A stretch of DNA of 64,000 bases, from NCBI RefSeq assembly GCF_002355635.1, contig NZ_AP017558.1, positions 496,001 through 560,000 of the forward strand, written 5' to 3'. The DNA is from Halopenitus persicus (GTDB lineage: Archaea; Halobacteriota; Halobacteria; Halobacteriales; Haloferacaceae). Below are positions 1 through 64,000 of this stretch, piece by piece. The notes under the pieces are model-generated. The model saw only the letters and a program-made list of their open reading frames with translations, was not told where the DNA came from and did no database searches. Each line of letters opens with the position of its first letter. The stretch's first letter is position 1. The position numbers and the translations under genes were made by a program.

Positions 1-447
1 TCCGTGCTCGTCGATCTCGCCCTTGACGATCCGGGTCGAGGAGATCCGCTGACCATCCTCTGCGGGAACGTGGTCGACGACGACCACCTCGAGGGGGTCG
101 TGGCCGGCCTCGCGCCGGAGATCGTTGATCCGCTCCCCGCCGTCCTTCGTCTCCGGGGAGACGATCAGCGCGTCGAACTGCGGCTCGGTGGCGATGCCGG
201 TCGGCTCCGTGAGCTCACGCACCGCGTACTCGCGGTCGTACTCCGCGGCGAGCGGCTCGAGTTCGGCCTCGAGGTCGCGTTCTCGCTCCGTGAACGGGCG
301 GACGTACCGCTCGACGTGGCGCGTCTTCGGCGCGAGGTCGTCGCTCGTCAGCCCCACGGTCACGTCCCCGAGCTCGAAGGCGCGCTCGAACAGCTTCCGG
401 TGGCCGTCGTGGATCGGATCGAACGTGCCACCTAACGCGACGTCCAT
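1..447 (-). CDS. coaD: Phosphopantetheine adenylyltransferase, archaeal type (3' end outside window)
   Basis: Transfers AMP from ATP to 4'-phosphopantetheine, the penultimate step of coenzyme A synthesis, in the cytoplasm. The protein opens with a nucleotidyltransferase motif, GGTFDPIHDGH, at residues 6-16 (the HxGH box), and the second catalytic motif ISSTRIV lies about residue 136, as in archaeal PPAT (COG1019). The ATG at 447 leaves no room for a longer N-terminus before the signature. There are 149 codons in the window with no stop, so only the C-terminus is missing beyond the left edge. It is divergent in spirit from nothing here: the next gene downstream of the start is transcribed in the same direction 73 bp away. 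Family assignment is secure. Confidence 0.92.
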   Translation of the reverse strand, partial: MDVALGGTFDPIHDGHRKLFERAFELGDVTVGLTSDDLAPKTRHVERYVRPFTERERDLEAELEPLAAEYDREYAVRELTEPTGIATEPQFDALIVSPETKDGGERINDLRREAGHDPLEVVVVDHVPAEDGQRISSTRIVKGEIDEHG

Positions 448-520
448 ACCCGCCCGTCGCGTCGGCGCACCTTAAAAGGTCCCGAACCGTCCTCGACGGT
501 CAGGCCGAACGTCCTCGGCG

Positions 521-1153
521 CTAGGCCGTCTCGTCGGCGTCGGTCGCGTCGTCCGCATCGGCGCCCGTGTCGGCGTTCCCGTCGTCCGCATCGGTCTCCG
601 CGGTCGCCTCGCTGCCCTCGACGGAGATCTGTACCGGCTCGCTGTCGGCGTCGCCGGGATCGTCGCCGAGTCGCTGGTCGAGGTTGAAGACCGTGTTCAG
701 CTCCGACTGAACCTGCCCGACCACGCTACGGACGAGCTCGCTCGGGGCGATCGCCTCGTACTCGTAGGGGTTGTTCCCGGCGCCCTCGCTTTCCCGCTTC
801 CCGCGCTCGACGGTCTCCTCCTCGTGGAGTTCCGCCAGCGCCTCCCGAACCGTGCTCGGGTACAGCCCGGTCCCGTCGGCGATCTCGTCGCTGGTGCTGT
901 GCGGATGGTCGCGAAGGTAGACGTAGATCCGGGCGCGCGTCTCGGTATCGAGCACCCACGACAGCAGGTCGACGATCCCCTCATCGAACTCCTGGACCGC
1001 CTTGTCGGCGCCCTCGCCGAGCTTCTCGCGCGTCTTGCGGATCTCCTCGCGGGTGCGGTCCGTCGGGGAGGACTCCGCGTCGTCGTCGATGTCCGCGTCG
1101 CCATCGTCGATGCCCGCGTCGTCGGTCGGGGTCGTGTCCTCGTCGGGAGCCAT
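521..1153 (-). CDS. Winged-helix transcriptional regulator with acidic tails
   Basis: Probable DNA-binding regulator. A very acidic N-terminus (about 1-60) precedes a winged-helix fold at about 65-150: RARIYVYLRDHP begins helix 1, TSDEIADGTGLYPSTVREAL is the helix-turn-helix, and ERGKRE with NPYEYEAI forms the wing. This resembles the MarR/TrmB-like regulators common in haloarchaea. A second helix (VVGQVQSELN) could dimerise. The C-terminal 40 residues are Asp/Ala-rich and probably disordered. No effector domain or metal site is visible, so target and signal are unknown. The ATG at 1153 is preceded by a weak T-rich element near 1181. The gene stands alone between coaD and cutA. Confidence 0.8.
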   Translation of the reverse strand: MAPDEDTTPTDDAGIDDGDADIDDDAESSPTDRTREEIRKTREKLGEGADKAVQEFDEGIVDLLSWVLDTETRARIYVYLRDHPHSTSDEIADGTGLYPSTVREALAELHEEETVERGKRESEGAGNNPYEYEAIAPSELVRSVVGQVQSELNTVFNLDQRLGDDPGDADSEPVQISVEGSEATAETDADDGNADTGADADDATDADETA

Positions 1154-1241
1154 TGTCTACCGGTACTCGCCGCTCGGCGGGGAAAAGGGTTTCTCGTCGT
1201 TTCGAAGGGGACGGAAAACGTCGGTCGCGTCGACGTCAACG

Positions 1242-1283
1242 TCGGCCGCGTCTCGCCCTCCATCGGCCGCGTCTCGCCCTCCA
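1242..1283. repeat. Two perfect tandem 21-bp copies in intergenic DNA
   Basis: The unit TCGGCCGCGTCTCGCCCTCC(A) occurs twice head to tail (1242-1262, 1263-1283), with a related fragment starting at 1231. It fills the 177-bp gap upstream of the regulator gene and downstream of cutA. No function is evident; slippage duplication is the simplest reading. Confidence 0.75.
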
Positions 1284-1330
1284 CTGGCCACATCGAGCCG
1301 TCTCCCGGTCGCTCCTCCGGGTCCGGATCG

Positions 1331-1642
1331 TCACTCCTCGACCGCCACGCTCTCGTCGATCCAGGCTGCGAAGGGGGCGTTGACGTCGGCGGCGTCGAAC
1401 CGTTCGATGCAGGGGACGTCGTGAGGATGGAGCTCCCGGATCCGGTCGCCGAGCGCGTCAGCCGCGTCGGCGGTCGTCTTGATCAGCAGGATCGTCTCCT
1501 CGTCGGCGACGACCTCACCGTCCCACCGATAGGTGGACCGACACCGGACGCGGTTCACGCAGGCCGCGAGCCGCTCCTCGACCACCGTCTCGGCGATCCG
1601 GGACGCGTGGTCACGCGGGGCGGTGACGTACAGCGTCGGCAT
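1331..1642 (-). CDS. cutA: CutA divalent-cation tolerance protein
   Basis: Small trimeric CutA1-family protein, linked to copper/divalent-cation tolerance and found in all domains of life; its biochemical role remains uncertain. Visible family features are the start MPTLYVTAPRDHASRIAE, the segment ERLAACVNRV (residues about 22-31), the conserved W in STYRWDGEV, and the C-terminal HPHDVPCIERF with final W at AAWID. At 103 residues it matches the family. I chose ATG 1642; a GTG at 1654 would overlap the preceding gene's stop as GTGA and add only four residues, so it is an alternative. It is probably co-transcribed with the upstream zinc-binding gene. Confidence 0.9.
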   Translation of the reverse strand: MPTLYVTAPRDHASRIAETVVEERLAACVNRVRCRSTYRWDGEVVADEETILLIKTTADAADALGDRIRELHPHDVPCIERFDAADVNAPFAAWIDESVAVEE

Positions 1643-1650
1643 CCCGTCAG

Positions 1651-1857
1651 TCACGGGTCGTGATCGTCCCCGACGTCGACGCCGTCCTCGACGTCCGCGT
1701 CCTCGAAGGGGACGAATTCGCCGTTGATGTCCCACTCGTGGATGCAGAAGGCGTCGCCGACGGCATCGATGCGCCAGGTCTCCCGGTCGTCGTCCCAGCG
1801 TTCGATCCGGCCACAGTTCTCGCAGATTCGTTCTCTCGGGGTTCGTAGTGCGGACAT
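1651..1857 (-). CDS. Small zinc-finger-like protein (68 aa)
   Basis: Short acidic protein with CENCGRIE near residue 12 and a later Cys in FCIHEWDINGEF near residue 38. The CxxC and the C/H pair suggest a haloarchaeal one-metal zinc finger, although a full four-ligand set would need the Cys and His at 38-40. An A-rich element at 1881-1890 (minus strand GTTTTTTGAG) sits about 29 nt upstream of the ATG, consistent with a leaderless start. The stop lies 8 bp before the cutA ATG, so the two are likely one transcript. I do not recognise a named family. Confidence 0.7.
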   Translation of the reverse strand: MSALRTPRERICENCGRIERWDDDRETWRIDAVGDAFCIHEWDINGEFVPFEDADVEDGVDVGDDHDP

Positions 1858-1905
1858 ATACCTGTCACAGGGGGACGCACCTCAAAAAACGTGTCTCCTC
1901 GCCGG

Positions 1906-2109
1906 TCAGGTCGCGTCCTCGACGATCCCGAGCCACTCCACCAGCTCCGCGAAGAGGAACGGCCGAACCGAACAGATCACGCCGAAGGAGGCGAGCAACA
2001 TGCCCTGTATCGGCCAGGACATCATCACCACGATTCCGACGCCGCAGGTCCCGATCCCGAGCAGTCGAGTTAACGCACTGTATACCCGAACGCGCCGTTG
2101 CGTGACCAT
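1906..2109 (-). CDS. Small two-helix membrane protein (67 aa)
   Basis: Starting at the ATG at 2109, the protein begins MVTQRRVRVYSALTRLLG, followed by a hydrophobic helix (about 14-33, rich in G/V/I/M) and a second one (about 36-58). Positive residues at the N-terminus put that end in the cytoplasm. An in-frame ATG at 2175 would add a basic low-complexity stretch and is less likely. There is no recognisable domain. It lies between the cutA unit and the end of the tubulin-cluster operon and is transcribed the same way as both. Confidence 0.55.
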   Translation of the reverse strand: MVTQRRVRVYSALTRLLGIGTCGVGIVVMMSWPIQGMLLASFGVICSVRPFLFAELVEWLGIVEDAT

Positions 2110-2242
2110 TCCTCGTCGTCGCCGTTTCTTCGCTCGGCGGTTACAAAGCCTCATCGGCTTTCGGGCCTCGAACACCGAGGAATCGAACGAGGATCGAACG
2201 CGGCGATCGAGGGCGGAAACCGGACGGGTACCGGCGAGCGAG

Positions 2243-4912
2243 CTACAGCAGGAAGTCGCCGGCCGTTGCTTCCCGTGACTCCTGGATGAAGGTCCGCGCG
2301 TTGAGGACCTCCCGAACCACGAACAGGAGGAACAGGACGGCGAACAGGACGGTCGCGCCGTAGAGCGCGTACCGAAGGATCGTCAGCTGGGTGCCGACGT
2401 CGGTACGGGTCTGCGCGACCGCCTCGGCCTCACCGGCCGCGCCGGCCGCGCGGAACGCGTTTTCGGCCGCCTGCAGATCGCCGGAGACGCTCGCGGCGTG
2501 GGTGTTGACCTCGTCGATCCGCGCCGGATTCAACACGAGCGGCTGCCCGAGGACCGTCAGCGTGGCGTTGGCGGTGAATGACTCGTGAGCGTTCATCGCC
2601 TCGGTGCGGCGGGTCACGCCGGTCGAGACCTGTTGTTGGTACTCCTCGAAGCTCGACTCGGCGGTCGACTCGTACTCCGCGGCCCGGTCGCCGTTCCCGC
2701 GCTGGCGGGCCAGCTCGGCCAGGTTGTCGCTCGCGAAGTGGCGCTCGAGCGCGGTCGCGTCCTCGCTTCCGAGGACCGACTCGTAGTGTGACTGCTGTTC
2801 GTCGACGATCGACGCGACCGGGTCGGCGGACGCCTCGGCCGACCTGGTGAACGCGGCTGCCGTCTCCTCGTCCTCGATGTTCGCCGCGTACTGCTCGATC
2901 ATGTTCCGCGCGATGATCGCGCTCACCACCTCGCGCTGGGCGGCCTCGTAGTTTCCGTCCGACTGGAGCTGCTGGGCGGACTCGACGGAGTCGATGAGCA
3001 CGACGGTGCTCTGGCCGACCGCCAGCGTCCGCTGGATGTCGCCGTTCGAGAAGGACTCGCCCTCCCGCAGGCGACTCTCCATCGACTCGAGCGCGCCGCT
3101 CGTCGACTCCGCGGTCGTCGCCTGCCAGCCCCCCGCGCTCGCCTGCTCGTCGAGGTCGCTGATGATCGCCTCCGGCGAGAGGAGCCTGGCGACCGCCGAA
3201 ACCGTGATGGTCTCCGTCTCGACGCCGGCGGCCGACACCTCGAAGGTCCACGTGTACTCCCGGTAGGCCTCGGCGTCGGTGTCGAACCGGAGCTGGTAGA
3301 CCAGCGGCGCCGACTCACCGGCCGAGATCGAACCGGGCGGCTGCTCGGTCACCTCGAGCCACCGGTCCGGGCCGTCGACGCGCACGATCTCGACGTTCGA
3401 GAGGTCGTTGTATCCCAGCGCCTCCCCGACGTCGATCGTCCGCGTTCGCTGTTCGGTGATCGTCACCTCGCCGAAGCCGACGTCCGACTCGCCGACGGCC
3501 AGGTCCGTGCCGTGTTCGACCTCGATCTCGCGCGTGATCGTCTCGGTCCCCGCATCGCCGGCGTCGACCCGTACCTGGAGGGTGTAAGTTCCCTCCGGCG
3601 TGTCAGGGTCGGCAGCCAGCTGGACCGTCGCCTCTCCCGTTCCCCCGCCGGGAACGGCGCTCGTGGCGTCGACCACGGTCGCCTCGATCCGCGAGTCGCT
3701 CACCGACGCGTCCACCGACTGGACGTTCATCTCGAGGTCGCCGCCGTTCTCGTACTCGACGGTCGCGTCGGTCTGCTGGGCGGAGACCGTGCGCGGCTCG
3801 TCGAACTCGAAGGTGCGCATCGGGACGGTCACGTCCTCGAGGGTCGCCGGATAGATCACCCGCGCCTCGAAGGTGACCGACGTGGCCGGGCTGTCGGGGT
3901 CCGTCCCCGAAACGTCCATCGTGAACCGGAGCGTCTCGTGTTGGGGCGCGTCCTCGTTCGCGGTGATCCGCACGGCGGCCGTATCGGATCCGCCGGCACT
4001 CGTCTCGAATCCACTCTTGTCGAAGGCGATTGACCCATCGGGATCCGAATTACCCGAGATGTCGAGCCCGGAGAGGCCGGTGAAGCCCGCCTGTTCGGTC
4101 ACCCGGAAGTCGGTCGTGGCGCTCGAGCCGACCAGCACGTCGCCGACGTCGACCGTGCCGCCGGAGACGCCGGCGACGGGCGGCTTGCTCACGTCGACCT
4201 CGAAGCTGAAGTCGCCGCCCGACGTTCCGAGGTTGTCCTGCACCGTGCCGCTCACGGTGTGGGTTTCCGCGGTGGCGTCCCGATCGACGGTCACCGTGAG
4301 GTCGATCGTTCCCTGACCGTAGCCGTCGATCCGGGACGGCATTCGGTCGACGCTCACGGAGATCCCCTGTGGCGTATTCACGGAGACGTCCTCGGGGACC
4401 ATCGTTCCTTCCCCGTCGTTGGGGACGGTCAGCTCGACCGTTTCGGTCTGATCGCCGCTGCTCGTGAACACGACGTCGACGTTCTCGCCCGAGACCGACC
4501 CGAACTGCGGTTCCGCCTCAGTGACGGTCAGGTCCAAGCCCTCGGTCGTCGCGGTGCTGCCGTCGTCGTAGTACAGACTGACGGATTCGCTGTAAGTCCC
4601 CTCGGACGCCCTCTGGTCGGCGGTCGCCCTGTAGGAGACGCTGTAGGTTTGGCCCGCCTGCACGGTCATCGGGAGCCGATCGTCGAACGCGAAGGAGACG
4701 TCGCCGCTCGACGGCTCGTCGGCGTTCGTGATCGTGCCGTTCGACGGGGCCGTAAACGTGAACTGCATCGTCGTCGACTCCGACCCGCTGTCGATCGCCG
4801 CGTCGACCGTGACGCTGCCGGAGGCGGCGCCGGCCGGTACCGCGAAGCCAACGAGCACCGCAAGCGCGACGGCGGCGACCGCGAGCCGCCGCACCTCGGA
4901 CGCCTCAGGCAT
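2243..4912 (-). CDS. Large exported protein with beta-sandwich repeats, helical stalk and C-terminal anchor (last gene of tubulin cluster)
   Basis: 889-residue surface protein. A Sec-type signal peptide (about 8-30, ending AVPAGAASG) is followed by Ser/Thr/Asp-rich beta-sandwich segments from about 30 to 580 that resemble CARDB/abnormal-spindle-like domains (recurring pattern: VxVGDVLVGSSATTDFRV, VGFGEVTITEQRTRTIDV). A helical Ala/Glu-rich region (about 590-850) leads to one transmembrane helix (about 853-878, LYGATVLFAVLFLLFVV) and a short basic-then-acidic tail. The bulk is therefore outside the cell. It overlaps the upstream gene by 8 bp, supporting co-translation. No enzyme motif is visible; a structural or adhesin-like role in the tubulin-associated complex is inferred from context only. 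Confidence 0.8.
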   Translation of the reverse strand: MPEASEVRRLAVAAVALAVLVGFAVPAGAASGSVTVDAAIDSGSESTTMQFTFTAPSNGTITNADEPSSGDVSFAFDDRLPMTVQAGQTYSVSYRATADQRASEGTYSESVSLYYDDGSTATTEGLDLTVTEAEPQFGSVSGENVDVVFTSSGDQTETVELTVPNDGEGTMVPEDVSVNTPQGISVSVDRMPSRIDGYGQGTIDLTVTVDRDATAETHTVSGTVQDNLGTSGGDFSFEVDVSKPPVAGVSGGTVDVGDVLVGSSATTDFRVTEQAGFTGLSGLDISGNSDPDGSIAFDKSGFETSAGGSDTAAVRITANEDAPQHETLRFTMDVSGTDPDSPATSVTFEARVIYPATLEDVTVPMRTFEFDEPRTVSAQQTDATVEYENGGDLEMNVQSVDASVSDSRIEATVVDATSAVPGGGTGEATVQLAADPDTPEGTYTLQVRVDAGDAGTETITREIEVEHGTDLAVGESDVGFGEVTITEQRTRTIDVGEALGYNDLSNVEIVRVDGPDRWLEVTEQPPGSISAGESAPLVYQLRFDTDAEAYREYTWTFEVSAAGVETETITVSAVARLLSPEAIISDLDEQASAGGWQATTAESTSGALESMESRLREGESFSNGDIQRTLAVGQSTVVLIDSVESAQQLQSDGNYEAAQREVVSAIIARNMIEQYAANIEDEETAAAFTRSAEASADPVASIVDEQQSHYESVLGSEDATALERHFASDNLAELARQRGNGDRAAEYESTAESSFEEYQQQVSTGVTRRTEAMNAHESFTANATLTVLGQPLVLNPARIDEVNTHAASVSGDLQAAENAFRAAGAAGEAEAVAQTRTDVGTQLTILRYALYGATVLFAVLFLLFVVREVLNARTFIQESREATAGDFLL

Positions 4913-5888
4913 CGTCCACCTCCAGGGGCGTCACGATCTCGTCGAGGGCGCTCGTGTGGACGTCGCTGCCCCACACCGAGATCCGCCAGACCACGCCGGC
5001 GGCGACGGCGACGAAGAGGCCAGCGTAGAGGAACGCGAGGATCGCGCTCGCGACCCCGGCCGATATCATCGCGGTGAACGCCCGGCTCTCGAGCTGCGCG
5101 GCCCCGCTCGCGTCCTCGCTCAATCCGTGTTCCTCGGCGATCGCCGCGGCCTCGCTCGCGTCCCCGTGGGCCCCCATCGCCGCCGTGTACTCGCTCACTG
5201 CCCCGAAGGGTCCGGAAAGGACGTAGTCGGTCGTTCCCTCGCAGGCCGCGCCACACCCCTCGAGGTACGCGTTCGCGTCGCTCACGAGCGCGTCGTGTCG
5301 CTGCATGTCGCGTTCGTACTCCGCGAGCAGCTGGTCGCGCTCGAGCTGGGCGTCCGCGAAGCGCTCGGACTCCCCGGCGCCGTCGAACGCCCGGACCGAC
5401 GCGTTGAGCAGCTCCAGCCGTCGCGGCGTCGACTCCGCCTGCTGGGCCTGCTCGTAGAGGACCTCCGCCTGCGTCGCGTAGAACCGCTCCAGCGCGACCG
5501 TCCCGAGCCCGGCGTAGGTCTCCCCGCCGGCCTCCGAGAGCTGATCGAGGTGGCGTTGCGCCTCGTCGGCGTGGTCGACGCTCGCGACGGGGTCGTCCTG
5601 TGCGGTCCCGTAGGCCTCCTGGAACGCCAGGATCGCGTTCAGGAGGTGATGCATCCGTGCGTCCATCTCGCCGTCGAACTCCTCGGCCGTCTGCAGCTCG
5701 ACGACCGCCTGGCTCCGCGCCAGGTCGAGCTCCGTGTACTCCGTCAACGCGTCCGCGTTCCGGAGGTCGTTCAGCTGGTTGAGGTACTCGTCGGCGGAGC
5801 CGTGGTCCGCCGAGGCCCCCGTGGCGGCGAGCGCGGTCAGCGCGAGCAGCGATACGCCGATGACGATGAGTGATCTTCGCGTTGCCAT
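4905..5888 (-). CDS. Exported helical protein with C-terminal membrane anchor
   Basis: 327 residues. A signal peptide (about 1-27, ending ATGASA) precedes an all-helical extracellular region in which Glu, Ala, Gln and Leu dominate (about 30-260), containing a Cys pair in EGCGAACEG that could form a disulphide. One transmembrane helix lies at about 272-300 (SAILAFLYAGLFVAVAAGVV), with a short cytoplasmic tail. The architecture (signal, helical stalk, single C-terminal anchor) mirrors the C-terminal half of the next protein, encoded 8 bp into its end. The start is 1 bp beyond the preceding stop. No known domain recognised; I infer it is a subunit of the envelope part of the tubulin-cluster machine. 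Confidence 0.78.
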   Translation of the reverse strand: MATRRSLIVIGVSLLALTALAATGASADHGSADEYLNQLNDLRNADALTEYTELDLARSQAVVELQTAEEFDGEMDARMHHLLNAILAFQEAYGTAQDDPVASVDHADEAQRHLDQLSEAGGETYAGLGTVALERFYATQAEVLYEQAQQAESTPRRLELLNASVRAFDGAGESERFADAQLERDQLLAEYERDMQRHDALVSDANAYLEGCGAACEGTTDYVLSGPFGAVSEYTAAMGAHGDASEAAAIAEEHGLSEDASGAAQLESRAFTAMISAGVASAILAFLYAGLFVAVAAGVVWRISVWGSDVHTSALDEIVTPLEVDDA

Positions 5889-5889
5889 G

Positions 5890-8800
5890 TCAGAACACCG
5901 TTTCCTCCAGTCGGTCCACGAGCGCGGGGTGGTCGAACACGCGCCGGACCGCGTCGAGCATCCAGGTGGCCACCACGAACTGGACGCGCTTCTCGGTCCG
6001 CGTCTCCCCGGGGTTGCTCGACAGGTGGTCCCTGATCCGGTCGTACTGTTCGCGGACCGGCGAGACGGTCGACACCTCCCCGCGCCGCTCGCTCAGGAAC
6101 GCCTCGGTCTCCTCGAGCCGGTCCGCCGTCAGCCCGCGGTGGTCGGCACGCTCGGCCGCCACCACCGCGATCAACTCCTCAAGCATCGCAGTTCGTTGGT
6201 CGTCGCCCTGCCCCGAACGCCGGCTGCCGGCGCGTCGGCCGGACCCGCGGCCGGACCGTCCGTCGGCCCCGCGACCGGAGCGCCGGTCGCCACGACCACG
6301 TCGTTCGTCGCCGCTCCCGCCGTCGCCGCTCCCGCCGTCACCGCTTCCGCCGTCGCCGTTCTCGAGGACCGCCGGATCGCCATCCCAGCGGATGCGCTCG
6401 TTGCGCAGCGCGGAACACGCGCCGAACAGGTCGACGTTCTGCTTCGTCGTCATCGCGTCGCGGGTGTACTCGATCGCGTCCGCCACCGCCGAGAGGACGG
6501 CCTCCGTCACCTCGTCGGGGTCGACGCCGTGTTCGACGAACAGCAGCCCCTGGTCGGGGAACGCCGAGAGGAGATCCAGCGTCGCCGTGAGCACGCTCCC
6601 GTAGTAGTACTGGATCGCGCCGTCGCGGTTCGACCGGGTCAGGTCAGCGATCTCCTCGTTGAGCTCGTCGATCCGGGACCGGTACGGCGCGAGATCGAAG
6701 TCGAAGTTCCCGTCGATCGAGACGCGCCGCGGCTCGTCGGGCACCACCGCGACGTCCTCCTCGTCGACGTCGACGATCGCGTCCGAGGTGAACGACGCCG
6801 TGACCCGGTATTCCCCGATCACGAGGTCGTCGATCGTCACCTCCCCGTCCGCACCGCTGCGCGTCTCCGTGCCGCCGTCGTTGGCGCGTGGGAACTCCCC
6901 GGCCGGCCGGATCGACACGGGAACGTTGCCCGCGGCTTGCCCGTCGATGCTGGTTTCGACGGTGAGCGTGCCCGTCTTCGGCGCCAGCCCGATCGACTGC
7001 TGGAGGCCCGTCTCGGCGGGCTCATAGCGGTCGTGTTCGACCTCGAGGGTCACGGAATCGGGGTCGACCGACGGCGGCAACTCGATGGTCGTCGTGCCGT
7101 CATGGTCGGTTCGCAGCTCGTCGCCGTCCACGTCGGTCGTGATGACGTCCTCCGGCGTCAGACAGCGGATCTCCGCGTCAGCGATGCGTTGGTCCTCGTC
7201 GCGGGCGCTGTGGACGGTGATCGTCCCCTGCTGGGGCGGCACCTGCACCCGGATCGACTCCTGGCCGCTCGGGAGCGTCGTGCCCGTGTCGCTCCCGTCG
7301 ACGCTCACGTAGTACTGTTGGCTCGGGACGTGAACCTCCCCGCCGCCGGCGATCTGCTTCTTTTGCGGCTTCATCGCGTTCGCCATCCGGCCGGTCGGCT
7401 CGAAGACGACGGTTCGCGTCGCGTCGACGGGGTCGCCGTTGGCGTCGACGAGGGCGACGTCGACCGACGTCATGCTGCTCCCGCCGCCGGGCGACCCGGC
7501 CCGACCGCGTCCGCCGGAACCGTCGGATCCGTTTGAGTCGCTCGAGCCGGTCAGTTTGAGGACGACGATCCCGCCCATAACGACCACGGCGAGGAAGGCG
7601 ATGATGAACTGCCCGATCATCGAGCTGAAGAACGACGTCGCCATCCCGACCAGCCCGAGTCCTCCACCGACGCCGCCGGTGAGGGGTTCGACGTCGGTGT
7701 CGGCGTTCGCCGACCCGCCGATCGACGCGGCGGCGGTCGCGTTCTCGTCGGTGACGATCAACAGCTCGTGGCCGCCGCCGGTGAGCGCGTAGCCGGCCTC
7801 CGGGAACGCAAGCGTTCCGTTCTCGGCGTCCGCGGGGACGTCCTCGATCAGGACGAGCTTGCGTGATCCGTCGTGCGCCCAGGAGACGTAGACGTCGACC
7901 GGCAGCGACGAGGCCTGACTTCCGTTCCCGTCGCTCTCGTTACCGCCCCCGGCCGTTCCGCTCTCCCCGAGCGCGTCGCCGAGTCCGTCGACGGTGACGA
8001 TGGAGGTGTTCGCGTCCAGGCTTGCGTCGAGCACCGAGCTCTCGATCGTCGTCGTCCCCGAGCCGATCGTCCCGCCGTCGCCCTCGATCGTGACCGTCGC
8101 CTCGGAGCCCGGTGCGCCCAGCACGAGGTTCCCGGCGGAGAACCGTATCTCCCCGCCGGTCTCGGCCGTGACGCGGCGCGTCGTGGTCGGGGCCCGGTCG
8201 CCGATCGTTCCCTCGATCGTGACGACGTACTCGTCCCCGCTCACGATCAGCGGGTGCATCACCGCGATCTCGTCGCCGTTCAAAAGCACGCGCGGATCGC
8301 CGGCGATGGCCGACGGCGAAACCGTGACCGGGGTACCGACCCGGGGAGCGTCAGCCGCGTCGGCGGCGCCGATCTCGACGTCCTCGCCGGTCCGTATCAG
8401 CGAGTCGAAGCCCGACGAACGGACGAACCGGAGCCGGTCCGGCCCGTCGTCGCCCGCCGGACCGATCCGGGTCGCGTAGACGTTCGCGTTCTGATCGCCC
8501 GCCGAGAGGGAGAAGAGCAGGTCTCCGTCGAGTCCGACCGACTGCTCGATCGGCACGACGAGCCGGTTCTGATCGTCGAAGGCGGCGCCGTCGCTCACGA
8601 GGTCGACGTACCACAGGTCGCCCTGGCCGTCGCCGAGCAGTTCTCCGTCGGCGCTCCGCGTGACCTCGACCGTCGCGTCCGAGAGGTCGCCGAAGGACCG
8701 CTCGGTCAGGTCGACGTCGTAGGTGTAGATTCCGTTCTCCGTCTCCTCGAATTCGAGGTTCTCGTAGGGTTCGGCGTCGGCGACCGTGACGGTCACGTTC

Positions 8801-9117
8801 GTGTCGTTGCCCTCGAAGGCGGCCTCGGAGACGGAGACCTCGAGGGTCGTTCCGTCGAGCGTGAACGAGAGGTTCGACCCCCGATACGTGTCGTTCGCTT
8901 CCACGGCTGTCGGTCCCGGAGTGCCCGTCGCGTCGATGGCTGCGATGTCGGCCGCCCCGACCGACGATCCGGTCGGTCCGGCCGCCGCTCCCGGGACGGG
9001 CGATCGATCGCCCGCGTCGACGCCGAGCGCCGCTCCGGCGACCGGCGCGATCGACAGCGCCGCGACGACCAGGAGGGTGAACGCGACCGCGTCGATGCGT
9101 GTCCGGGTCCGCGTCAT
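5890..9117 (-). CDS. Membrane-spanning protein with large external and large cytoplasmic halves
   Basis: 1075 residues. Signal peptide about 8-30; an extracellular half (about 31-480) of beta-rich, acidic sequence; one transmembrane helix at about 499-522 (FIIAFLAVVVMGGIVVLKL); then some 550 residues predicted cytoplasmic. The inner half shows successive beta-sandwich segments like CarboxypepD_reg/prealbumin domains (about 550-820, e.g. TITVHSARDEDQRIADAEI and DGEVTIDDLVIGEYRVTASF), a helical region, a GDGGS tandem repeat near 905 joined to an Arg/Gly-rich linker, and a C-terminal helical domain. It directly abuts the upstream tubulin-like gene with no gap. Its topology makes it the best candidate for a physical link between cytoplasmic GTPases and external subunits. 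Function unknown. Confidence 0.8.
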   Translation of the reverse strand: MTRTRTRIDAVAFTLLVVAALSIAPVAGAALGVDAGDRSPVPGAAAGPTGSSVGAADIAAIDATGTPGPTAVEANDTYRGSNLSFTLDGTTLEVSVSEAAFEGNDTNVTVTVADAEPYENLEFEETENGIYTYDVDLTERSFGDLSDATVEVTRSADGELLGDGQGDLWYVDLVSDGAAFDDQNRLVVPIEQSVGLDGDLLFSLSAGDQNANVYATRIGPAGDDGPDRLRFVRSSGFDSLIRTGEDVEIGAADAADAPRVGTPVTVSPSAIAGDPRVLLNGDEIAVMHPLIVSGDEYVVTIEGTIGDRAPTTTRRVTAETGGEIRFSAGNLVLGAPGSEATVTIEGDGGTIGSGTTTIESSVLDASLDANTSIVTVDGLGDALGESGTAGGGNESDGNGSQASSLPVDVYVSWAHDGSRKLVLIEDVPADAENGTLAFPEAGYALTGGGHELLIVTDENATAAASIGGSANADTDVEPLTGGVGGGLGLVGMATSFFSSMIGQFIIAFLAVVVMGGIVVLKLTGSSDSNGSDGSGGRGRAGSPGGGSSMTSVDVALVDANGDPVDATRTVVFEPTGRMANAMKPQKKQIAGGGEVHVPSQQYYVSVDGSDTGTTLPSGQESIRVQVPPQQGTITVHSARDEDQRIADAEIRCLTPEDVITTDVDGDELRTDHDGTTTIELPPSVDPDSVTLEVEHDRYEPAETGLQQSIGLAPKTGTLTVETSIDGQAAGNVPVSIRPAGEFPRANDGGTETRSGADGEVTIDDLVIGEYRVTASFTSDAIVDVDEEDVAVVPDEPRRVSIDGNFDFDLAPYRSRIDELNEEIADLTRSNRDGAIQYYYGSVLTATLDLLSAFPDQGLLFVEHGVDPDEVTEAVLSAVADAIEYTRDAMTTKQNVDLFGACSALRNERIRWDGDPAVLENGDGGSGDGGSGDGGSGDERRGRGDRRSGRGADGRSGRGSGRRAGSRRSGQGDDQRTAMLEELIAVVAAERADHRGLTADRLEETEAFLSERRGEVSTVSPVREQYDRIRDHLSSNPGETRTEKRVQFVVATWMLDAVRRVFDHPALVDRLEETVF

Positions 9118-10344
9118 TCACTCCTCCAGGAACCTGATGTACTCGTCGAGGTTTTCCTCGATCCGGTCCATCTCCTCGGCCGCGATCGACGCGTTGCCGA
9201 GCCGGCGGCCCCGCTCGAGCCGGGTCTTGTGCGTCTCGAAGGCGTCCCAGGAGCGGTCGAGCAGCGGCTCCAGGTCGAACCCGCCCAAAAGCAGGAGGAC
9301 GTCGACCTTGCCGCGGGCGCCGTCGGCGATGGAGACCGTCGACATCCCCGGCGCGTTGATCCCCCGCTCCCGCTTCCAGGACTCGAAGGCGGAGTTGACC
9401 GCGTTCTCGCTGAAGTCCTCGTCGTCGGCGAGCCCGCGGGGAACCCGCACGATCGCGAACGCCGTCTTCGTCGTCGAGACGTCCATCGGCACGAAGGCGT
9501 TCTCCGCGGCCTTCTCGAACATGTACTCGATGTCGTAGACGTTCGCGTTCATGTCCGTCGCGATGGCGGGCGTGAAGTGGTAGGCGCCGATCTGGGAGGG
9601 GACGCTCACGTAGTCCTGCACGTCGATCACGCCCTGGGTCTCCCGCCCCGCGCTGATCATCAGGTCGAACGCCTCGATCAGTCGCTCGTTGACGACGTCG
9701 TTCGGATGGCTATGTGCGTCGTCGTCGCCACCCATCTGGGCGATGTGGGTGTTCGCGCCAAGCAGGACCATGTCGGCGTTCTGGGTTCCGTCGGGCATCC
9801 GGAGGAGTCGAGAGAGTCCACAGACCGCGTTGAACTGCTGTTGGGGCGGCTCGTCCTCGTAGGGCCAGACGCCGATCGCCGCGTGGATGACGTCCTCCAT
9901 CCACGGCTCGTAGGCGTCGCTGTCGCTCCCGTTCTTGAACGTCCGGATCGTGTAGGGGATCGACCCGTTGCCGGTCCCGCCGCCGAGCGTCGCGATGTGC
10001 ATGAACGCGTCGGCGGTCGGCACCACGCCGCGGATCGAGCGGATGATCTCGTCGATGCTCTCCTCGGCGAGCCGCTCGCCGTCGGCGAAGACGTTGCCCG
10101 CCCCCTCGTCGCTGCCGAAGACCATCGCGTGGTCGCCCAGCGAGTCGGAGTCCCCGAGGTTGTTCTCGAGGCGGTCGATCGTGTTCCGGATGTCCGTCCG
10201 GTTCGTGTTCATCACGAGGATCCGGTCCTCGACGCCGGGGTTCTCCCGGCGGTTGAAGAACTGCGAGGCGATGCGGCCGCCGCCCTCGCCGGATGCGATG
10301 ACTGCCCAGCGCGTGTACGTGTCGGTTCGTTGTTGTCGTGACAT
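9118..10344 (-). CDS. Divergent tubulin/FtsZ-superfamily protein (tubulin-like 3)
   Basis: 408 residues. Residues 12-24 (RWAVIASGEGGGR) form a Rossmann first strand with a glycine loop equivalent to tubulin/FtsZ T1. The signature GGGTGNG lies at 121-127 after strand FMHIAT. A later strand ends in ADMVLLGANTHI, matching the FtsZ strand that carries the nucleotide-contacting Asn; NERLIEAFDLM is placed like the T7 synergy loop, though the catalytic acidic residue is not obvious. It lacks the sequence features of FtsZ1, FtsZ2 or CetZ. The C-terminus is helical (about 345-408), useful for partner binding. No membrane segment. GTP binding is likely; polymerisation and hydrolysis are inferences. The gene sits between two membrane proteins of the same operon. 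Confidence 0.82.
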   Translation of the reverse strand: MSRQQRTDTYTRWAVIASGEGGGRIASQFFNRRENPGVEDRILVMNTNRTDIRNTIDRLENNLGDSDSLGDHAMVFGSDEGAGNVFADGERLAEESIDEIIRSIRGVVPTADAFMHIATLGGGTGNGSIPYTIRTFKNGSDSDAYEPWMEDVIHAAIGVWPYEDEPPQQQFNAVCGLSRLLRMPDGTQNADMVLLGANTHIAQMGGDDDAHSHPNDVVNERLIEAFDLMISAGRETQGVIDVQDYVSVPSQIGAYHFTPAIATDMNANVYDIEYMFEKAAENAFVPMDVSTTKTAFAIVRVPRGLADDEDFSENAVNSAFESWKRERGINAPGMSTVSIADGARGKVDVLLLLGGFDLEPLLDRSWDAFETHKTRLERGRRLGNASIAAEEMDRIEENLDEYIRFLEE

Positions 10345-10358
10345 GCTCTCTCCTTCGG

Positions 10359-12437
10359 TTACGCCACCTTCGTCACTTCGGTCTCATCGCACTCGACGTC
10401 CGAGGCGACGGGCGATTCCTGGAGGGTGTCGACGATCAGCTCGTCCGGCGCGGGCACCGCGAGATACCGGTTGCGGATCTGCGTGTAGGGGATCGACTCC
10501 CCCTCGGCGAGGTTGTGCCGGACGATGTTCGCGATCCGGTTGCCGAACTGCTCGCCGTCGTAGACCAGGACCTCGCCGTCGGCGCGCGTGGCGGTCAGTC
10601 CCTCCTCCTCGGCCCACAGCGCGAGCAGACACGGCAGGAACCGGTCGCTCATCGGGAAGTCCATCGACGTCGAGAGGTACTCCGTCTCGCCGTACTCGGA
10701 CGCGAAGAGGTCGCGGGCGTCCGGCAGCGCCTCGCGGGCGTCGTCCTCGATCCCCGAACAGACCTCCTCGCGGAGCTCGATCTCCGGGATCGTCGCCTCC
10801 AGCTCCAGGTCCTCGTCGACGACGACCTCGCGCTCGACGGCCCCGTATCCCTCCTCGGTCGTCGTGACGGCGAGGTCGTACTCGCCGTAGGGGACCTCCT
10901 CGAAGGTGAGGACGTCGAGGAGGTGGGTCTCGATCGTCCGCGACTCCTCGAGCGAGCCGCCCGCGAGCGAGACGTCGATCCGCCGTTTGGGCCCGCCCTC
11001 GTCGAAGCCGGCCTGCACGGCGACGTCGTAGGCCTCGCCGAAGTCCTCGGCGACGAGCGCCGGCGTCGCGGGCTCGTAGCTGACGTCCTCGTGCAGATCC
11101 GCGTACAGCTCCAGGAACGCGGCCGTCTGCTTGACGTGGAGGTCGTCGCCCGCCACCCGGCCGGTCGTGCGCAGCGTCTCCGTGATGTCGTCCTCGACCG
11201 TCCCGTACGCCTCCGCGACGGCCGCCTTCTCCTCGACGGCGTCGATCGCCGCCGACAGCTCGCCCGCGGCGTTGAGCCAGACGGACCGGTATGCGTCGAG
11301 GTCGCTTGCGGCCCGCAGGTCGCTCACGTACGACTCGTCTGCCGCAGACTGGTACTCGTAGTAGTCGTCCGGCACGTCAGCGTTCGCGAGGATCCGGAGG
11401 TGCTCGTCGAGCTCCGTGCTCATCGACTCGATCATCTCCGTGCAGATGGAGCGCGTTTCCTCCGTGAGCTCACGGACCCGCGCCATATCGAGCGCGGAGT
11501 CGACCGCATCGAGTTCCTCGTGAACGTCCTCGAGGTCCTCCAGGAGGGTCGGCGAGACGTAGTCGGTCACCACCGACGAGGCGGCCGTGTCGACGAACGA
11601 TTCGAGGCTCGACCGCTCGCTCTCGAAGTCCGTCGAGAGGTCGCGTTCGAGCTCGTCGCGCGCTTCGAGCAGCGCGTCGGCCACGGCGTGATACTCGCCC
11701 GCGGCGAGCGCGTCGTCCGCCCGACCGACGCCCCGATCGATCGGGTCGAGGGGGGCATCGGTCGCCTCGGCGATCGCGTCGAGCTCGGCGGCGGCCTCGT
11801 CGATCGCTGCATCCATCGCCGCTTCGGCGTCGTCGAGCGCGTCGAGCAGCGCCCCGAACGAGTTCCCCTCGGGCGCCTGCGGGTCCCGAACGCCGTCGAC
11901 CAGCCCGGCGTCCTGGAGGCGACGCTGCGCGTCCGCGCAGTCGTCGAGCTTCGTGTTGACGTGCGTCCGTGCCGAGTCGGCGATCTCCGATCGCAGCTCG
12001 GAGACGCGGTCCTCGAGCCGTTCGAGATCGCGGACTTCGCCGGTCCCGGTCACCTCGAAGCGGTTCGCCGCCCGGTCGAACTCGACGCCCGACTCCGCGA
12101 GCTGGTCGAGCAGATACGACACCTCCTCCTCGATCGGGTCGGTGTCCCACGCCGACAGCTCGCCGGCGAGCCGGTCGTACTCACGGAGCAGGTCCCTGAC
12201 GTTTTCGCCGACGCGTTGGGCCTTCCCCTCGAAGTACTGGGTCGTCCCGCCGCCGCCGGTCGCGCCCGACTGCCGGGCGTAGACGATCGCCGCGCCGATC
12301 ACGACCGTCGGGATCCCGACGATCAGGGCGTAAAAGCCGATCTCAGAGCCGAAATACCAGAACGCGCCCAACCCGAGGACCGTCGTCACCAGCACGATGC
12401 CACCGATCTGTAGCGTGTATCGAACGTTGTTCTTCAT
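10359..12437 (-). CDS. Membrane-anchored coiled-coil protein with cytoplasmic beta-sandwich
   Basis: 692 residues. Two N-terminal transmembrane helices (about 9-28 and 33-53) with basic flanks place both ends in the cytoplasm. A long Glu/Asp/Ala/Leu-rich helical region (about 70-470) with heptad-like spacing follows. Residues about 485-559 resemble a CarboxypepD_reg/prealbumin-like beta-sandwich (RRIDVSLAGGSLEE, EVPYGEYDLAVTTTEEGY), recalling the cytoplasmic half of the 1075-residue protein two genes on. A compact C-terminal domain (about 560-692) has a winged-helix look, but this is weak. The start overlaps the previous stop as ATGA. I infer a cytoplasmic adaptor between membrane and GTPase. 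Confidence 0.78.
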   Translation of the reverse strand: MKNNVRYTLQIGGIVLVTTVLGLGAFWYFGSEIGFYALIVGIPTVVIGAAIVYARQSGATGGGGTTQYFEGKAQRVGENVRDLLREYDRLAGELSAWDTDPIEEEVSYLLDQLAESGVEFDRAANRFEVTGTGEVRDLERLEDRVSELRSEIADSARTHVNTKLDDCADAQRRLQDAGLVDGVRDPQAPEGNSFGALLDALDDAEAAMDAAIDEAAAELDAIAEATDAPLDPIDRGVGRADDALAAGEYHAVADALLEARDELERDLSTDFESERSSLESFVDTAASSVVTDYVSPTLLEDLEDVHEELDAVDSALDMARVRELTEETRSICTEMIESMSTELDEHLRILANADVPDDYYEYQSAADESYVSDLRAASDLDAYRSVWLNAAGELSAAIDAVEEKAAVAEAYGTVEDDITETLRTTGRVAGDDLHVKQTAAFLELYADLHEDVSYEPATPALVAEDFGEAYDVAVQAGFDEGGPKRRIDVSLAGGSLEESRTIETHLLDVLTFEEVPYGEYDLAVTTTEEGYGAVEREVVVDEDLELEATIPEIELREEVCSGIEDDAREALPDARDLFASEYGETEYLSTSMDFPMSDRFLPCLLALWAEEEGLTATRADGEVLVYDGEQFGNRIANIVRHNLAEGESIPYTQIRNRYLAVPAPDELIVDTLQESPVASDVECDETEVTKVA

Positions 12438-13552
12438 AGGAGCACCTCCAGGAGCGTCGATCCGAGCAGGACCGACAGCACCGTTCCGACGATGACGCCG
12501 AGGGCGGCGATGGCGAACGCCTTCTTCAGATCGCTCCAGCCGTACTCCACCGAGCTCCGTCGCCGGCGTTCCCGGCGGATCGACTCGAGGTCACGTTTCG
12601 CGATCCAGTTGCCGACGCCGCCGCCGACCGCGCCGAACAGGAGGAACGACCCGAGCAGCGCGCCGATGGCGGTCAGCCTCGCGGTGCGGGCCTCCGCTTT
12701 GGCGGCGGCGAGGTAGCGATCGACCGACGCGTCCAGCGTCGCGAGCGTCCGCTCGTGGTGGGCTTCGTGCCGGACGAACCCCTGTGCCGCGCCGGCGGTC
12801 CCGTCCTGGGCGGCGAGGAAGAGCGCGGCGGAGAGGTCCTCGCCGGTGGCGTTGACCTCGCGTCGCGTCTCGCTCGCCGCCGTCACGTTGACGTCTGCGC
12901 TCGTCGGCGACGACGAGTCGGCTGCCTCCGAGAGGGTCGACCGGAGATCCGCCGCCCCGGTCAGCGACCGGTTGTACGCCGACAGCTCCGCCGCGATCGG
13001 CCCGTCGTCGTCGCTTCCCGCCACGAACCGCAGGGTGACCGGATCGTCGAGATACGACAGCGTCGTCCGCTGCGGCGTCACGATCGTCAACGTCGGCCCC
13101 TCGACTCCCTGGCGTTGCTCCTCGAACGTCGCGATGTCGCCCTCGAAGGCGACGTCCCCGGTCCGAACCGTGTAGTGATAGTCGCCGGACCCCTCGATCG
13201 ACAGTTCTTCGGCGTCCGCAAGGGTCCACGCGTCACCGGCCGGCTCCTCGCCGCTTCCCCCACAGAACACGACGCGTGCCTCCGTTCCCGGATACAGTGC
13301 GACCGTGTCCCCGGGGCCGATCACGTCGCCGTTCTGGAGCAACAGCAGCAATGAGAACTCGCTCGTCGCCTCGTCGCTCGAGCACGCCGTGTTCGCATCC
13401 TGATAGCCGACGTCGGCCGCGACGCCGGCGACCGCGCCGCCGGTCGCCAGGGCGACGACGAGCCAGCAGGCGACGAGGCCGGCCAGGACCCGGGATCGCG
13501 TCGCACTCATCGGTCCGTCAGTCGGACCCGCCGGTCCTCCGGTCGCACTCAT
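12434..13552 (-). CDS. Exported protein with two C-terminal transmembrane helices
   Basis: 372 residues. The N-terminal signal peptide (about 18-45 from the chosen start, ending AVAGVAA) is followed by an extracellular domain (about 46-285) containing a Cys in TACSSDE and another in VVFCGGSG, possibly a disulphide. Then come a transmembrane helix (about 292-315), a strongly basic cytoplasmic loop (KRDLESIRRERRRRSSVEYG) and a final helix (about 345-370). The ATGA overlap with the upstream gene supports start 13552; ATG 13510 would give a cleaner signal peptide and remains possible. It also overlaps the downstream gene by ATGA. No known family; envelope subunit of the cluster by context. Confidence 0.75.
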   Translation of the reverse strand: MSATGGPAGPTDGPMSATRSRVLAGLVACWLVVALATGGAVAGVAADVGYQDANTACSSDEATSEFSLLLLLQNGDVIGPGDTVALYPGTEARVVFCGGSGEEPAGDAWTLADAEELSIEGSGDYHYTVRTGDVAFEGDIATFEEQRQGVEGPTLTIVTPQRTTLSYLDDPVTLRFVAGSDDDGPIAAELSAYNRSLTGAADLRSTLSEAADSSSPTSADVNVTAASETRREVNATGEDLSAALFLAAQDGTAGAAQGFVRHEAHHERTLATLDASVDRYLAAAKAEARTARLTAIGALLGSFLLFGAVGGGVGNWIAKRDLESIRRERRRRSSVEYGWSDLKKAFAIAALGVIVGTVLSVLLGSTLLEVLL

Positions 13553-13806
13553 CGGTCCTCCACCTCCTGATGGTACGCGCGGAGGCCGCCGATCACCGAG
13601 CCGGCCGCGATCCCGAATCCGGCACCGGCGCCGACCAACAGCGGCAGCTGCTCGGCAAGGGCGACCGCGGCCCGGGCCGTCGCCAGCCGCGAGGCGGGGT
13701 CGCTGCCGGCCGCCAGCGGAACGAACAGCAGGACCGCGACGACGGCTGCGCTGCCGAGTACGATCGCGATGGCGAACTGGTAGGCGGGACGGTCAGGCCG
13801 CTTCAT
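13549..13806 (-). CDS. Small two-transmembrane protein (85 aa)
   Basis: Two hydrophobic helices (about 10-33 and 53-76) separated by a short Ala/Arg-rich loop, with a basic N-terminus (MKRPDRPAYQ) and a charged C-terminus (RAYHQEVEDR). The gene overlaps the upstream tubulin-like gene by 14 bp and the downstream gene by 4 bp, so it is firmly embedded in the operon and unlikely to be spurious. No catalytic motif. It could be a membrane receptor or chaperone for the tubulin-like protein encoded immediately before it; that is inference from overlap alone. Confidence 0.72.
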   Translation of the reverse strand: MKRPDRPAYQFAIAIVLGSAAVVAVLLFVPLAAGSDPASRLATARAAVALAEQLPLLVGAGAGFGIAAGSVIGGLRAYHQEVEDR

Positions 13807-14971
13807 ACGTCTCTGCTATCTCCTCGATCTCCCGGATCCGGTCGAGGTCGGTTCGCTCGAACGTGTACACCGTCGTACACGACACGAGGTTGCGGCTCGT
13901 GGGCACCATTCCGAGGTTGACTTCCGAACAGTGCTCGTTCAGTCGGCGACGGACCTCCGAAATATCGATCCGATACTCGGGGTCGGCGATGTACTGCCGG
14001 GGCGCACGGACGTGGCCGATCGCCTTCTTCGCGTCCCCGAAGGTGACGTCGTCGACGCTCTGTTTGGCCTGTGCGAGATACGCGAGCTCGGCCGCGTCGA
14101 CCTGCTGGTCGCCGATGAACGGGAGGAAATATCCCGGCAGCGACTTCGTCATCTCGATCGACCGGCCGATCGTTCCGTACCCCGGCTCCCCGTCGGGACC
14201 GGCGCCGAACGACAGCGAGGTGACGATGTCCTGAATGTCGATGATCGGCGCGTCGATCTCGTCGTACTCGCCGGGATCGATCCGCTCGACGACGGGGCCC
14301 GACACCAGGTCGACGACCGACCCGGCGACGTACTCGTTGTACTCGGCGAACCGGCCCTCGGCGGAGTCCTCGTACCCGAGCCGCTGGTTGTCGACCAGCA
14401 GGACTCCGTCGACCGTCTCCTCGAGCCGGTCGAGCCCGTAGACCGCGTTCGAGGCCTGCCGACCGGCGCTTATCGTCTCCTCCTCGTCGTCGCGTACGTG
14501 GACCGACTCCTGCGTGTTCGGCACCACGGCGACGGCGATCACCTTGACGTCGCCGGCCGCGTACCGGCGGATCGCGTCCACGACGTGCGGGGCGATCCCG
14601 CAACCCGTGCCGCCGCCGAGCCCGAGAAAGACGAACGCGAACGGCACGTTGCCCTCCTCGCCGAATCGCTCCTCCAACATCGGCACGAGCTGCCGGCCGT
14701 GCCGTTCCATCACGTCGTTCGCGCGTCGCGGTCGTCGTCCGAATCCGCCGGTGACGACCTCCTCGAACCCCGCCTGGGTCCCCGGGACCAGTCCGTCGGT
14801 CTCCGAGACCCCTATCCACTCGTCGTCGTCGATGTTGGAGAGGTTCTCGAGGTCGCGCACCGTGGAGTTCAACGCGAGCGGTGCCGCTTCGATGCGGATG
14901 CCCTCGTGGGCGAACACCTCGTCCACCAGGGCGCTGCCCGCCTGTCCCGTACCCACGAATAGATACACCAT
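13793..14971 (-). CDS. Divergent tubulin/FtsZ-superfamily protein (tubulin-like 2)
   Basis: 392 residues and the most canonical of the three. The N-terminus MVYLFVGTGQAGSALVDEVF gives strand 1 and the T1 glycine loop (7-13). FVFLGLGGGTGCG (113-125) carries the tubulin signature at 119-125. VKVIAVAVVPNT (142-153) matches the strand after helix H4, DGVLLVDNQRL (188-198) matches the FtsZ strand ending in a base-contacting Asn, and YNEYVAGSVVDLVSG (211-225) occupies the T7/H8 position. The C-terminal domain ends near residue 380 with no extended tail. It resembles CetZ in spacing, but the CetZ/FtsZ T7 signature (NxDFxD) is absent. Cytoplasmic GTPase; filament formation is inferred. A TATA-like element 40 nt upstream suggests its own transcript start. 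Confidence 0.88.
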   Translation of the reverse strand: MVYLFVGTGQAGSALVDEVFAHEGIRIEAAPLALNSTVRDLENLSNIDDDEWIGVSETDGLVPGTQAGFEEVVTGGFGRRPRRANDVMERHGRQLVPMLEERFGEEGNVPFAFVFLGLGGGTGCGIAPHVVDAIRRYAAGDVKVIAVAVVPNTQESVHVRDDEEETISAGRQASNAVYGLDRLEETVDGVLLVDNQRLGYEDSAEGRFAEYNEYVAGSVVDLVSGPVVERIDPGEYDEIDAPIIDIQDIVTSLSFGAGPDGEPGYGTIGRSIEMTKSLPGYFLPFIGDQQVDAAELAYLAQAKQSVDDVTFGDAKKAIGHVRAPRQYIADPEYRIDISEVRRRLNEHCSEVNLGMVPTSRNLVSCTTVYTFERTDLDRIREIEEIAETYEAA

Positions 14972-15006
14972 ACCCGAAAGTCAGCTAATATGTCTGGCAA
15001 CACCCA

Positions 15007-15016
15007 CATATATCTT
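15007..15016 (-). promoter_or_regulatory. Putative TATA box for tubulin-like 2 and following genes
   Basis: Minus-strand AAGATATATG, centred about 40 nt upstream of the start at 14971, inside a 134-bp gap that follows the stop of the upstream helical protein. It would give a leader of roughly 13 nt. A second AT element (14984-14993) lies nearer the start. The gap makes an internal promoter plausible, splitting the cluster into transcription units. Confidence 0.5.
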
Positions 15017-15105
15017 CCGAGTGTGGGAGTACAGTTCCCCGCCAGTGTCAGTCGGTTTCGCCCACGGTCGCGGACCGGCGACCGTCCGCATCGGCGGGCC
15101 GCCGA

Positions 15106-16611
15106 TCACCCACGGAGGCTTCGCAACATCACGCTGTACTGGTTCTGGTCGTAGAGCCCCTCGACGTGATCGATGACGGCCTCCGTCACCGTACAGATCC
15201 CGGCGGCTCGATCCGGCTGCCCGGCGTTCAGCAGGTTCTCGGCTTCCGTGAGGTTCGTGTCCACGACCGACAGGAAGTACAGCGGGATGCTGTGGTTGTG
15301 GTCGGACCGTTCCTCGACGTAGTCGGTCTCGATCGCCTCGCGGCGGTCGCGAAGCGACGCCACGCGGTCCTCGACGGCCGCCGCGTCGGCTCCCGGTCCT
15401 GGGACCCTCCCGGTTCCGTCCAACGCGCCGAGGAGCTGACGGTCGTAGAAGGTCAGCTCCTCGTGGGCCGCGAACAGGAGGACGCGGTTCGTCTCGTCGA
15501 TCCGGTCGAGACGCGACTCGAGCTCCTCAACGCGCTCCGCCAGCCGATCCGCGACCGGCCCGTCGTGGTCCGCGAGCCGGTCGTCGATCGTTCCGACGAG
15601 CGCGGAGACGTCGTCCGGGTCGACGCTGTCGAGCATGCTTCGGGCAGTCGCCATCTCGTCGAGTCGCGTCGCCGCCGTCTCCAGCGCGTCTGCCGCCGGA
15701 TCGGTTCGACCCGCTTCGAGCGCCTCGAAGAGGTCGCGTGCCTCGCGCGACCGCGGCGTCGCGGACTCGCGGGCGCGCCTGACGGCGGTCCGTACGTCGT
15801 CCTCGCTGGCGTCCGTTTCGGTCGTCCCGTCGGATCGAGGCGCGTCGGGGTCCGCGTCCCGGGCGAACGATCCCCGGCTCGAGTCGGCGTCGAATCCGGA
15901 GTCCCGTTCGCGGACCTTCCGCGTCGCCTCGCGGACGCGGCGGTCGAGGTCGTCGTCCTCGTTCACCTCGACGTCGACCGCCGTGAGCAGCTCCGACACC
16001 GCCTCACGAAGTCGATTGCGATCGCTTTCCTCGCGTCGCCGTCGGCGCGACCGGGACCGTCGACGCTCGGCGAGATCGGCGACCGAGTCGATCCCGTCGG
16101 TTCGATCGACGACGTCGCTCGCGCGCTCGTGCTCGTCGAGCCGGTCGAGGGCCTCCCGCAGCGTCTCCTCGATCCGCGATTCGGAGGCCCGCCGTGCCCC
16201 GGCCAGCTGGTCGAGCAACCGGCTGGAGACCGACGCGCTGGGGCGGACGTCTCGGGAGACGCTTCGGGCCGCCTGCCGCACCGTTTCGGCCTCGGTTGCG
16301 TCCCTGTCGCGTCCGCCACCGCGACCCGGCGTCGCCGCCTCGATCCGGATGCGGTCCGTCTCGAGGGCCCGGCGCAGCGACTCGGCTTTCGAGACCGGGT
16401 CGGAGTCGGGCGACGGGCCCCGGGAGTCGGGGAGGTCGGCGGCGGACACGATCCGGTCGATCGACGTCCCCAGCGAATCGAGCCGTCGTTCGACGTCCGT
16501 CGCCGAGGGGGATGCGCCTAGCCGGTCCGCGATCCGGTCGATGTCGTCGCCGTCGTCGCTCGACCGGTCGAAGAGGCCGAGCAGCACGATCGGCAGGATG
16601 CTCGTCGTCAT
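15106..16611 (-). CDS. Helical/coiled-coil cytoplasmic protein of the tubulin cluster
   Basis: 501 residues, almost entirely predicted helical, rich in Asp, Glu, Arg and Ala, with a short hydrophobic start (MTTSILPIVLLGLF) that is too short for a secure transmembrane helix but could be a membrane-tethering amphipath. Highly charged Arg/Ser tracts occur around 195-215 ([14 protein letters not shown]). The C-terminal 100 residues (about 400-501) look more globular, with YFLSVVDTNLTEAENLL. It starts 6 bp after the zinc-finger tubulin gene, so the two are probably translated from one message. There is no known domain. By analogy with cytoskeletal systems it may be a GTPase-binding scaffold; this is inference. 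Confidence 0.75.
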   Translation of the reverse strand: MTTSILPIVLLGLFDRSSDDGDDIDRIADRLGASPSATDVERRLDSLGTSIDRIVSAADLPDSRGPSPDSDPVSKAESLRRALETDRIRIEAATPGRGGGRDRDATEAETVRQAARSVSRDVRPSASVSSRLLDQLAGARRASESRIEETLREALDRLDEHERASDVVDRTDGIDSVADLAERRRSRSRRRRREESDRNRLREAVSELLTAVDVEVNEDDDLDRRVREATRKVRERDSGFDADSSRGSFARDADPDAPRSDGTTETDASEDDVRTAVRRARESATPRSREARDLFEALEAGRTDPAADALETAATRLDEMATARSMLDSVDPDDVSALVGTIDDRLADHDGPVADRLAERVEELESRLDRIDETNRVLLFAAHEELTFYDRQLLGALDGTGRVPGPGADAAAVEDRVASLRDRREAIETDYVEERSDHNHSIPLYFLSVVDTNLTEAENLLNAGQPDRAAGICTVTEAVIDHVEGLYDQNQYSVMLRSLRG

Positions 16612-16617
16612 CGGCGT

Positions 16618-18291
16618 TCAGGCCATGTTCTCCCGGCCGAGACAGGAGAACAGGGGCTCGACGTACTCCCAGACCTCCCGGAGGTTCTCCGCCTGCTGAC
16701 TGTTCCCCTCCTTGATGTTCTTGGCGTGTTCGTACATCCGCTCGAGCGAGGGCATCCGCGGATTCCACAGCGTTCCCCACAGGTAGACGTCGTCGAGGTC
16801 GGGGGTGACGAGCTGTTCGACGTGGATGTCGACCGACTCGGTCCCCGGCTGGTTGGCGGCGTCGAGGAAGTCCTCGCTCGCGAGGATGTCCCGGGCGACG
16901 CCGTCGGAGACGAGCCGGGAGACCTCGCCCATCTTCCGTTCGGGACCGTACAGCAGGAAGGTACCGCCCCACGCCGTCTCGGGGTCGAACTTCGCGAGCC
17001 GGTTCTGATACAGCGCGTTCGAGATGAGCGTCTCCAACTGGGAGCGGTTGACCGTCTCGCCGCGAGCGCGCCCGAGCACCGGCGCGAGGATAACCGCCGG
17101 CCGGTGGTCGGCGTCGAGATCGAGCGGATACTTGTCCTCGACGGGGCGGAAGCTGTCCGCGACGTCGAAGACGTCGCCGTGGATCGACATCGACGCGTCC
17201 TGCTTGACGAACTGCGGCGTCGACGACATCGTGAACGCCTCGAGGAAGGCCACGAGCGGCCGGTTGAGGTCCGCGTAGTGGGGCGGGTTGTACTCCTGGA
17301 GCCCGTCGATCCGGGGCGTGATGTCCGCGCCGGCCGCCTCGAGCCGCTCGTTGTCGAACGGGACGATCGCGTCGACTGCGGCCGACATTCTGGCAAGCCC
17401 CACGACGCCGTTCACGCGCGCTTTTCCGCCCGACATCCCGTCGTTGCCTCCCTCGGAGGGGATCACGACGGCCGAGATGAGCGCCTTGGAGATGACGTAA
17501 TCGTTGTTGAGCACCTCCTCGCGGATCTTGCGGGCCAGCACCGGCGTGGAGCCGCAGCCGGTGCCCTTGGTGACGCTGTGGACGAACATGATCGCCTGCG
17601 CGTCCTGGATCGTCTGGGGGTCCATGTCCCACCGCTCCCGGAATGGGTTCCGGCCGTCCTCGAAGTCCCGCTCCATCACCTGTTTGCCGTGGTCCCACCG
17701 GCGACCCATCCCCTGGTAGCCGTGGGCGCCCTGGCCGATGATCGAATTCATCATCAGCTGCTGGCGCGAGTAGCCCCGCTCCTCCTGGGCGTAGTAGGTC
17801 TGTTCCAGCTCGGCGATGTTCGTGTTGAGGATGCCGTAGCCGGCCAGCCCCCCTTCCCAGATGAGCGCGCGATTCTCGTTGTTCCGGCGCAGCGTGTCCC
17901 GGCGCAACAACACCGCGTCGAGGATGTTGTTCCCCGCGCCGCCGACGCCGATCATGAACCACTTCTTCCCGTAACTGTCCTCGAAGTCGACGTCCGATTC
18001 GACGTCGGTCGGCGGATCGGGATCGGGGTCGGAACCCGACTCGGCGGGCGGGCCCGTCGGCGCATCGATGGGGTTCCCGGTCGCCGCCGACTCCGTCGTC
18101 TCGTCCGCGGCCGTATCCGTTTCCGTGCCCGGATCGATGACCGGGTCGCCGTCCTCGAAGAGCCGTTCGTACCGGTCGGCGTAGACCGCGCGGATCGCCG
18201 GCTGTTCGTCCCGGTGTGTGGCGAGAAGGTGCTCGTCGAGATCACCCTCCTCCCACTGTGTGTCGGATAGTGAGCAGATCTTACAGCGCAT
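16618..18291 (-). CDS. C2H2-type zinc finger fused to divergent tubulin/FtsZ-like GTPase (tubulin-like 1)
   Basis: 557 residues. An N-terminal zinc finger (C3, C6, H21, H26; CxxC-x14-HxxxxH) is joined by an acidic Pro/Ser/Asp linker (about 45-107) to a tubulin-fold core. KKWFMIGVGGAGNN (109-122) is strand 1 plus T1 loop; SVTKGTGCGSTP (239-250) holds a degenerate signature in which the first Gly of GGGTG is Lys; VDAIVPFDNERL (306-317) matches the FtsZ strand before H7; HYADLNRPLVAFLEAF (338-353) occupies the T7/H8 position and keeps an Asp. The C-terminal half is about 200 residues with no membrane segment. Spacing is larger than in FtsZ. Cytoplasmic; GTP binding likely. The finger could bind nucleic acid or protein, and I cannot tell which. 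Confidence 0.85.
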   Translation of the reverse strand: MRCKICSLSDTQWEEGDLDEHLLATHRDEQPAIRAVYADRYERLFEDGDPVIDPGTETDTAADETTESAATGNPIDAPTGPPAESGSDPDPDPPTDVESDVDFEDSYGKKWFMIGVGGAGNNILDAVLLRRDTLRRNNENRALIWEGGLAGYGILNTNIAELEQTYYAQEERGYSRQQLMMNSIIGQGAHGYQGMGRRWDHGKQVMERDFEDGRNPFRERWDMDPQTIQDAQAIMFVHSVTKGTGCGSTPVLARKIREEVLNNDYVISKALISAVVIPSEGGNDGMSGGKARVNGVVGLARMSAAVDAIVPFDNERLEAAGADITPRIDGLQEYNPPHYADLNRPLVAFLEAFTMSSTPQFVKQDASMSIHGDVFDVADSFRPVEDKYPLDLDADHRPAVILAPVLGRARGETVNRSQLETLISNALYQNRLAKFDPETAWGGTFLLYGPERKMGEVSRLVSDGVARDILASEDFLDAANQPGTESVDIHVEQLVTPDLDDVYLWGTLWNPRMPSLERMYEHAKNIKEGNSQQAENLREVWEYVEPLFSCLGRENMA

Positions 18292-18326
18292 GGACCCGTT
18301 CGTACCCTATATCTGTCAGGACGACA

Positions 18327-18336
18327 GCTTAAGTGT
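18327..18336 (-). promoter_or_regulatory. Putative TATA-like element for the zinc-finger tubulin gene
   Basis: Minus-strand ACACTTAAGC, centred about 40 nt upstream of the start at 18291, the same spacing as the element upstream of tubulin-like 2. A second AT element (18307-18312, ATATAG on the minus strand) lies at about -20, also as at the other locus. The 142-bp gap to the upstream stop leaves room for a promoter. Confidence 0.4.
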
Positions 18337-18365
18337 AGGGGAACTCCGCACTCCCGCAGTCATCC

Positions 18366-18440
18366 GTCCCGTTGGCTCCCCGGCTCGTTCGTTCCGTTGG
18401 CTCCCCGGCTCGTTCGTTCCGTTGGCTCCCGACTCATCCG
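18366..18440. repeat. Three 25-bp tandem copies running into the stop codon of the upstream gene
   Basis: Units at 18366-18390, 18391-18415 (GTTCCGTTGGCTCCCCGGCT plus CGTTC) and a diverged 18416-18440. The last copy contains the stop of the 681-residue gene (minus-strand stop at 18434-18436). Each copy downstream of the gene retains a version of the gene's terminal sequence around the stop. Confidence 0.8.
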
Positions 18441-20479
18441 TACCGTTCCGTGAACCGCTCGCGAGCCGTTCGGATCGCGGTCGTCGCCTGCCGCTCGTCG
18501 GCGACGACCACCTCGAAGAACGCCGGCGGCTCGGGGTCCTGGAGATTCACCTCGCTCATCAGGTCCGACTGGTTGCGGAGGAACCGTTCCACGTTCGTGA
18601 GCATATCCGGATCCGCGATCGTCGGGGGGAGGTCGGCGATCTGGTACTGGACCCGTGCCCCGTCCGTGGACCGGGCGTGTTCCTCGAGTTCACGCAGGAA
18701 GTACAACGCGGCGTCGAGCACCTCCTCGGGCCGTTTAGCGGGGGCGTCCCGGTCGTCCCCGTCGGCGTCACTGCCGAGGGCACCGCCACGATCGGTCGTG
18801 CTGGGGTCGGCCGTCTCGCGGTCGGCGCTCCCGGCGACCCCCCGTCCATCCGATCCGTCCCCCGCGGACGTGCTTCCGGTCCCCGCGGACGTGCTTCCGG
18901 TCGCGCCGCCGGGACCGGTCGTTCCCCTCGTGCCGGTCGGCGAGTCGAACGCCGATCCGGTACCGTCATCCCCGTCGCCGATCCGAACCCTGTCGCCCTC
19001 GACGCTGACGGTGACGTCGTGTGCCTCGGCCATCGCCTGGGCGACGGGGGCGACCGCGTCCGGATCCACCGTCGTCGGAACGTCCACGCTGGAGCCGCCG
19101 TGTCGGACGCGGCCGTCGAGGGCACGGAGGAACTCCGCGGCCGTGACGAGGCGTTCGCTCTCCTCGTCGGCCCGGTCGAGCAGCCGCTCGCACTCGTCGA
19201 ACCCGCAGTCGTGGAGCGAGTCGGTGGCGTCGGAGAGCGTTCGCTCGATCGCGGTGCGTCCCGTGATCGACTCCACGCGGTTCTCGACGAGGACGCCGCG
19301 TGCGCTCGACCGAACCGACTCGGGGAGCCGGTCGAGCTGCTCCTCGACCGTCTCGAGCCGCGACCGAACGCGCTCCATCGTCGCGTCGGCGCGCTCCTCG
19401 CGGTCCGCGAGGAACGACTCGGTGCGGTCCAGGTGGGCGGTCGCCGCGCCGATCGCCTCGCCGACGTCGGGGAGGGGAGCACCGCTCTCGAGGCGGCGCT
19501 GGAGGACCCCGTTGAGGTCGTCGGTCCTGACGGCGTCGCCGTCGGGCGGCAGCGACACCTCGCGGTACTCCGCGGGGAGGTTCGCCAGGGTGTAGGCCCC
19601 GCCGTACCGCGATCGGACCGTGACGTCGCCGAACTCGGTGCGGACGCCCGAAACGACGCGTCGCCGGAGTTCGGACGCGATCCGGTCGACCTCCGTCTCG
19701 GGGTCGAGCGAGTCGACCCGCGATTCGAGGTTCGAGACCTCCTCCCGACGCCGGTCGGGGTCCTCGATCCGCTGGATGCGGTCGACCTCCGTGAGGAGCT
19801 CGTCACACCGGTCGTGGAAGCGATCGGCCGCCGATTCGGCCTCGCCGACGCCGGTCGGCGCGACCGTCTCGAGGGCGTCCAGCGATCCGATTCGCTCCTC
19901 GAAGGCGGTCTCGAAGCGCTCCCGGGCGTCGCCGATGCGCGCCTCCTGTTCCCCCAACCGACCGGAGGTCTCCTCGAGGACCTCCTCGGACCAGTCGTGG
20001 ATCCACGCGGCGGAGCCGACGAGCGCGGTCGCGATCACGGGGATGGCGAAGAAGCCGACGAGCCGTCCGGTCCCGACTCCCGACCCGAACAACGCCGAGT
20101 AGACGCCGAAGAACAACACGAGATAGAGGATCGACGCGAGCCCGGCCGCGCCGAACGCGAGGTCCCGGTGGTCGAGGACGATCATCGCGGCGCCCTGGAC
20201 GATCCACGCGATCGTGATGAGGACGAACAGCGCCGCGACGAGCGACGGCTGGTCCTTGAACACCTCCGCGGCCTGGAAGACGACGTCGATCGAGTAGATC
20301 GGGTCGAGCACGCCGCGGAGCCCGAGCGTCTCGGAGGTCCAGTCGAGCAGCGACAGGATCGTCTGCACGAAGGTCACGAGCAGCGGCACCCCGGCGATCC
20401 CCCACGCGACGATCGAGACGTCGAGGTCGTCGAGACCGGACCCGGAACCGATGTCGGCCTCGAGGTCGAGATCCGTCAT
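18434..20479 (-). CDS. Four-transmembrane protein with long cytoplasmic coiled coil (first gene of tubulin cluster)
   Basis: 681 residues. Four transmembrane helices at about 22-44, 80-102, 107-130 and 140-160 put both ends on the same side, most simply the cytoplasm. From about 163 to 480 the sequence is helical with heptad-like patterns (VRSRLETVEEQLDRL). A Gly/Ser/Thr-rich low-complexity linker (about 505-590) precedes a C-terminal globular segment (about 590-681, LDAALYFLRELEEHA to FFEVVVADERQATTAIRTA). The plan of membrane anchor plus cytoplasmic coiled coil parallels the 692-residue protein later in the cluster. A TATA box lies 27 nt upstream of the ATG, so the message is probably leaderless and starts the operon. 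No known family. Confidence 0.8.
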   Translation of the reverse strand: MTDLDLEADIGSGSGLDDLDVSIVAWGIAGVPLLVTFVQTILSLLDWTSETLGLRGVLDPIYSIDVVFQAAEVFKDQPSLVAALFVLITIAWIVQGAAMIVLDHRDLAFGAAGLASILYLVLFFGVYSALFGSGVGTGRLVGFFAIPVIATALVGSAAWIHDWSEEVLEETSGRLGEQEARIGDARERFETAFEERIGSLDALETVAPTGVGEAESAADRFHDRCDELLTEVDRIQRIEDPDRRREEVSNLESRVDSLDPETEVDRIASELRRRVVSGVRTEFGDVTVRSRYGGAYTLANLPAEYREVSLPPDGDAVRTDDLNGVLQRRLESGAPLPDVGEAIGAATAHLDRTESFLADREERADATMERVRSRLETVEEQLDRLPESVRSSARGVLVENRVESITGRTAIERTLSDATDSLHDCGFDECERLLDRADEESERLVTAAEFLRALDGRVRHGGSSVDVPTTVDPDAVAPVAQAMAEAHDVTVSVEGDRVRIGDGDDGTGSAFDSPTGTRGTTGPGGATGSTSAGTGSTSAGDGSDGRGVAGSADRETADPSTTDRGGALGSDADGDDRDAPAKRPEEVLDAALYFLRELEEHARSTDGARVQYQIADLPPTIADPDMLTNVERFLRNQSDLMSEVNLQDPEPPAFFEVVVADERQATTAIRTARERFTERYG

Positions 20480-20500
20480 TATCTGGACAAGACGGGCGGT

Positions 20501-20510
20501 GGATATTAAA
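20501..20510 (-). promoter_or_regulatory. TATA box at the head of the tubulin cluster
   Basis: Minus-strand TTTAATATCC centred about 27 nt upstream of the ATG at 20479, the usual haloarchaeal leaderless spacing. Confidence 0.7.
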
Positions 20511-20533
20511 GGTGTGTTGACGGTCGGCGTCGA

Positions 20534-20779
20534 TCACTCGTGGGCGGCGTCCCACTCCTCGGGCTTTCGCATGTTGCCGCACTCGTTGCACTCGATCCGT
20601 CCCATCGTGTCCATGGCGGTGTCGAGGCTCCCACAGTTCCCGCAGAGGAATCCCCAGCGGTCCTCGCCGCGCTCCGTGGCGTAGGCGATATAAAAAGGTC
20701 CCTCGCTTCCCCGGTCGCCGGCGGTACGATCGACGTAGACCCGATCGCCGTCGGGCGACGTTACGGCTTCACGTTCCAT
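20534..20779 (-). CDS. DUF5816 haloarchaeal zinc-ribbon protein
   Basis: 81 residues. A zinc ribbon is formed by FLCGNCGS (near 45) and ECNECGNMRKPEEW (near 64), followed by the family's C-terminal DAAHE. This matches the DUF5816 pattern I know from haloarchaea (YVDRTAGDRGSEGPFYIAYA, then GRIECNECGN). The biological role is not known. A TATA box (minus-strand TTTATATC within 20801-20810) lies about 27 nt upstream of the ATG, indicating leaderless transcription. It is not part of the tubulin operon, which has its own promoter 24 bp beyond this gene's stop. Confidence 0.88.
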   Translation of the reverse strand: MEREAVTSPDGDRVYVDRTAGDRGSEGPFYIAYATERGEDRWGFLCGNCGSLDTAMDTMGRIECNECGNMRKPEEWDAAHE

Positions 20780-20830
20780 ACGGGGCGATACTGGAGCGGT
20801 GATATAAACGGTGACGTCTCGGGTGGACCG

Positions 20831-20920
20831 ATCGAGGTCGACCGAAGTTGACCGAGATCGACCGAGATCGACCGAGATCGACCGAGATCGACCGAGATCG
20901 ATCCGGGCCGATCCGGGCCG
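20831..20920. repeat. 10-bp phased tandem repeat between iscA-like and DUF5816 genes
   Basis: Five perfect head-to-tail copies of ACCGAGATCG at 20851-20900, two degraded copies before them (20831-20850), then two copies of ATCCGGGCCG (20901-20920). The period equals about one DNA helical turn. It lies just upstream of the DUF5816 promoter and downstream of the IscA-like gene. Confidence 0.9.
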
Positions 20921-20947
20921 ATGTCGGTGACTCGGGGCGGAGCGCGA

Positions 20948-21319
20948 TTACGTTCGGAACGACTCCCCGCAGCCGCACTCGGAGACGACGTTGGGGTTCT
21001 CGACGTGGAAGCCGGCGGCCTGGAGGCCGGCCTCGTAATCGAGCGTACTGCCGCCGATGTAGTTCTCGCTTGCGGGGTCGACGAACACGCGGAGCCCGTG
21101 TCGTTCGACCACGAGGTCGTCCTCCTCCGGCTCCGTGTCGAACCGCATCCCGTAGGAGAGCCCCGCGCAGCCGCCCTGCTGGACGAACAGCCGCAGTCCG
21201 CCGACGTCGGCGTCCATCCCCTCCTGACGCATCAACTCGAGCGCCTGTTCGGCGGCGCCCGGGGTCACCTCGACGGTGGATCCGGATTCCGCGTCGCCGT
21301 CGGCCGTCTCGGTACTCAT
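20948..21319 (-). CDS. IscA/ErpA-family iron-sulphur carrier (HesB domain)
   Basis: 123 residues. A-type carrier that holds an Fe-S cluster or iron for delivery to apoproteins. An acidic N-terminal tail (about 1-15) is followed by the HesB fold, with the three family cysteines present: C51 in QQGGCAGLSYG and the C-terminal pair in VVSECGCGESF (near 115-117). YIGGSTLDYE is the conserved segment between them. Length and motif spacing are normal. A TATA box (minus-strand GGTTTTTATC, 21341-21350) lies about 27 nt upstream of the ATG, so it is probably transcribed alone and leaderless. A ferredoxin gene lies divergently upstream, a sensible Fe-S neighbour. Confidence 0.92.
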   Translation of the reverse strand: MSTETADGDAESGSTVEVTPGAAEQALELMRQEGMDADVGGLRLFVQQGGCAGLSYGMRFDTEPEEDDLVVERHGLRVFVDPASENYIGGSTLDYEAGLQAAGFHVENPNVVSECGCGESFRT

Positions 21320-21345
21320 ACGAAAACGTTCGGGGTCGAGGATAA

Positions 21346-21864
<519 letters not shown>

Positions 21865-21885
21865 GTCGCTTCGAACCCACGATCT

Positions 21886-21902
21886 CGTTTTACTTTTCGT
21901 TC
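21886..21902 (+). terminator. T-rich tract after the ferredoxin gene
   Basis: CGTTTTACTTTTCGTTC follows the stop by about 22 bp. T runs of this kind act as archaeal intrinsic terminators. No hairpin is needed or seen. Confidence 0.5.
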
Positions 21903-22083
21903 AATTGAATCTCACCGGCTGATCGCCATTTCGGCAATCGATGGATCACCGCATCCGCCCGGGAGTCGCCACGTTCGGTCGCGTCTCCGACCGCTCCACG
22001 TATTTAAACTGATGAACCAATAAACAACGGAAACCATCCCGAAATACATCACTTCGGCGGTCGTTCGATCACGATCGGCATCG

Positions 22084-22113
22084 AATCCGGATGGATCCGG
22101 ATCGATCCGGATC
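22084..22113. repeat. Three 10-bp phased copies upstream of the ars promoter
   Basis: ATCCGGAT-type units at a 10-bp spacing (AATCCGGATG, GATCCGGATC, GATCCGGATC) immediately upstream of a TATA-rich segment. The repeated palindromic core could bind a regulator on one DNA face. The rest of 21903-22083 contains no gene I can support. Confidence 0.7.
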
Positions 22114-22131
22114 CATATATACCGGTTGGGT

Positions 22132-22146
22132 ACCGTATATATACGC
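22132..22146 (+). promoter_or_regulatory. TATA box of the arsenic operon
   Basis: CCGTATATATACGCC, itself palindromic, centred 51 nt upstream of the arsR ATG; transcription would start near 22165. A second TATA-like run (CATATATACC) lies at 22111-22120. Confidence 0.65.
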
Positions 22147-22162
22147 CAACCGAAACGATTAC

Positions 22163-22178
22163 TTGAACAGCTATTCAA
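22163..22178. promoter_or_regulatory. arsO: Probable ArsR operator
   Basis: TTGAACAGCTATTCAA is a 16-bp palindrome with a single mismatched pair. It overlaps the expected transcription start and lies 10 bp before the arsR ATG. The TTGAA/TTCAA half-sites are typical of ArsR-family operators, so autorepression by steric block is the natural model. Confidence 0.65.
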
Positions 22179-22188
22179 TTAATCTCCG

Positions 22189-22632
22189 ATGGCACACGCG
22201 ACACAACGGCTCCGGCGCTACCTCGAGGACGAACTCGAGGAGTGTCGGAGCGAGGACGTCGACCGGCGTTTGGCGGAGCTCGGTACGCTCGAGGCAGCGC
22301 TCGGAGGCGAGCGGGTGGAGGCCGAGTTGGACGTCCTCTCGGCGCTGGCGGCCGAAACTCGATACACCCTCGCTCGCGTCCTCGTGGCGGCCGAGGAGGA
22401 GCTGTGCGTCTGTGAGCTCAACGCGGTCGTCGACGTGAGCGAGAGCGGGCTCAGTCACGCCCTCTCGACGCTCGCCGACGCGGGGCTCGTCACCGGCCGG
22501 ACGGACGGGCGCTGGCGAAAGTACCGCGCGACCAACCGCGCGGTGGCGCTCGTGACCGTTCTCGAGGGTTGCGTCGACGCGGACACGAGCGGTTCGGGCG
22601 ACGACCCGGGAGCCGCGATCGACGATGCCTGA
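22189..22632 (+). CDS. arsR: ArsR-family metalloid-responsive repressor
   Basis: 147 residues. A helical N-terminal extension (about 1-45) precedes an ArsR winged helix: SALAAETRYTLARVLVAAEE, then ELCVCEL (about 71-77), which holds the paired Cys that bind As(III)/Sb(III) in this family, then VSESGLSHALSTLADAGLV as recognition helix and TDGRWRKYRA as the wing. It represses its own operon and releases DNA on metalloid binding. It overlaps the downstream acr3 gene by 8 bp, so the two are translationally coupled. The probable operator is immediately upstream. The N-terminal extension is longer than in minimal bacterial ArsR proteins. Confidence 0.93.
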   Translation: MAHATQRLRRYLEDELEECRSEDVDRRLAELGTLEAALGGERVEAELDVLSALAAETRYTLARVLVAAEEELCVCELNAVVDVSESGLSHALSTLADAGLVTGRTDGRWRKYRATNRAVALVTVLEGCVDADTSGSGDDPGAAIDDA

Positions 22633-23773
22633 GGCCGTCCACGATCACGGCCCGAACTGCGGCTGTGAGGCCTGCGGCGACCCCCGGTCGATGGATTTCC
22701 TTGACAAGTACCTCACCGTCTGGATCCTCGGGGCGATGGCGGTCGGCGTCGGCCTCGGATCGGTGGCACCTCGAGTCACGCAGCCGATCCAGAACTACCA
22801 TCTCGTCGAGATCGGGCTGATCCTGATGATGTATCCGCCGCTGGCGAAGGCGGACTACTCGCGGCTGCCGACGGTCTTCAGCAACTGGCGCGTGCTCGGC
22901 CTCAGTCTCGTCCAGAACTGGCTGATCGGGCCGACGCTGATGGTCGGGCTCGCGATCGTCTTCTTCGGCGGCGTCGTGCCCGGCCTGCCGGCCCGTCCGG
23001 AGTTCTTCCTCGGTCTCGTGTTCATCGGGATGGCCCGATGCATCGCGATGGTCCTCGTCTGGAACGAGCTCGCGGACGGATCGACCGAGTACGTCACCGG
23101 CCTCGTGGCGTTCAACAGCCTCTTTCAGATCCTCACCTACGGCGTGTACGTCTGGTTCTTCGCGCTGGTGCTTCCGCCGTTGCTGGGCCTCGAGTCGCTC
23201 GCAGCCGGCATCACGACCTTCGACGTGACGCCGATGCAGGTGTTCCGTGCCATCGTCGTCTTCCTCGGGATCCCGTTCCTCGGCGGCTTCCTGACTCGGT
23301 TCGTCGGCACACGTCGCAAGGGGACCGAGTGGTACGAGGAGACCGTGGTCCCCGCGATCGACCCGCTCACCCTGATCGCGCTGCTGTTCACGATCGTCGT
23401 GATGTTCGCCACCCAGGGCGGCGCCATCGTCGCCGCGCCGGCCGACGTCCTGCTGATCGCCGTCCCGTTGACGATCTACTTCGTCGTGATGTTCCTCGTG
23501 AGCTTCGGGATGGGCCGGGGGATCGGCGCGGACTACTCCACGACGACCGCGATCGGCTTCACCGCCGCCTCGAACAACTTCGAGCTCGCGATCGCCGTCG
23601 CGGTCGCCGTCTTCGGCGTCGGCTCCGGTGTCGCCTTCGCGACCGTCGTCGGCCCCCTGATCGAGGTGCCCGTCCTGCTGGCGCTGGTGAACGTGGCGCT
23701 GTTCTTCCGGCGGCGGTTCGACTGGGACGGCTTCGACGCCGGCAGCCTGGAGGCGCCGGCGACCGACGACTAG
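22625..23773 (+). CDS. acr3: ACR3-family arsenite efflux permease
   Basis: 382 residues, about ten transmembrane helices, plasma membrane. Exports arsenite (and possibly antimonite) using the proton gradient. Family features include the N-terminal DFLDKYLTVWILGAMAVG, MMYPPLAKADYSRLP near residue 62, and GMARCIAMVLVWNELADG, the conserved segment carrying the functionally important Cys of ACR3 transporters. An extra N-terminal stretch, HDHGPNCGCEACGDP, is Cys/His rich and may bind metal; it is not part of the core family. Length is normal otherwise. It is co-transcribed with arsR and arsC. Confidence 0.94.
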   Translation: MPEAVHDHGPNCGCEACGDPRSMDFLDKYLTVWILGAMAVGVGLGSVAPRVTQPIQNYHLVEIGLILMMYPPLAKADYSRLPTVFSNWRVLGLSLVQNWLIGPTLMVGLAIVFFGGVVPGLPARPEFFLGLVFIGMARCIAMVLVWNELADGSTEYVTGLVAFNSLFQILTYGVYVWFFALVLPPLLGLESLAAGITTFDVTPMQVFRAIVVFLGIPFLGGFLTRFVGTRRKGTEWYEETVVPAIDPLTLIALLFTIVVMFATQGGAIVAAPADVLLIAVPLTIYFVVMFLVSFGMGRGIGADYSTTTAIGFTAASNNFELAIAVAVAVFGVGSGVAFATVVGPLIEVPVLLALVNVALFFRRRFDWDGFDAGSLEAPATDD

Positions 23774-23804
23774 CGGACACAAACAGCACGCTGAAACAAC
23801 TGCT

Positions 23805-24344
23805 ATGCCCACCGAACCCGACTCCACCGACCGAACCGCTGCATCGAACGGCGCAACCGACTCCACCGACCGGATCGACGCCGCCGACCCGATCCGCGTC
23901 GCGTTCATATGCGTTCGGAACGCCGGCCGGTCCCAGATGGCGACCGCCGTCGCGGAGCGCGAACGCGAGCGCCGCGGGCTGACGGATCACATCGAGATCG
24001 TGACCGGCGGCACCGAGCCCGCCGACCGCGTCCACGAGGAAGTCATCGAGGTGATGACCGAGGTCGGCATCGATCTCTCGGACCGGACGCCCCGGAAGAT
24101 CACGATCGCGGAGCTGCGCTCCTGCGACTACGTCGCGACGATGGGCTGTTCGACGCTCGACGTCGGCGAGCTCGGCCCGGACGCCGACGTCGACGTCCGC
24201 GACTGGGCGCTGCCGGATCCCGACGGGGAGGAGCTCGATCGCGTACGCGAGATCCGCGAGGAGATCGCCGATCGCGTCGAGGACCTTTTTAAAGAGATCG
24301 CCGACGGGACGGACGCGAGTTCCACCGACGTCGACGCGGCCTAA
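23805..24344 (+). CDS. arsC: Arsenate reductase, low-molecular-weight phosphatase type
   Basis: 179 residues. Reduces arsenate to arsenite, which the adjacent permease exports. The P-loop is CVRNAGRSQ (residues about 37-45), the CxxNxxRS form of the arsenate-reductase/LMW-PTP fold. A later DWALPDPDG carries the Asp-Pro general-acid loop, and the second Cys in YVATMGCS is positioned for a disulphide relay. A long acidic, Thr/Ser-rich N-terminus (about 1-28) is typical of haloarchaeal proteins. It lies 31 bp after acr3 with no promoter visible, so it is the third gene of the ars operon. Confidence 0.93.
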   Translation: MPTEPDSTDRTAASNGATDSTDRIDAADPIRVAFICVRNAGRSQMATAVAERERERRGLTDHIEIVTGGTEPADRVHEEVIEVMTEVGIDLSDRTPRKITIAELRSCDYVATMGCSTLDVGELGPDADVDVRDWALPDPDGEELDRVREIREEIADRVEDLFKEIADGTDASSTDVDAA

Positions 24345-24388
24345 CGCCCTGAAACCGGCCGTTCGACGATCGGAAACGGTGGCGTCAT

Positions 24389-25681
24389 TTAAAAGGCGGC
24401 GTCGAACGCCTGCTGGAGGTCCGCCTTCATGTCGTCGACGTGTTCGATCCCGACGGAGACGCGGATGAGCCCGTCCGAGAGCCCGGCCGCGAGCCGCTCC
24501 TCGCGGGGGATCGCGGCGTGGGTCATCGCGGCGGGCTGTTCGATCAGACTCTCGACGCCGCCCAGCGACTCCGCGAGCGTGAACACCTCGGTCTCGGAGA
24601 CGACCGTCGAGCCCTGCTCGAGGGTGCCGTCGAGCTCGAACGAGAGCATTCCGCCGAAGTCGTCCATCTGCTCGCTCGCGAGCTCGTGTTGCGGGTGGCT
24701 CTCGAGGCCGGGGTAGTACACCCGCTCGACCGCCTCGTGGTCGTCGAGCCACCGGGCAAGTTTCATCGCGTTCCCGCAGTGGCGGTCCATCCGAACCGGG
24801 AGGGTCTTGATTCCGCGGAGCACGAGGAAGCTATCGAAGGGACCGGGCGTCGCGCCCACCGAGTTCTGGTAGAACCCGAGCTTCTCGTCGAGGCCCGTCC
24901 CGTCGACGATGAGCGCGCCGCCGATCGTGTCCGAGTGGCCGCCGAGGTACTTCGTCAGCGACTGGGAGACGACGTCGGCTCCCAGCTCCAGGGGGCGCTG
25001 GAGATACGGCGTCGCGAAGGTGTTGTCGACCGCACACAGCGCGTCGCCCTCGTGGGCGATCTCGGACAACGCCGCGATGTCGTTGACGTTCATCAGGGGG
25101 TTCGTCGGCGTCTCGACCCACACGAGCTCGGTCTCCGGACGCATCGCGTCCGCCACCGCCTCGTGGTCGGTCGTGTCCACGAAAGTGGTCTCGACGTCGT
25201 ACTGTTCGTACACCTGCGTCAGGATGCGGTGGGTCCCGCCGTAGACGTCGTCGCCCGCGACGACGTGGTCGCCGGACTCGAGCAGGTTGAGAACGGTGTT
25301 GATCGCCGCCATCCCGGAGGCGAAACACCGCGCGTGGGTCCCCGACTCGAGGTCGGCCAGGTTCTCCTCGAGGTCGGTCCGCGTCGGGTTGCCGGTGCGG
25401 GAGTACTCGTAGCCGCGGTGTTCTCCGGGGGCGTCCTGTTTATACGTCGAGTTGGCGTGGATGGGCGTCATCAGCGCGCCGGTCTCCGGATCGGGCTCCT
25501 GGCCCGCGTGGATCGCCCGCGTCTCGAACCGGCGGTCGGTCCGGCCGCCGTCGGTTGCCTCGGCGTTGCTCGCGTCGCCGTCGGTCACGTCGCTGCCGTC
25601 GGTCACGTCGCTGCCGTCGGTCACGTCGCTGCCGTCGGTCACGCCGTCGCCGTCCGCCTCGCGATCGGTCTCGTCGCTCAT
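24389..25681 (-). CDS. Cystathionine gamma-synthase/gamma-lyase family PLP enzyme
   Basis: 430 residues. PLP-dependent transsulphuration enzyme acting on O-acyl-homoserine, cystathionine or related sulphur compounds; the exact reaction cannot be fixed from sequence. Family motifs are present: RAIHAGQEPDPETGA at the start of the fold, YEYSRTGNPTR, CFASGMAAI, AVDNTFATPYLQRP, and the PLP-lysine segment SQSLTKYLGGHSDT. Before the domain the first 45 residues are acidic with a DGSDVT repeat encoded by a tandem 18-bp array. I chose ATG 25681; a GTG at 25750 is in frame but unlikely. It is convergent with arsC, so it is not part of the ars operon. Confidence 0.9.
   Translation of the reverse strand: MSDETDREADGDGVTDGSDVTDGSDVTDGSDVTDGDASNAEATDGGRTDRRFETRAIHAGQEPDPETGALMTPIHANSTYKQDAPGEHRGYEYSRTGNPTRTDLEENLADLESGTHARCFASGMAAINTVLNLLESGDHVVAGDDVYGGTHRILTQVYEQYDVETTFVDTTDHEAVADAMRPETELVWVETPTNPLMNVNDIAALSEIAHEGDALCAVDNTFATPYLQRPLELGADVVSQSLTKYLGGHSDTIGGALIVDGTGLDEKLGFYQNSVGATPGPFDSFLVLRGIKTLPVRMDRHCGNAMKLARWLDDHEAVERVYYPGLESHPQHELASEQMDDFGGMLSFELDGTLEQGSTVVSETEVFTLAESLGGVESLIEQPAAMTHAAIPREERLAAGLSDGLIRVSVGIEHVDDMKADLQQAFDAAF
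25583..25654. repeat. 18-bp in-frame tandem repeat in the gamma-synthase N-terminus
   Basis: GGTCACGTCGCTGCCGTC at 25583-25600, 25601-25618 and 25619-25636 (perfect), then a diverged copy to 25654. It encodes repeated DGSDVT in the acidic N-terminal tail; the unit length keeps the reading frame. Confidence 0.9.
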
Positions 25682-25798
25682 ACCGGACCCTGGTCGGGCG
25701 GCCGTGTGACTCTTGTCCTTTCCGTCCGCGTTTGCCGTCGTCTCGGTCACGGTCTCCGGGTCGTGATGGGGGTCGGTTTGCCGTCTCGAACGGTCCGA

Positions 25799-26980
25799 TC
25801 ACTCGTCGATCGTGATGTTGGCGTCCATTTCGACCCCGTCGTCGGGGATCTCGACCCCATCGTCCATCGGGATCGGGTCCTCGGTCTCCTGGGAGACGGA
25901 GACGATCGAGCTGTCGGTGATCCACAGTCGGGCCGCGTAGTACGCGCCGCCGAACTCGTAGTGGCTCCGCCATCCCGCGGCGTCGAGTTCGGCCGGGATC
26001 GTTCGGTCCCCGAACTCCAGCCGGGAGAGCACGGCGTCGAAGGCGTCGGAGATCGGTTCACGCTCGTGGTATCCCTCCGCAGTCAGCGAGGTCGCGATCA
26101 CGTCCCGTTGGGGAGCGGAGAGCGATCCCGGGTCGAAACTGGCCGCGACGTGTTCGGACTCGAGACGCGTCCGGAACGTCTCGGGATCGTCCGTTACCGG
26201 ATCGAGAGCGTGGACGTACCGGGTCGTGCCGACCGTTTGCGGTGCCACGTGCAGCCGTACCGGCAGCTCCGCGGGAACGTCCCCGTCGGCCGTCGTCTCC
26301 GCCGTCGCCGGATCGCTTGCAGGGGCCGCGGTCGTGACCGGATCGGCCACCGCGGCCGGGTCGATGAGCGCGTGCCGGAACGGCGGGTCCGGCACCAGGT
26401 CGCTCGCGTCCGGGTTCAGGGGGTCGAAGAAGACGACGCCACGGCGGTATGCCCGGGTTTCGGACTGGTCGCGTCCCTCGCGGCGTGCGATCACGGCGGC
26501 GCGAGCGATCCGGTCGACGATCCGGCGGTCGGTCGCCGAGAGGTCGGCTCGGGGCCTTTCGGCGACCGTGGCGTCGGCGGGGCGCTCCGGGAGCGGCTCC
26601 ATCCAGACGACCCATCGATCGAACGTGGCCGGTTCGGCGGCAACGCGGATCCGGTGATACGTCCCGTCAACGGCAAGGTAGGCCGGGACGTACCCGTCCT
26701 GTCCGCTCGGCAACGCCTCGAGGAGCGGCTCCTCGAGCGTCGTGACGCGACCGGTCTCACGGAGCGTTCGGATCAATCGGTCGACGGCGACGCGGTCGTA
26801 ATGAAACGCGTCCGACCGCCGCGGCACGCCGAACAGGTCCGTCAGGGTCGTTCCGTCGGCCGGAGCGCTTCGAAAGGCGTATCGGGTGGTTCCGAGGCGG
26901 TCGCATCCGGCGATCGACGTCCCCGCGGCGACGCCGATGGACGCGAGGAGACGACGACGGGTCACGCCGGAACGAGACAT
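25799..26980 (-). CDS. Tat-dependent lipoprotein of unknown function
   Basis: 393 residues. The N-terminus has a twin-arginine signal followed by a lipobox: RRRLLASIGVAAGTSIAGC, with Cys 26 as the lipid attachment site, so the protein is exported folded through Tat and anchored outside the cell. The mature part is about 367 residues with alternating beta and helix, several Trp/Tyr, and an acidic C-terminus. No domain recognised; two or three repeated folds are possible (FRHALIDP and FDAVLSRLEF regions). A TATA box (minus-strand ACCTTTAGCC, 27001-27010) lies about 26 nt upstream of the ATG, suggesting leaderless transcription. It is a single gene between the PLP enzyme and rqcH. Confidence 0.85.
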   Translation of the reverse strand: MSRSGVTRRRLLASIGVAAGTSIAGCDRLGTTRYAFRSAPADGTTLTDLFGVPRRSDAFHYDRVAVDRLIRTLRETGRVTTLEEPLLEALPSGQDGYVPAYLAVDGTYHRIRVAAEPATFDRWVVWMEPLPERPADATVAERPRADLSATDRRIVDRIARAAVIARREGRDQSETRAYRRGVVFFDPLNPDASDLVPDPPFRHALIDPAAVADPVTTAAPASDPATAETTADGDVPAELPVRLHVAPQTVGTTRYVHALDPVTDDPETFRTRLESEHVAASFDPGSLSAPQRDVIATSLTAEGYHEREPISDAFDAVLSRLEFGDRTIPAELDAAGWRSHYEFGGAYYAARLWITDSSIVSVSQETEDPIPMDDGVEIPDDGVEMDANITIDE

Positions 26981-27048
26981 ACCCGAGGCAGTCGAGTCAG
27001 GGCTAAAGGTCTTTCCCGCCGGCGACTGAATGACCGCCGGTTCCGCGC

Positions 27049-29208
27049 CTACTCGATGATCTCCGATCCGCCGGGCGGGAGGAACTCCTGGATCAGGTCC
27101 GCGCTGGCGACCTTCCGGACGAACGACTGGTCGGCGAACCGCTGCTTGAACTCGCGATAGACCATCATCGCCGCGTCGTTTTGCGCGTACATCCCCGGCT
27201 CCAGCTCGACGTTCGTCGCCACGCGGTCGCGGATCGCCGACGGCGGCCCGCCGATCACCTGCGTCACCGGTTCACACTGGACGCCGACCGCGACCCGACA
27301 GGGGACGTCCTCGAAGTACGTCCGGTCGCCGCGGATCGCGAACCCACCCTTCTCGAGATATTCGCCGCTCTCGGGGGTCTTCGAGACCTGGTCCGGGTCG
27401 ACCATGTACGCGTCGCCGGCCCCGCGGCCGTCCTTCCAGTCCGAGGAGTACGCGACCGCGAACTGCGCGGCCTCCTCGAGGGTCGCATCGGGGAAGTCGA
27501 CCGGCTCCGAGGGCTCGGAGGGGCCGGACGCCTTCAGGAGCGTGACCGGGCCGCCGTGTGCCTGCGTGTGGAAGAAGCGGTCGTGTGCGTTCATGTACTT
27601 CTTGACGAGCTCCTCGTTCTGGTCGGCGTTTCGCCCGCCGATCACGAGGAAGTCGTCCGACGTTCGGAACCACCGGAACCGCTCGTACCAGTCGTCGGTC
27701 GTTCGGATGGGGATCGAGGATCGCGAGAGCCAGTCGATCTCGCGGTCCGCCTCCCCGCCCGTGTCGTCGCCGCTCTCGGCACCGCCGTCGTCCGCCTCCG
27801 CGTTCGCGTCGGCCGGGTCGTCGTCGGTCGCCTCCCATTCGGCCTGTCGCTCGCGAACCGCTTCGAGCTCCTCGCGGGTCGACTCGATGGCCTCCTGTGC
27901 GCCGGCCTTCTTGCCCTCGATCCGCTTCGCCTCCTGATAGAGCCGGTCGGCGTTCACCTCGACGCCCGCCGTCGCGTCCAGCTCGACCGTGGCGTCGTCG
28001 AGCCGGATCGTCACGGTTCCCTCGCTGCCGTCGACGTCCTCGACCGCCTCCGCGGCCGGAATGTCCCGTTCGGCCCCCTCGGCGAGCGTCTCCGCGATCG
28101 CGTTCCAGCTCAGTCCCTCCTCGCGAGCCGACTGGACCGTCGAGAGCACCTCGTCGACGAGGTCGTAGTTCGCGTACAGCAGCTCCGCACGCTCGCGCTC
28201 CGCGGCGGCCTGCTCCTCGAACCCCTCGATCGCCGACTCCTGCTGTTCGATGATGCGCTGCTGTTTGGCGATCTCCGCCTCGAAGTCCGGCTTTTCGGGC
28301 TCCACCGCGCCGGTTCCGCCGTCCTCGCCGCCGCCGTCGCCGTCCCGGTCGAACCGGTAGAAGTACTCGTCGAGGGCGGCGTTGAACGAGTCGAATCCCT
28401 CGCTCGGCAGGTCCTCCCGTTCGGCGAGCGGGAACGGCGTCACGTCGACGACCCGACCGTCCTCCTCGTACACGCGAGGGTCGAACTCGCCGGATCGAAG
28501 GCGCTCGTCGATCCGGGCGATCGCGTTATGGAGGTCGCGGTAGACGGATTCGTCGGCGTCCGGGATGGCGAGCGTTTTCTGCACGCCCGCCCGCGAGCAG
28601 ACCTCCTCGGCGTAGAGCCCGCCGAGGTTCAGCTGCGTCGCGAGGGTGCGCACCACGTCGGTGTCCGACTCGTTCATCCGCCGCGAGAAGGTCTCGAGGG
28701 AAACGTCGAGCGGATTGAGCCGGGAGGACGGGTACTCGTACTGGGCCCCCGGCGCGACGGTCCGGGACTTCAGTCGAACCGTCGAGAGCGCCTGGACGAC
28801 CTCGCCGGTCTCGTCGAGCACCGCGACGTTCCCCTGGCCGAACAGCTCCGCGACGATCCGGGTGTCCTCGTCGCCGCGTTCGAACTCGAAGGTGAGGATC
28901 CGGTCGAACTCGTACTGCTCGACGCCGACGAAGTCGGCCCCCGAGAGCCGGTTCCGCAGCATCTTCGCGAAGTTCGGCGGACGTCCCGGCGCGTCCGGGA
29001 CGTGCTCTGCGTCCGCGACGTGGGCCCGCTTGCACTCGTCGACCTCGATCAGCAGCTCCACGCGACCGTGATCGAAGTCGCGGAGCTTCAGCCGGAGGAG
29101 GCTCTCGGGATAGAGATAGGCCTTGTCGACCTTCGCGCCCGCGTACCGCCCGAGCTCGGTGACGAGCGCGCGCAGGTCGATGCTCGACAGTTCCCGTTTC
29201 GGTTCCAT
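27049..29208 (-). CDS. rqcH: RqcH/NEMF-family ribosome quality-control factor
   Basis: 719 residues, full length for archaeal RqcH. NFACT-family protein that binds obstructed 50S subunits carrying peptidyl-tRNA and promotes C-terminal tailing or release of the stalled chain. The N-terminal NFACT-N domain begins MEPKRELSSIDLRALV, a coiled coil spans about 300-390 (QQRIIEQQESAIEGFEEQAA), and the C-terminal NFACT-R domain has DWYERFRWFRTSDDF and GGRNADQNEELVKKY from about residue 495. A Gly/Glu/Asp-rich linker near 460-480 is disordered. ATG 29208 gives the correct N-terminus. Cytoplasmic. Confidence 0.92.
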   Translation of the reverse strand: MEPKRELSSIDLRALVTELGRYAGAKVDKAYLYPESLLRLKLRDFDHGRVELLIEVDECKRAHVADAEHVPDAPGRPPNFAKMLRNRLSGADFVGVEQYEFDRILTFEFERGDEDTRIVAELFGQGNVAVLDETGEVVQALSTVRLKSRTVAPGAQYEYPSSRLNPLDVSLETFSRRMNESDTDVVRTLATQLNLGGLYAEEVCSRAGVQKTLAIPDADESVYRDLHNAIARIDERLRSGEFDPRVYEEDGRVVDVTPFPLAEREDLPSEGFDSFNAALDEYFYRFDRDGDGGGEDGGTGAVEPEKPDFEAEIAKQQRIIEQQESAIEGFEEQAAAERERAELLYANYDLVDEVLSTVQSAREEGLSWNAIAETLAEGAERDIPAAEAVEDVDGSEGTVTIRLDDATVELDATAGVEVNADRLYQEAKRIEGKKAGAQEAIESTREELEAVRERQAEWEATDDDPADANAEADDGGAESGDDTGGEADREIDWLSRSSIPIRTTDDWYERFRWFRTSDDFLVIGGRNADQNEELVKKYMNAHDRFFHTQAHGGPVTLLKASGPSEPSEPVDFPDATLEEAAQFAVAYSSDWKDGRGAGDAYMVDPDQVSKTPESGEYLEKGGFAIRGDRTYFEDVPCRVAVGVQCEPVTQVIGGPPSAIRDRVATNVELEPGMYAQNDAAMMVYREFKQRFADQSFVRKVASADLIQEFLPPGGSEIIE

Positions 29209-29333
29209 ACCGGACCCACACGCGGCCGCGGAAAAGGCGTGTCGTCTCGTTGCTCGGCCAGTTCGCCGATCATTTCCCAGTGTGCCGCGAACCAGTACGC
29301 CTCCGTTTCACCGACCGGTCGTACCGATGTCGG

Positions 29334-29666
29334 CGACGTGAACGGGTTGTTCGGTGTTTCAAGTCGAGTGATTCGATCGATAGCGTCGAAATCGTCGTCG
29401 AACGAGTAGAGGTATTCGAGATCTTCCCGTTCCATATACGCCGCAATGGTCGCATCACCGAACGATAGTCCATCGTGCATCTCGAAGAGTTCCACGGCGC
29501 GATGGAAATCCGCCTACGAGGAGTGGACCAGTTCGAAACCCGCCGAGTCGGTCAATCGAGAGCGAAGATCGACCGCGATGTCGTGGCGTTGACGGAGCGA
29601 TGCAGGGATGGGAACCATCCCCCGGTCGCTGACCGTGGTTTCCTCGGGGGTGTCTCCAGCTGCCAT
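29334..29666 (-). pseudogene. Collapsed vapBC: AbrB antitoxin N-terminus joined to PIN toxin C-terminus
   Basis: From ATG 29666 the frame reads an AbrB/SpoVT start (GDTPEETTVSDRGMVPIPAS) that breaks off near residue 29, then continues in the same frame as the C-terminal half of a PIN-domain (VapC) toxin: LTDSAGFELVHSS, a TAG stop at 29514-29516, then AVELFEMHDGLSFGDATIAA and LYSFDDDFDAIDRIT to about 29334. The antitoxin C-terminus and the toxin N-terminus (with its first catalytic Asp) are missing, and the PIN frame has lost its own stop. A deletion followed by a nonsense change explains this. Not expected to be functional. Confidence 0.75.
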
Positions 29667-29750
29667 ACTCAGGAATAACGGGTCTCCAGTGATAGATATT
29701 GCGCCGTATGGGATGGAGGTGTGGTCTTGCCGAATCTGCTCCCGACGTCC

Positions 29751-30131
29751 TCACGCGAGCTGCGTGGTGAGGTCCGTCGTGGAGACCATCCCGACGTAGT
29801 CGCCGTCGGCGTCGATCACCGGAAGATGTTTGATCCCGAAGGTGGTCATCATCGCGGCCGCCTCCGTCAGCTCCTCGGCCGTGGTGATGCGCTCAACCGG
29901 TGCCGTCATTACGTCCGCGACCGTGGCGTCCTCGAGGTCGGCGCCATCGGCGACGGCCTCGACCACGTCCGTGGTGGTGACGATCCCGGCGTCGACCCCC
30001 GGGACGAACAGCGCGTTGATGTTCCGGTCGCGCATTCGCTCGGCGGCCTCCCGAACGCTCGCGTCCGCTGCGATCGTCTCGAGCGGGGACGTCATCACGT
30101 CCGCGACGAGGGTCTTCGTGGTGGATGCCAT
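29751..30131 (-). CDS. Two-CBS-domain protein
   Basis: 126 residues made almost entirely of a CBS pair (Bateman module), which binds adenosine nucleotides or S-adenosyl compounds and usually regulates a partner. CBS1 spans about 8-65 (VADVMTSPLETIAADASVRE, then GIVTTTDVVE) and CBS2 about 71-124 (VADVMTAPVERITTAEELTE, then GMVSTTDLT). No catalytic domain is attached. The small size is normal for haloarchaeal stand-alone CBS proteins. The neighbours (pseudogene and elp3) give no clue to its partner. Confidence 0.92.
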   Translation of the reverse strand: MASTTKTLVADVMTSPLETIAADASVREAAERMRDRNINALFVPGVDAGIVTTTDVVEAVADGADLEDATVADVMTAPVERITTAEELTEAAAMMTTFGIKHLPVIDADGDYVGMVSTTDLTTQLA

Positions 30132-30207
30132 GGCTGATCACGGGCCGCCCCGCGCTTGTGCCTTTCCCTCGCGTGGTCGGGTCGCCCGCTGCTTTCTTCC
30201 GCCGCGG

Positions 30208-31929
30208 TCACAGTCGCTTCGAGACGTAGGGGCCGTCCTGGTGATAGCCCAGCTTGTCGCGGTAGTACTGTCGGGCGCCGATCCCGGAGATGACCGCGAC
30301 CTTCGGGAAGCCGGCGTCGCGCGCCAGCTCCTCCGCGTGTTCGATGAGCCGGCGCCCGTACCCCTTGTGCTGCCAGTCGCTGCCGCCCGCGCCCGCGTCC
30401 TCGCCGATCGCCGCCTCGCTGCCGTAAACGTGGAGCTCGCGGACGATCGCGGCGTCGGCCAGCTCGCGCCGGACCGGGTCGGTTTCGGTGCCCGGCGTGC
30501 CTGGCTGGCCCGCCGCGTAGGAGGGGAACCGGAGCCGGCAGAAGCCGACGAGGAGGTCACGGACCGGGTCCTCGAACGCGATGAAATGCTCGGTCCCGCC
30601 GGCGACCTCGTAGGTCGAGACCGACAGCTCGATCGCGTCCGGGTCCGGGTCGGCGTCGTTCATTCCGACCTCCCGCGACCGGACGTCGCGGATCTCGATG
30701 CCCTTCTCCGCGGCCCGCTGCTCGGCGAGCTGCCGGAGGTTCGACTTCCAGACGCCCGCGTCGATGAAGTCCGCCGGAATGTCCCGCTGGACGCGCTGGA
30801 GCCGGGTGTACTCCGGGATCTCGCCCATGATCTCGGCGATCAGATCCGCCGCCGCCTCGTTGTCGAGGGGCTCGTACTCGTCGTTGTACCAGCTGTCGTA
30901 CACGCGGGTTCCCCGAACCACGAGCGTCGGATAGATCTTCAGGTAGTCGGGCCGCCAGTCGGCGTTCCCGAAGAGCTGCCGGAAGTCCTCCAGGCACATC
31001 TCACGGGTCATCCCGGGCTGGCCCGGCATCATGTGGAAGCCGACCTTGAAGCCCGCGTCGCGGAGCCGCCGGTTGGCGTCCCTGGAGGCCTGCGTGCCGT
31101 GGCCGCGGTGCATCTCGCGGTTGATCCGCTCGTAGGTCGTCTGGACGCCCACCTCGACCTTCGTGCCGCCGAGATCGAGCATCCGGTCGATCTGCTCGGG
31201 GTCACACCAGTCGGGCTTCGTCTCGAAGGTGGTCCCGATGTTGCGGATTTCGTTCGTCTCGTTCTCGGCGATCACGTCCTCGAGGTACCGGAACTCGTAC
31301 TCCTCGGGATCCTGCGCGAACGACTCGCCCTCCGCGGGTTCGGGGTCGGCCTCGAGGTCGTAGTCGTTCATGGCCTCGAGGGCGCGCTTGACGAACCACT
31401 CCTGGTAGTCGTGCGAGCGGGCCGTCATCGTCCCGCCCATCAGGATGAGCTCGACCTTGTCGACGGGGTGGCCGATCGCCCGGAGCTGTTCGAGCCGGAG
31501 GGTGACCTGACCGTATGGGTCGTAATCGTTCTGTTCGCCGCGCGCGGCGGCCGGCTCGTGGCCGGTGTACGACTGCGAGGAGGAGAACTCCGAGGCCGGC
31601 CCGCCCGGACAGTAGAGGCACTTTCCGTGGGGACACAGCTCCGGCGAGGTCATAATTGCGACCGGGGAGACGCCGGAGGCAGTCCGAACCGGCTTGCGGC
31701 GCACGACGCGTTCGACCTCCTCGCGGGCCTCCTCGGGGGCGTGATCGAGGATGTCGGTGTTCTTCGGCACCTTCGGCGAGGAGTGGGTCGAGCAGACGTC
31801 GAGCTTGGCGGATTCGAGGTCGTCCCGACCGATCTCGCCGGCGACGATCCGTTCGGCGAGGTCCTCGCAGGCGGCGACGAACGCCTCGGGAGCGTCGGCG
31901 GATCCCTCGCTCGGGGCGTCGGTACTCAT
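30208..31929 (-). CDS. elp3: Elp3 tRNA uridine(34) carboxymethyl synthase
   Basis: 573 residues. Radical-SAM/acetyl-CoA enzyme that adds the carboxymethyl group at C5 of wobble uridine in tRNA. The N-terminal half has the cluster motif CPHGKCLYCPGG (C-x4-C-x2-C), with THSSPKVPKNTDIL just before it and YLKIYPTLVVRGT further on. The C-terminal GNAT domain has HKGYGRRLIEHAEELA, the acetyl-CoA loop. Length and order match archaeal Elp3, which acts without the other Elongator subunits. A TTAA element near 31957 is 28 nt upstream of the start, so transcription is probably leaderless. Cytoplasmic. Confidence 0.95.
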   Translation of the reverse strand: MSTDAPSEGSADAPEAFVAACEDLAERIVAGEIGRDDLESAKLDVCSTHSSPKVPKNTDILDHAPEEAREEVERVVRRKPVRTASGVSPVAIMTSPELCPHGKCLYCPGGPASEFSSSQSYTGHEPAAARGEQNDYDPYGQVTLRLEQLRAIGHPVDKVELILMGGTMTARSHDYQEWFVKRALEAMNDYDLEADPEPAEGESFAQDPEEYEFRYLEDVIAENETNEIRNIGTTFETKPDWCDPEQIDRMLDLGGTKVEVGVQTTYERINREMHRGHGTQASRDANRRLRDAGFKVGFHMMPGQPGMTREMCLEDFRQLFGNADWRPDYLKIYPTLVVRGTRVYDSWYNDEYEPLDNEAAADLIAEIMGEIPEYTRLQRVQRDIPADFIDAGVWKSNLRQLAEQRAAEKGIEIRDVRSREVGMNDADPDPDAIELSVSTYEVAGGTEHFIAFEDPVRDLLVGFCRLRFPSYAAGQPGTPGTETDPVRRELADAAIVRELHVYGSEAAIGEDAGAGGSDWQHKGYGRRLIEHAEELARDAGFPKVAVISGIGARQYYRDKLGYHQDGPYVSKRL

Positions 31930-32033
31930 TGTGCGTGGATCGGCGGGATTCGTGGTTAAGGGTGTCGCTCCGGCGACTCGCGGTCGTCACCGCCGGGAGC
32001 GCGGAGCGCGGAGCGGGGGACGCTGTGGCCGCC

Positions 32034-32115
32034 GCGGCCTAGACGAGGTCCGCGACCGCTTGCGGCCTAGACGAGGTCCGCGACCGCTTGCGGCCTAGAC
32101 GAGGTCCGCGACCGC
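32034..32115. repeat. Three 28-bp tandem copies of the 3' end of the DHH gene
   Basis: Unit GCGGCCTAGACGAGGTCCGC plus GACCGCTT: copies at 32034-32061 and 32062-32089 (identical) and 32090-32115, the last containing the real stop (32095-32097) and the final codons of the gene at 32095-34320. Each copy carries the same TAG stop on the minus strand. The period of 28 does not keep the reading frame. Confidence 0.93.
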
Positions 32116-34320
32116 CGCGATCACGGCGTCCTCGACGGCGTCACGCTCGCCCGACAGGAACTCGATCGTACCATCGCGGACGCTCGCAGCCGTGACGTCC
32201 GCGTCGGGAGCGATCTCCGCGGCATCCGCGGCGACGTCGCGGACGGAGAGGTCCGCCGTCGACCGCAGGTACAGCTCGTCGGTGCCGATGCCGAGGGTGA
32301 CGGACTCGCCGTCCACCTCGCGCGTCCGCCGGTGAAGCGTCTCGATCAGCAGCGCGGTCGGCGGGAAGTCGTAGCGGTGGGTGTAGGCATCGGTGTCGAG
32401 GACGGTGAACCGGACGCCGTCGACGTTCTCGGTGTGGAGGTTCTCCCGGGCCGTGGCCAGCTCGGTCCCGAGCTTCTCGCGGAACTGCTCGGAGACGTGG
32501 GCCGCCAGGTCGCCCGCGTCGTCGAACAACAGGTCCTCGATGAGCTCGCGTTTGTCCTCGTAGGACTGGTAGTACGCTTCAAGCGCGATCGCCTCCCGAA
32601 GCTCGGCGACGCGGTCGGCATCGTAGCCGGCACCGGCGGCGAGCTCGGCGTAGTCCGCCGGCGCGTCCTCCCAGTAGCTCACGGCCGGGAGGTGGCGTAG
32701 ATCATCGTGAACGTCCCCGTTGACGGTCGCTGCCAGCGAGGCCGTCAAGGCCCCCGTCGAGAGATCGCCGTCGACGTCGGCGAGCTCGGGCGAGACGAGC
32801 GTGTCGACGGACTCGCGGGTCTCCGGATCCGCGACTGTGCCGTCGATCACGACCGACGCGGCGTCGTAGACGTCGAGCAGCCCGATCCCGTCGGCGGACT
32901 CCACGGTCGATCCGGTGCCCACGAGGACGAAGAGGGGAAGCTTCTCGTCGTGTCGATCGCGGTCCTGCAGCATCCGGGTGACGTCCGTGGTCGCGTCGTC
33001 CATCTCGTAGACGGACCCCTCGAGCGGGCGTCGGGTGAAGTAGTGATAGACCGCGTCGCGCTTGGCGTGTTCGTCGCGGATGAGCGGCAGCGTCGCGCGT
33101 TCGATCGCCGCGCCGGCGACGTAGCCGTCCGCCGTGGCGGGGTGACGGACCACGATCGGACGGGACTCGAGGACGGCGCGGCGGATCGCCTCCGCCGCGT
33201 CGAGGACGTCGTCGGTCAGGGCCGTGACGGCCCCGTCATCGACGAGCGCGTCGAGGTCGTCCGGGCGTGCGCGTTCGGAGAGCGCCTCGGCGAGGCGACG
33301 CTCGACCGTCTCCGCCGCCGCACCCTCGAGGACGGCCAGGCCCTCGGTCTCGACCTGGATCTCCTCGCGCCGGCGCTCGACCTCGCCGTCGATCCGAACG
33401 ACGTCGCCGAGCTCGACGCCCGGGTACGCTCGGACGCCCGCCTCGACGAAGGCGGCGACGTCGACGACGCCGGTCTCGTCGCGAACCTCGAAGACGGTCG
33501 GCCCGCCGGTCTGACGCACGCTGACGACCTCGCCCTCGATGCGGACCGGTTCCGACACCAGCTCGCCGAGCGTCTCGATCGGAACGCGGTCGTACTCCGC
33601 GGTCGGTGCGGGCTCGTCCGCGTCGTCGGCCACTTCTTCGTCGGCCGCTTCTTCGTCGGCCGCTTCTTCGTCATCGACCGCCTGGTCGACGTCGGTGGGT
33701 TCTCCAGCCGTGGCAGCTTCTTCCGTCCCGGGCTCCTCGACGTGAGCGGTCGTCTCGGCAGCGTCGGCGGTTTCCTCGGTCTCGGCTCCCTCGTCAGCAG
33801 TCGAGTCCTCGGCAGCGTCGGCGTCGGTCGCCGCGGCTACCGTGCCGTCACCGCCGTGCCCGTTTCCCTCGTGGGTCCCGTCGGTCGGCGCTTCGGCCGG
33901 CTCCGAGTCTGCCTCGGCGTCCGCCGATTCGTCCTCGTCGGCCTCGGGCAGCCGCGAGGTCCCGTCCTCCTGGACGAGCGTCCCGCGGAACTCCCGCATC
34001 GACTGGCGGATCGACCACCCGAGATCGACGTTCCCGTTGTCGCGGACGTTCTTCACCTGGACGAAGACGGTGTCGCCGGGCTCCCACTCCAGCGACTCGA
34101 GCCGCTGGTCGAGCTCGGAGCGGTGCAACAGCCCGGTGACCCCGGGCGCGAGGTCGACGAAGACGCCGAAGTCGGCGTAGCCGTCGACGGTGCCGCGGTA
34201 GAATCGGTTCGAAACGAGTTCGTGCGGGCCGTTCCCGCGAAAGTCGAACACGACGTCCTCCTCGTGGGAGTCGCAGATGCGACCGTCCACGGAGGCGCCG
34301 CAGATGATACAGGATCCCAT
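32095..34320 (-). CDS. RecJ-like DHH-family protein with zinc finger, S1 and OB domains; probably catalytically inactive
   Basis: 741 residues. Order: a Cys/His zinc finger (CIICGASVDGRICDSH, about 4-19), an S1 domain (YRGTVDGYADFGVFVDLAPG, about 41-115), a Glu/Asp/Ala-rich disordered linker (about 125-245), an OB-fold (RIEGEVVSVRQTGGPTVFEV) and a DHH-phosphoesterase fold (about 385-741). This is the archaeal RecJ-like COG1107 arrangement. The catalytic motifs are degenerate: the HxDxDG motif reads RHPATADGYVAG, losing the first Asp, and the DHH motif reads VVIDGTVAD. So it probably binds single-stranded nucleic acid without cleaving it. A TATA-like element near 34348 gives leaderless spacing. 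Confidence 0.85.
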   Translation of the reverse strand: MGSCIICGASVDGRICDSHEEDVVFDFRGNGPHELVSNRFYRGTVDGYADFGVFVDLAPGVTGLLHRSELDQRLESLEWEPGDTVFVQVKNVRDNGNVDLGWSIRQSMREFRGTLVQEDGTSRLPEADEDESADAEADSEPAEAPTDGTHEGNGHGGDGTVAAATDADAAEDSTADEGAETEETADAAETTAHVEEPGTEEAATAGEPTDVDQAVDDEEAADEEAADEEVADDADEPAPTAEYDRVPIETLGELVSEPVRIEGEVVSVRQTGGPTVFEVRDETGVVDVAAFVEAGVRAYPGVELGDVVRIDGEVERRREEIQVETEGLAVLEGAAAETVERRLAEALSERARPDDLDALVDDGAVTALTDDVLDAAEAIRRAVLESRPIVVRHPATADGYVAGAAIERATLPLIRDEHAKRDAVYHYFTRRPLEGSVYEMDDATTDVTRMLQDRDRHDEKLPLFVLVGTGSTVESADGIGLLDVYDAASVVIDGTVADPETRESVDTLVSPELADVDGDLSTGALTASLAATVNGDVHDDLRHLPAVSYWEDAPADYAELAAGAGYDADRVAELREAIALEAYYQSYEDKRELIEDLLFDDAGDLAAHVSEQFREKLGTELATARENLHTENVDGVRFTVLDTDAYTHRYDFPPTALLIETLHRRTREVDGESVTLGIGTDELYLRSTADLSVRDVAADAAEIAPDADVTAASVRDGTIEFLSGERDAVEDAVIAAVADLV

Positions 34321-34427
34321 TTGTTGTCGTAGAAACCCTCCCGCCTAAAACGGTTGTCGAAAGCCGGCCGGCGTTGGGAGCTTTCGGTAGCCGCGCCGGA
34401 TGGCGGAGGAATCGTCCGGATCGGCGG

Positions 34428-35051
34428 TTACCAGCCCGTCAACGTCCGGAACGCGAACAGCGACCGGTAGCCGAACCCGAATCCGACGAGCGCCGGTGGG
34501 AGGGTGGCGAGCAGACTGCGGGGCCAGGACAGGCCGTGGATCCGGCGAAGCCCGATCGCGAGCAGCGTCGTCGCGTAGATCGCACACGCGACCCGAAGCG
34601 CCGGGAGCGGCGGTCCGGCGACGGCGAACGGGGCCGAGGCGTATGCGACGACCTGTACCGTCTCGCTCACGCCGCCCCGGTCCGCGGTCCCGATCGAACC
34701 GTCCGAGGTTCGCCGCAGGCTCGCGACGATGGCCGCGATCACTCCCGCGACCGCGGTCAGGTGGAGCCCGACCGGCGCGGCCAGTACCCCGACGAGAACC
34801 AGGGTCACCGCGGCCGAGACCGTGTCCGAGCCGACGATCCCCGGGATCGCGCCCGGATCGGCGAGGAACCAGCCGGCGGTGAACGCCATCGCAACGGCCA
34901 TCGCGAACGTCAGTCCCGGCGCCTGGTCGCCGGGGCTCACGCCGTTCCGGAAGAACCGTCCCGGCCGCAGGAGGACCTCGATCCACGCCCGCACTAGCCC
35001 GCGCGGGCCGCGGTCGCGCCCGCCGGCCGGGTTCTCGATCCACGTGGTCAC
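34428..35051 (-). CDS. Yip1-domain membrane protein
   Basis: 207 residues with five predicted transmembrane helices (first at about 46-64, the last pair at about 150-200). The N-terminal VLLRPGRFFRNG is the characteristic Yip1-domain start, and VVAYASAPFAVAG in the middle matches the family's conserved YASxP segment. Its role in archaea is unknown; eukaryotic Yip1 proteins act in membrane traffic. It overlaps no other gene and follows the DHH gene's promoter region by about 80 bp. Confidence 0.85.
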   Translation of the reverse strand: MTTWIENPAGGRDRGPRGLVRAWIEVLLRPGRFFRNGVSPGDQAPGLTFAMAVAMAFTAGWFLADPGAIPGIVGSDTVSAAVTLVLVGVLAAPVGLHLTAVAGVIAAIVASLRRTSDGSIGTADRGGVSETVQVVAYASAPFAVAGPPLPALRVACAIYATTLLAIGLRRIHGLSWPRSLLATLPPALVGFGFGYRSLFAFRTLTGW

Positions 35052-35153
35052 GGCTCCCCGTTGGACCGGTGCGCGTAGAACGGTTGCGATCGACCGCGGG
35101 AACCGGGTATCGGTTATCGGAGCCGGCTCAGCGACGATGCGGACGGACGGACG

Positions 35154-35408
35154 TTAGTCGTCGGCACCCTCGGCGGTTGCGTCGGCCGCGCCGTCGGCAC
35201 CGGCGCCACTCTCCCCGCCGGGCGTCAGCTCGGAGATGGTTTCGCCGAGCCCGCCCTCACCGCCGCCGAACGACCGGATGGCGTCGTGGATCTCGCCCAC
35301 GAAGTCGGGCACGGCACCCGGTAGGTCGGCCGGCGGGCCGGCGAGCGCGAGGGTGTCCACCAGATCGGTACTCCAGGTCGCCAGCAGCGTCGGGTCGGTT
35401 TCGAACAT
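35154..35408 (-). CDS. Small hypothetical protein (84 aa)
   Basis: Begins MFETDPTLLATWSTDLVDTL, followed by an amphipathic helix-prone stretch (PADLPGAVPDFVGEIHDAIR) and a Gly/Ala/Glu/Asp-rich tail. No motif recognised. Support for it being a gene comes from a TATA box (minus-strand TCATTATCCC, 35431-35440) about 27 nt upstream of the ATG and from acidic, halophile-like composition. Alternatives: a spurious ORF in a high-GC frame, but the promoter spacing argues against that. Confidence 0.65.
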   Translation of the reverse strand: MFETDPTLLATWSTDLVDTLALAGPPADLPGAVPDFVGEIHDAIRSFGGGEGGLGETISELTPGGESGAGADGAADATAEGADD

Positions 35409-35546
35409 TGCGACTCGGGGTAGTGGCCGGGGGATAATGAGGGGTGGAAGTCGTAAACCCGTTTTTGGCCGAATTGCGGCGATTCAACCGCTGTAGAGTG
35501 TGTTTTAATTCGGATTAACGGTTCCGCCGGCGGCACGAACCGGTCG

Positions 35547-36527
35547 TCACGTCCACCGGTCGAGGCCGGTCTGGGTGATCGACTCCTGGATGCGTTCGAA
35601 CCCCCGCTCGACCTCGTTCGGATCGACCTCCCACTCCTCGGTCACGTAGCGGCGGGCCGCCTCGAGATCGGGATCGAGCGTCGTATCGAGCGCGTAGTCA
35701 TCGCGGACCGGGGGATCGAGGAAGAGGTTCCGAATCGCGACCGCGTCGGGAATGCTCTCCCCGCGCGCCTCGAGGACCCCCCAGAGGTCGCCGTGCTCCT
35801 CGACCTCCGAGACGGCCGTCTTCGGACCGATCCCCGCGATCCCCTCGTTGAAGTCGGTGCCACAGAGCATCGCGACGTCGACGAGCCCCTCGCGCGTCAG
35901 GCCGAGTTCCTCGAGGGTCGCCTCGAGTTCCATCAGCTCCGGGGTCCCCTTGCTGGTGAGCTGCCGGAGCGTGGCGGGGGCCCCGAACAGCAGCGTGTCG
36001 TAGTCCTCGCTGCCCGCGTAGTCGACGTCGCCGACCGCATTCATATGGGCACACTGTGCTTCGCCCTCCGCCGGCGCCTCGACGATGGGCACGTCGAGGT
36101 GCTCGAGCAGGCCGCGCGTCGTCTCCTGGATGACGTCGGTTAACCGCTGTGTTCGCGCCTCAAGCCGCGCGGCTTCGACCGCGTCCCCGCGTTCCTCGGC
36201 CGCCGCGAGGCGCTCCTCGGCCGCCTCCCGCTTCTCCCGCCGGTCGGCGATTTCCCGGGTTTTAAAGTCAGTTACCTCGCCGTCGAAGACGAAGACCGGC
36301 ACGATGTCGTGTTCGAAGAACTTCGGCAGTCCCTGGACGATTCCCACGAGGTTCGCGACCTCCGTCCCCTCGGCGGTCGTGTAGACGCCGTCCCGCGTCC
36401 ACTTGACCGTCGTCGTCAGGTACCGGTACAGCCAGTTGTGCGCGTCCACCGCGACGACGCTCCCCTCGATGTCCGCGAACTCGACGTCGCGGATCGACGC
36501 CAGCGAACGCAGGTCGGCGTTTCCCAT
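35547..36527 (-). CDS. fen: Flap endonuclease 1
   Basis: 326 residues. Structure-specific 5' nuclease that removes flaps during Okazaki-fragment maturation and repair. The N-terminal domain has [14 protein letters not shown] (metal-ligand Asp), [27 protein letters not shown] (catalytic Glu pair) and [10 protein letters not shown] (catalytic Asp pair), and [15 protein letters not shown] is the H2TH motif. The C-terminus ends QTGLDRWT, a PCNA-binding (PIP-box-like) tail. A TATA box (36551-36560 on the minus strand) lies about 28 nt upstream and overlaps the stop codon of the preceding gene. Cytoplasmic, replication fork. Confidence 0.96.
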
Positions 36528-36553
36528 CGTTCGGAGTTCGTCGACGCGACGAC

Positions 36554-37198
36554 TTAAAAAGCCCCCTCGACCAGCGGCGGCGGATCGCCGCCACGCCGGT
36601 CCGCAAGGAACGACGCCTCCGGCTCCCCGCGATCGCGCTCCCGATAGACGTCCAGCCCCGCCCGATACGTCTCGGCGTCGCGGTCGGCCGGCGCGTCGAC
36701 GGGCCGCTCGAGAACCAGCTCCGCGACCCCGGTCTCCCGGCCGGTGAACGCGAAGCCGACCTTATAAAGCGCCTCGTAGGCGAACGGGTTGTTCACGCCG
36801 ATCCGGATCCGGTCGACGGCGTCGGACTCACGGTCGCGAACGCGCCGTCCCAGCTCGGCGATGAGCCGCGGACCAAGTCCCTCCCCGCGTCGTGCCGTGT
36901 GCACCGACACGTATCGGATCCACAGGGTGCTCGGATCCGTCCGATCCGGGTTGAACGCGACCGCGGCGACGACGTCCTCCGCGAGGGAGGCGGTTTCGGC
37001 GTCGGCATCCGGCCGCGGAGCCGGGTCGGGGCGCGACGGATCGGGATGCCAGTCCGGGGCGACTGCATTCGGCGTTTCCGCTCGGAGCACGGCCACGCCG
37101 GTCCCCGAGGTCGCGAACTTGCCGGCGTAGCTGAACGCCCGGTAGTCGAGCCGGAGCGTCGGGTCCTCGTCGGGCCAGCCGAGCAGTTCGAACTCCAT
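36554..37198 (-). CDS. GNAT-family N-acetyltransferase
   Basis: 214 residues. The acetyl-CoA-binding motif is [20 protein letters not shown] (around 115-135, R/Q-x-x-G-x-G/A type), followed by [20 protein letters not shown], the GNAT beta-bulge and final strands ([19 protein letters not shown]). Substrate unknown: GNAT proteins acetylate tRNA, protein N-termini, antibiotics or small molecules. The N-terminal half contains an acidic Pro/Asp-rich insertion (about 52-75). The gene's stop codon sequence forms part of the fen promoter. Confidence 0.85.
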
Positions 37199-37230
37199 CC
37201 TGCGTTGCGCTTCGCGCGGGACGCCCTTGA

Positions 37231-37291
37231 GCGTGACCGTCGTAATCGGGCGTGACCGTCGTCATACCGGTTTGGGCGTGACCGTCGTCAT
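37231..37291. repeat. Three copies of GCGTGACCGTCGT-type repeat between genes
   Basis: GCGTGACCGTCGTAAT at 37231-37246 and GCGTGACCGTCGTCAT at 37250-37265 and 37276-37291, unevenly spaced (19 and 26 bp). It lies downstream of the small membrane gene ending at 37318 and upstream of the GNAT gene. On the minus strand each of the last two begins ATGACGACGG, which could look like a start codon, but no gene follows. Confidence 0.7.
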
Positions 37292-37317
37292 ACTGGTCGC
37301 GGGGTCGGATACCGTTC

Positions 37318-37680
37318 TTACAGACCGATACCGAGGATGATCGACGCTCCGAAAAGCAACACGAGCAGGAACCCCATCGAGAGGAGTACGCCGACAACGA
37401 TCAGCAGCGGATTGCCGTCGGACGAGTACGTTCCACCGACTTGCCTGCGGGAGTTCGTGATGATCCGTCGAACGTGAAACGGAGCCACGATATGTGCAAG
37501 CAGCCCGAAATGAGCAGTAAAGAAGCAAAGAGCCGCAATACCCGTCTTGCCGACCAAATAGTACGCTGCTGGCGGGTAGACGAGCGCGACCAGCGTCGTG
37601 GTGTTCTTGCCGCGTGCAGCCACCTTCTGTAGTTCATACTGCTGATACTCGTTCAGTTGCCCGGACGCTTCCGAACTCAT
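37318..37680 (-). CDS. Small membrane protein (120 aa)
   Basis: Acidic N-terminus (MSSEASGQLNEYQQYELQ), then predicted transmembrane helices at about 28-45, 48-66 and 92-118, the last very hydrophobic (LLIVVGVLLSMGFLLVLLFG). Base composition is less GC-rich than most neighbours, which could mean recent transfer. A strong TATA box (minus-strand TTTATATG within 37701-37710) sits about 26 nt upstream of the ATG, so it is an expressed gene in all likelihood. I do not recognise the family; the QYELQKVAARGKN segment looks like an archaeal DUF of unknown role. Confidence 0.7.
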   Translation of the reverse strand: MSSEASGQLNEYQQYELQKVAARGKNTTTLVALVYPPAAYYLVGKTGIAALCFFTAHFGLLAHIVAPFHVRRIITNSRRQVGGTYSSDGNPLLIVVGVLLSMGFLLVLLFGASIILGIGL

Positions 37681-37792
37681 AGCTATGCCCGCTATGCGGT
37701 AACATATAAATCCAACGTCATTTACTATCCGATATCATATATGATCGGGGTCACCGAGCGGCGGGATTGACGAAGCCGAGGAAGCTCCGGAT

Positions 37793-37868
37793 CAGGACGG
37801 AAGCCGCCCGGCCCGTTTCAGGACGGAAGCCGCCCGGCCCGTTTCAGGACGGGAGCCGCCCGGCCCGC
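37793..37868. repeat. Three 26-bp tandem copies of the 3' end of the MFS gene
   Basis: CAGGACGGAAGCCGCCCGGC plus CCGTTT at 37793-37818 and 37819-37844 (identical), then a near-copy from 37845 with one change (GGGAGCC). The last copy overlaps the stop of the MFS gene (37844-37846) and its terminal codons (AGRLPS), so gene end plus stop has been copied twice downstream. Confidence 0.93.
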
Positions 37869-39001
37869 GCGAGACCGGCGAGCACGGACAGGGTGACGAG
37901 GAGGCCGATCGCGGCCGTCACGAACACCGCGTCGTAGGTGTAGCCGCGCTCTATCAGGCTGCCCAGAACCGCCGATCCGACCGATTGCGACAGCATCCAG
38001 ATGGAGCTGAACACGGCGTAGGCGCTCCCCCGGGTCGAATCCGGCAGCGCGGTCAGGACGTAGGCGTCCGTCGCCGGGAAGATGGCGTGGATGACGAACC
38101 CGATGGCGGCGGAGATCACGGCGAACGCGAGGAGGCCGTCGGCGGCGACCAGCGCCAGAAGGCTTGCCGCGAAGGCGCCGCCGATGCCCAGCAGCATCGG
38201 GACCGACGGCAGCCGATCGACCACCTCGCCGGCGACGACGAAGGCCGGAACGCCGGCCGCGAAGACGATCGTCAACATCGTGGAGGCCGCGGCCGGCGAG
38301 AGCCCGCGGGACCGCATATAGAGCTCGTAGAAGTTGAACACGCCCTGCCAGACGAAGACGGCGACGCCGGCGAGGCCCAGCGCGGCGAGGATGATCCGCC
38401 ACTCCGAGCGCGCCCCAGCGATGAGCGATCGGTCCGCCGCGCCCGCGGCGGGCATCTCGGTCGCGCGAGCCTGAATCGCGGTATAAACGGTCACCACGGC
38501 GGCCCCGACGGCGATCGTCCAGATCGCGTACCGCCAGTCGATGCCCACCCAGACGGCGACGAGGGGCGCCGCCGCCACGGCGGCCAGTTGGGTCGCCCCG
38601 CCGTGAATCCCCATCACGCGACCGACCCGGCTCGGGAACAGCTCGCTCAAAAGCGGGTTCGCCGCGACGAAGTACGCGCCGGAGGCGGCACCCATGAAGA
38701 ACGCCCCGACCATCAGCTGCGGGACGGTCACGGCCCCGCCGGTGAGCGCCGCCGACGCCGCGAGGATGCCTCCCGAAACGAGGACGAGATAGTGCCGCGG
38801 AACGCGCGTGAGAAGCCACCCGGCCGGGAGCCGGAGGGATGCGCTGCCGAGCCACGTGAGCGTCACGATCAGCCCCGCAGTCGCCTCGCCGATGCCGAAC
38901 TCGGCGATGAAGACGTTCAAAAGCGGCGCGAAGACGACTCTCGCGAGGTTGAGGAAGAAGACGAGCCCGCACAGCGAACCCAGGAGGCGACGGCGGCTCA
39001 C
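37844..39001 (-). CDS. MFS transporter
   Basis: 385 residues with about twelve transmembrane helices, matching a single-polypeptide major facilitator. Motif-like features include RLPAGWLLTRVPRHYL (the loop between helices 2 and 3, an MFS motif A variant) and PATDAYVLTALPDSTRGSAY. Probable drug or metabolite efflux carrier; the substrate cannot be inferred. The GTG at 39001 is the chosen start because it gives a signal-like N-terminal helix with no leader; no ATG is close. The C-terminal end has been triplicated as short repeats downstream. Confidence 0.88.
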   Translation of the reverse strand: MSRRRLLGSLCGLVFFLNLARVVFAPLLNVFIAEFGIGEATAGLIVTLTWLGSASLRLPAGWLLTRVPRHYLVLVSGGILAASAALTGGAVTVPQLMVGAFFMGAASGAYFVAANPLLSELFPSRVGRVMGIHGGATQLAAVAAAPLVAVWVGIDWRYAIWTIAVGAAVVTVYTAIQARATEMPAAGAADRSLIAGARSEWRIILAALGLAGVAVFVWQGVFNFYELYMRSRGLSPAAASTMLTIVFAAGVPAFVVAGEVVDRLPSVPMLLGIGGAFAASLLALVAADGLLAFAVISAAIGFVIHAIFPATDAYVLTALPDSTRGSAYAVFSSIWMLSQSVGSAVLGSLIERGYTYDAVFVTAAIGLLVTLSVLAGLARAGRLPS

Positions 39002-39059
39002 GGCGACCGTTTCACCGGGGGCGAGTCAAGCGTTCCGAATTCGGCTCGTGGGGGCTGTG

Positions 39060-39142
39060 GATCCGGTCCGTAAGCGGAAGATCCGCAAGCCGCGAGAGCT
39101 GATCTGCAAGCGGCGAGCGGCGATCCTCAATCGTCGAGCGGC
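39060..39142. repeat. Four degenerate 20-21-bp tandem units overlapping the 3' end of the membrane synthase gene
   Basis: GATCCGCAAGCCGCGAGAGC-like units at 39060-39079, 39080-39100, 39101-39121 and 39122-39142. The last unit contains the stop of the gene at 39127-39129 and codons for its final residues (PLDD). The copies are more diverged than at the other 3'-end arrays. Confidence 0.75.
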
Positions 39143-40830
39143 AGTGCGGGCTCGGCCGGCGCGGACTCGAGGGGCACCGGTTCGACCCGCTCTCGATCGC
39201 CCTCGTCCTCCGGATCGTCGCCATCGCCGCCGCCGTCGCTGCCCGCCGAGGCGTTCTCGACCGACCCGGCCTCGTCGATCACGTATCGCTGGCCGACCAT
39301 CGGGTCGAGCAGCGCGTCCACGGGCGCGTAATCATCCCGGAGGATCGGCGCGTCGCCGACGTCCTCCTCGACGCGGTAGTCGTCGATCTCGGCGGACAGG
39401 TCGATCCCGATGTCGCGGCGCGCGTTGCGGTCCCGAAGGGTCTCCTCGGTCACGACCGCGGCGTCCTTCGTCGCGACCATCTCGATGTTCTGAATGATGC
39501 CGCTGCCGCCCGCGGTCGGGAACGAGTAGACGTTGGGGTAGACGGCGTCCATCGTGGCGTACTCCGCGCGGTAGAACCGCGAGGCCGGACCGCTGGGCGC
39601 GGAGATGACGTTCGCGAAGACCATCCCGTCCTCGCTCAGGCGGTCGTTGGACAGCTCCATGAACTCCCTGGTGGTGAGCTGGAAGGGGACCTTGTCCTTC
39701 TTGTAGGCGTCCAGGACGATCAGGTCGTAGGTCTCGTTCGTGTTCCGGAGGTATCGCCGGCCGTCGTCGTTGTGGATCCGCAGCTGCTCGGACTCCTCGA
39801 CGGCGAAGTAGCGCTTCGCGACGTCGATCACCTCGGGGTCGATCTCGACGACGTCGACGGTGGCGTCGTACTCCTCGACGAACCGTTTCGGGCCGGTGAA
39901 CCCGCCGCCGCCGATGAACAGGACGCGATCGATGTCGTCGGGATCGTCGGCGAAGAGGTACGGCAGGTGGAAGTACCGCGTGTACGAGAACACGTGTCGG
40001 TTCGGATCCGACAGGTCCATCGCGCTGTGGCGCTGGCCGTCGAGGTAGAGGGTCCGCGTGTCGCCGCTGTCGATGACCTCGAGCTGCTGGTAGGGCGTCT
40101 GCGTCTGGTAGACGACCTGCCCCTCGGGGGCGACGCCGGCCGCGCCGCTGGAGAACGCCGCCACGAGGACGACGAGGACGCCGACGACCGCGAGGATCGA
40201 GTCCCGCGAGGGCGACGGCAACAGCAGGACGGCGGCGGTGGCGACGAGCAGCAGCCCGAAGACGAGCCCGATCGCGTCGACGCCGAGGCTCGGGATCAGG
40301 AAGTAGGTCGTGCCGAACGCGCCGACGATGCTGCCGATCGTTCCGACCGCGTAGACGTGGCCCGAGGCCCGGCCGAGCCCCTCCTTCCGGGAGAGTTCAG
40401 CCCCGTAGGGGCTGATGAACCCGAGCAGGTACGTCGGCGGGCCGAACAACAGGACGACCGCGGGCAGCGACGCGACCCGGCTCGGCAGGGGGAACGCCAC
40501 CGTCGAGCGCAACAGCAGGTCGCCGGCGAACACGAGCAGCGCGACCCAGACGGCGGTCCCCAACAGCAGCCGCGCCAGCCGCCGCTCGGTCGCCTCCTCG
40601 GTCGCGAGCTTTCCCCCGCGGTGGTAGCCGGCGCTCAGCGCGGCGAGGAAGACGCCGATGATCGTCCCCCACGTGTAGATGCTGCTTCCGAACTGCGGGG
40701 CGATGATCCGGCCCGCGAGGATCTCGAGGCCCATACTCGCGACGCCCGAGACGAACACCGCCGCCTCGGGTTTGCTCACGCGGCCGTCGAGAACCGCCGC
40801 CGGAGTCGACACCGGGGAGGGATCAGCCAT
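39127..40830 (-). CDS. Polytopic membrane protein with spermidine-synthase-like methyl/aminopropyltransferase domain
   Basis: 567 residues. The N-terminal half has about seven transmembrane helices (from residue 20 to 240), with GRIIAPQFGSSIYTWGTIIG at the start. The second half is a Rossmann fold like spermidine synthase: LYLDGQRHSAM, VLFIGGGGFTGPKRF (nucleotide loop), VDVVEIDPEVIDVAKRYF and DLIVLDAYKKDKVPF. This fused architecture is widespread and often annotated as spermidine synthase, but aminopropyl transfer is not established. ATG 40830 is 27 nt from a TTAA element. The C-terminal Glu/Asp/Gly tail is disordered. Confidence 0.86.
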   Translation of the reverse strand: MADPSPVSTPAAVLDGRVSKPEAAVFVSGVASMGLEILAGRIIAPQFGSSIYTWGTIIGVFLAALSAGYHRGGKLATEEATERRLARLLLGTAVWVALLVFAGDLLLRSTVAFPLPSRVASLPAVVLLFGPPTYLLGFISPYGAELSRKEGLGRASGHVYAVGTIGSIVGAFGTTYFLIPSLGVDAIGLVFGLLLVATAAVLLLPSPSRDSILAVVGVLVVLVAAFSSGAAGVAPEGQVVYQTQTPYQQLEVIDSGDTRTLYLDGQRHSAMDLSDPNRHVFSYTRYFHLPYLFADDPDDIDRVLFIGGGGFTGPKRFVEEYDATVDVVEIDPEVIDVAKRYFAVEESEQLRIHNDDGRRYLRNTNETYDLIVLDAYKKDKVPFQLTTREFMELSNDRLSEDGMVFANVISAPSGPASRFYRAEYATMDAVYPNVYSFPTAGGSGIIQNIEMVATKDAAVVTEETLRDRNARRDIGIDLSAEIDDYRVEEDVGDAPILRDDYAPVDALLDPMVGQRYVIDEAGSVENASAGSDGGGDGDDPEDEGDRERVEPVPLESAPAEPALPLDD

Positions 40831-40955
40831 TACCGTCGGTCGGGTGCGGATCGTGTTAAGGGTTGGCGACGGGGTGATCGGTTCCCCGGCCGCGCCCACG
40901 CGTCCAGACCCCAACATCCGGAACGCCTTTTTCGGCGTATCGCCCACTTCGGGGT

Positions 40956-40985
40956 ATGACCACACGGACGGCGCGATACCGATGA
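40956..40985 (+). CDS. Nine-residue upstream ORF overlapping hisD start
   Basis: ATG at 40956 encodes MTTRTARYR and ends in TGA at 40983-40985, which overlaps the hisD ATG (40982-40984) as ATGA. A T-rich element (CCTTTTTCGG, about 40926-40935) is centred near 27 nt upstream of this ATG, so a leaderless transcript would begin with this peptide. hisD would then rely on reinitiation. The peptide has no histidine, so it is not a classical attenuator leader. Confidence 0.4.
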   Translation: MTTRTARYR

Positions 40986-42277
40986 CCGAGGACGGGGTCC
41001 TCACCGTTCGACCGATCGCCGAACTCTCGCCCGACGACCGGCGCGCGTTCTTCGAGCGCGACGCCGGAATCGGGGCGATCCGCGACGACGTCCGGGACAT
41101 CGTCGATCGCGTTCGAACCGAGGGCGACGTCGCCATCCGGGAGTTCGCCGAGGCCTTCGACGACGTCTCGGTCGGCAACATCGACGTCACCGACGCGGCC
41201 GAGCGAGCACACGCCGAGCTTGATGACGCCGCCGACCCCCGACTGGACGCGATCCGCGAGGCGGCCGCGAACGTCCGTGCCTTCCACGAGCGGCAGGTCC
41301 CGGAGGACTCCCGTGAGACCGTCGACGGGCGCGAGCTCGGCCGCCGCTTCCGGCCGATCGAGCGCGCGGGCGTATACGTTCCCGGCGGCACCGCGGCGTA
41401 TCCCTCGAGCGCGCTTATGGGCGTCATCCCCGCGACCGTCGCCGGCGTCGACCACGTCGCGGTGGCGACCCCGCCGGCGGACGAGATCAACCCGGTCACC
41501 CTCGCGGCCATCCACGAGGCCGGCGCGGACGCGGTCTATCAGGTCGGCGGCGCGCAGGCGATCGCCGCGCTCGCGTACGGCACCGAGACCGTGACCGGCG
41601 TCCAGACGGTGGTCGGCCCGGGCAACCGTTGGGTCACGGCCGCGAAGGCCGAGGTCCGCGGCGACGTCGAGATCGACTTCCTCGCCGGCCCGAGCGAGAT
41701 CCTCGTGCTCGCGGACGGGAGCGCGGATCCCGCGTTCGTCGCCGCGGACCTGCTCGCACAGGCCGAACACGACTCGAACGCCTCCGTGGTCGCGGTGACC
41801 GACGACGAGGCCATCGCGGAGGCGATCGTCGAGGCGATCGACTCCGGGCTCGAGGGACGCGAGCGCGCGGACACGATCCGCGACGCCCTCTCTGCTGACG
41901 CCTCCGGCGTCCTCCTCGCCCGGTCGATGTCGGAGGCAGTGCTGTTCGCCGAGGAGTACGCTCCCGAGCACCTCTCGATCCAGGCCGACGACGACGAGGC
42001 GCTGCTCGACCGGATCACGAACGTCGGATCCGCCTTCCTCGGCCCGTACTCGCCGGTGGCGGCGGGCGATTACGCCGCCGGACCGAACCACGTGCTCCCG
42101 ACCAACGGCGGCGCGAAGCGCTACGGCGGACTCTCGACGGAGACGTTCCTCCGGTCCTCGACCGTGCAGCGGCTCGACCGCGACGCGCTCGCGGACCTGT
42201 CGGACACGATCACGACGCTCGCGGAGGCCGAAGGGCTCGAGGCCCACGCCGAGAGCGTCCGAAGGCGGTTGGACTAG
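40982..42277 (+). CDS. hisD: Histidinol dehydrogenase
   Basis: 431 residues. Catalyses the last two steps of histidine synthesis, NAD-dependent oxidation of histidinol to histidine, using Zn. Conserved segments are all present: RAGVYVPGGTAAYPSSALMG, VGPGNRWVTAAK, DFLAGPSEILVLAD, QAEHDSNASVVAVT and EYAPEHLSIQ, the last holding the Glu-His catalytic pair. Its 3' end meets aglF tail to tail: the two TAG stops share one CTAG (42274-42277). It is not next to other his genes. A nine-codon upstream ORF ends on its ATG. Confidence 0.96.
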   Translation: MTEDGVLTVRPIAELSPDDRRAFFERDAGIGAIRDDVRDIVDRVRTEGDVAIREFAEAFDDVSVGNIDVTDAAERAHAELDDAADPRLDAIREAAANVRAFHERQVPEDSRETVDGRELGRRFRPIERAGVYVPGGTAAYPSSALMGVIPATVAGVDHVAVATPPADEINPVTLAAIHEAGADAVYQVGGAQAIAALAYGTETVTGVQTVVGPGNRWVTAAKAEVRGDVEIDFLAGPSEILVLADGSADPAFVAADLLAQAEHDSNASVVAVTDDEAIAEAIVEAIDSGLEGRERADTIRDALSADASGVLLARSMSEAVLFAEEYAPEHLSIQADDDEALLDRITNVGSAFLGPYSPVAAGDYAAGPNHVLPTNGGAKRYGGLSTETFLRSSTVQRLDRDALADLSDTITTLAEAEGLEAHAESVRRRLD

Positions 42278-43032
42278 GAGGCTGCCTGCCCGTCGGCTTC
42301 GTCCTCGGCTTCGTCACCGCTCTCGTTTTCGAGCCGCCGTTCGGCCTCGTCGCGGTCCTCGGGGTAGCCGACGTCGATCCGCCAGCCGTCCAGGCCGATC
42401 GCGTCGATCGTCCGGCCCGACTGGATCAGCAGGTCGATCGCGTCCGAGAGCTCGTACTCGCCGCGGTCGGAGGGCTGGGTGAGGTGGCACGCATGGAAGA
42501 TCGCGGGCGTGAACGTGTAGAAGCCGGTCATCACCAGGTTGCTCGGCGGGTCGTCCGGCTTCTCGATCACGTCCGTGATCTCGCCGTACTGGTTCGTGTC
42601 ACAGACGCCGTACCGGGAGGCCTCCTCCCAGGGGACCTCCTCGACGAGAAACGCGGCGTCCGCGCGATCCTCGCGCTGGCGACGGACCACGTCCTCGAGG
42701 TTCGCCTCGAAGACGTTGTCGCCGAGGATGAGCATGAAGTCGTCGTCGATGTGCTCCTCGACGGTGAGCAGCGCGTGCGCGAGCCCCTTCGCTTCCCGCT
42801 GGTGAGCATAAGTGATCGGGACGCCCTCGTAGGCGTCGCCGTAATGGTCGATGATGACCTCCTTTTTATACCCAACAACGACAACGAGCTCGTCGGCGCC
42901 CAACTCGATGAGCTCGTCGAAACAGTGCGTCAAAATGGGAACGCCGGCAACCTCGACCATCCCCTTCGGTTTGTCGTCCGTCAGCGGACGCAGTCGGGTC
43001 CCCTGGCCGGCCGCGAGCACGACTGCCTTCAT
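42274..43032 (-). CDS. aglF: Glucose-1-phosphate uridylyltransferase AglF-like
   Basis: 252 residues. Nucleotidyltransferase that activates sugar 1-phosphates for N-glycosylation of the S-layer in haloarchaea. It opens with MKAVVLAAGQGTRLRPLTDD and KPKGMVEV, the signature nucleotide loop, followed by LILGDNVFEANL and GEITDVIEKPDDPPSNL, as in Haloferax AglF. The acidic C-terminal tail (about 235-252) is haloarchaeal. A TATA box (minus-strand TATTTAAGC, 43055-43063) is centred about 27 nt upstream. It is divergent from aglM, whose product works on related nucleotide sugars, so the pair probably supplies the glycosylation pathway. Confidence 0.9.
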   Translation of the reverse strand: MKAVVLAAGQGTRLRPLTDDKPKGMVEVAGVPILTHCFDELIELGADELVVVVGYKKEVIIDHYGDAYEGVPITYAHQREAKGLAHALLTVEEHIDDDFMLILGDNVFEANLEDVVRRQREDRADAAFLVEEVPWEEASRYGVCDTNQYGEITDVIEKPDDPPSNLVMTGFYTFTPAIFHACHLTQPSDRGEYELSDAIDLLIQSGRTIDAIGLDGWRIDVGYPEDRDEAERRLENESGDEAEDEADGQAAS

Positions 43033-43054
43033 GGTCCGTGGATCGGTCGGTTCG

Positions 43055-43063
43055 CTTAAATAT
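43055..43063 (-). promoter_or_regulatory. TATA box of aglF
   Basis: Minus-strand ATATTTAAG, centred about 27 nt upstream of the aglF ATG at 43032, within the short aglF-aglM divergent gap. Confidence 0.7.
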
Positions 43064-43209
43064 CTTCTTCAGTCCGGCTGGTGACCCCGAACGAGGCGGC
43101 CGGACTGCAGCGTCTCGAACCGCCCGAACCGTCGGCGGACGCCGACGTGCTGCTCACGGTCGGACCCGTCGACGGAACACTCTTGACTCGCCGGCGTCCT
43201 TCGACGGGT

Positions 43210-44556
43210 ATGCACGTCACCGTCGTGGGCAGCGGCTACGTGGGCACGACCCTCGCCGCCTCGCTCGCCGACCTCGGCCACACGGTCACCGCGATCGACA
43301 TCGACGAGGAGGTCGTCGAGACCCTGAACGCCGGCGCCGCGCCGATCCACGAGCCCGGGCTCGAGGAGTTGATCGCCGAACACGCCGGCGACCGCCTCTC
43401 GGCCACGACCGACTACGCGGCGATCCCGGACTCCGACCTGACGTTCCTCGCGGTCCAGACCCCCTCGACCCCGGACGGCTCGCTCGATCCGACGGCCCTC
43501 GCTGCCGCGACCGAGATGGCCGGAGCGGCGCTTGCAGCGGACGTGGACGAACCGGTCGCGGACGGGGACGGCACGACCCCGACCGATCCGGTGCCCCATC
43601 CCGTGGTCGTTAAGAGTACGGTGACGCCGCCGGCGCTGGCCACACTTCGCGGGGCGCTCGCGGACGGCGTCGGTGGCGACGGCTCGAGCGCCGGGCCGGC
43701 GATCGCCGAGCTGGCTACGAACCCGGAGTTTCTGCGGGAGGGGACTGCAGTCTCCGACTTCCGGGATCCGGACAAGCTCGTGTTCGGAACCGACTCGGCG
43801 AGCGCACTCGACCGCCTCGAGGAGCTGTACGCACCGCTTGTGGCCGAGACCGACGTGCCGGTCGTCCGGACCGACCCGGAGACCGCGATGATGATCAAGT
43901 ACGCGAACAACGCGTTTCTGGCGGCGAAGATCTCGCTCGTCAACGACCTGGGGAACGCGTGCAAGGAGTTCGGGCTCGACGCCTACGAGGTGATGGACGC
44001 GATCGGGCTCGACGACCGCATTTCAGAACGGTTCCTCCGGTCCGGAGTGGGGTGGGGCGGAAGCTGTTTCCCCAAGGACGTCGACGCGCTCCGGGCGGCG
44101 TCCCGAACGGCGGGATACGATCCGGCCCTCCTGAACGCCGCGGTCGAGGTGAACGACCGCCAGCCCGAGCGACTGCTCGAGCTCCTGGATGCCCACGTCG
44201 ACGTCGCGAACGAGCGCGTGGCGGTCCTCGGACTCGCCTTCAAACCAGGAACGGATGACGTCCGAAACTCACGAGCGATCCCCGTGATCGAGGGGCTCCG
44301 CGAGCGCGGCGCCGACGTCGTCGGCTACGATCCGGTCGCGACCGAGACCATGCGCGAGCGATTCCCCGACCTCGAGTACGCCGCCGACGCCGCCGCGGCG
44401 CTCGCGGACGCAGCCGCGGCGATCGTGGTGACCGATTGGGACGAGTTCGCGACCCTCGACGCCGAGTTCGACGCGATGGCCGACCCAGTGGTGATCGACG
44501 GGCGGCGGATCGTCGAGCGCCGCGAGGGACTCACGTATGAGGGGCTGACGTGGTGA
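43210..44556 (+). CDS. aglM: UDP-glucose 6-dehydrogenase AglM-like
   Basis: 448 residues. Oxidises UDP-glucose to UDP-glucuronate with two NAD, supplying glucuronic acid for haloarchaeal S-layer glycans. The N-terminal Rossmann motif is [19 protein letters not shown], the substrate segment EIMHEPGL-type appears as [11 protein letters not shown], and the catalytic Cys lies in [31 protein letters not shown] is the second NAD-domain motif. The chosen ATG 43210 gives the canonical start; upstream in-frame codons are noncoding. A duplicated acidic linker (about 110-130) is longer than in bacterial homologues. Partner of the adjacent aglF. Confidence 0.92.
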
Positions 44557-44644
44557 CCGGTCGGCGGAGCGGGCAGCGACCGGCCCGCGGCGGAGATGGC
44601 GATGATGGAACCGATCGCGAAACGCCTGATCGCGGTCGCCCGCG

Positions 44645-44893
44645 CTAGTCGCCGTCGATCGCCTCCCGATCCGGATCCGAGTCGGAGTTCGATCCGGACG
44701 GGTTCTCACGGGATCCGGAGAGATGGTCCCAGATCTCCGTGCAGCCGGCGCCGACGGGTACGTCGCGAAGGTGGTCCGTTTCGCCCCCGTCGTCCGTTTC
44801 GCTCCCGTGAGAGTCGTCCTCCTGCTTCCCGCGACGGTCCGTTCGGATCGTCTCATTGGCGGCGGGCTCCTCGCCCGCATCCGAATCGTTCAT
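44645..44893 (-). CDS. Small acidic protein with CTEIWDHLS motif (82 aa)
   Basis: Starts MNDSDAGEEPAANETIRT and has a Gly/Ser/Asp-rich middle before DVPVGAGCTEIWDHLSGSR, then an acidic end. The GCTEIWxHLS segment is recurrent in short haloarchaeal proteins of unknown function that I recall only as a pattern, not a named family. No structure or partner is evident. The longer in-frame start (45007) would add a non-acidic, unlikely sequence. It lies downstream of aglM on the opposite strand. Confidence 0.6.
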   Translation of the reverse strand: MNDSDAGEEPAANETIRTDRRGKQEDDSHGSETDDGGETDHLRDVPVGAGCTEIWDHLSGSRENPSGSNSDSDPDREAIDGD

Positions 44894-45567
44894 CGATCGC
44901 CAGTCGGGGCTCCGGAGCGTTAACTGTTGGCACGGTCCGGTGATCACCGCAGCTGTATTATCAACGCCCAACGAACGACGACGATCGGCGTCACGTAACC
45001 GTACCACGACACGGTGAGTACGGATCGGAACACTCCGTGGGATCGCGGATGAAGCCGGTGCACAAGACGTCGATGCCGTCTGGGACTGGATCGATGGAAA
45101 CGCGTGGGTAATGAGGAGCGATCAGAGCCCTCCTTCCATGGTTCGTTTCAAGCGAAACGACACGAACCGGCCGCTTTCGAGACCTACGACAGCTCTTGCA
45201 GTACTGTTGGTATTCTCAGTCACCGCCACTCACTACAGTCAATGGTATCATACGGACGTATACAGATTATCCAACCTTTCAATATTATGTCTACTAATTG
45301 TCTATTATGTTATGGGATGGATTCCAGCGATACCGTGGTGCTATACTGACTACAGATGTGTATAAATATCACTGGCATAGGATTTCAACAGATCCGATAC
45401 TTGTTTCACCCTCTGTATTTCGTGTCCCCCTTGTCACAAGTTGCGGGAGAGTCAAGACCGGCCACGATCCGTGTATTTCCCATATGCAGCACGAGCCCAA
45501 AACAGCTGGTTGCAGACGAAACGGTCGCTCAGAGCTGCTACCGAACGTAAAGGATTGCAGATGTTCG
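44894..45567. other. AT-rich, gene-poor island downstream of secY
   Basis: About 670 bp with base composition clearly lower in GC than everything around it, especially 45130-45560. Several ORFs overlap and none has family features. The best candidate is 45111-45365 on the plus strand, which codes for two hydrophobic helices, but its upstream sequence reads on in frame for 30 codons without a start (from a stop at 45015), suggesting a truncated gene. I read the island as decayed foreign DNA inserted after the ribosomal operon. Confidence 0.5.
45111..45365 (+). CDS. Possible truncated small membrane protein (84 aa)
   Basis: Two predicted hydrophobic segments (about 32-46 and 55-73), with TALAVLLVFSVTATHYSQ and LLIVYYVMGWIPAIP. 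In-frame coding-like sequence continues upstream to 45018 with no good start (DEAGAQDVDAVWDWIDGN), which argues for a gene that has lost its 5' end. No domain recognised. It could equally be chance in an AT-rich tract. Confidence 0.3.
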   Translation: MRSDQSPPSMVRFKRNDTNRPLSRPTTALAVLLVFSVTATHYSQWYHTDVYRLSNLSILCLLIVYYVMGWIPAIPWCYTDYRCV

Positions 45568-47037
45568 TTACTCGGAGCCGAACATCTGGCGCATCATCGG
45601 ATGCATCTCCATCAGCTGCTCCTCGGCGATCTCCTCGTAGAGCTTGTAGGTGATCGAGACCGCAAGCAGCAGTCCGGTTCCGGAGACGCCGCCGACGGTG
45701 CCGAGCATGTTCGCCATCACGGCCAGCAGCCCGACGAGCGCGCCGCCGATGACGGTGACCTGCGGGATGTACCGCTCCATCACCTTCTCGACGACCTGCG
45801 GGTTGCGACGGAACCCGGGGATCTGCATCCCGGAGTTCTGGATCTGCTGGGCGGTCGCCTCCGGGCCCATCCCGGTGGTCTCCACCCAGAAGATGGCGAA
45901 GATCGCCCCGCCGACGATCATGAACGTCAAGTCGATCGCGATCCGGATCGCGATCATCCACGGCTCCGCGGCGGTCTCGCCGAGGAACCACATCCACTGT
46001 TGGGGCTGTTGGATCGGGTTGACGTAGTAGAAGAACCCGGAAACGGGCTGGCCCTGATCGCCGTAGACGCCGAGCCAGGCGGGCATCCCCTGCCACGTCC
46101 GGTTGAGGATCTGCCCGAGGAACTGGACGTTCGCCTGCAGCGCGCGAACGAGGATCATCGGGAGGACGGACGCGTAAATGAGCTTCACCGGGAAGCGTCC
46201 CCGAGCCCCCTTCACACGGGCGTGTGAGAGGGGGATCTCGACGCGGACCGACTCCGCGTACACGACCACGACGAAGATGAACACCGTGGTGAACAGCGCG
46301 AGGAGGTTCCCGGGCTCGAAGAGGAGACTCTGGAGTCCGTCGGCCGTGAAGACCGACCCGATCGTCAGATCTCCGAAGAGGATCCCGTACCAGCCGGCGA
46401 AGAAGCCGACCTGCCCCAGCGCCGACCAGCTGAAGAACCCGCCGACGATCTGCTGGCTGACCGCGGCGATGATGAACAGCCCGACGCCGGACCCGACGCC
46501 CCACTTGCTGACGATTTCGTCCATGAACAGGATGAGCACGCCGCCGACGAACACCTGCGCGAAGATGATCAGCTGTACGGCGAAGGTGCTGATCCCGAGC
46601 GCGTTCGCGACCGTCGTATCGACCGGCAGGAAGTTCCCCGTAAAGACCATCGGCGCGGCCGTCAGGGCCGTGACGATGAACACGAGCAGCTTCTGGAGGC
46701 CCTGATAGAGGACCTGGTCGCGGGGGTCGTTCGTGTCGAGGCCGAGCAGGTTCGCGCCGCCAAGCAGCTGCAAGACGATCGACGCCGTGACGATCGGCCC
46801 GATGCCGACCTGCAGCAGCGACCCGTGTTCGCCGGCCAGTATCGACCGGAACTGGCCGAAGAAGTCGCTGCTCTGCCCGGCGGCCAACCCGAACGGGTTG
46901 ATGTTGGTGAGGAAGAAGTACACCATCAGGATCGCGGCCGTCCACGCCAGCTTCCGCTTGAACGGGACGTGGCCCTCCGGACGCCGGACCGTCGGCATCC
47001 GCGTGAGCACTGGTTCGGCGGCGTCCTTCCAGCTCAT
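45568..47037 (-). CDS. secY: Preprotein translocase subunit SecY
   Basis: 489 residues with ten predicted transmembrane helices. Forms the protein-conducting channel of the SecYEG/Sec61 translocon. Recognisable segments include FKRKLAWTAAILMVYFFLTN near the start, SILAGEHGSLLQVGIGPIVT, and the C-terminal AEEQLMEMHPMMRQMFG. Its place as last gene of the ribosomal operon is the classic archaeal arrangement. It starts 2 bp after the rpl15 stop. Membrane protein; partners SecE and SecG are elsewhere. Confidence 0.97.
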   Translation of the reverse strand: MSWKDAAEPVLTRMPTVRRPEGHVPFKRKLAWTAAILMVYFFLTNINPFGLAAGQSSDFFGQFRSILAGEHGSLLQVGIGPIVTASIVLQLLGGANLLGLDTNDPRDQVLYQGLQKLLVFIVTALTAAPMVFTGNFLPVDTTVANALGISTFAVQLIIFAQVFVGGVLILFMDEIVSKWGVGSGVGLFIIAAVSQQIVGGFFSWSALGQVGFFAGWYGILFGDLTIGSVFTADGLQSLLFEPGNLLALFTTVFIFVVVVYAESVRVEIPLSHARVKGARGRFPVKLIYASVLPMILVRALQANVQFLGQILNRTWQGMPAWLGVYGDQGQPVSGFFYYVNPIQQPQQWMWFLGETAAEPWMIAIRIAIDLTFMIVGGAIFAIFWVETTGMGPEATAQQIQNSGMQIPGFRRNPQVVEKVMERYIPQVTVIGGALVGLLAVMANMLGTVGGVSGTGLLLAVSITYKLYEEIAEEQLMEMHPMMRQMFGSE

Positions 47038-47039
47038 GG

Positions 47040-47531
47040 TTACGCGTCGTCGTCCTCGGCGTCTGATGTGTCTTCTGGTTCGGCTTCCGCGGCGCGCTCG
47101 GAGAGGACGGCCTCGCCGCCCGCCTCCTCGATCAGCTCACGCGCGCCGGCGGTGAAGGCGTCGGCCGTCACGCGGAGCTGCCCGCGGACCTGGCCGCCGC
47201 CGAGCACCTTGACGACGTCCGCCTCGTGGCCGTCCTCGGCGACGTCACGGGCGTCGATGACGACCGCGTCGCCGTCCTCCTCGGCGAGGCCGTCCGCGAC
47301 GTACAGCGCCGCGTCCTCGTCGAGCTTCTGAACGGTCACCTCTCGAACGTCGTCCTGTGCGCCGTCGGGACGCTTGAAGCCGTACTTCCCGAGCGGTTCG
47401 TAGTTGTGATACTCGTGTTTCGACCGCCCGGCAGCGCCGCGGCCGCCACGGTGACCGGCGCCACGCCGGTTCTTGTGGGTGCCGCCGCCGTGGGTTCGGG
47501 ACCCGCGCTGTCGGTTCTTCTTGTCCGTCAT
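47040..47531 (-). CDS. rpl15: Large-subunit ribosomal protein uL15 (L15)
   Basis: 163 residues. Large-subunit protein near the central protuberance. It opens MTDKKNRQRGSRTHGGGTHK with the Gly/Arg/His-rich loop GGRGAAGRSKHEYHNYEPLG typical of archaeal L15. A C-terminal acidic tail (SERAAEAEPEDTSDAEDDDA) is a haloarchaeal feature. ATG 47531 overlaps the rpl30 stop by 4 bp. An in-frame longer ORF upstream is only a shadow over rpl30. Confidence 0.95.
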   Translation of the reverse strand: MTDKKNRQRGSRTHGGGTHKNRRGAGHRGGRGAAGRSKHEYHNYEPLGKYGFKRPDGAQDDVREVTVQKLDEDAALYVADGLAEEDGDAVVIDARDVAEDGHEADVVKVLGGGQVRGQLRVTADAFTAGARELIEEAGGEAVLSERAAEAEPEDTSDAEDDDA

Positions 47532-47992
47532 CGCATCGCCTCCAGCAGCGAATCGATCTCCTCGGTCGAGTGTCGGCCGAGCTCGCCGCCCTCGACCACC
47601 GGATGCTTCACGCCGTCGTGGCCGCCCCGCGGCGGGTGGAGCCGGACGGCCGGCGAGAGACCCTGATCGCGCAGCGTCGTCTCCTCGGCGACGAGCGCGT
47701 CGGCGAGCGACGCGACGTCGTCGTAGTCGGTGTGCTCGGCGACCCACTCGTCGTCGACGTCCGCCGATCCCTCGAGGGGCTCGCCGCGACGCTCGAGCGT
47801 CGTCGTGACCGCCTCGTGGCTCGGTTCGCCGAACGCGACGAAGTCGTTGACCTTGGTGATCATCCCGCGGTACGTGTCGGTCTCCGGGACGAACGTGGCG
47901 TGGTTGACGCGACCGATGTTGAGCATCTCGAGGGTGTCCTTCACCTCGTAGTTCATGTTCACGTCGCCACGCAGTTGCACGATCGCCTGCAT
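47528..47992 (-). CDS. rpl30: Large-subunit ribosomal protein uL30 (L30)
   Basis: 154 residues, the longer archaeal/eukaryal form (bacterial L30 is about 60). Starts [20 protein letters not shown], followed by LNIGRVNHATFVPETDTYRG and a C-terminal domain with LHPPRGGHDGVKHPVVEGGE. A GTG codon precedes the ATG; the GTGATG run overlaps the rps5 stop, and I chose the ATG. Binds 23S rRNA. Confidence 0.95.
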   Translation of the reverse strand: MQAIVQLRGDVNMNYEVKDTLEMLNIGRVNHATFVPETDTYRGMITKVNDFVAFGEPSHEAVTTTLERRGEPLEGSADVDDEWVAEHTDYDDVASLADALVAEETTLRDQGLSPAVRLHPPRGGHDGVKHPVVEGGELGRHSTEEIDSLLEAMR

Positions 47993-48639
47993 CACTCGCT
48001 CACCTCGTCGTAGTGGACCTCGCGTGCGTGCTGGGGGGTTCGCGACTGCGCCGCGTTCTCCAGCGCGTTGAACGTCGCCTTCGCGAGGTTGACCGTCGTT
48101 CGCGTGTTGCCGTTCGAGCTCGTCCAGGCGTCCTGCACGCCGGCCAGCTCGAGGATGTGTCGAACCGTCGGGGCGGCGGCGAGGCCGAGCCCCTGCGGAG
48201 CGGGCTTGATCTCGACGGTGACCGAGCCGGCCTTCCCCTCAGCACGCCGCGTCAGGGAGTTCGTGCCGCCTGGCTGGTCCTCCCACGACCCCGAGCCGCG
48301 GTCGACCTTGATCACGTTCAGCTTCGCGACCTCGATCGCCTTCTGGATCGCGCCGCCGACCTGCTCGTCGCGGGCCTGCGCGTACCCGAGATAGCCGTCG
48401 CGGTTCCCCACGACGACGACGCACCGGAACTTCACCCGGCGCCCCGAGTCGGTCATCCGCTGTACCATGTTGATGTCGAGGACCTCGTCCTCCAGCCCCG
48501 GCAGGAGCTGGTCGACGAGTTCGGGTTCCTTGAGCGGGAGCCCGGACTGCAGCGCCTGCTCCATCGAGGAGACCTCGCCCTCCTGTACCTTGCGGCCGAG
48601 CCGCGTTCGCGGTTCCCAGCCGTCGTTGTTTCTACTCAT
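47992..48639 (-). CDS. rps5: Small-subunit ribosomal protein uS5 (S5)
   Basis: 215 residues. Decoding-fidelity protein of the 30S subunit, with the double-stranded RNA-binding-like N-terminal fold ([20 protein letters not shown]) and the C-terminal [20 protein letters not shown]. The family's conserved GVGxG-like loop appears in [16 protein letters not shown]. It overlaps rpl18 by 8 bp upstream and shares a base with the next start, so co-translation is strong. Confidence 0.96.
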
Positions 48640-49189
48640 AGTCCTCCTGGATCGTGGCGAGCACGTCGTCGAAGTGCTCGGGTAGTTCGGTCGCGTCGAA
48701 GTCCCCGCTGTAGAGCGGCTCGTCGAGCTGCTCGGCGTACTCGGCGATGTGCTCGCCGCGATTGCGCGACCAGTCGGCCAACACGCTCTCGCTGTGGGGG
48801 ATCTCCAGCCCCGCGTCGATCGCTCCTTCCTGTACTGCGAACACCTTGTTGCCGGGCGTCGCCGTGTTGAGACCGATGTCGAGGACGGCTTCCTCGAAGC
48901 CGTCCGCAACGGCGCGGCCGCCGAGGAGGTACCCCGTGAGGTACGCGCTGGGAAGGTTCCCCGTCGGAGCCTCCCAGCCGTACGCATCGAGGTCCTCGCT
49001 CGAGGACGCGACGTGGGTCTCATCGCCGTTCGGTCCGGGGGTAACCAGCTGCGCCCTGACGTGAGCGTTGCTCACCCGGGCGACCAGGCGAGGCTTGCCC
49101 GATTTCAGCAGGCGCAACCTCTGGTGGTAATCCGTCCGAACCTCGCGACGACGGCGCATCGGCACCGTGTATCGTGGTCCTGTTGCCAT
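48632..49189 (-). CDS. rpl18: Large-subunit ribosomal protein uL18 (L18)
   Basis: 185 residues. Binds 5S rRNA and seats it in the 50S subunit. The N-terminal [20 protein letters not shown] and [12 protein letters not shown] match archaeal L18, followed by [13 protein letters not shown] and the C-terminal helix [18 protein letters not shown] 49189 abuts the rpl19e stop by one base. Confidence 0.95.
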
Positions 49190-49650
49190 CAGTCGCTCAC
49201 CTCGTATCCGTACTGCGTTTCGATGTACGCCTCGAGCCGAGCGACGTCATCGAAGTCGCCGCCGCTGGCCTTGTTATACAGCGTCCGATACTCCGAGGGG
49301 TCGAGGACCTCCTCCTCGTCTCGAAGCTCCTTGAGGCGCGCGCGCTGTGCGCGGATGCGCGCCATCCAGTCCTCCTTGTCGCTCTTGCGAGCGCCGGATT
49401 TCCCCTTCCGGGAGCCGGCGCCGGTGCGGTGGCCGTACGAGCGCTTCGCGTCGCGCTCACGGGCTCGACCGCGGGAGTTGGACGTGGCGTCCGTGGCGCG
49501 GATCGTGCCCTGGTCGATCAGGTCACGAACGTCCTCGCGCGTGATCGCGTCGGCGATCTCCTCCTGTGCCTCGGGGTCGAACCAGACGCGGCCCTTGCCG
49601 ACGTCGAGTTCGTCGGCCGCGAGCCGCTTCTGTGCGCTCAGGTCCGTCAT
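49189..49650 (-). CDS. rpl19e: Large-subunit ribosomal protein eL19 (L19e)
   Basis: 153 residues. Archaeal/eukaryal-specific L19e, with [20 protein letters not shown] and [20 protein letters not shown] at the start, then the basic [18 protein letters not shown] region and a long helix. Sits at the 30S-50S interface via its C-terminal helix. It overlaps the rpl32e stop by 4 bp. Confidence 0.95.
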
Positions 49651-50345
49651 TCTTCGACCTCCACTTCGACGTAGGTCGGGTTGAGCACGCGGATCTCCTC
49701 CTGCTCGGCGACCTCCTCGATCCGCTCACGCTTGCGCGCGCCGACCGAGCCGGCGATGCGGACCGCCTGGGTGTCGCCGTCCACGCCCTCGAGGTCGTCC
49801 GTGTTGTGCACGCGGACCTCCTCGAAGCCGCTCGGGTGCAGGCCACGGGCCGCGGTCGGCGAGCGGAAGCCCGCCTCGACGGTGTCGCCCTTGCCTTTGA
49901 TTCCGCGGCGCTGTTTCGAGAGGTTGCCGCGGGGTTTCCGCCAGGAGGTGGGAACGCGCTTCTTCTTGTGGTAGTCCTGCCGGTTGAACTGCGGCTTGCC
50001 CTCGCGGTGTTTCTGTGCCAGCGAGCGCGCCGTCTCGTCGTCGAGATCCGGCGTCTTGTCGGCGTGACCCCGGGGGCGCAGTTCGGTTTCGACGTCCTCG
50101 TCGGCCTCCGCAGCCGAGTCCTCGTCCGTCTCCTCCGCTATTTCGGCTTCCGTTTCCGAGTCAACCTCGAGCCCGCCGACGTCGGCTTTGATACGCGCGG
50201 CGAGCGCGTTGCCGACGCCGTCGACCTCGGCCAGCTCGGACTGGGAAGCGGCCTTCACGTCCTCGACGGTCTCGTAGCCGGCCGCGCGAAGCGCGTCCGC
50301 CTTCGAGGGACCGACGCCGCTGATGTCCTCGAGTTCGTCTACCAT
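49647..50345 (-). CDS. rpl32e: Large-subunit ribosomal protein eL32 (L32e) with N-terminal HhH extension
   Basis: 232 residues, longer than eukaryal L32e. The N-terminal part (about 1-60) is a helix-hairpin-helix unit ([20 protein letters not shown] and [18 protein letters not shown]), then an acidic linker (about 65-95), then the L32e body ([19 protein letters not shown] and [19 protein letters not shown]). The HhH extension is typical in haloarchaeal L32e and may contact rRNA. It abuts rpl6. Confidence 0.95.
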
Positions 50346-50882
50346 TTAGACGCCACCTGCCGTGGGTTTCTCGACGATGTACACGCCGTCCTGGAAGACG
50401 CGCGTGTCCTTGTCGGAAACGCGTGTGAGCTGTTCGATGTCGGCGGCGGTCTGTCCGACGTCCTCCTTGGAGGGGCCGGAGAGCGTGATCTCCTCGCCGT
50501 CGACCTGTACGTCCGTGTCGCCGCGGACCGGCGTCCGTCGGGCCGCCTTCTCACCGAGGAAGTTCTCGATGACCACGTCGTCGCCGTCCACCGTGACCTG
50601 CATCGGGAAGTGGGCGTAGAAGACCTCCATCCTGTACTCCCAGCCCTCGGTCACGCCGTGGACCATGTTGGCGACGTGGCTCTCGAAGGTGCCGACGGTC
50701 GCGTTCGTCTTCGCGTCCTCGGCGTCGGCCGCAATGACGACCGCGCCGTCCTCGACCGTGACCTCGACGTCGGGGTACCACAGGCGGCGCGTGACGCTGC
50801 CGTTGGGACCCTCGACGGTGAGGTCGAGATGGTCGATATCCGCGGAGACGTCGTCCGGAATGTCGATTTCGACTCTGTTCAT
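50346..50882 (-). CDS. rpl6: Large-subunit ribosomal protein uL6 (L6)
   Basis: 178 residues. Two tandem L6 folds near the factor-binding region; the N-terminal one has EIDIPDDVSADIDHLDLTVE and GSVTRRLWYPDVEVTVEDG, and the C-terminal HFPMQVTVDGDDVVIENFLG and ITLSGPSKEDVGQTAADIEQ. The conserved C-terminal VFQDGVYIV ends the protein. Normal length for archaeal L6. Confidence 0.96.
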   Translation of the reverse strand: MNRVEIDIPDDVSADIDHLDLTVEGPNGSVTRRLWYPDVEVTVEDGAVVIAADAEDAKTNATVGTFESHVANMVHGVTEGWEYRMEVFYAHFPMQVTVDGDDVVIENFLGEKAARRTPVRGDTDVQVDGEEITLSGPSKEDVGQTAADIEQLTRVSDKDTRVFQDGVYIVEKPTAGGV

Positions 50883-50885
50883 GGT

Positions 50886-51278
50886 TTAGTATACGTATGC
50901 GATCACTTGGCCACCGATGCCCTGATCGCGGGCCTCGTAATGGCTCATCACGCCGTGGCTCGTCGTCACGATGAGTGCCCCGTAGTCACGGGCGGGGAGG
51001 AATCGTTTCTCCCACTTCTCGAACTCGTCGGCGCCCGCCGAGTAGCGGGGCTTGACGACGCCACATTCGTTGATCGCGCCTTTCAGTTCGACCTCGAAGC
51101 GTCCCGACTTGCCGTCGTCGACGAACTCGAACTCGTCGACGTACCCGCGGTCGTAAAAGACCTCGAGGACGGAGCCGATGACGTTGGAGGCGGGCTCTAC
51201 CGTGTACGACAGATGTCCGACCCGCTCGGCGTTGTCGAGTCCGGCGAGCGCGTCGGAGAGTGGATCGTTGCCTGCCAT
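50886..51278 (-). CDS. rps8: Small-subunit ribosomal protein uS8 (S8)
   Basis: 130 residues. Binds 16S rRNA central domain; starts [20 protein letters not shown] and ends [20 protein letters not shown] with GGQVIAYVY, the conserved SHG and C-terminal GG motifs of S8. Start ATG 51278 is 2 bp after the rps14 stop. Standard length. Confidence 0.96.
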
Positions 51279-51280
51279 CG

Positions 51281-51466
51281 TTAGCTGTACTTCCTGAATC
51301 CCATGTCTCGGGCGACCTCGCGGAAACACTGCCGGCAGAGGTTGATGTCGTACTTCCCGACGAGCCCCTGCTTGCGGCCGCAGCGTCGGCACTCGACCTG
51401 CTGGCTCGTACGCTTGGCGGCGTGTTCGCCCGTTTCCTGTTCGGTTTCTGTCTCTGTCTCGCTCAT
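51281..51466 (-). CDS. rps14: Small-subunit ribosomal protein uS14, zinc-binding form
   Basis: 61 residues. The C-terminal zinc site is [20 protein letters not shown] plus QC, a four-Cys ribbon, and [14 protein letters not shown] is the conserved end. An acidic Thr/Glu-rich N-terminus ([12 protein letters not shown]) is a haloarchaeal extension. It overlaps the rpl5 stop by 4 bp. Confidence 0.95.
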
Positions 51467-51975
51467 TCTTCGACCTCCACCTCGAAGGTGGATTCGAGGA
51501 ACTCCCGCGCGTCGGCGGGCGTCATCCGGTGGGACGACGGAATCGATCGCGTGACCGTGTCCCGCTTGGCGACGCGGTACCCCGGTCGAACGATCGTTAC
51601 CGTGACGTCGAGCCCGTAGATGCCGACGTTCGGGTTGTACTCCTGGCTCGGGAAGTCGGTGTGGTCGTCGACCCCGAAGCTCAGGTTGCCGCGGTCGTCG
51701 AACTGCGAACTCGAGAGCTCGGTCAGTTCGAGCGCGGTCTCGAGGAACGCCTCCGCGTCCTCGCCGCGGAGCGTCACCTTGGTTCCGATCGGGTCGCCCT
51801 GGCGGATGTCGAACTCGCCGACGGTCCGCTTCGCCGTCGTGCGGACCGACTGCTGCTCGGTGATCGCCTCGATGATCTCCTCCGCGTCCGCGAGGGGTTC
51901 ACCGCCCTCGCCGACGCCCATGTGGACGACGACCTTCTCGATGTAGGGCTCGCGCATCTCCTGTGCGGCGCTCAT
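51463..51975 (-). CDS. rpl5: Large-subunit ribosomal protein uL5 (L5)
   Basis: 170 residues. Binds 5S rRNA and contacts P-site tRNA. Starts [20 protein letters not shown] with [20 protein letters not shown], and contains [20 protein letters not shown], typical of archaeal L5. The C-terminal [20 protein letters not shown] matches. ATG overlaps rps4e by 4 bp. Confidence 0.96.
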
Positions 51976-52682
51976 TCCCCGTCACCTCCGGTGAAGTTCT
52001 CGTCGATGACGACGACGTACTCCTCGATCGTCTCGTAGGCGTCGTCGTCGGTCGCGACGGTGACGGCGTTGTCGCCGGAGCCGAGCGTCACGTCGATCGT
52101 CTCGATCGTGCCGATCTGGCCGGCGTGCTGGCCGGCGACCGCGGTCACGAGCGCGCCCTCCTCGTAGACGAAGTGGGCGACGATATCCTTCGACTCGTTG
52201 TCGACGACGATCGAGTCCTTCGGGCTGTACTGGTCCGCCGCGTCGGCGTCGAGATGCAGCGTCGTGCCGTCGTGCAGCGTGAGCTGGACGTCGCCGCCGT
52301 TCACCGTCGTCTTGGCGACGATCTTCCCGAGACGGCCGTCGGCGGCGTCCGCGTCGATCGGCGTCAGCGCGAGCCGACCGCCCTCGTCGGGGAAGACGCG
52401 GTAGTACTCCTCGCGTTCGGCGAACGCCAGGATGTCGAACATCCCGATCGGCCGCTCCTCGTCGGAGACGGCGTCGCCGTTCACCAACACGGAATCCTGA
52501 TTGAGCGCGTAGCGCGCCTCCTTGCGGGTGTCCACGTACTCGAGGACGTCCCGCAGCAGGATCAGAAGCGGCACGCCGGACTCGCCGTGCGGGCCGGCAC
52601 CCGCCTTGACGGTGAACGTGTCCGTCTTGCGTTCGACCGGCCAGGAGTTCGGTACTGCCAGTCGTTTCTGATGGTTCGTCAT
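51972..52682 (-). CDS. rps4e: Small-subunit ribosomal protein eS4 (S4e)
   Basis: 236 residues. Archaeal/eukaryal S4e with three parts: the S4 RNA-binding module ([20 protein letters not shown]), the KOW-like segment near the end ([19 protein letters not shown]) and the beta-rich C-terminal domain. Starts [20 protein letters not shown]. Assembly protein of the 30S body. Overlaps rpl24 by 4 bp. Confidence 0.95.
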
Positions 52683-53035
52683 TCGTTATCCTCCCGGAGC
52701 CGCGCCTCGCGGCGGTCGTCCTCCAGGTCCAGGTCCGTCACTCGGACGTTGCTCGCCGGAAGCGGGCGAGGAACCTCCTCGCCGTCGGACTTCTCGACGG
52801 TGACCTCCTCGACCGTGATGGTCTCGGCGCGGAGGTCGACGTCGACGACCTCGCCCTCCTCGCCGGCGTGGTCGCCGCGCAGGATCTCGACCGTATCGCC
52901 CGCGTTGACGCGGACGTTCCGCTGGTCGTACTCCTCGCGGAGCTCGTCGGTGAGCGTCGCCCGAACCCGTCGCTGCCGCTCGTGGAGCGGGGCGTTCTCC
53001 GTCTGATTTCGTTGTTTGCGTGGCTGTCGCGTCAT
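52679..53035 (-). CDS. rpl24: Large-subunit ribosomal protein uL24 (L24)
   Basis: 118 residues. A KOW motif ([20 protein letters not shown]) marks the L24 fold; it nucleates 50S assembly. Basic N-terminus ([20 protein letters not shown]) and acidic C-terminus. It starts 2 bp after the rpl14 stop on this strand. Confidence 0.95.
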
Positions 53036-53037
53036 GG

Positions 53038-53436
53038 TTAGACGATCACCGTCGCGGTGGACGCGATGCTGCCGAAGCGCTCGGCGACCTCGCGGGCGAT
53101 GGGGCCTTTGATCTCCGTGCCCCGTGGCTCCTCGAGGTCGTCGATGACGACGGCGGCGTTGTCCTCGAAGCGGACGCGGGTGCCGTTGGGTCGGCGGATC
53201 GCCTTCCGCTGTCGGACGACCACCGCCTCGAGCACCTGGCGTCGCATCTCCGGGGTCCCCTTCGTGACCGAGACGGTCACCTTGTCGCCGATCCCCGCTT
53301 TGGGGTGGCGGTTCTTCGTGCCGGAGTAACCCTGCACGCTGATGACCTTGAGCTCGCGCGCTCCCGTGTTGTCAGCACACGTGATGAGCGAGCCCTTCTC
53401 GAGTCCCTGCGTGACGTCGGCTTTCAGCGCCTCCAT
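53038..53436 (-). CDS. rpl14: Large-subunit ribosomal protein uL14 (L14)
   Basis: 132 residues. Sits at the 50S face near L3 and L19e and is a site of translation factor contact. Conserved parts are [40 protein letters not shown] and [24 protein letters not shown] immediately precedes the ATG; ATG 53436 is preferred because it overlaps the rps17 stop in the same GTGATG context as rpl30. Confidence 0.96.
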
Positions 53437-53780
53437 CACGCATCACCGTCCAGCACTTCGACGACGACGTGGGACTTCGTCTTCGAGAGGGGTCGCGTCT
53501 CCGCGATCGTTACTTCGTCACCGACCTCGAGGGGATCGAGCACGCCCGGCACGTGGGCCGGGATGCGCGAGCGACGCTTCATGTACCGATCGTATTTCGG
53601 TACGAAGACGTCGTATTCCCGCTCGACGATGACGGTCTTTGCCATGTCCGTCGACACGACCGTTCCCTCACGGGTCTGGCCGCGGACGGACAGCTGTCCG
53701 TAGAACGGACACTTCTCGTAGTCGTACTCCTCCGGGTTGTCAGGTTCCGGAGGCATTGGGACGTCAATTCCTATCGCCAT
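53436..53780 (-). CDS. rps17: Small-subunit ribosomal protein uS17 (S17)
   Basis: 114 residues. OB-fold protein binding 16S rRNA helix 11; conserved [40 protein letters not shown] and [21 protein letters not shown] Cys occurs in [10 protein letters not shown], as in archaeal S17 (no zinc set). An ATG at 53780 starts inside the end of rnp1, a 10-bp overlap. Confidence 0.95.
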
Positions 53781-54283
53781 ACTGAGACACCTCGTTCGGT
53801 GCGTTCGGCGGGTCGTGAGAGCAGTGTATCGCCATCCACCGTAACGTAGACCACGTCCTCGCACTCGCCGAGGGAGCGGCTCGCCGTCCCGTCGCCGGCG
53901 GGGGACTCCCCCGCTGCGGCCGGGTCGGACGGACGAGACTGACGGGGGCGGACCCCCGCAGTATCCGGTCCGAGTTCGAACGTGGACCCCGGGACCTTGC
54001 GGTCGCCGGCGGCTTCATCTGTGGGCGTGTCGTCCGGCGTCGCGGACTGCGACCGGGCGTCGCCGGACGGGCCGACGCGCGGTCGATCGACGATCGCGAA
54101 CTCGAAGGTCGTTCCGGACTTGGGAACGCGCTTGTCGCCCGAGGACGTGCGAACGCTGAGGGTTCGCTGGCTCTCGTCGACGACACGACCCGCGAGGCCG
54201 ACGCTGTCGGCGTTGCGGGCGTCGGCCACCCTGACGGGCAGGCCGACGAGTTCGTGTCGCGTGAGTGTTTCGGGCGTGAGCAT
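53771..54283 (-). CDS. rnp1: RNase P protein component 1 (Pop4/Rpp29) with a long insertion
   Basis: 170 residues. Archaeal RNase P protein 1, homologous to human Rpp29/Pop4, needed with the RNA subunit to cleave tRNA 5' leaders. The Sm-like barrel starts TLTRHELVGLPVRVADARNA and DSVGLAGRVVDESQRTLSVR with the strand TTFEFAIVDRPRV, and finishes with VVYVTVDGDTLLSRPAERTE. Between them a Pro/Ser/Asp-rich stretch (about 80-140) interrupts the barrel, longer than in most archaea, and would loop out. Its place between rpl29 and rps17 is the usual archaeal order. Confidence 0.93.
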   Translation of the reverse strand: MLTPETLTRHELVGLPVRVADARNADSVGLAGRVVDESQRTLSVRTSSGDKRVPKSGTTFEFAIVDRPRVGPSGDARSQSATPDDTPTDEAAGDRKVPGSTFELGPDTAGVRPRQSRPSDPAAAGESPAGDGTASRSLGECEDVVYVTVDGDTLLSRPAERTERGVSVWR

Positions 54284-54320
54284 CGTCGATGGGTTCGTGA
54301 TATCGTGTGTGTTCGGGTCG

Positions 54321-54533
54321 CTACTCGTCGTCGAGGTCGCCTTCCTCGCCCTGGATCGTCTTGATCCGGGCGATCGTCCGCTTCAGCTCGCCGACGCGAC
54401 CCGGACTCTCGGGCATCCCGCCGGCGGCCTGCTGGGCCTTCAGGTTGAGCAACTCGGTCTCGAGCTCCTCGAGTTCGACCTCGCGTTCGGCCGCGGTCAT
54501 ATCGCGGATCTCGTCTGGGTAGAGGATCGCCAT
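54321..54533 (-). CDS. rpl29: Large-subunit ribosomal protein uL29 (L29)
   Basis: 70 residues, almost all helical: [20 protein letters not shown], then [20 protein letters not shown] and [18 protein letters not shown]. Near the polypeptide exit tunnel with L23. Its stop lies 37 bp from the rnp1 start; the gap includes no obvious promoter. Confidence 0.94.
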
Positions 54534-54535
54534 CG

Positions 54536-55525
54536 TCAGGCCTCCTCCTCGTCGTCAGCGGTCGTTTCCTCGGCGTCCGACTCCGCATCGGACTCCTCGG
54601 CGTCCGCCGCGGACTCCATCTCGTCGACGAGCGCTTCGGCTTCCGCCTCGACGTCCTCGCCGAGCTCCTCGGCGTCCTCGTCGTCGGGCGTCGCCGTCTC
54701 GACCGGCTCCGCGGGCGCGGTGTCGGTCGCCTCGGCGGACGTCTCCTGCGTCTCCTCGATGACCTCCTCGACGATCTCCTCGTCGAGGTCCTCCTCGACG
54801 TCGTCGGGCCCGCCGGTGGGCACCTCGACGTCCTCGTCGGCACCGACGTCGGGAACCTCCTCGGGGTCCTGCTCGAGGAGGGACTCGACGCCCTCCTCCT
54901 CGACGGTCTGTTCGACCTCGGGGACCTCCGCGTCCTCGCGGACGCCGAAGTCGTCGGGCAGCTCCGCGCCCGGCGGGATGATCTTGACCGTCACGCCGAT
55001 CGTCCCGAGCTTCATCACGGCGACGCCCTGCCCCTCGTCGACGACGTCCTCGGCGGGCTCGCCGTTGTGTTTGATGTAGCCGCGGTTGAACTTCTCGACG
55101 CGCGAGCGCGCCCCGGTGACCTTTCCGGACAGGACGATCTCGGCGCCGAGCGCGCCGGACTCCATGATCCGGTCGATCGTGGTGTGGCCGGCCTTCCGGA
55201 AGTACCAGCCGCGCTCGAGCGCGTTCGCGAGGCGGTCGGCGACGATCCGCGCGTTGAGGTCCGGCTCGTCGACCTCCTGGACGTCGATCTGCGGGTCGTC
55301 CATGTCGAACCGCTCCTCGAGCGTCGAGGTGATCTTCCGGATGTTCTTTCCGCCCTTGCCGATGACCATCCCCGGCTTCTCGGCCTTGAGGACGATCTGG
55401 GTACCCATCGGCGTCTTGGCGATGTCCATCCCGCCGTAGCCGGCACGACCGAGTTCGTCAGCGAAGAACTCGTCGATCTGGGCCCGCTGTAGGCCGTTCT
55501 CGATGAATTGGTGTTCGTCTGCCAT
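54536..55525 (-). CDS. rps3: Small-subunit ribosomal protein uS3 with long acidic C-terminus
   Basis: 329 residues. The N-terminal 200 residues are a normal archaeal S3: a KH-domain ([20 protein letters not shown]) and [20 protein letters not shown] with VRF-like contacts, near the mRNA entry channel. The rest (about 205-329) is almost purely acidic with Ala and Thr ([20 protein letters not shown]) and is probably disordered. Such tails are common in haloarchaea but here reach well over a third of the protein. Abuts rpl22 by one base. Confidence 0.95.
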
Positions 55526-56001
55526 TAGTTGTCCTCCGCGGCCGCGTCGGCCTCCTCGATGACGAGCTCGACGTCACAGAGCGTCGTGTTCCACGGCGAG
55601 GCACGGCCGAACGCGCGGGGCTGGCGCCCCGGTCGCTCGCCGACCTTGTGGGGTGCGACGTGTGTAACGACCATCTGGTCGCCGTCGAAGCCCTGTTCGG
55701 TCGCGTTGTTCTTGACGTTCTCTAAGAGCTTGAGGAAGTCCTTCGAGGCCTTCTCCGGGTAGCGCCCGGCGTCCCAGCCGTCGATGTCGGAGCGGTGCCC
55801 GACGCCGCTGTTGTGCTGGCGGAACGGGACCGACTGCTCCTCGTCGATGACTGCCTGCAGGTACGTCTCGGCCTCCGAGACGGTCTTCCCCTTGATCTCA
55901 CGGGAGATCGCCTTGCTGTGCTTCAGGCTGATCGGCCGCTCGCGGAGCATTCCCTTGGCGGTGGTCTCCGGGTCGGCCTCGATGCTGTAGTTGATTCCCA
56001 T
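55525..56001 (-). CDS. rpl22: Large-subunit ribosomal protein uL22 (L22)
   Basis: 158 residues, the archaeal length. Lines the peptide exit tunnel; conserved [40 protein letters not shown] and the basic [20 protein letters not shown]. Starts [19 protein letters not shown]. Short acidic tail. Next to rps3. Confidence 0.96.
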
Positions 56002-56004
56002 GGG

Positions 56005-56430
56005 TTACTTGAGAGGCACGAACTTCGAGGACCGGGTCGCGCCGATGCCGGCCTGTCCGTGTTCGACCGACGTTCGGGTGAGCTGGAACTCGCCGAGATA
56101 GTGGCCGATCATCTCCGGCCGCACGCGGACGCGCTCGAAGCTCTGGCCGGTGTAGACCTCGAAGGTCAGCCCGACGAACTCGGGCAGGATCGGCATGTCC
56201 CGGAGGTGGGTCCGGATCGGGTCGTCCGCCGTCCCCTCCTCGGTTCGATCGCGGGCGGTCTCGAGCAGCTTGCGCTGTTCGGTGCCCAGTCCTCGTTCGA
56301 TGGTTCGCCGCTGGCGTGCGGGAAGCAGTTCCGCGACCTCGTCGAGATCGAGTTCCTGCAGCTCCTCGAGCGTGTGACCGCGGTAGGCGAACTCCTCGCC
56401 CTCGCGGCCGATGCGGTATTCGGTGCTCAT
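56005..56430 (-). CDS. rps19: Small-subunit ribosomal protein uS19 (S19)
   Basis: 141 residues. 30S head protein that contacts the 50S; contains AQTRKTIERG-type basic helix ([20 protein letters not shown]), [40 protein letters not shown] and a [14 protein letters not shown] end, all typical of archaeal S19. Starts by ATGA-like overlap with rpl2. Confidence 0.96.
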
Positions 56431-57149
56431 TTGTTGCTCCCGCGTCCGGTGCGTTTGGACGCGATGTCGCCGACCTTTCGTCCCGGCGGGGCGTCCCGCG
56501 AGACGGACTTCGGCTGTCCGGGGTGCTGTCGGCCGCCGCCACCGAACGGGTGGTCGACGGCGTTCATCGCGACGCCCCGAACGCGCGGGTACTTCGTCCC
56601 GCGCGCCTTCATCTTGTGATGCTTGTTGCCGGCCTTCACGAACGGCTTCTCCGTGCGACCGCCGCCGGCGACCACGCCGATCGTGGCGCGAGCCTGCGGG
56701 TTGAGCCGCTTGACCTGTCCGCTCGGCAGCTGGACGACCGCGACGTCGCGGTCGTGAGTCATCAGGGTGGCCGAGACGCCCGACGCGCGGGCGAACTTGC
56801 CGCCGTCGCCCGGCTGGCTCTCGACGTTACACACGGGAACGCCCTCGGGGATCTCCGCGAGGGGCAGCGTGTTCCCGGGCTTGATCTCCGCGCTCACGCC
56901 GACCTGGATCGTCTCGCCGGTCGAGACGCCCTCGGGCGCGAGCACGAGCCGTCGGTCCCCGTCCTCGAACTCGACCTCCGCGAGGGGTGCCGAGCGGGCC
57001 GGGTCGTGCTCGATGCCGACGACCTCGCCGTCGATCGTGCCGGTCGACTCGTTCTGTTTGTGCGACAGCTCCGCCTTGTAGCGGTGCGAGGGGGCCCGGA
57101 ACGTCGGGCCGCCGCGTCCGCGTCGTTGTCCCTGAATTCGTCGTCCCAT
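56427..57149 (-). CDS. rpl2: Large-subunit ribosomal protein uL2 (L2)
   Basis: 240 residues. Essential for peptidyl-transferase centre assembly. It opens [20 protein letters not shown] and ends with the conserved [17 protein letters not shown] loop and [19 protein letters not shown]. The catalytically important His of GGGGRQH-type loop is present. Normal archaeal length. Directly abuts rpl23. Confidence 0.97.
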
Positions 57150-57404
57150 CTAGAACACCCCGATTCGGGAGGCGACCTCGGTGGCGTCGTCCTCGGCGGA
57201 CAGCGTCACCGTCGCCTTCTTGGTTCCCGTCGGCGTTATCTGCGTGTTCACGTTCGTGACCGTGACGTCGTAGCGGTCCTCGATGGAGTCGCGGACGTCG
57301 CCCTTCGTCGCGTCGAGGTGGACGAGGAACTGGAGCTTGTTGTCGAAGTCCATCTCGTCCATCGCCTTCTCCGTGACGATCGGGTGCTCGATGATCGTGC
57401 TCAT
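57150..57404 (-). CDS. rpl23: Large-subunit ribosomal protein uL23 (L23)
   Basis: 84 residues. Exit-tunnel rim protein that binds signal recognition particle and chaperones. The start ATG at 57404 gives MSTIIEHPIVTEKAMDEMDF, with KLQFLVHLDATKGDVRDSIE and the C-terminal KKATVTLSAEDDATEVASRI. A longer in-frame ORF upstream is a shadow of rpl4. Overlaps rpl4 by 4 bp. Confidence 0.95.
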   Translation of the reverse strand: MSTIIEHPIVTEKAMDEMDFDNKLQFLVHLDATKGDVRDSIEDRYDVTVTNVNTQITPTGTKKATVTLSAEDDATEVASRIGVF

Positions 57405-58147
57405 CGGTCGGCCACCTCCGCGATCGCGCTCTCGGTCCAGACGGTGAGCCGCCCCGGATGGGTTCCGGGCGCGAGGTCCTCCGCGCTCACCGTCGCCGCG
57501 GTCGCGACGTCGACGCCCGCGAGGTTTCGCGCGGCGCGCGAGGGGTCCTCGGCAGTGACGACGAGCAGCGACTTGGGCTGTTTGTACTTCCGACCGCGGG
57601 TCTTCCCGCGTCCGGCACGGACCGACCGTCCCTCCTCGGCGCGCTCGACGTCGGCGTCGGCGCCGACCGCCTCGAGGAACGCGAGCGCCTCCTGGGTCTT
57701 CTCGAGGTCCTCGAACTCGTCGGCGACGACGAGCGGGAGCTCGAGGTCCTCGTCGAACGCGTGGCCGCGCTCGGCGACGGTCTCCGCGTCCGCGGTGGCC
57801 GCGATGGCCGAGCGGACGGCGAGCTGCCGTTCCTTGTCGTTGAGGTCCTTCGACTGGTCCTTCTCGGCCTTCGGCGGGTGGGCACGGCGACCGGAGACGG
57901 CGCTGGGAACGCGGCGTGCCTGGCCGTTCTCCTGGGGAATGTGTGCCATCCCGCGGCCGGAGCCGGGCGATTCGGCCGGGGTTCGAAGCCCGGCGAACTC
58001 GTCGGCGCCGTACGCCTGCTTTCGGTTGGCCTGTGCGACGGAGACCGCTCGCCGGATGAGGTCCGGGCGGAACGCGGTCTCGAAGACGGCGGGCAGCTCG
58101 AGGCTGCCCGCGTCCTCGCCGTCCAGGTCTCGTACTGTTGCCTTCAT
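57401..58147 (-). CDS. rpl4: Large-subunit ribosomal protein uL4 (L4)
   Basis: 248 residues. Exit-tunnel constriction protein. Contains the conserved AHIPQENGQARRVPSAVSGR (tunnel loop) and HPPKAEKDQSKDLNDKERQ, and GRKYKQPKSLLVVTAEDPSR near the end. Also the assembly hub for 50S. Starts MKATVRDLDGEDAGSLELPA. Four bp separate it from rpl3. Confidence 0.96.
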   Translation of the reverse strand: MKATVRDLDGEDAGSLELPAVFETAFRPDLIRRAVSVAQANRKQAYGADEFAGLRTPAESPGSGRGMAHIPQENGQARRVPSAVSGRRAHPPKAEKDQSKDLNDKERQLAVRSAIAATADAETVAERGHAFDEDLELPLVVADEFEDLEKTQEALAFLEAVGADADVERAEEGRSVRAGRGKTRGRKYKQPKSLLVVTAEDPSRAARNLAGVDVATAATVSAEDLAPGTHPGRLTVWTESAIAEVADR

Positions 58148-58150
58148 GGG

Positions 58151-59167
58151 TTATCCCTGGTTGGATGCGGTGGATACGTACCGGACCTCGGGGTCGAGGC
58201 GCGGTTGGTCGTTCGGTCGGATCGCCGGGCGGAACCGGATCAGTCGCTTGTCCGGCCCCGGGACCGAGCCCTTGACGAGCGCGTACGACCCGTCGACCTC
58301 GCCGTAGTTGACGAAGCCGCCGTCGACGGAGGCCTCGTCGCCCTCGCCGAAGTCGATCAGACGCTTGTTGAGCTCGGTTCGCTGGTGGTACCCGGTCTGG
58401 CCCTGCTGGGGAACCGTCGAGCGGACCCGGGAGGGGTTCCACGGACCGAGGTTGCCGATCCGTCGGCGCCATCCCTGGCGGGCGTGTTTGCCCTTCCGCT
58501 TTTGGACGCCCCATCGCTTGACGGGACCCTGGGTTCCCTTGCCCTTCGTGACGCCGGAGACGTCGGCGTACTCGCCCGCACGGAAGACGTCGCCGAACTC
58601 GTGGGCGCCGCCGTCCGAGACGAGATCGAGGGCGAACTCGGCGCGCTCGTCGATCGAGCCGCCGCCGACGCGGGTCTCCATCACGTCGGGTTCCTTCTTC
58701 GGGACGTTCGAGAGCTCGTCCGGGGCGGTGTGGGTGATGACGCGAACGTCGTCGACGTCGCCCGCCTCCAGGAGCGCGTCGAGCTCCTCGGCGTCCTCCT
58801 CGAAGGTGTCTTCGGCCGGCAGGTCGAGCGTCCGGTCGAGCTCGTCGTGGAACTCGCTCGTCCAGACCTCCGTCACCGGCTGCTTTCCGTACGGCGTGTC
58901 CTCGTAGGCGCGCAGGGCCACCGCGTACATCGGCGGCGTCTCCACCACGGTGACGGGGACGGACTCCTCCATCCCCTCACGCGGCGAGTTGGCCTCGTCG
59001 TTGACCATGACGACGTGGGTCATTCCGGCCTTGTAGCCGGCGAACCCTTGGAGCGCGGGCGCTCCGTCGTCGTCGGGCCACGAGCGGATGCGAGGCACCT
59101 CGCTCGACGCGCGTGTGCGCGGTCCGAAGCCCAGCGAGCCTTTGCGTGGTCGGCTTGGTTGTGGCAT
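58151..59167 (-). CDS. rpl3: Large-subunit ribosomal protein uL3 (L3)
   Basis: 338 residues. Reaches towards the peptidyl-transferase centre. Begins MPQPSRPRKGSLGFGPRTRA, with FAGYKAGMTHVVMVNDEANS, VSGVTKGKGTQGPVKRWGVQ (the central basic extension) and a C-terminal RTELNKRLIDFGEGDEAS. ATG 59167 is preferred to longer in-frame starts that overlap the upstream methyltransferase gene. First ribosomal gene of the operon. Confidence 0.96.
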   Translation of the reverse strand: MPQPSRPRKGSLGFGPRTRASSEVPRIRSWPDDDGAPALQGFAGYKAGMTHVVMVNDEANSPREGMEESVPVTVVETPPMYAVALRAYEDTPYGKQPVTEVWTSEFHDELDRTLDLPAEDTFEEDAEELDALLEAGDVDDVRVITHTAPDELSNVPKKEPDVMETRVGGGSIDERAEFALDLVSDGGAHEFGDVFRAGEYADVSGVTKGKGTQGPVKRWGVQKRKGKHARQGWRRRIGNLGPWNPSRVRSTVPQQGQTGYHQRTELNKRLIDFGEGDEASVDGGFVNYGEVDGSYALVKGSVPGPDKRLIRFRPAIRPNDQPRLDPEVRYVSTASNQG

Positions 59168-59177
59168 ATGTTTACTC

Positions 59178-60029
59178 CTACTCCGTGAGCGTGAGGGACG
59201 CGAGGGACGCGAACATCGCTTCCTCCGTTCGCACCACCTTGCTTCCCTGCTGCGGGATCGTGTTGAGCCAGAGGTCGAACCCCGGATCGGGTTCGACGGG
59301 GCCGCCCGCTGCGGCCGTGACGTCCTCGGGGCGGATCCCGAGGATCTCCGGAAGCCCTCTGCCGGGCGCGCCGAAGGCGACGACCGGATCGTCGGCCTCC
59401 TGCACTTGCGGGGCGAGTTCGGCGAGCCGCGACACGGAGAGCGGTTCCCCGTGTCGTGACGTCGCGATGGCAAGCCCGGCGTCGGCGAGCACCTCCGGAA
59501 GGTCCGTGTCCACGACCTGGAAACCGTCCTCCGGCTTCCCGGTGATGCGGGCACGGACCGGTTCTCTCGAAGAGATCCTGATGGTGACGCGCTCCCCCCG
59601 CTCGACCGACAGTCCGTCGGGAACGAGCAGGGAGATCGGGTGTTCCCCCAGCGGGGAATTGACCCGAACGCGGCCGTCAGGTCCGACCTCGGTCACGAGT
59701 CCCTGTGTTGACGACTCGTCCCCGTCGGGGGGCGAGCCGGTCCGTGACGGGACACGAAGCGGCGGGAGCACGCCGACGTACGCCAGCTCGTCGCGTCGTC
59801 CCCAGAGATCCGTTCGGAGCTCGGGGGGCGTCGCGGCATACCGGAGCACGGTTTCGACGAACCCGCCGCCCCGACGTCGTTCGCCTTCCCGGTCGGGGAA
59901 GACGACGAGCCGGGTCGCCGAGAAGACCGCGGCCGCGCGGGCCACGGTGCCGAGCTTGCGAGTCGCCTCGCGTTCGTCCTCGGCCTCTCGAACGATCGAG
60001 GACGGCACACAGAGCGTGAGTCCGTCCAT
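59178..60029 (-). CDS. SPOUT-type (COG2106/DUF171) RNA methyltransferase
   Basis: 283 residues. Archaeal relatives of this family (also called SPOUT1/C9orf114) are predicted SAM-dependent RNA methyltransferases. Conserved pieces: LTLCVPSSIVREAEDEREAT, KLGTVARAAAVFSATRLVVF and the C-terminal knot segment FGAPGRGLPEILGIRPEDVT. The C-terminal DLWLNTIPQQGSKVVRTEEA and the final Leu-rich helix fit. ATG 60029 is the first good start; a GTG at 60044 adds five residues. Its stop is 10 bp before rpl3, so it leads the operon and may modify rRNA, an inference. Confidence 0.85.
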   Translation of the reverse strand: MDGLTLCVPSSIVREAEDEREATRKLGTVARAAAVFSATRLVVFPDREGERRRGGGFVETVLRYAATPPELRTDLWGRRDELAYVGVLPPLRVPSRTGSPPDGDESSTQGLVTEVGPDGRVRVNSPLGEHPISLLVPDGLSVERGERVTIRISSREPVRARITGKPEDGFQVVDTDLPEVLADAGLAIATSRHGEPLSVSRLAELAPQVQEADDPVVAFGAPGRGLPEILGIRPEDVTAAAGGPVEPDPGFDLWLNTIPQQGSKVVRTEEAMFASLASLTLTE

Positions 60030-60390
60030 GGATCGTCCCGTCACCAGACTGTACCCCGTATTCCGGATCCGCGCGTAAAAGGGTAGCGGAAGGAGTTCGG
60101 GACTGAGGGCCGTTCACACGCCGGTTGAGAGGAGTTGCCGGGGATCGCGATCGTGGTGATCGGTCGCAGGTCCGGGTATGCGACCGACGACGTCTCCATT
60201 CCGACCACAGTAACCTCATCCACCGCAGGATCGGCGCCGATCGCGATATGACCAGTCGCGATGGCGCTTCCGAGCCACTACGGATCATTAATACGGTGGT
60301 TACGCGGTGCGCTGTCAAATTTCGTCACGTTTCCGTCGGGCGATCTGGGTGGCTGGTAGCGCGGACCGAGGGCGGCGTGGAACGGAACGC
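60030..60390. other. Gap between the SPOUT/ribosomal operon and tRNA-Gly
   Basis: No gene recognised. A minus-strand CCCTTTTACGCGC element (about 60072-60083) could be the promoter of the SPOUT-rpl3 operon, with transcription starting near 60051. The remainder, to the tRNA promoter, shows no coding pattern on either strand; a 95-codon plus-strand ORF at 60125-60412 has no family features. Confidence 0.5.
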
Positions 60391-60402
60391 TTTTATTTAT
60401 AA
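60391..60402 (+). promoter_or_regulatory. TATA box of tRNA-Gly
   Basis: TTTTATTTATAA, centred about 33 nt before the tRNA 5' end, an AT-rich element in otherwise GC-rich DNA. Confidence 0.75.
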
Positions 60403-60429
60403 CCCGAGTTAGGATCGAATGCGAAGCAC

Positions 60430-60500
60430 GCACCGGTAGTGTAGTGGTATCACGCAACCTTGCCATGGTTGCAACCCGCGTTCAAATCGCGGCCGGTGCA
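60430..60500 (+). tRNA. tRNA-Gly (anticodon GCC)
   Basis: 71 nt with acceptor stem GCACCGG at 60430-60436 pairing with CCGGTGC at 60493-60499 and discriminator A at 60500. The anticodon loop contains TTGCCAT, anticodon GCC; the T arm carries GTTCAAATC. The CCA end is not encoded. A promoter is present upstream. A truncated open reading frame follows directly, as at many archaeal integration sites. Confidence 0.95.
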
Positions 60501-60878
60501 TACGGGCGCTACGCGCCGTTTTCCGCATTTTCCATCGTCCTCACACACCGAAAGGAAGGCGATATGAATACACCCAAAACGCTACGCCGATTCGGTAGCA
60601 CTGCGAGTGGAAAATACCGTTGGAGGCCCTGAGAATGGAGTTCTCTACACAAGCCACCGTCTCACTCGGCTTCCAACTCCTCGCAGAGGAACCCCGCGAC
60701 GCGCTCAGCGAACAACACGCACGCGCGGAAACAGACTATGAAAGTTGGAAGCGCGACCTCTTGGAGTGGCTCGCCATCGAGGGCAAAGGCCCTGAGCGGC
60801 TCCGCGGCTACATCAAGAAAGACGAGCTCCGACCGCTGTACGAGGTCGCACTCGAACACGGGACGGTCAACACACGTC
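60501..60878 (+). pseudogene. Remnant of an integrated element: truncated coding fragments
   Basis: From 60564 a short ORF reads MNTPKTLRRFGSTASGKYRW and stops at 60632. From the ATG at 60635 an ORF runs MEFSTQATVSLGFQLLAEEP and continues (DYESWKRDLLEWLAIEGKGP, RGYIKKDELRPLYEVALEHG) until it collides with the downstream gene end at about 60878. The sequence reads like a real protein that has lost its C-terminus, and nothing like it is known to me. Located beside tRNA-Gly, it is best explained as decayed mobile-element sequence. No duplicated tRNA end (att) was seen. Confidence 0.45.
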
Positions 60879-62021
60879 TCACCCGCGAAGCGCCTCGACG
60901 GGGCGGTCGGTCGCCGCCTTCCAGGCCGGGTAGAGGCCGCTGAGGACGCTGGCGACGACCGCGAACGCGAAGCCGGAGACGAGATACCGGGCGCTGTCCC
61001 ACCGCAACACCAACAGCGGGTCGCCGGCGACGGCGTCGAACAGCACGAGTCCGACGCCCAGCGAGACGAGCGCGCCGACGGCGCCGCCGATCACGCCGAT
61101 GAAGGCGGCCTCGGTCAGGATCATCCGGAGGATCTCCCCGCGGCGGATCCCGACCGCGCGCAGGACGCCGATCTCCCCGCGGCGCTCGATCGTGGACATC
61201 AACATCACGTTTAGGATGGCGACGCTGGCGACGACCAACGAGATCGAGCCGATGCCCAACAGCGCGAGGTTCAGCGTGTTCAGGAAGGAATCGATGTTCT
61301 CCTGGGCGCTCGCGAAGCTGGTGACGCTCAGCTCCTCCTCGTCGCCGTCGTTGAACTCGGCCTCGAGCCGGTCGACGATCGCGGTCGCCGCCTCGCCGTC
61401 CGCCGCGACGATCGTCACCGAGTCGTAGTGCTGCTGGTCTGCAAGCCCCGAGGGCGGGATCACGAGCTCGTTGCCGCCGCCGCCGAACCCGCCCTCCGCC
61501 TCGATGAGCCCGCGGATCCGGTAGAGTCGCCCCTCGTACTCCACGGGGTCGCCGAGCTCGAGGCCCAGTTCGCGGGCGGTGTCGGCGCTCAACAGCGCGC
61601 CCGACTGGAGCCGGTCCGGCGCCTCCCCCGCGGCAGCGTCGTACAGCGCGCTCGCCTCGGTCAGGCCGGTGACCGTGACGAACGCCTCCCCCTCCCGCGA
61701 CTCGATCGTCGTCGTGTTGGTCTTCCGTGGCACGACCCGGGCGTCCGTGAGGAGGCGGTCGATCCGGGCGACCTGGTCGTCGGTGACGCCGTCGGTCGAG
61801 CTATCCTGCCCGCTGGTGACGGTCACCTCGTTCGCCAGGCTCCCGAGGTCGGCCGTCGCCTGCTGTTGGATCGCGGCCCCGGTGATCCCCAGCGACGCGA
61901 TCGCGACGACGCCGATGACGATCCCCAGGGTCGCGAGCGCGGTCCGCACCCGGTTCCGGCCGAGGTTCCGCCACGCCATCAGGACGCTCGGGAACCGAGT
62001 CAACAGATCGCCCGGCCTCAT
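60879..62021 (-). CDS. ABC transporter permease (MacB/LolC-like, FtsX domain)
   Basis: 380 residues. An N-terminal membrane helix (about 27-50, ALATLGIVIGVVAIASLGIT) is followed by a large extracellular MacB periplasmic-core-like domain (about 55-245) and three C-terminal helices of the FtsX fold (ISLVVASVAILNVMLMSTIE, then two more). ERRGEIGVLRAVGIRRGEIL is the FtsX motif just after the second helix. Such permeases couple ATP use to mechanical work on an exported partner. It overlaps the ATPase by 4 bp (ATGA). Confidence 0.9.
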   Translation of the reverse strand: MRPGDLLTRFPSVLMAWRNLGRNRVRTALATLGIVIGVVAIASLGITGAAIQQQATADLGSLANEVTVTSGQDSSTDGVTDDQVARIDRLLTDARVVPRKTNTTTIESREGEAFVTVTGLTEASALYDAAAGEAPDRLQSGALLSADTARELGLELGDPVEYEGRLYRIRGLIEAEGGFGGGGNELVIPPSGLADQQHYDSVTIVAADGEAATAIVDRLEAEFNDGDEEELSVTSFASAQENIDSFLNTLNLALLGIGSISLVVASVAILNVMLMSTIERRGEIGVLRAVGIRRGEILRMILTEAAFIGVIGGAVGALVSLGVGLVLFDAVAGDPLLVLRWDSARYLVSGFAFAVVASVLSGLYPAWKAATDRPVEALRG

Positions 62022-62713
62022 TCCGGACTCACTCCGTCCTGACCGCTCCCGCCCTGGACCACCCCGTCGATCAGTTCGACCACGCGGTCGGCGTACTCGA
62101 CCAGCTGCTCGTCGTGGGTCACCGAGACGACCGCGACGTCCTCGTCGGTCGTAAAGCGCGTGAGTTCGTCGAGGATCGTGGCCCCGGTGTCCCGGTCGAG
62201 GTTGCCGGTCGGCTCGTCGGCCAACACGATATCGGGTTCGTTGATCAGCGCCCGCGCGATCGCGACGCGCTGGCGCTGGCCGCCCGACAGCTGATCGGGC
62301 GTGTGCGTGAGTCGATCGCCGAGTCCCACGCGGTGGAGGAGGTCGATCGCCCGGTCGCGCCGGTCGACCGACGTGTCCCACATCGAGGGCAGCTCGACGT
62401 TCTCGACCGCGGTGAGCATCGGCAGCAAGTGGAAGTCCTGGAAGACGAAGCCGATCCCGGACCGGCGCTCCTCGGTGAGCTCGGCCTCGGAGAAGTCGCT
62501 CACGACCCGGCCGTCGATCCGAACGGTCCCGCTCGTCGGCGTGTCAAGCAGCCCGATCATATTGAGCATCGTGCTCTTGCCCGAGCCGGAGGGACCGATG
62601 ATCGAGACCATCTCGCCGCGGTCGGCGTGGAAGTCGACGTCGTCGAGCGCCACCACCGTCTCGGCCCCGCTCTCGTAGCGCTTCGTCACCGACTCCAGGA
62701 CGATGACGCTCAT
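62018..62713 (-). CDS. ABC transporter ATPase (MacB/LolD-like)
   Basis: 231 residues. Walker A is GPSGSGKST (near 38-46), the Q-loop FVFQDFHLLPM, signature LSGGQRQRVAIARAL, and Walker B DIVLADEPTGNLD, all intact, with the switch His in VTHDEQLVEYADRV. The motif set is typical of the LolD/MacB ATPases that drive FtsX-type permeases. ATGA overlaps on both sides indicate one operon with the permease and the exported partner. Confidence 0.95.
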   Translation of the reverse strand: MSVIVLESVTKRYESGAETVVALDDVDFHADRGEMVSIIGPSGSGKSTMLNMIGLLDTPTSGTVRIDGRVVSDFSEAELTEERRSGIGFVFQDFHLLPMLTAVENVELPSMWDTSVDRRDRAIDLLHRVGLGDRLTHTPDQLSGGQRQRVAIARALINEPDIVLADEPTGNLDRDTGATILDELTRFTTDEDVAVVSVTHDEQLVEYADRVVELIDGVVQGGSGQDGVSPE

Positions 62714-63933
62714 CCGCGGATCCGACGAAGGGTCCCGATCCCGACGACCACGACGAGCCCCACGATCGCTCCCAGCGCCACGCCGCCGAGGCCGCCGAGC
62801 CCACCGAGCAGCCCGGATCCGCCGGATCCGTTTCCGGAACCGTCACCGCCGGTGCTTCCGGAGCCACCCGATCCGCCGGCGTTCGCGCCCACGCCGCCGA
62901 TCGAGCCCGCTGCGCCGACGTCGACCGTCTGGGTGGCCGTGACGCGCTCGTCGTCGACGAGGTAGCTGATCTCGATCGGGACCGACGAGACGTCGCCCGC
63001 GAGTCTCGCGGTCAGCTCGAAGGTGGCGAACTCGCTGGCCTCGATCCCGCCCACGAAGTACTCGCGTGCGGGCGCGACCGGGGTCACCCCGTCGGCCTCG
63101 CCCACGCGAACGAGCACGGACTGGGCGTCGGTGCCCCCGAGGTTCGCGGCGTCACCCTGGATGCGAACTCCGCTCCCGGCCGGAACGACCTCCAGCCCGG
63201 TGAGGCGGACCTCGCCGTCGACCGGCCGGTCGAGATCGACGGTGCGGGAGACCGAGTGCTCGGCGCCGGCGGCGGTGTAGGTCGCCGTGAACGTGACCGC
63301 GTCGCTGCGGACGCCCGAGAGGTCGACGGTGGCGGTCCCGTTCGACGCGGGCGCGATATCGGTCACGTGAGTGCGGTCGACCACCTCGCCGTCGACGGCG
63401 GCGGACAGCGCCACCGCGCTGGCGTTCACGTTCCCGTAGTTCGTGAACGTGACCGTGGCGGACTCGCCGTCGGCGGCGGTCGTGGCCGACAGGTCCGCGG
63501 TGGCCACCGGCTCCTCGACCTCGACCGAGACGGGGTACTGGTAGGCCTGCTGGACGCCGTTCGCGCCGCGGACGCTCACGTAAACGGTCAGGAAGTGGGT
63601 GCCGGCCTCCTCGAAGGTGGCGGACAGCGGGACCTCGACCGATCCGCCGGGGGCGACGTACCCGATCTCGCCGGTCTGGCCGTGTCGGTCGGCACTGCCG
63701 GACGTCCGCACGTGGACGGACGTGACGTCGACGGCGTCCGCGCTCGATTCGAGGTTCGCGATCTCGACGTCCAGCGTGACGGGCTCGCCGGTCGTGGGCG
63801 TGTCGGGCGAGACGGCAACGCCCGCGATCTGAACCTGCGGGTCGTCGGCCGCGGCGGGCAGCGGGACGGTCCCGACGCCGACGCCGAGAACGGCGAGGAC
63901 GAGAAGTCCGGTCAGCAGTCGCGACCCGCTCAT
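62710..63933 (-). CDS. Exported CARDB-type protein, probable accessory subunit of the ABC system
   Basis: 407 residues. A signal peptide (about 5-28, LLVLAVLGVGVGTVPLPAAA) precedes three beta-sandwich segments like CARDB domains (AGVAVSPDTPTTGEPVTLDV, VEEPVATADLSATTAADGES, LEVVPAGSGVRIQGDAANLG), a Gly/Ser low-complexity linker (about 350-378) and a C-terminal membrane helix (about 382-402) with basic end. So it is anchored and exposed outside. Its ATGA overlap with the ATPase gene implies function with the exporter; it may be the substrate adapter. No catalytic motif. Confidence 0.85.
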   Translation of the reverse strand: MSGSRLLTGLLVLAVLGVGVGTVPLPAAADDPQVQIAGVAVSPDTPTTGEPVTLDVEIANLESSADAVDVTSVHVRTSGSADRHGQTGEIGYVAPGGSVEVPLSATFEEAGTHFLTVYVSVRGANGVQQAYQYPVSVEVEEPVATADLSATTAADGESATVTFTNYGNVNASAVALSAAVDGEVVDRTHVTDIAPASNGTATVDLSGVRSDAVTFTATYTAAGAEHSVSRTVDLDRPVDGEVRLTGLEVVPAGSGVRIQGDAANLGGTDAQSVLVRVGEADGVTPVAPAREYFVGGIEASEFATFELTARLAGDVSSVPIEISYLVDDERVTATQTVDVGAAGSIGGVGANAGGSGGSGSTGGDGSGNGSGGSGLLGGLGGLGGVALGAIVGLVVVVGIGTLRRIRG

Positions 63934-64000
63934 CGATCGAGGATCGAAGCGTCTTGGTGCGGCGTGCGGGCAGGACCGGTCGTGGAGCGAACGCGCCGTG

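Follow-up and report, generated by a model that had tools for sequence, protein, structure and literature searches.

CetZ (Haloferax CetZ1, PDB 4b46; 3zid) is, like the zinc-finger tubulin that is the subject of this study, an archaeal GTPase of the tubulin superfamily, and its T7 acids and the asparagine of its helix H7 are matched in our protein. To our knowledge, no zinc finger has been described for CetZ. For Halobacterota, Santana-Molina et al. (2023; PMC9871819) described Halo.Tub as a CetZ-like group occurring in quasi-tandem multiple copies with coiled-coil neighbours; the main text of that paper makes no mention of zinc, and non-canonical members appear in Brown and Duggin (2023), likewise with no word on zinc. 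FtsZl1/Tubulin_2 (PF13809) is an FtsZ-like GTPase proposed to act in membrane remodelling together with partners (Makarova and Koonin 2010; PMC2875224); its extended coiled coil, its helical C-terminus and its vWA, GTPase and OmpA partners (PMC2875224) differ from the architecture of the zinc-finger tubulin. In Prosthecobacter (BtubA/BtubB) and in eukaryotes, more than one type of tubulin is made together, as in the gene set reported here, but these tubulins are not known to carry a zinc finger and have an intact T4 glycine loop, unlike the zinc-finger tubulin. We know of no AAA and envelope gene set of the kind described below for BtubA/BtubB or eukaryotic tubulins.

The window, i.e. the whole stretch of 64,000 nucleotides of Halopenitus DNA that was analyzed, holds the zinc-finger tubulin gene as the second of eleven genes on the minus strand, running from 20479 to 2243 in the order M681, zinc-finger tubulin, CC501, TUB2, s85, S372, C692, TUB3, P1075, P327 and P889, many of which overlap or abut (Table 1). 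Our main finding reaches beyond positions 16618-18291 and is a conserved operon with three tubulin-like GTPases; neither this operon nor the two other tubulin-like genes figure in the first-pass annotation of the finding. TUB2, whose best PDB matches are 3zid and 4b46, is the set member nearest to CetZ. Most of the remaining products are membrane or exported proteins according to transmembrane (TM) segments and signal-like starts predicted by hydropathy; C692 is conserved in all full loci, and the ectodomain of P889 gave weak, sub-cut-off matches to ASH and NEW3. Between the genes for M681 and the zinc-finger tubulin, at 18370-18430, there are about 2-3 direct copies of a unit of about 27 bases (ggctccccggctcgttcgttccgtt), which extend to the end of M681. 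Directly upstream of M681, and in the same orientation, lies a gene for a DUF5816 protein (20534-20779); the Halopenitus loci share this neighbor, and the more distant ones do not.

Table 1. Genes of the eleven-gene set and features of the zinc-finger tubulin, in window coordinates.
Feature	Positions	Strand	Remarks
M681, N-terminal multi-pass membrane protein with cytoplasmic part	18434..20479	minus	four predicted TM segments
Zinc-finger tubulin, ORF	16618-18291	minus	557 aa, ATG start
N-terminal C2H2-type finger and helical extension, residues 1-46	18154..18291	minus	ligands C3, C6, H21, H26
Linker, acidic and variable, disorder probable, residues 47-107	17971..18153	minus	composition, fast evolution
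Tubulin-like GTPase core, residues 108-557 and stop	16618..17970	minus	PF00091, profile matches, hhalign
T4 loop T-K-G-T-G-C-G, residues 241-247	17551..17571	minus	deviates from GGGTG[ST]G
T7 loop acids D376 and D379	17155..17166	minus	invariant (35/35); aligned with CetZ T7 acids
C-terminal peptide LFSCLGRENMA	16621..16653	minus	conserved
CC501, acidic, probably coiled-coil	15106..16611	minus	conserved position; no TM segment in the window protein
TUB2, CetZ-like GTPase, intact GGGTGCG	13793..14971	minus	PF00091, 46.7 bits
s85, small, two predicted TM segments	13549..13806	minus	
S372, exported-type: signal-like N-terminus, two C-terminal TM segments	12434..13552	minus	
C692, two TM segments at the N-terminus; long remainder acidic and probably cytoplasmic	10359..12437	minus	
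TUB3, third tubulin-like GTPase, intact GGGTGNG	9118..10344	minus	PF00091, 43.4 bits; conserved position
P1075, signal-like N-terminus, then ~470-aa ectodomain, TM segment at about 504-522 and ~550-aa tail	5890..9117	minus	
P327, signal-like N-terminus, ectodomain, C-terminal TM segment	4905..5888	minus	
P889, signal-like N-terminus, large ectodomain, C-terminal TM segment	2243..4912	minus	

The zinc-finger tubulin is a member of the tubulin/FtsZ superfamily above the curated cut-off of PF00091. Its core, which had already been recognized as tubulin-like in the first-pass annotation, contains Tubulin (PF00091) as its single Pfam domain at residues 113-318 (E 1.3e-12; 48.8 bits versus a cut-off of 33), and divergent homologues likewise score above the cut-off (44.6 and 36.9 bits). 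Profile searches returned BtubA, CetZ, FtsZ and gamma-tubulin, with 2bto and 7quq as the best solved relatives (E 4e-6), and hhalign aligned the core to a CetZ of the same genome across 372 columns, the T7 acids of the two coinciding. The AF2 model of the whole protein, built on an alignment of 3 near-identical sequences, reached a pLDDT of 30, too low for structural use. A long homologue was found in 37 of 392 genomes of Halobacteriales, the nearest named relatives being those of Halopenitus persicus (93% identical) and H. malekzadehii (90%); residue conservation was assessed in an alignment of 35 non-identical homologues with identities down to 31%. Since the open frame (562 aa) reaches only 5 codons further 5' and homologues start at roughly the same place, the ATG start is right, and the earlier concern that translation might begin downstream of the finger does not hold. 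At the other end of the protein, the peptide LFSCLGRENMA is strongly conserved among the 35 homologues (G552 and R553 invariant; L547, F548, L551, N555 and M556 above 90%) and may be a docking tail.

Homology of the core to CetZ along its length would suit an ordinary CetZ or FtsZ paralogue with an N-terminal tail of no special role. By PF00091 searches, the genome encodes nine tubulin-superfamily proteins, three of them in the present set. In the tubulin tree, which was built by a quick method, has long branches and leaves the mutual order of the clades unsure, zinc-finger tubulin, TUB2, TUB3, CetZ and FtsZ each formed one well-supported clade, so that the zinc-finger tubulin did not group with CetZ. 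It scored 29.5 bits against the FtsZ equivalog TIGR00065, for which 295.2 is required, and gave no match to PF13809 (FtsZl1/Tubulin_2). By these sequence tests, the protein belongs to the tubulin superfamily but outside FtsZ, CetZ and FtsZl1/Tubulin_2. Its own clade, apart from CetZ, FtsZ, TUB2 and TUB3, the retention of the finger ligands in all 35 homologues and the strictness of the partner set all speak against an ordinary paralogue, which we hold to be the least probable of the readings considered here.

The finger carries exactly the four ligands named in the first-pass annotation, in the pattern C-x2-C-x14-H-x4-H. Near the N-terminus of all 35 non-identical homologues, CxxC is followed by HxxxxH, with a C-to-H spacing of 14, 11, 9 or 12 residues; loss of these Cys/His residues in relatives, which would have spoken against the finger, was never seen. 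At the level of sequence, this amounts to two conserved cysteines and two conserved histidines with C2H2-like spacing. The CxxC...HxxxxH pattern is shared with C2H2 fingers (PF00096 and relatives), from which the zinc-finger tubulin differs in having a single, acidic finger with weak Pfam matches and a conserved helical extension behind it. The only Pfam match of the window finger reached 13.6 bits versus a cut-off of 30 for that family, the fingers of the other homologues scanned gave weak matches below the cut-off (E 0.005 or worse), and profile comparison with the PDB yielded weak matches to C2H2 fingers (KCMF1, ZNF423; E about 0.009). AF2 modeling of residues 1-50 with 3 sequences (pLDDT 77) placed helices at 15-25, carrying H21, and at 30-46; a beta hairpin was absent from the model, and Foldseek found no match for it. 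The finger is very likely a conserved metal-binding motif, while a classical beta-beta-alpha fold is unproven. A finger profile search of 20 genomes revealed no second copy.

The linker, described as disordered and acidic in the first-pass annotation, is acidic, low in complexity and variable (32-75 aa, 18-40% D/E in the 18 homologues measured), and its disorder is probable. In codon comparisons of 11 pairs, finger and core had low dN/dS values and the linker between them a clearly higher one, which points to purifying selection on finger and core and to much less on the linker. Finger, linker and tubulin core have proved to be a real and conserved architecture. Such a fusion had been called unusual, and no finger-bearing tubulin was found in the literature searched, nor was an archaeal zinc-finger tubulin found in titles and abstracts of open-access literature.

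Two roles had been offered for the finger, localizing the GTPase or binding nucleic acid, and the evidence weighs differently on them. C2H2 fingers often bind nucleic acid, and the set is plasmid-borne in Halobacterium salinarum R1 and a few other strains, such that the finger could bind DNA or RNA in a system that segregates a replicon or the nucleoid, as TubZ does for plasmids. Haloarchaeal proteins, however, are acidic in general, and so is this region: the net charge of finger plus extension is negative in 35/35 homologues (-2 to -11), and that of the ligand-bearing helix lies between -5 and +1. This favors protein docking over DNA binding, although in an organism with an acidic proteome the argument is suggestive rather than decisive. 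In the window's own genome the set resides on the main contig (2.97 Mb), membrane and exported proteins make up most of the partners, and no partner resembles a centromere-binding protein in Pfam searches. We therefore consider nucleic-acid binding and segregation very improbable. Localization of the GTPase is the better fit, because its gene adjoins that of the multi-pass membrane protein M681 in all loci examined, including two divergent ones.

The nucleotide site is altered in a defined way. The signature GGGTG[ST]G, which is a motif and not the Pfam criterion for PF00091, is broken in the T4 loop, where the first two glycines are replaced across the family and G-T-G-x-G is kept. The altered loop had been spotted before, with the lysine assigned to the first glycine of the motif; in fact Thr241 takes the first position and Lys242 the second. 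K242 is present in 34/35 homologues, and G243, T244, G245 and G247 are invariant. CetZ_a and CetZ_b, CetZ proteins of the same genome, have an intact GGGTGSG at the site where the zinc-finger tubulin has T-K-G-T-G-C-G. Also invariant among the 35 homologues are G115, G117, G118, A119 and G120 of T1 and the asparagines N314 (T6) and N343 (H7); D376 and D379, likewise invariant, align with the T7 acids of CetZ, which in the tubulin/FtsZ superfamily complete the GTPase site of the neighboring subunit. Helix H7 (YADLNRPLV...TMSS) presumably resembles that of eukaryotic tubulin, which we take as a lead. As for the suggestion that nucleotide use may be altered, a changed chemistry is possible, whereas decay of nucleotide use is unlikely, since the lysine is a fixed feature of the family and the key residues of T1, T6, H7 and T7 are invariant.

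In stacked tubulins, each subunit acts through its T7 acids on its neighbor's nucleotide, and the conservation of these acids here suggests filament contacts. This bears on the idea that the zinc-finger tubulin is a non-polymerizing, GTP-binding scaffold whose finger controls filaments of TUB2 and TUB3, an idea to which the family-wide exchange of Gly-Gly for Thr-Lys in T4 lends some weight, as the GGGTG loops of TUB2 and TUB3 are intact. The invariance of residues that act between stacked subunits argues in the opposite direction, as do two genomes that retain a divergent form together with M681, but without detected TUB2 or AAA ATPase, indicating that these partners are dispensable there. 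On balance, we judge a purely regulatory role unlikely, though deserving of more weight than the paralogue and segregation readings, and regard a filament-forming subunit as the preferred interpretation.

The gene order of the window recurs in 10 distant genomes, where s85, and in several of them S372, went undetected by sequence. Among plasmid-borne copies are those on PHS2 of H. salinarum R1 (OE_RS12075 to OE_RS12025) and on a Natrinema plasmid. In two divergent genomes (G199 and G006), M681 and the zinc-finger tubulin alone were found of the set, and this pair is the core linkage. Beside the zinc-finger tubulin gene, the two divergent loci (L051, 3929-7312; L052, 4065-7241) encode a large protein with a weak beta-propeller-type match and a second protein with a long helical region, which may represent a pared-down form of the system. 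An apparent second TUB3 copy in two genomes was an artefact of overlapping loci.

In the other genomes, the set is followed by a convergent operon for x385, x338, x224, a CDC48-like AAA ATPase and a beta-propeller protein of the PQQ type that bears CARDB-like repeats. The same x385-x338-x224-AAA-PQQ operon is present in the window's genome, displaced by about 260 kb (L094, 10464-17925). Next to the AAA gene, x385 and x338 are conserved in nine other genomes, and x224 was detected in five. No significant family match was obtained for x385, x338 or x224, and PDB sequence searches found nothing for M681, x385 or x338. Near the displaced operon (L094, 5160-7481; about 241-243 kb of C1 in this genome) there are two further CetZ-like genes, whose T4 loops are altered to GGGSGSG and GSATGSG.

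Of 392 genomes, which are not independent of one another, 35 carried the AAA ATPase (E of 1e-100 or lower), and these were precisely the 35 with a close zinc-finger tubulin; TUB2 was present in all of them and in 2 more. Genomes with the set come from five families, and the tree requires 8 family-label changes against a minimum of 4, which indicates transfers between families. Together, the co-occurrence of AAA and TUB2, the five-family spread and the transfers are strong evidence of one functional unit. Patchy presence (37/392 genomes), between-family transfer with plasmid location, and AAA and beta-propeller partners would also be expected of an accessory system for defence or conflict in which tubulins happen to be employed. 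The tested products, however, gave no PADLOC match apart from generic AAA-domain matches for the AAA ATPase and, for x338, a very weak one to DrmD, no relatives turned up in phage records or viral contigs, and the large ectodomains suggest a structural role; a defence function hence seems improbable to us. PHROGs searches also gave no match.

Halo.Tub also has some tubulin-like blocks, and its published description is compatible with the proteins of this set (PMC9871819). In the sections consulted, that description includes neither a membrane or surface gene set nor an AAA partner. Halo.Tub may overlap this locus and may well include one of its three tubulins. For H. salinarum, cetZ5 has been assigned to VNG6260G (PMC7439475). 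Identity of cetZ5 with the zinc-finger tubulin was not supported, as a protein search gave no match on pNRC200 of strain NRC-1. That replicon carries an isolated tubulin/FtsZ family gene outside the gene set (L102, 9556-10641), possibly cetZ5.

We regard it as an even call that the zinc-finger tubulin is a distinct haloarchaeal GTPase with a docking finger and, together with two other tubulin-like subunits, part of a dedicated, membrane-attached cytoskeletal system, the anatomy of which is well supported. The sequences themselves show the conserved finger, the conserved GTP-binding and T7 residues, the linkage to M681, the collinear set and the co-occurrence with the AAA ATPase, whereas the mechanism is an inference. 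In such a system, the three GTPases would form GTP-dependent filaments, possibly mixed ones, in which the T7 loop of each subunit would stimulate its neighbor. The finger, on its flexible acidic leash, would link the filament to another protein, for which the cytoplasmic part of M681 is the likeliest candidate, although this choice of partner is a guess. The AAA ATPase may extract or remodel subunits, and the filament might, via P1075, P327, P889, S372 and C692, organize or move a surface structure or shape the envelope. Of course, membership in one operon need not mean membership in one complex. The more encompassing proposal of an undescribed, horizontally transferred, envelope-linked machine, comprising three tubulin-like GTPases (one tethered by a zinc finger and bearing the loop lysine), surface proteins and AAA-driven recycling, is a tentative one that falls somewhat short of an even chance.

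Clear multi-subunit systems are rare among the prokaryotic relatives of tubulin, and the present set can be put to the test in a familiar laboratory organism, H. salinarum R1, which carries it on plasmid PHS2. Its analysis could reveal how archaeal tubulins are tethered, whether mixed filaments form, and whether a lysine can stand in for a glycine in the phosphate loop of a tubulin.
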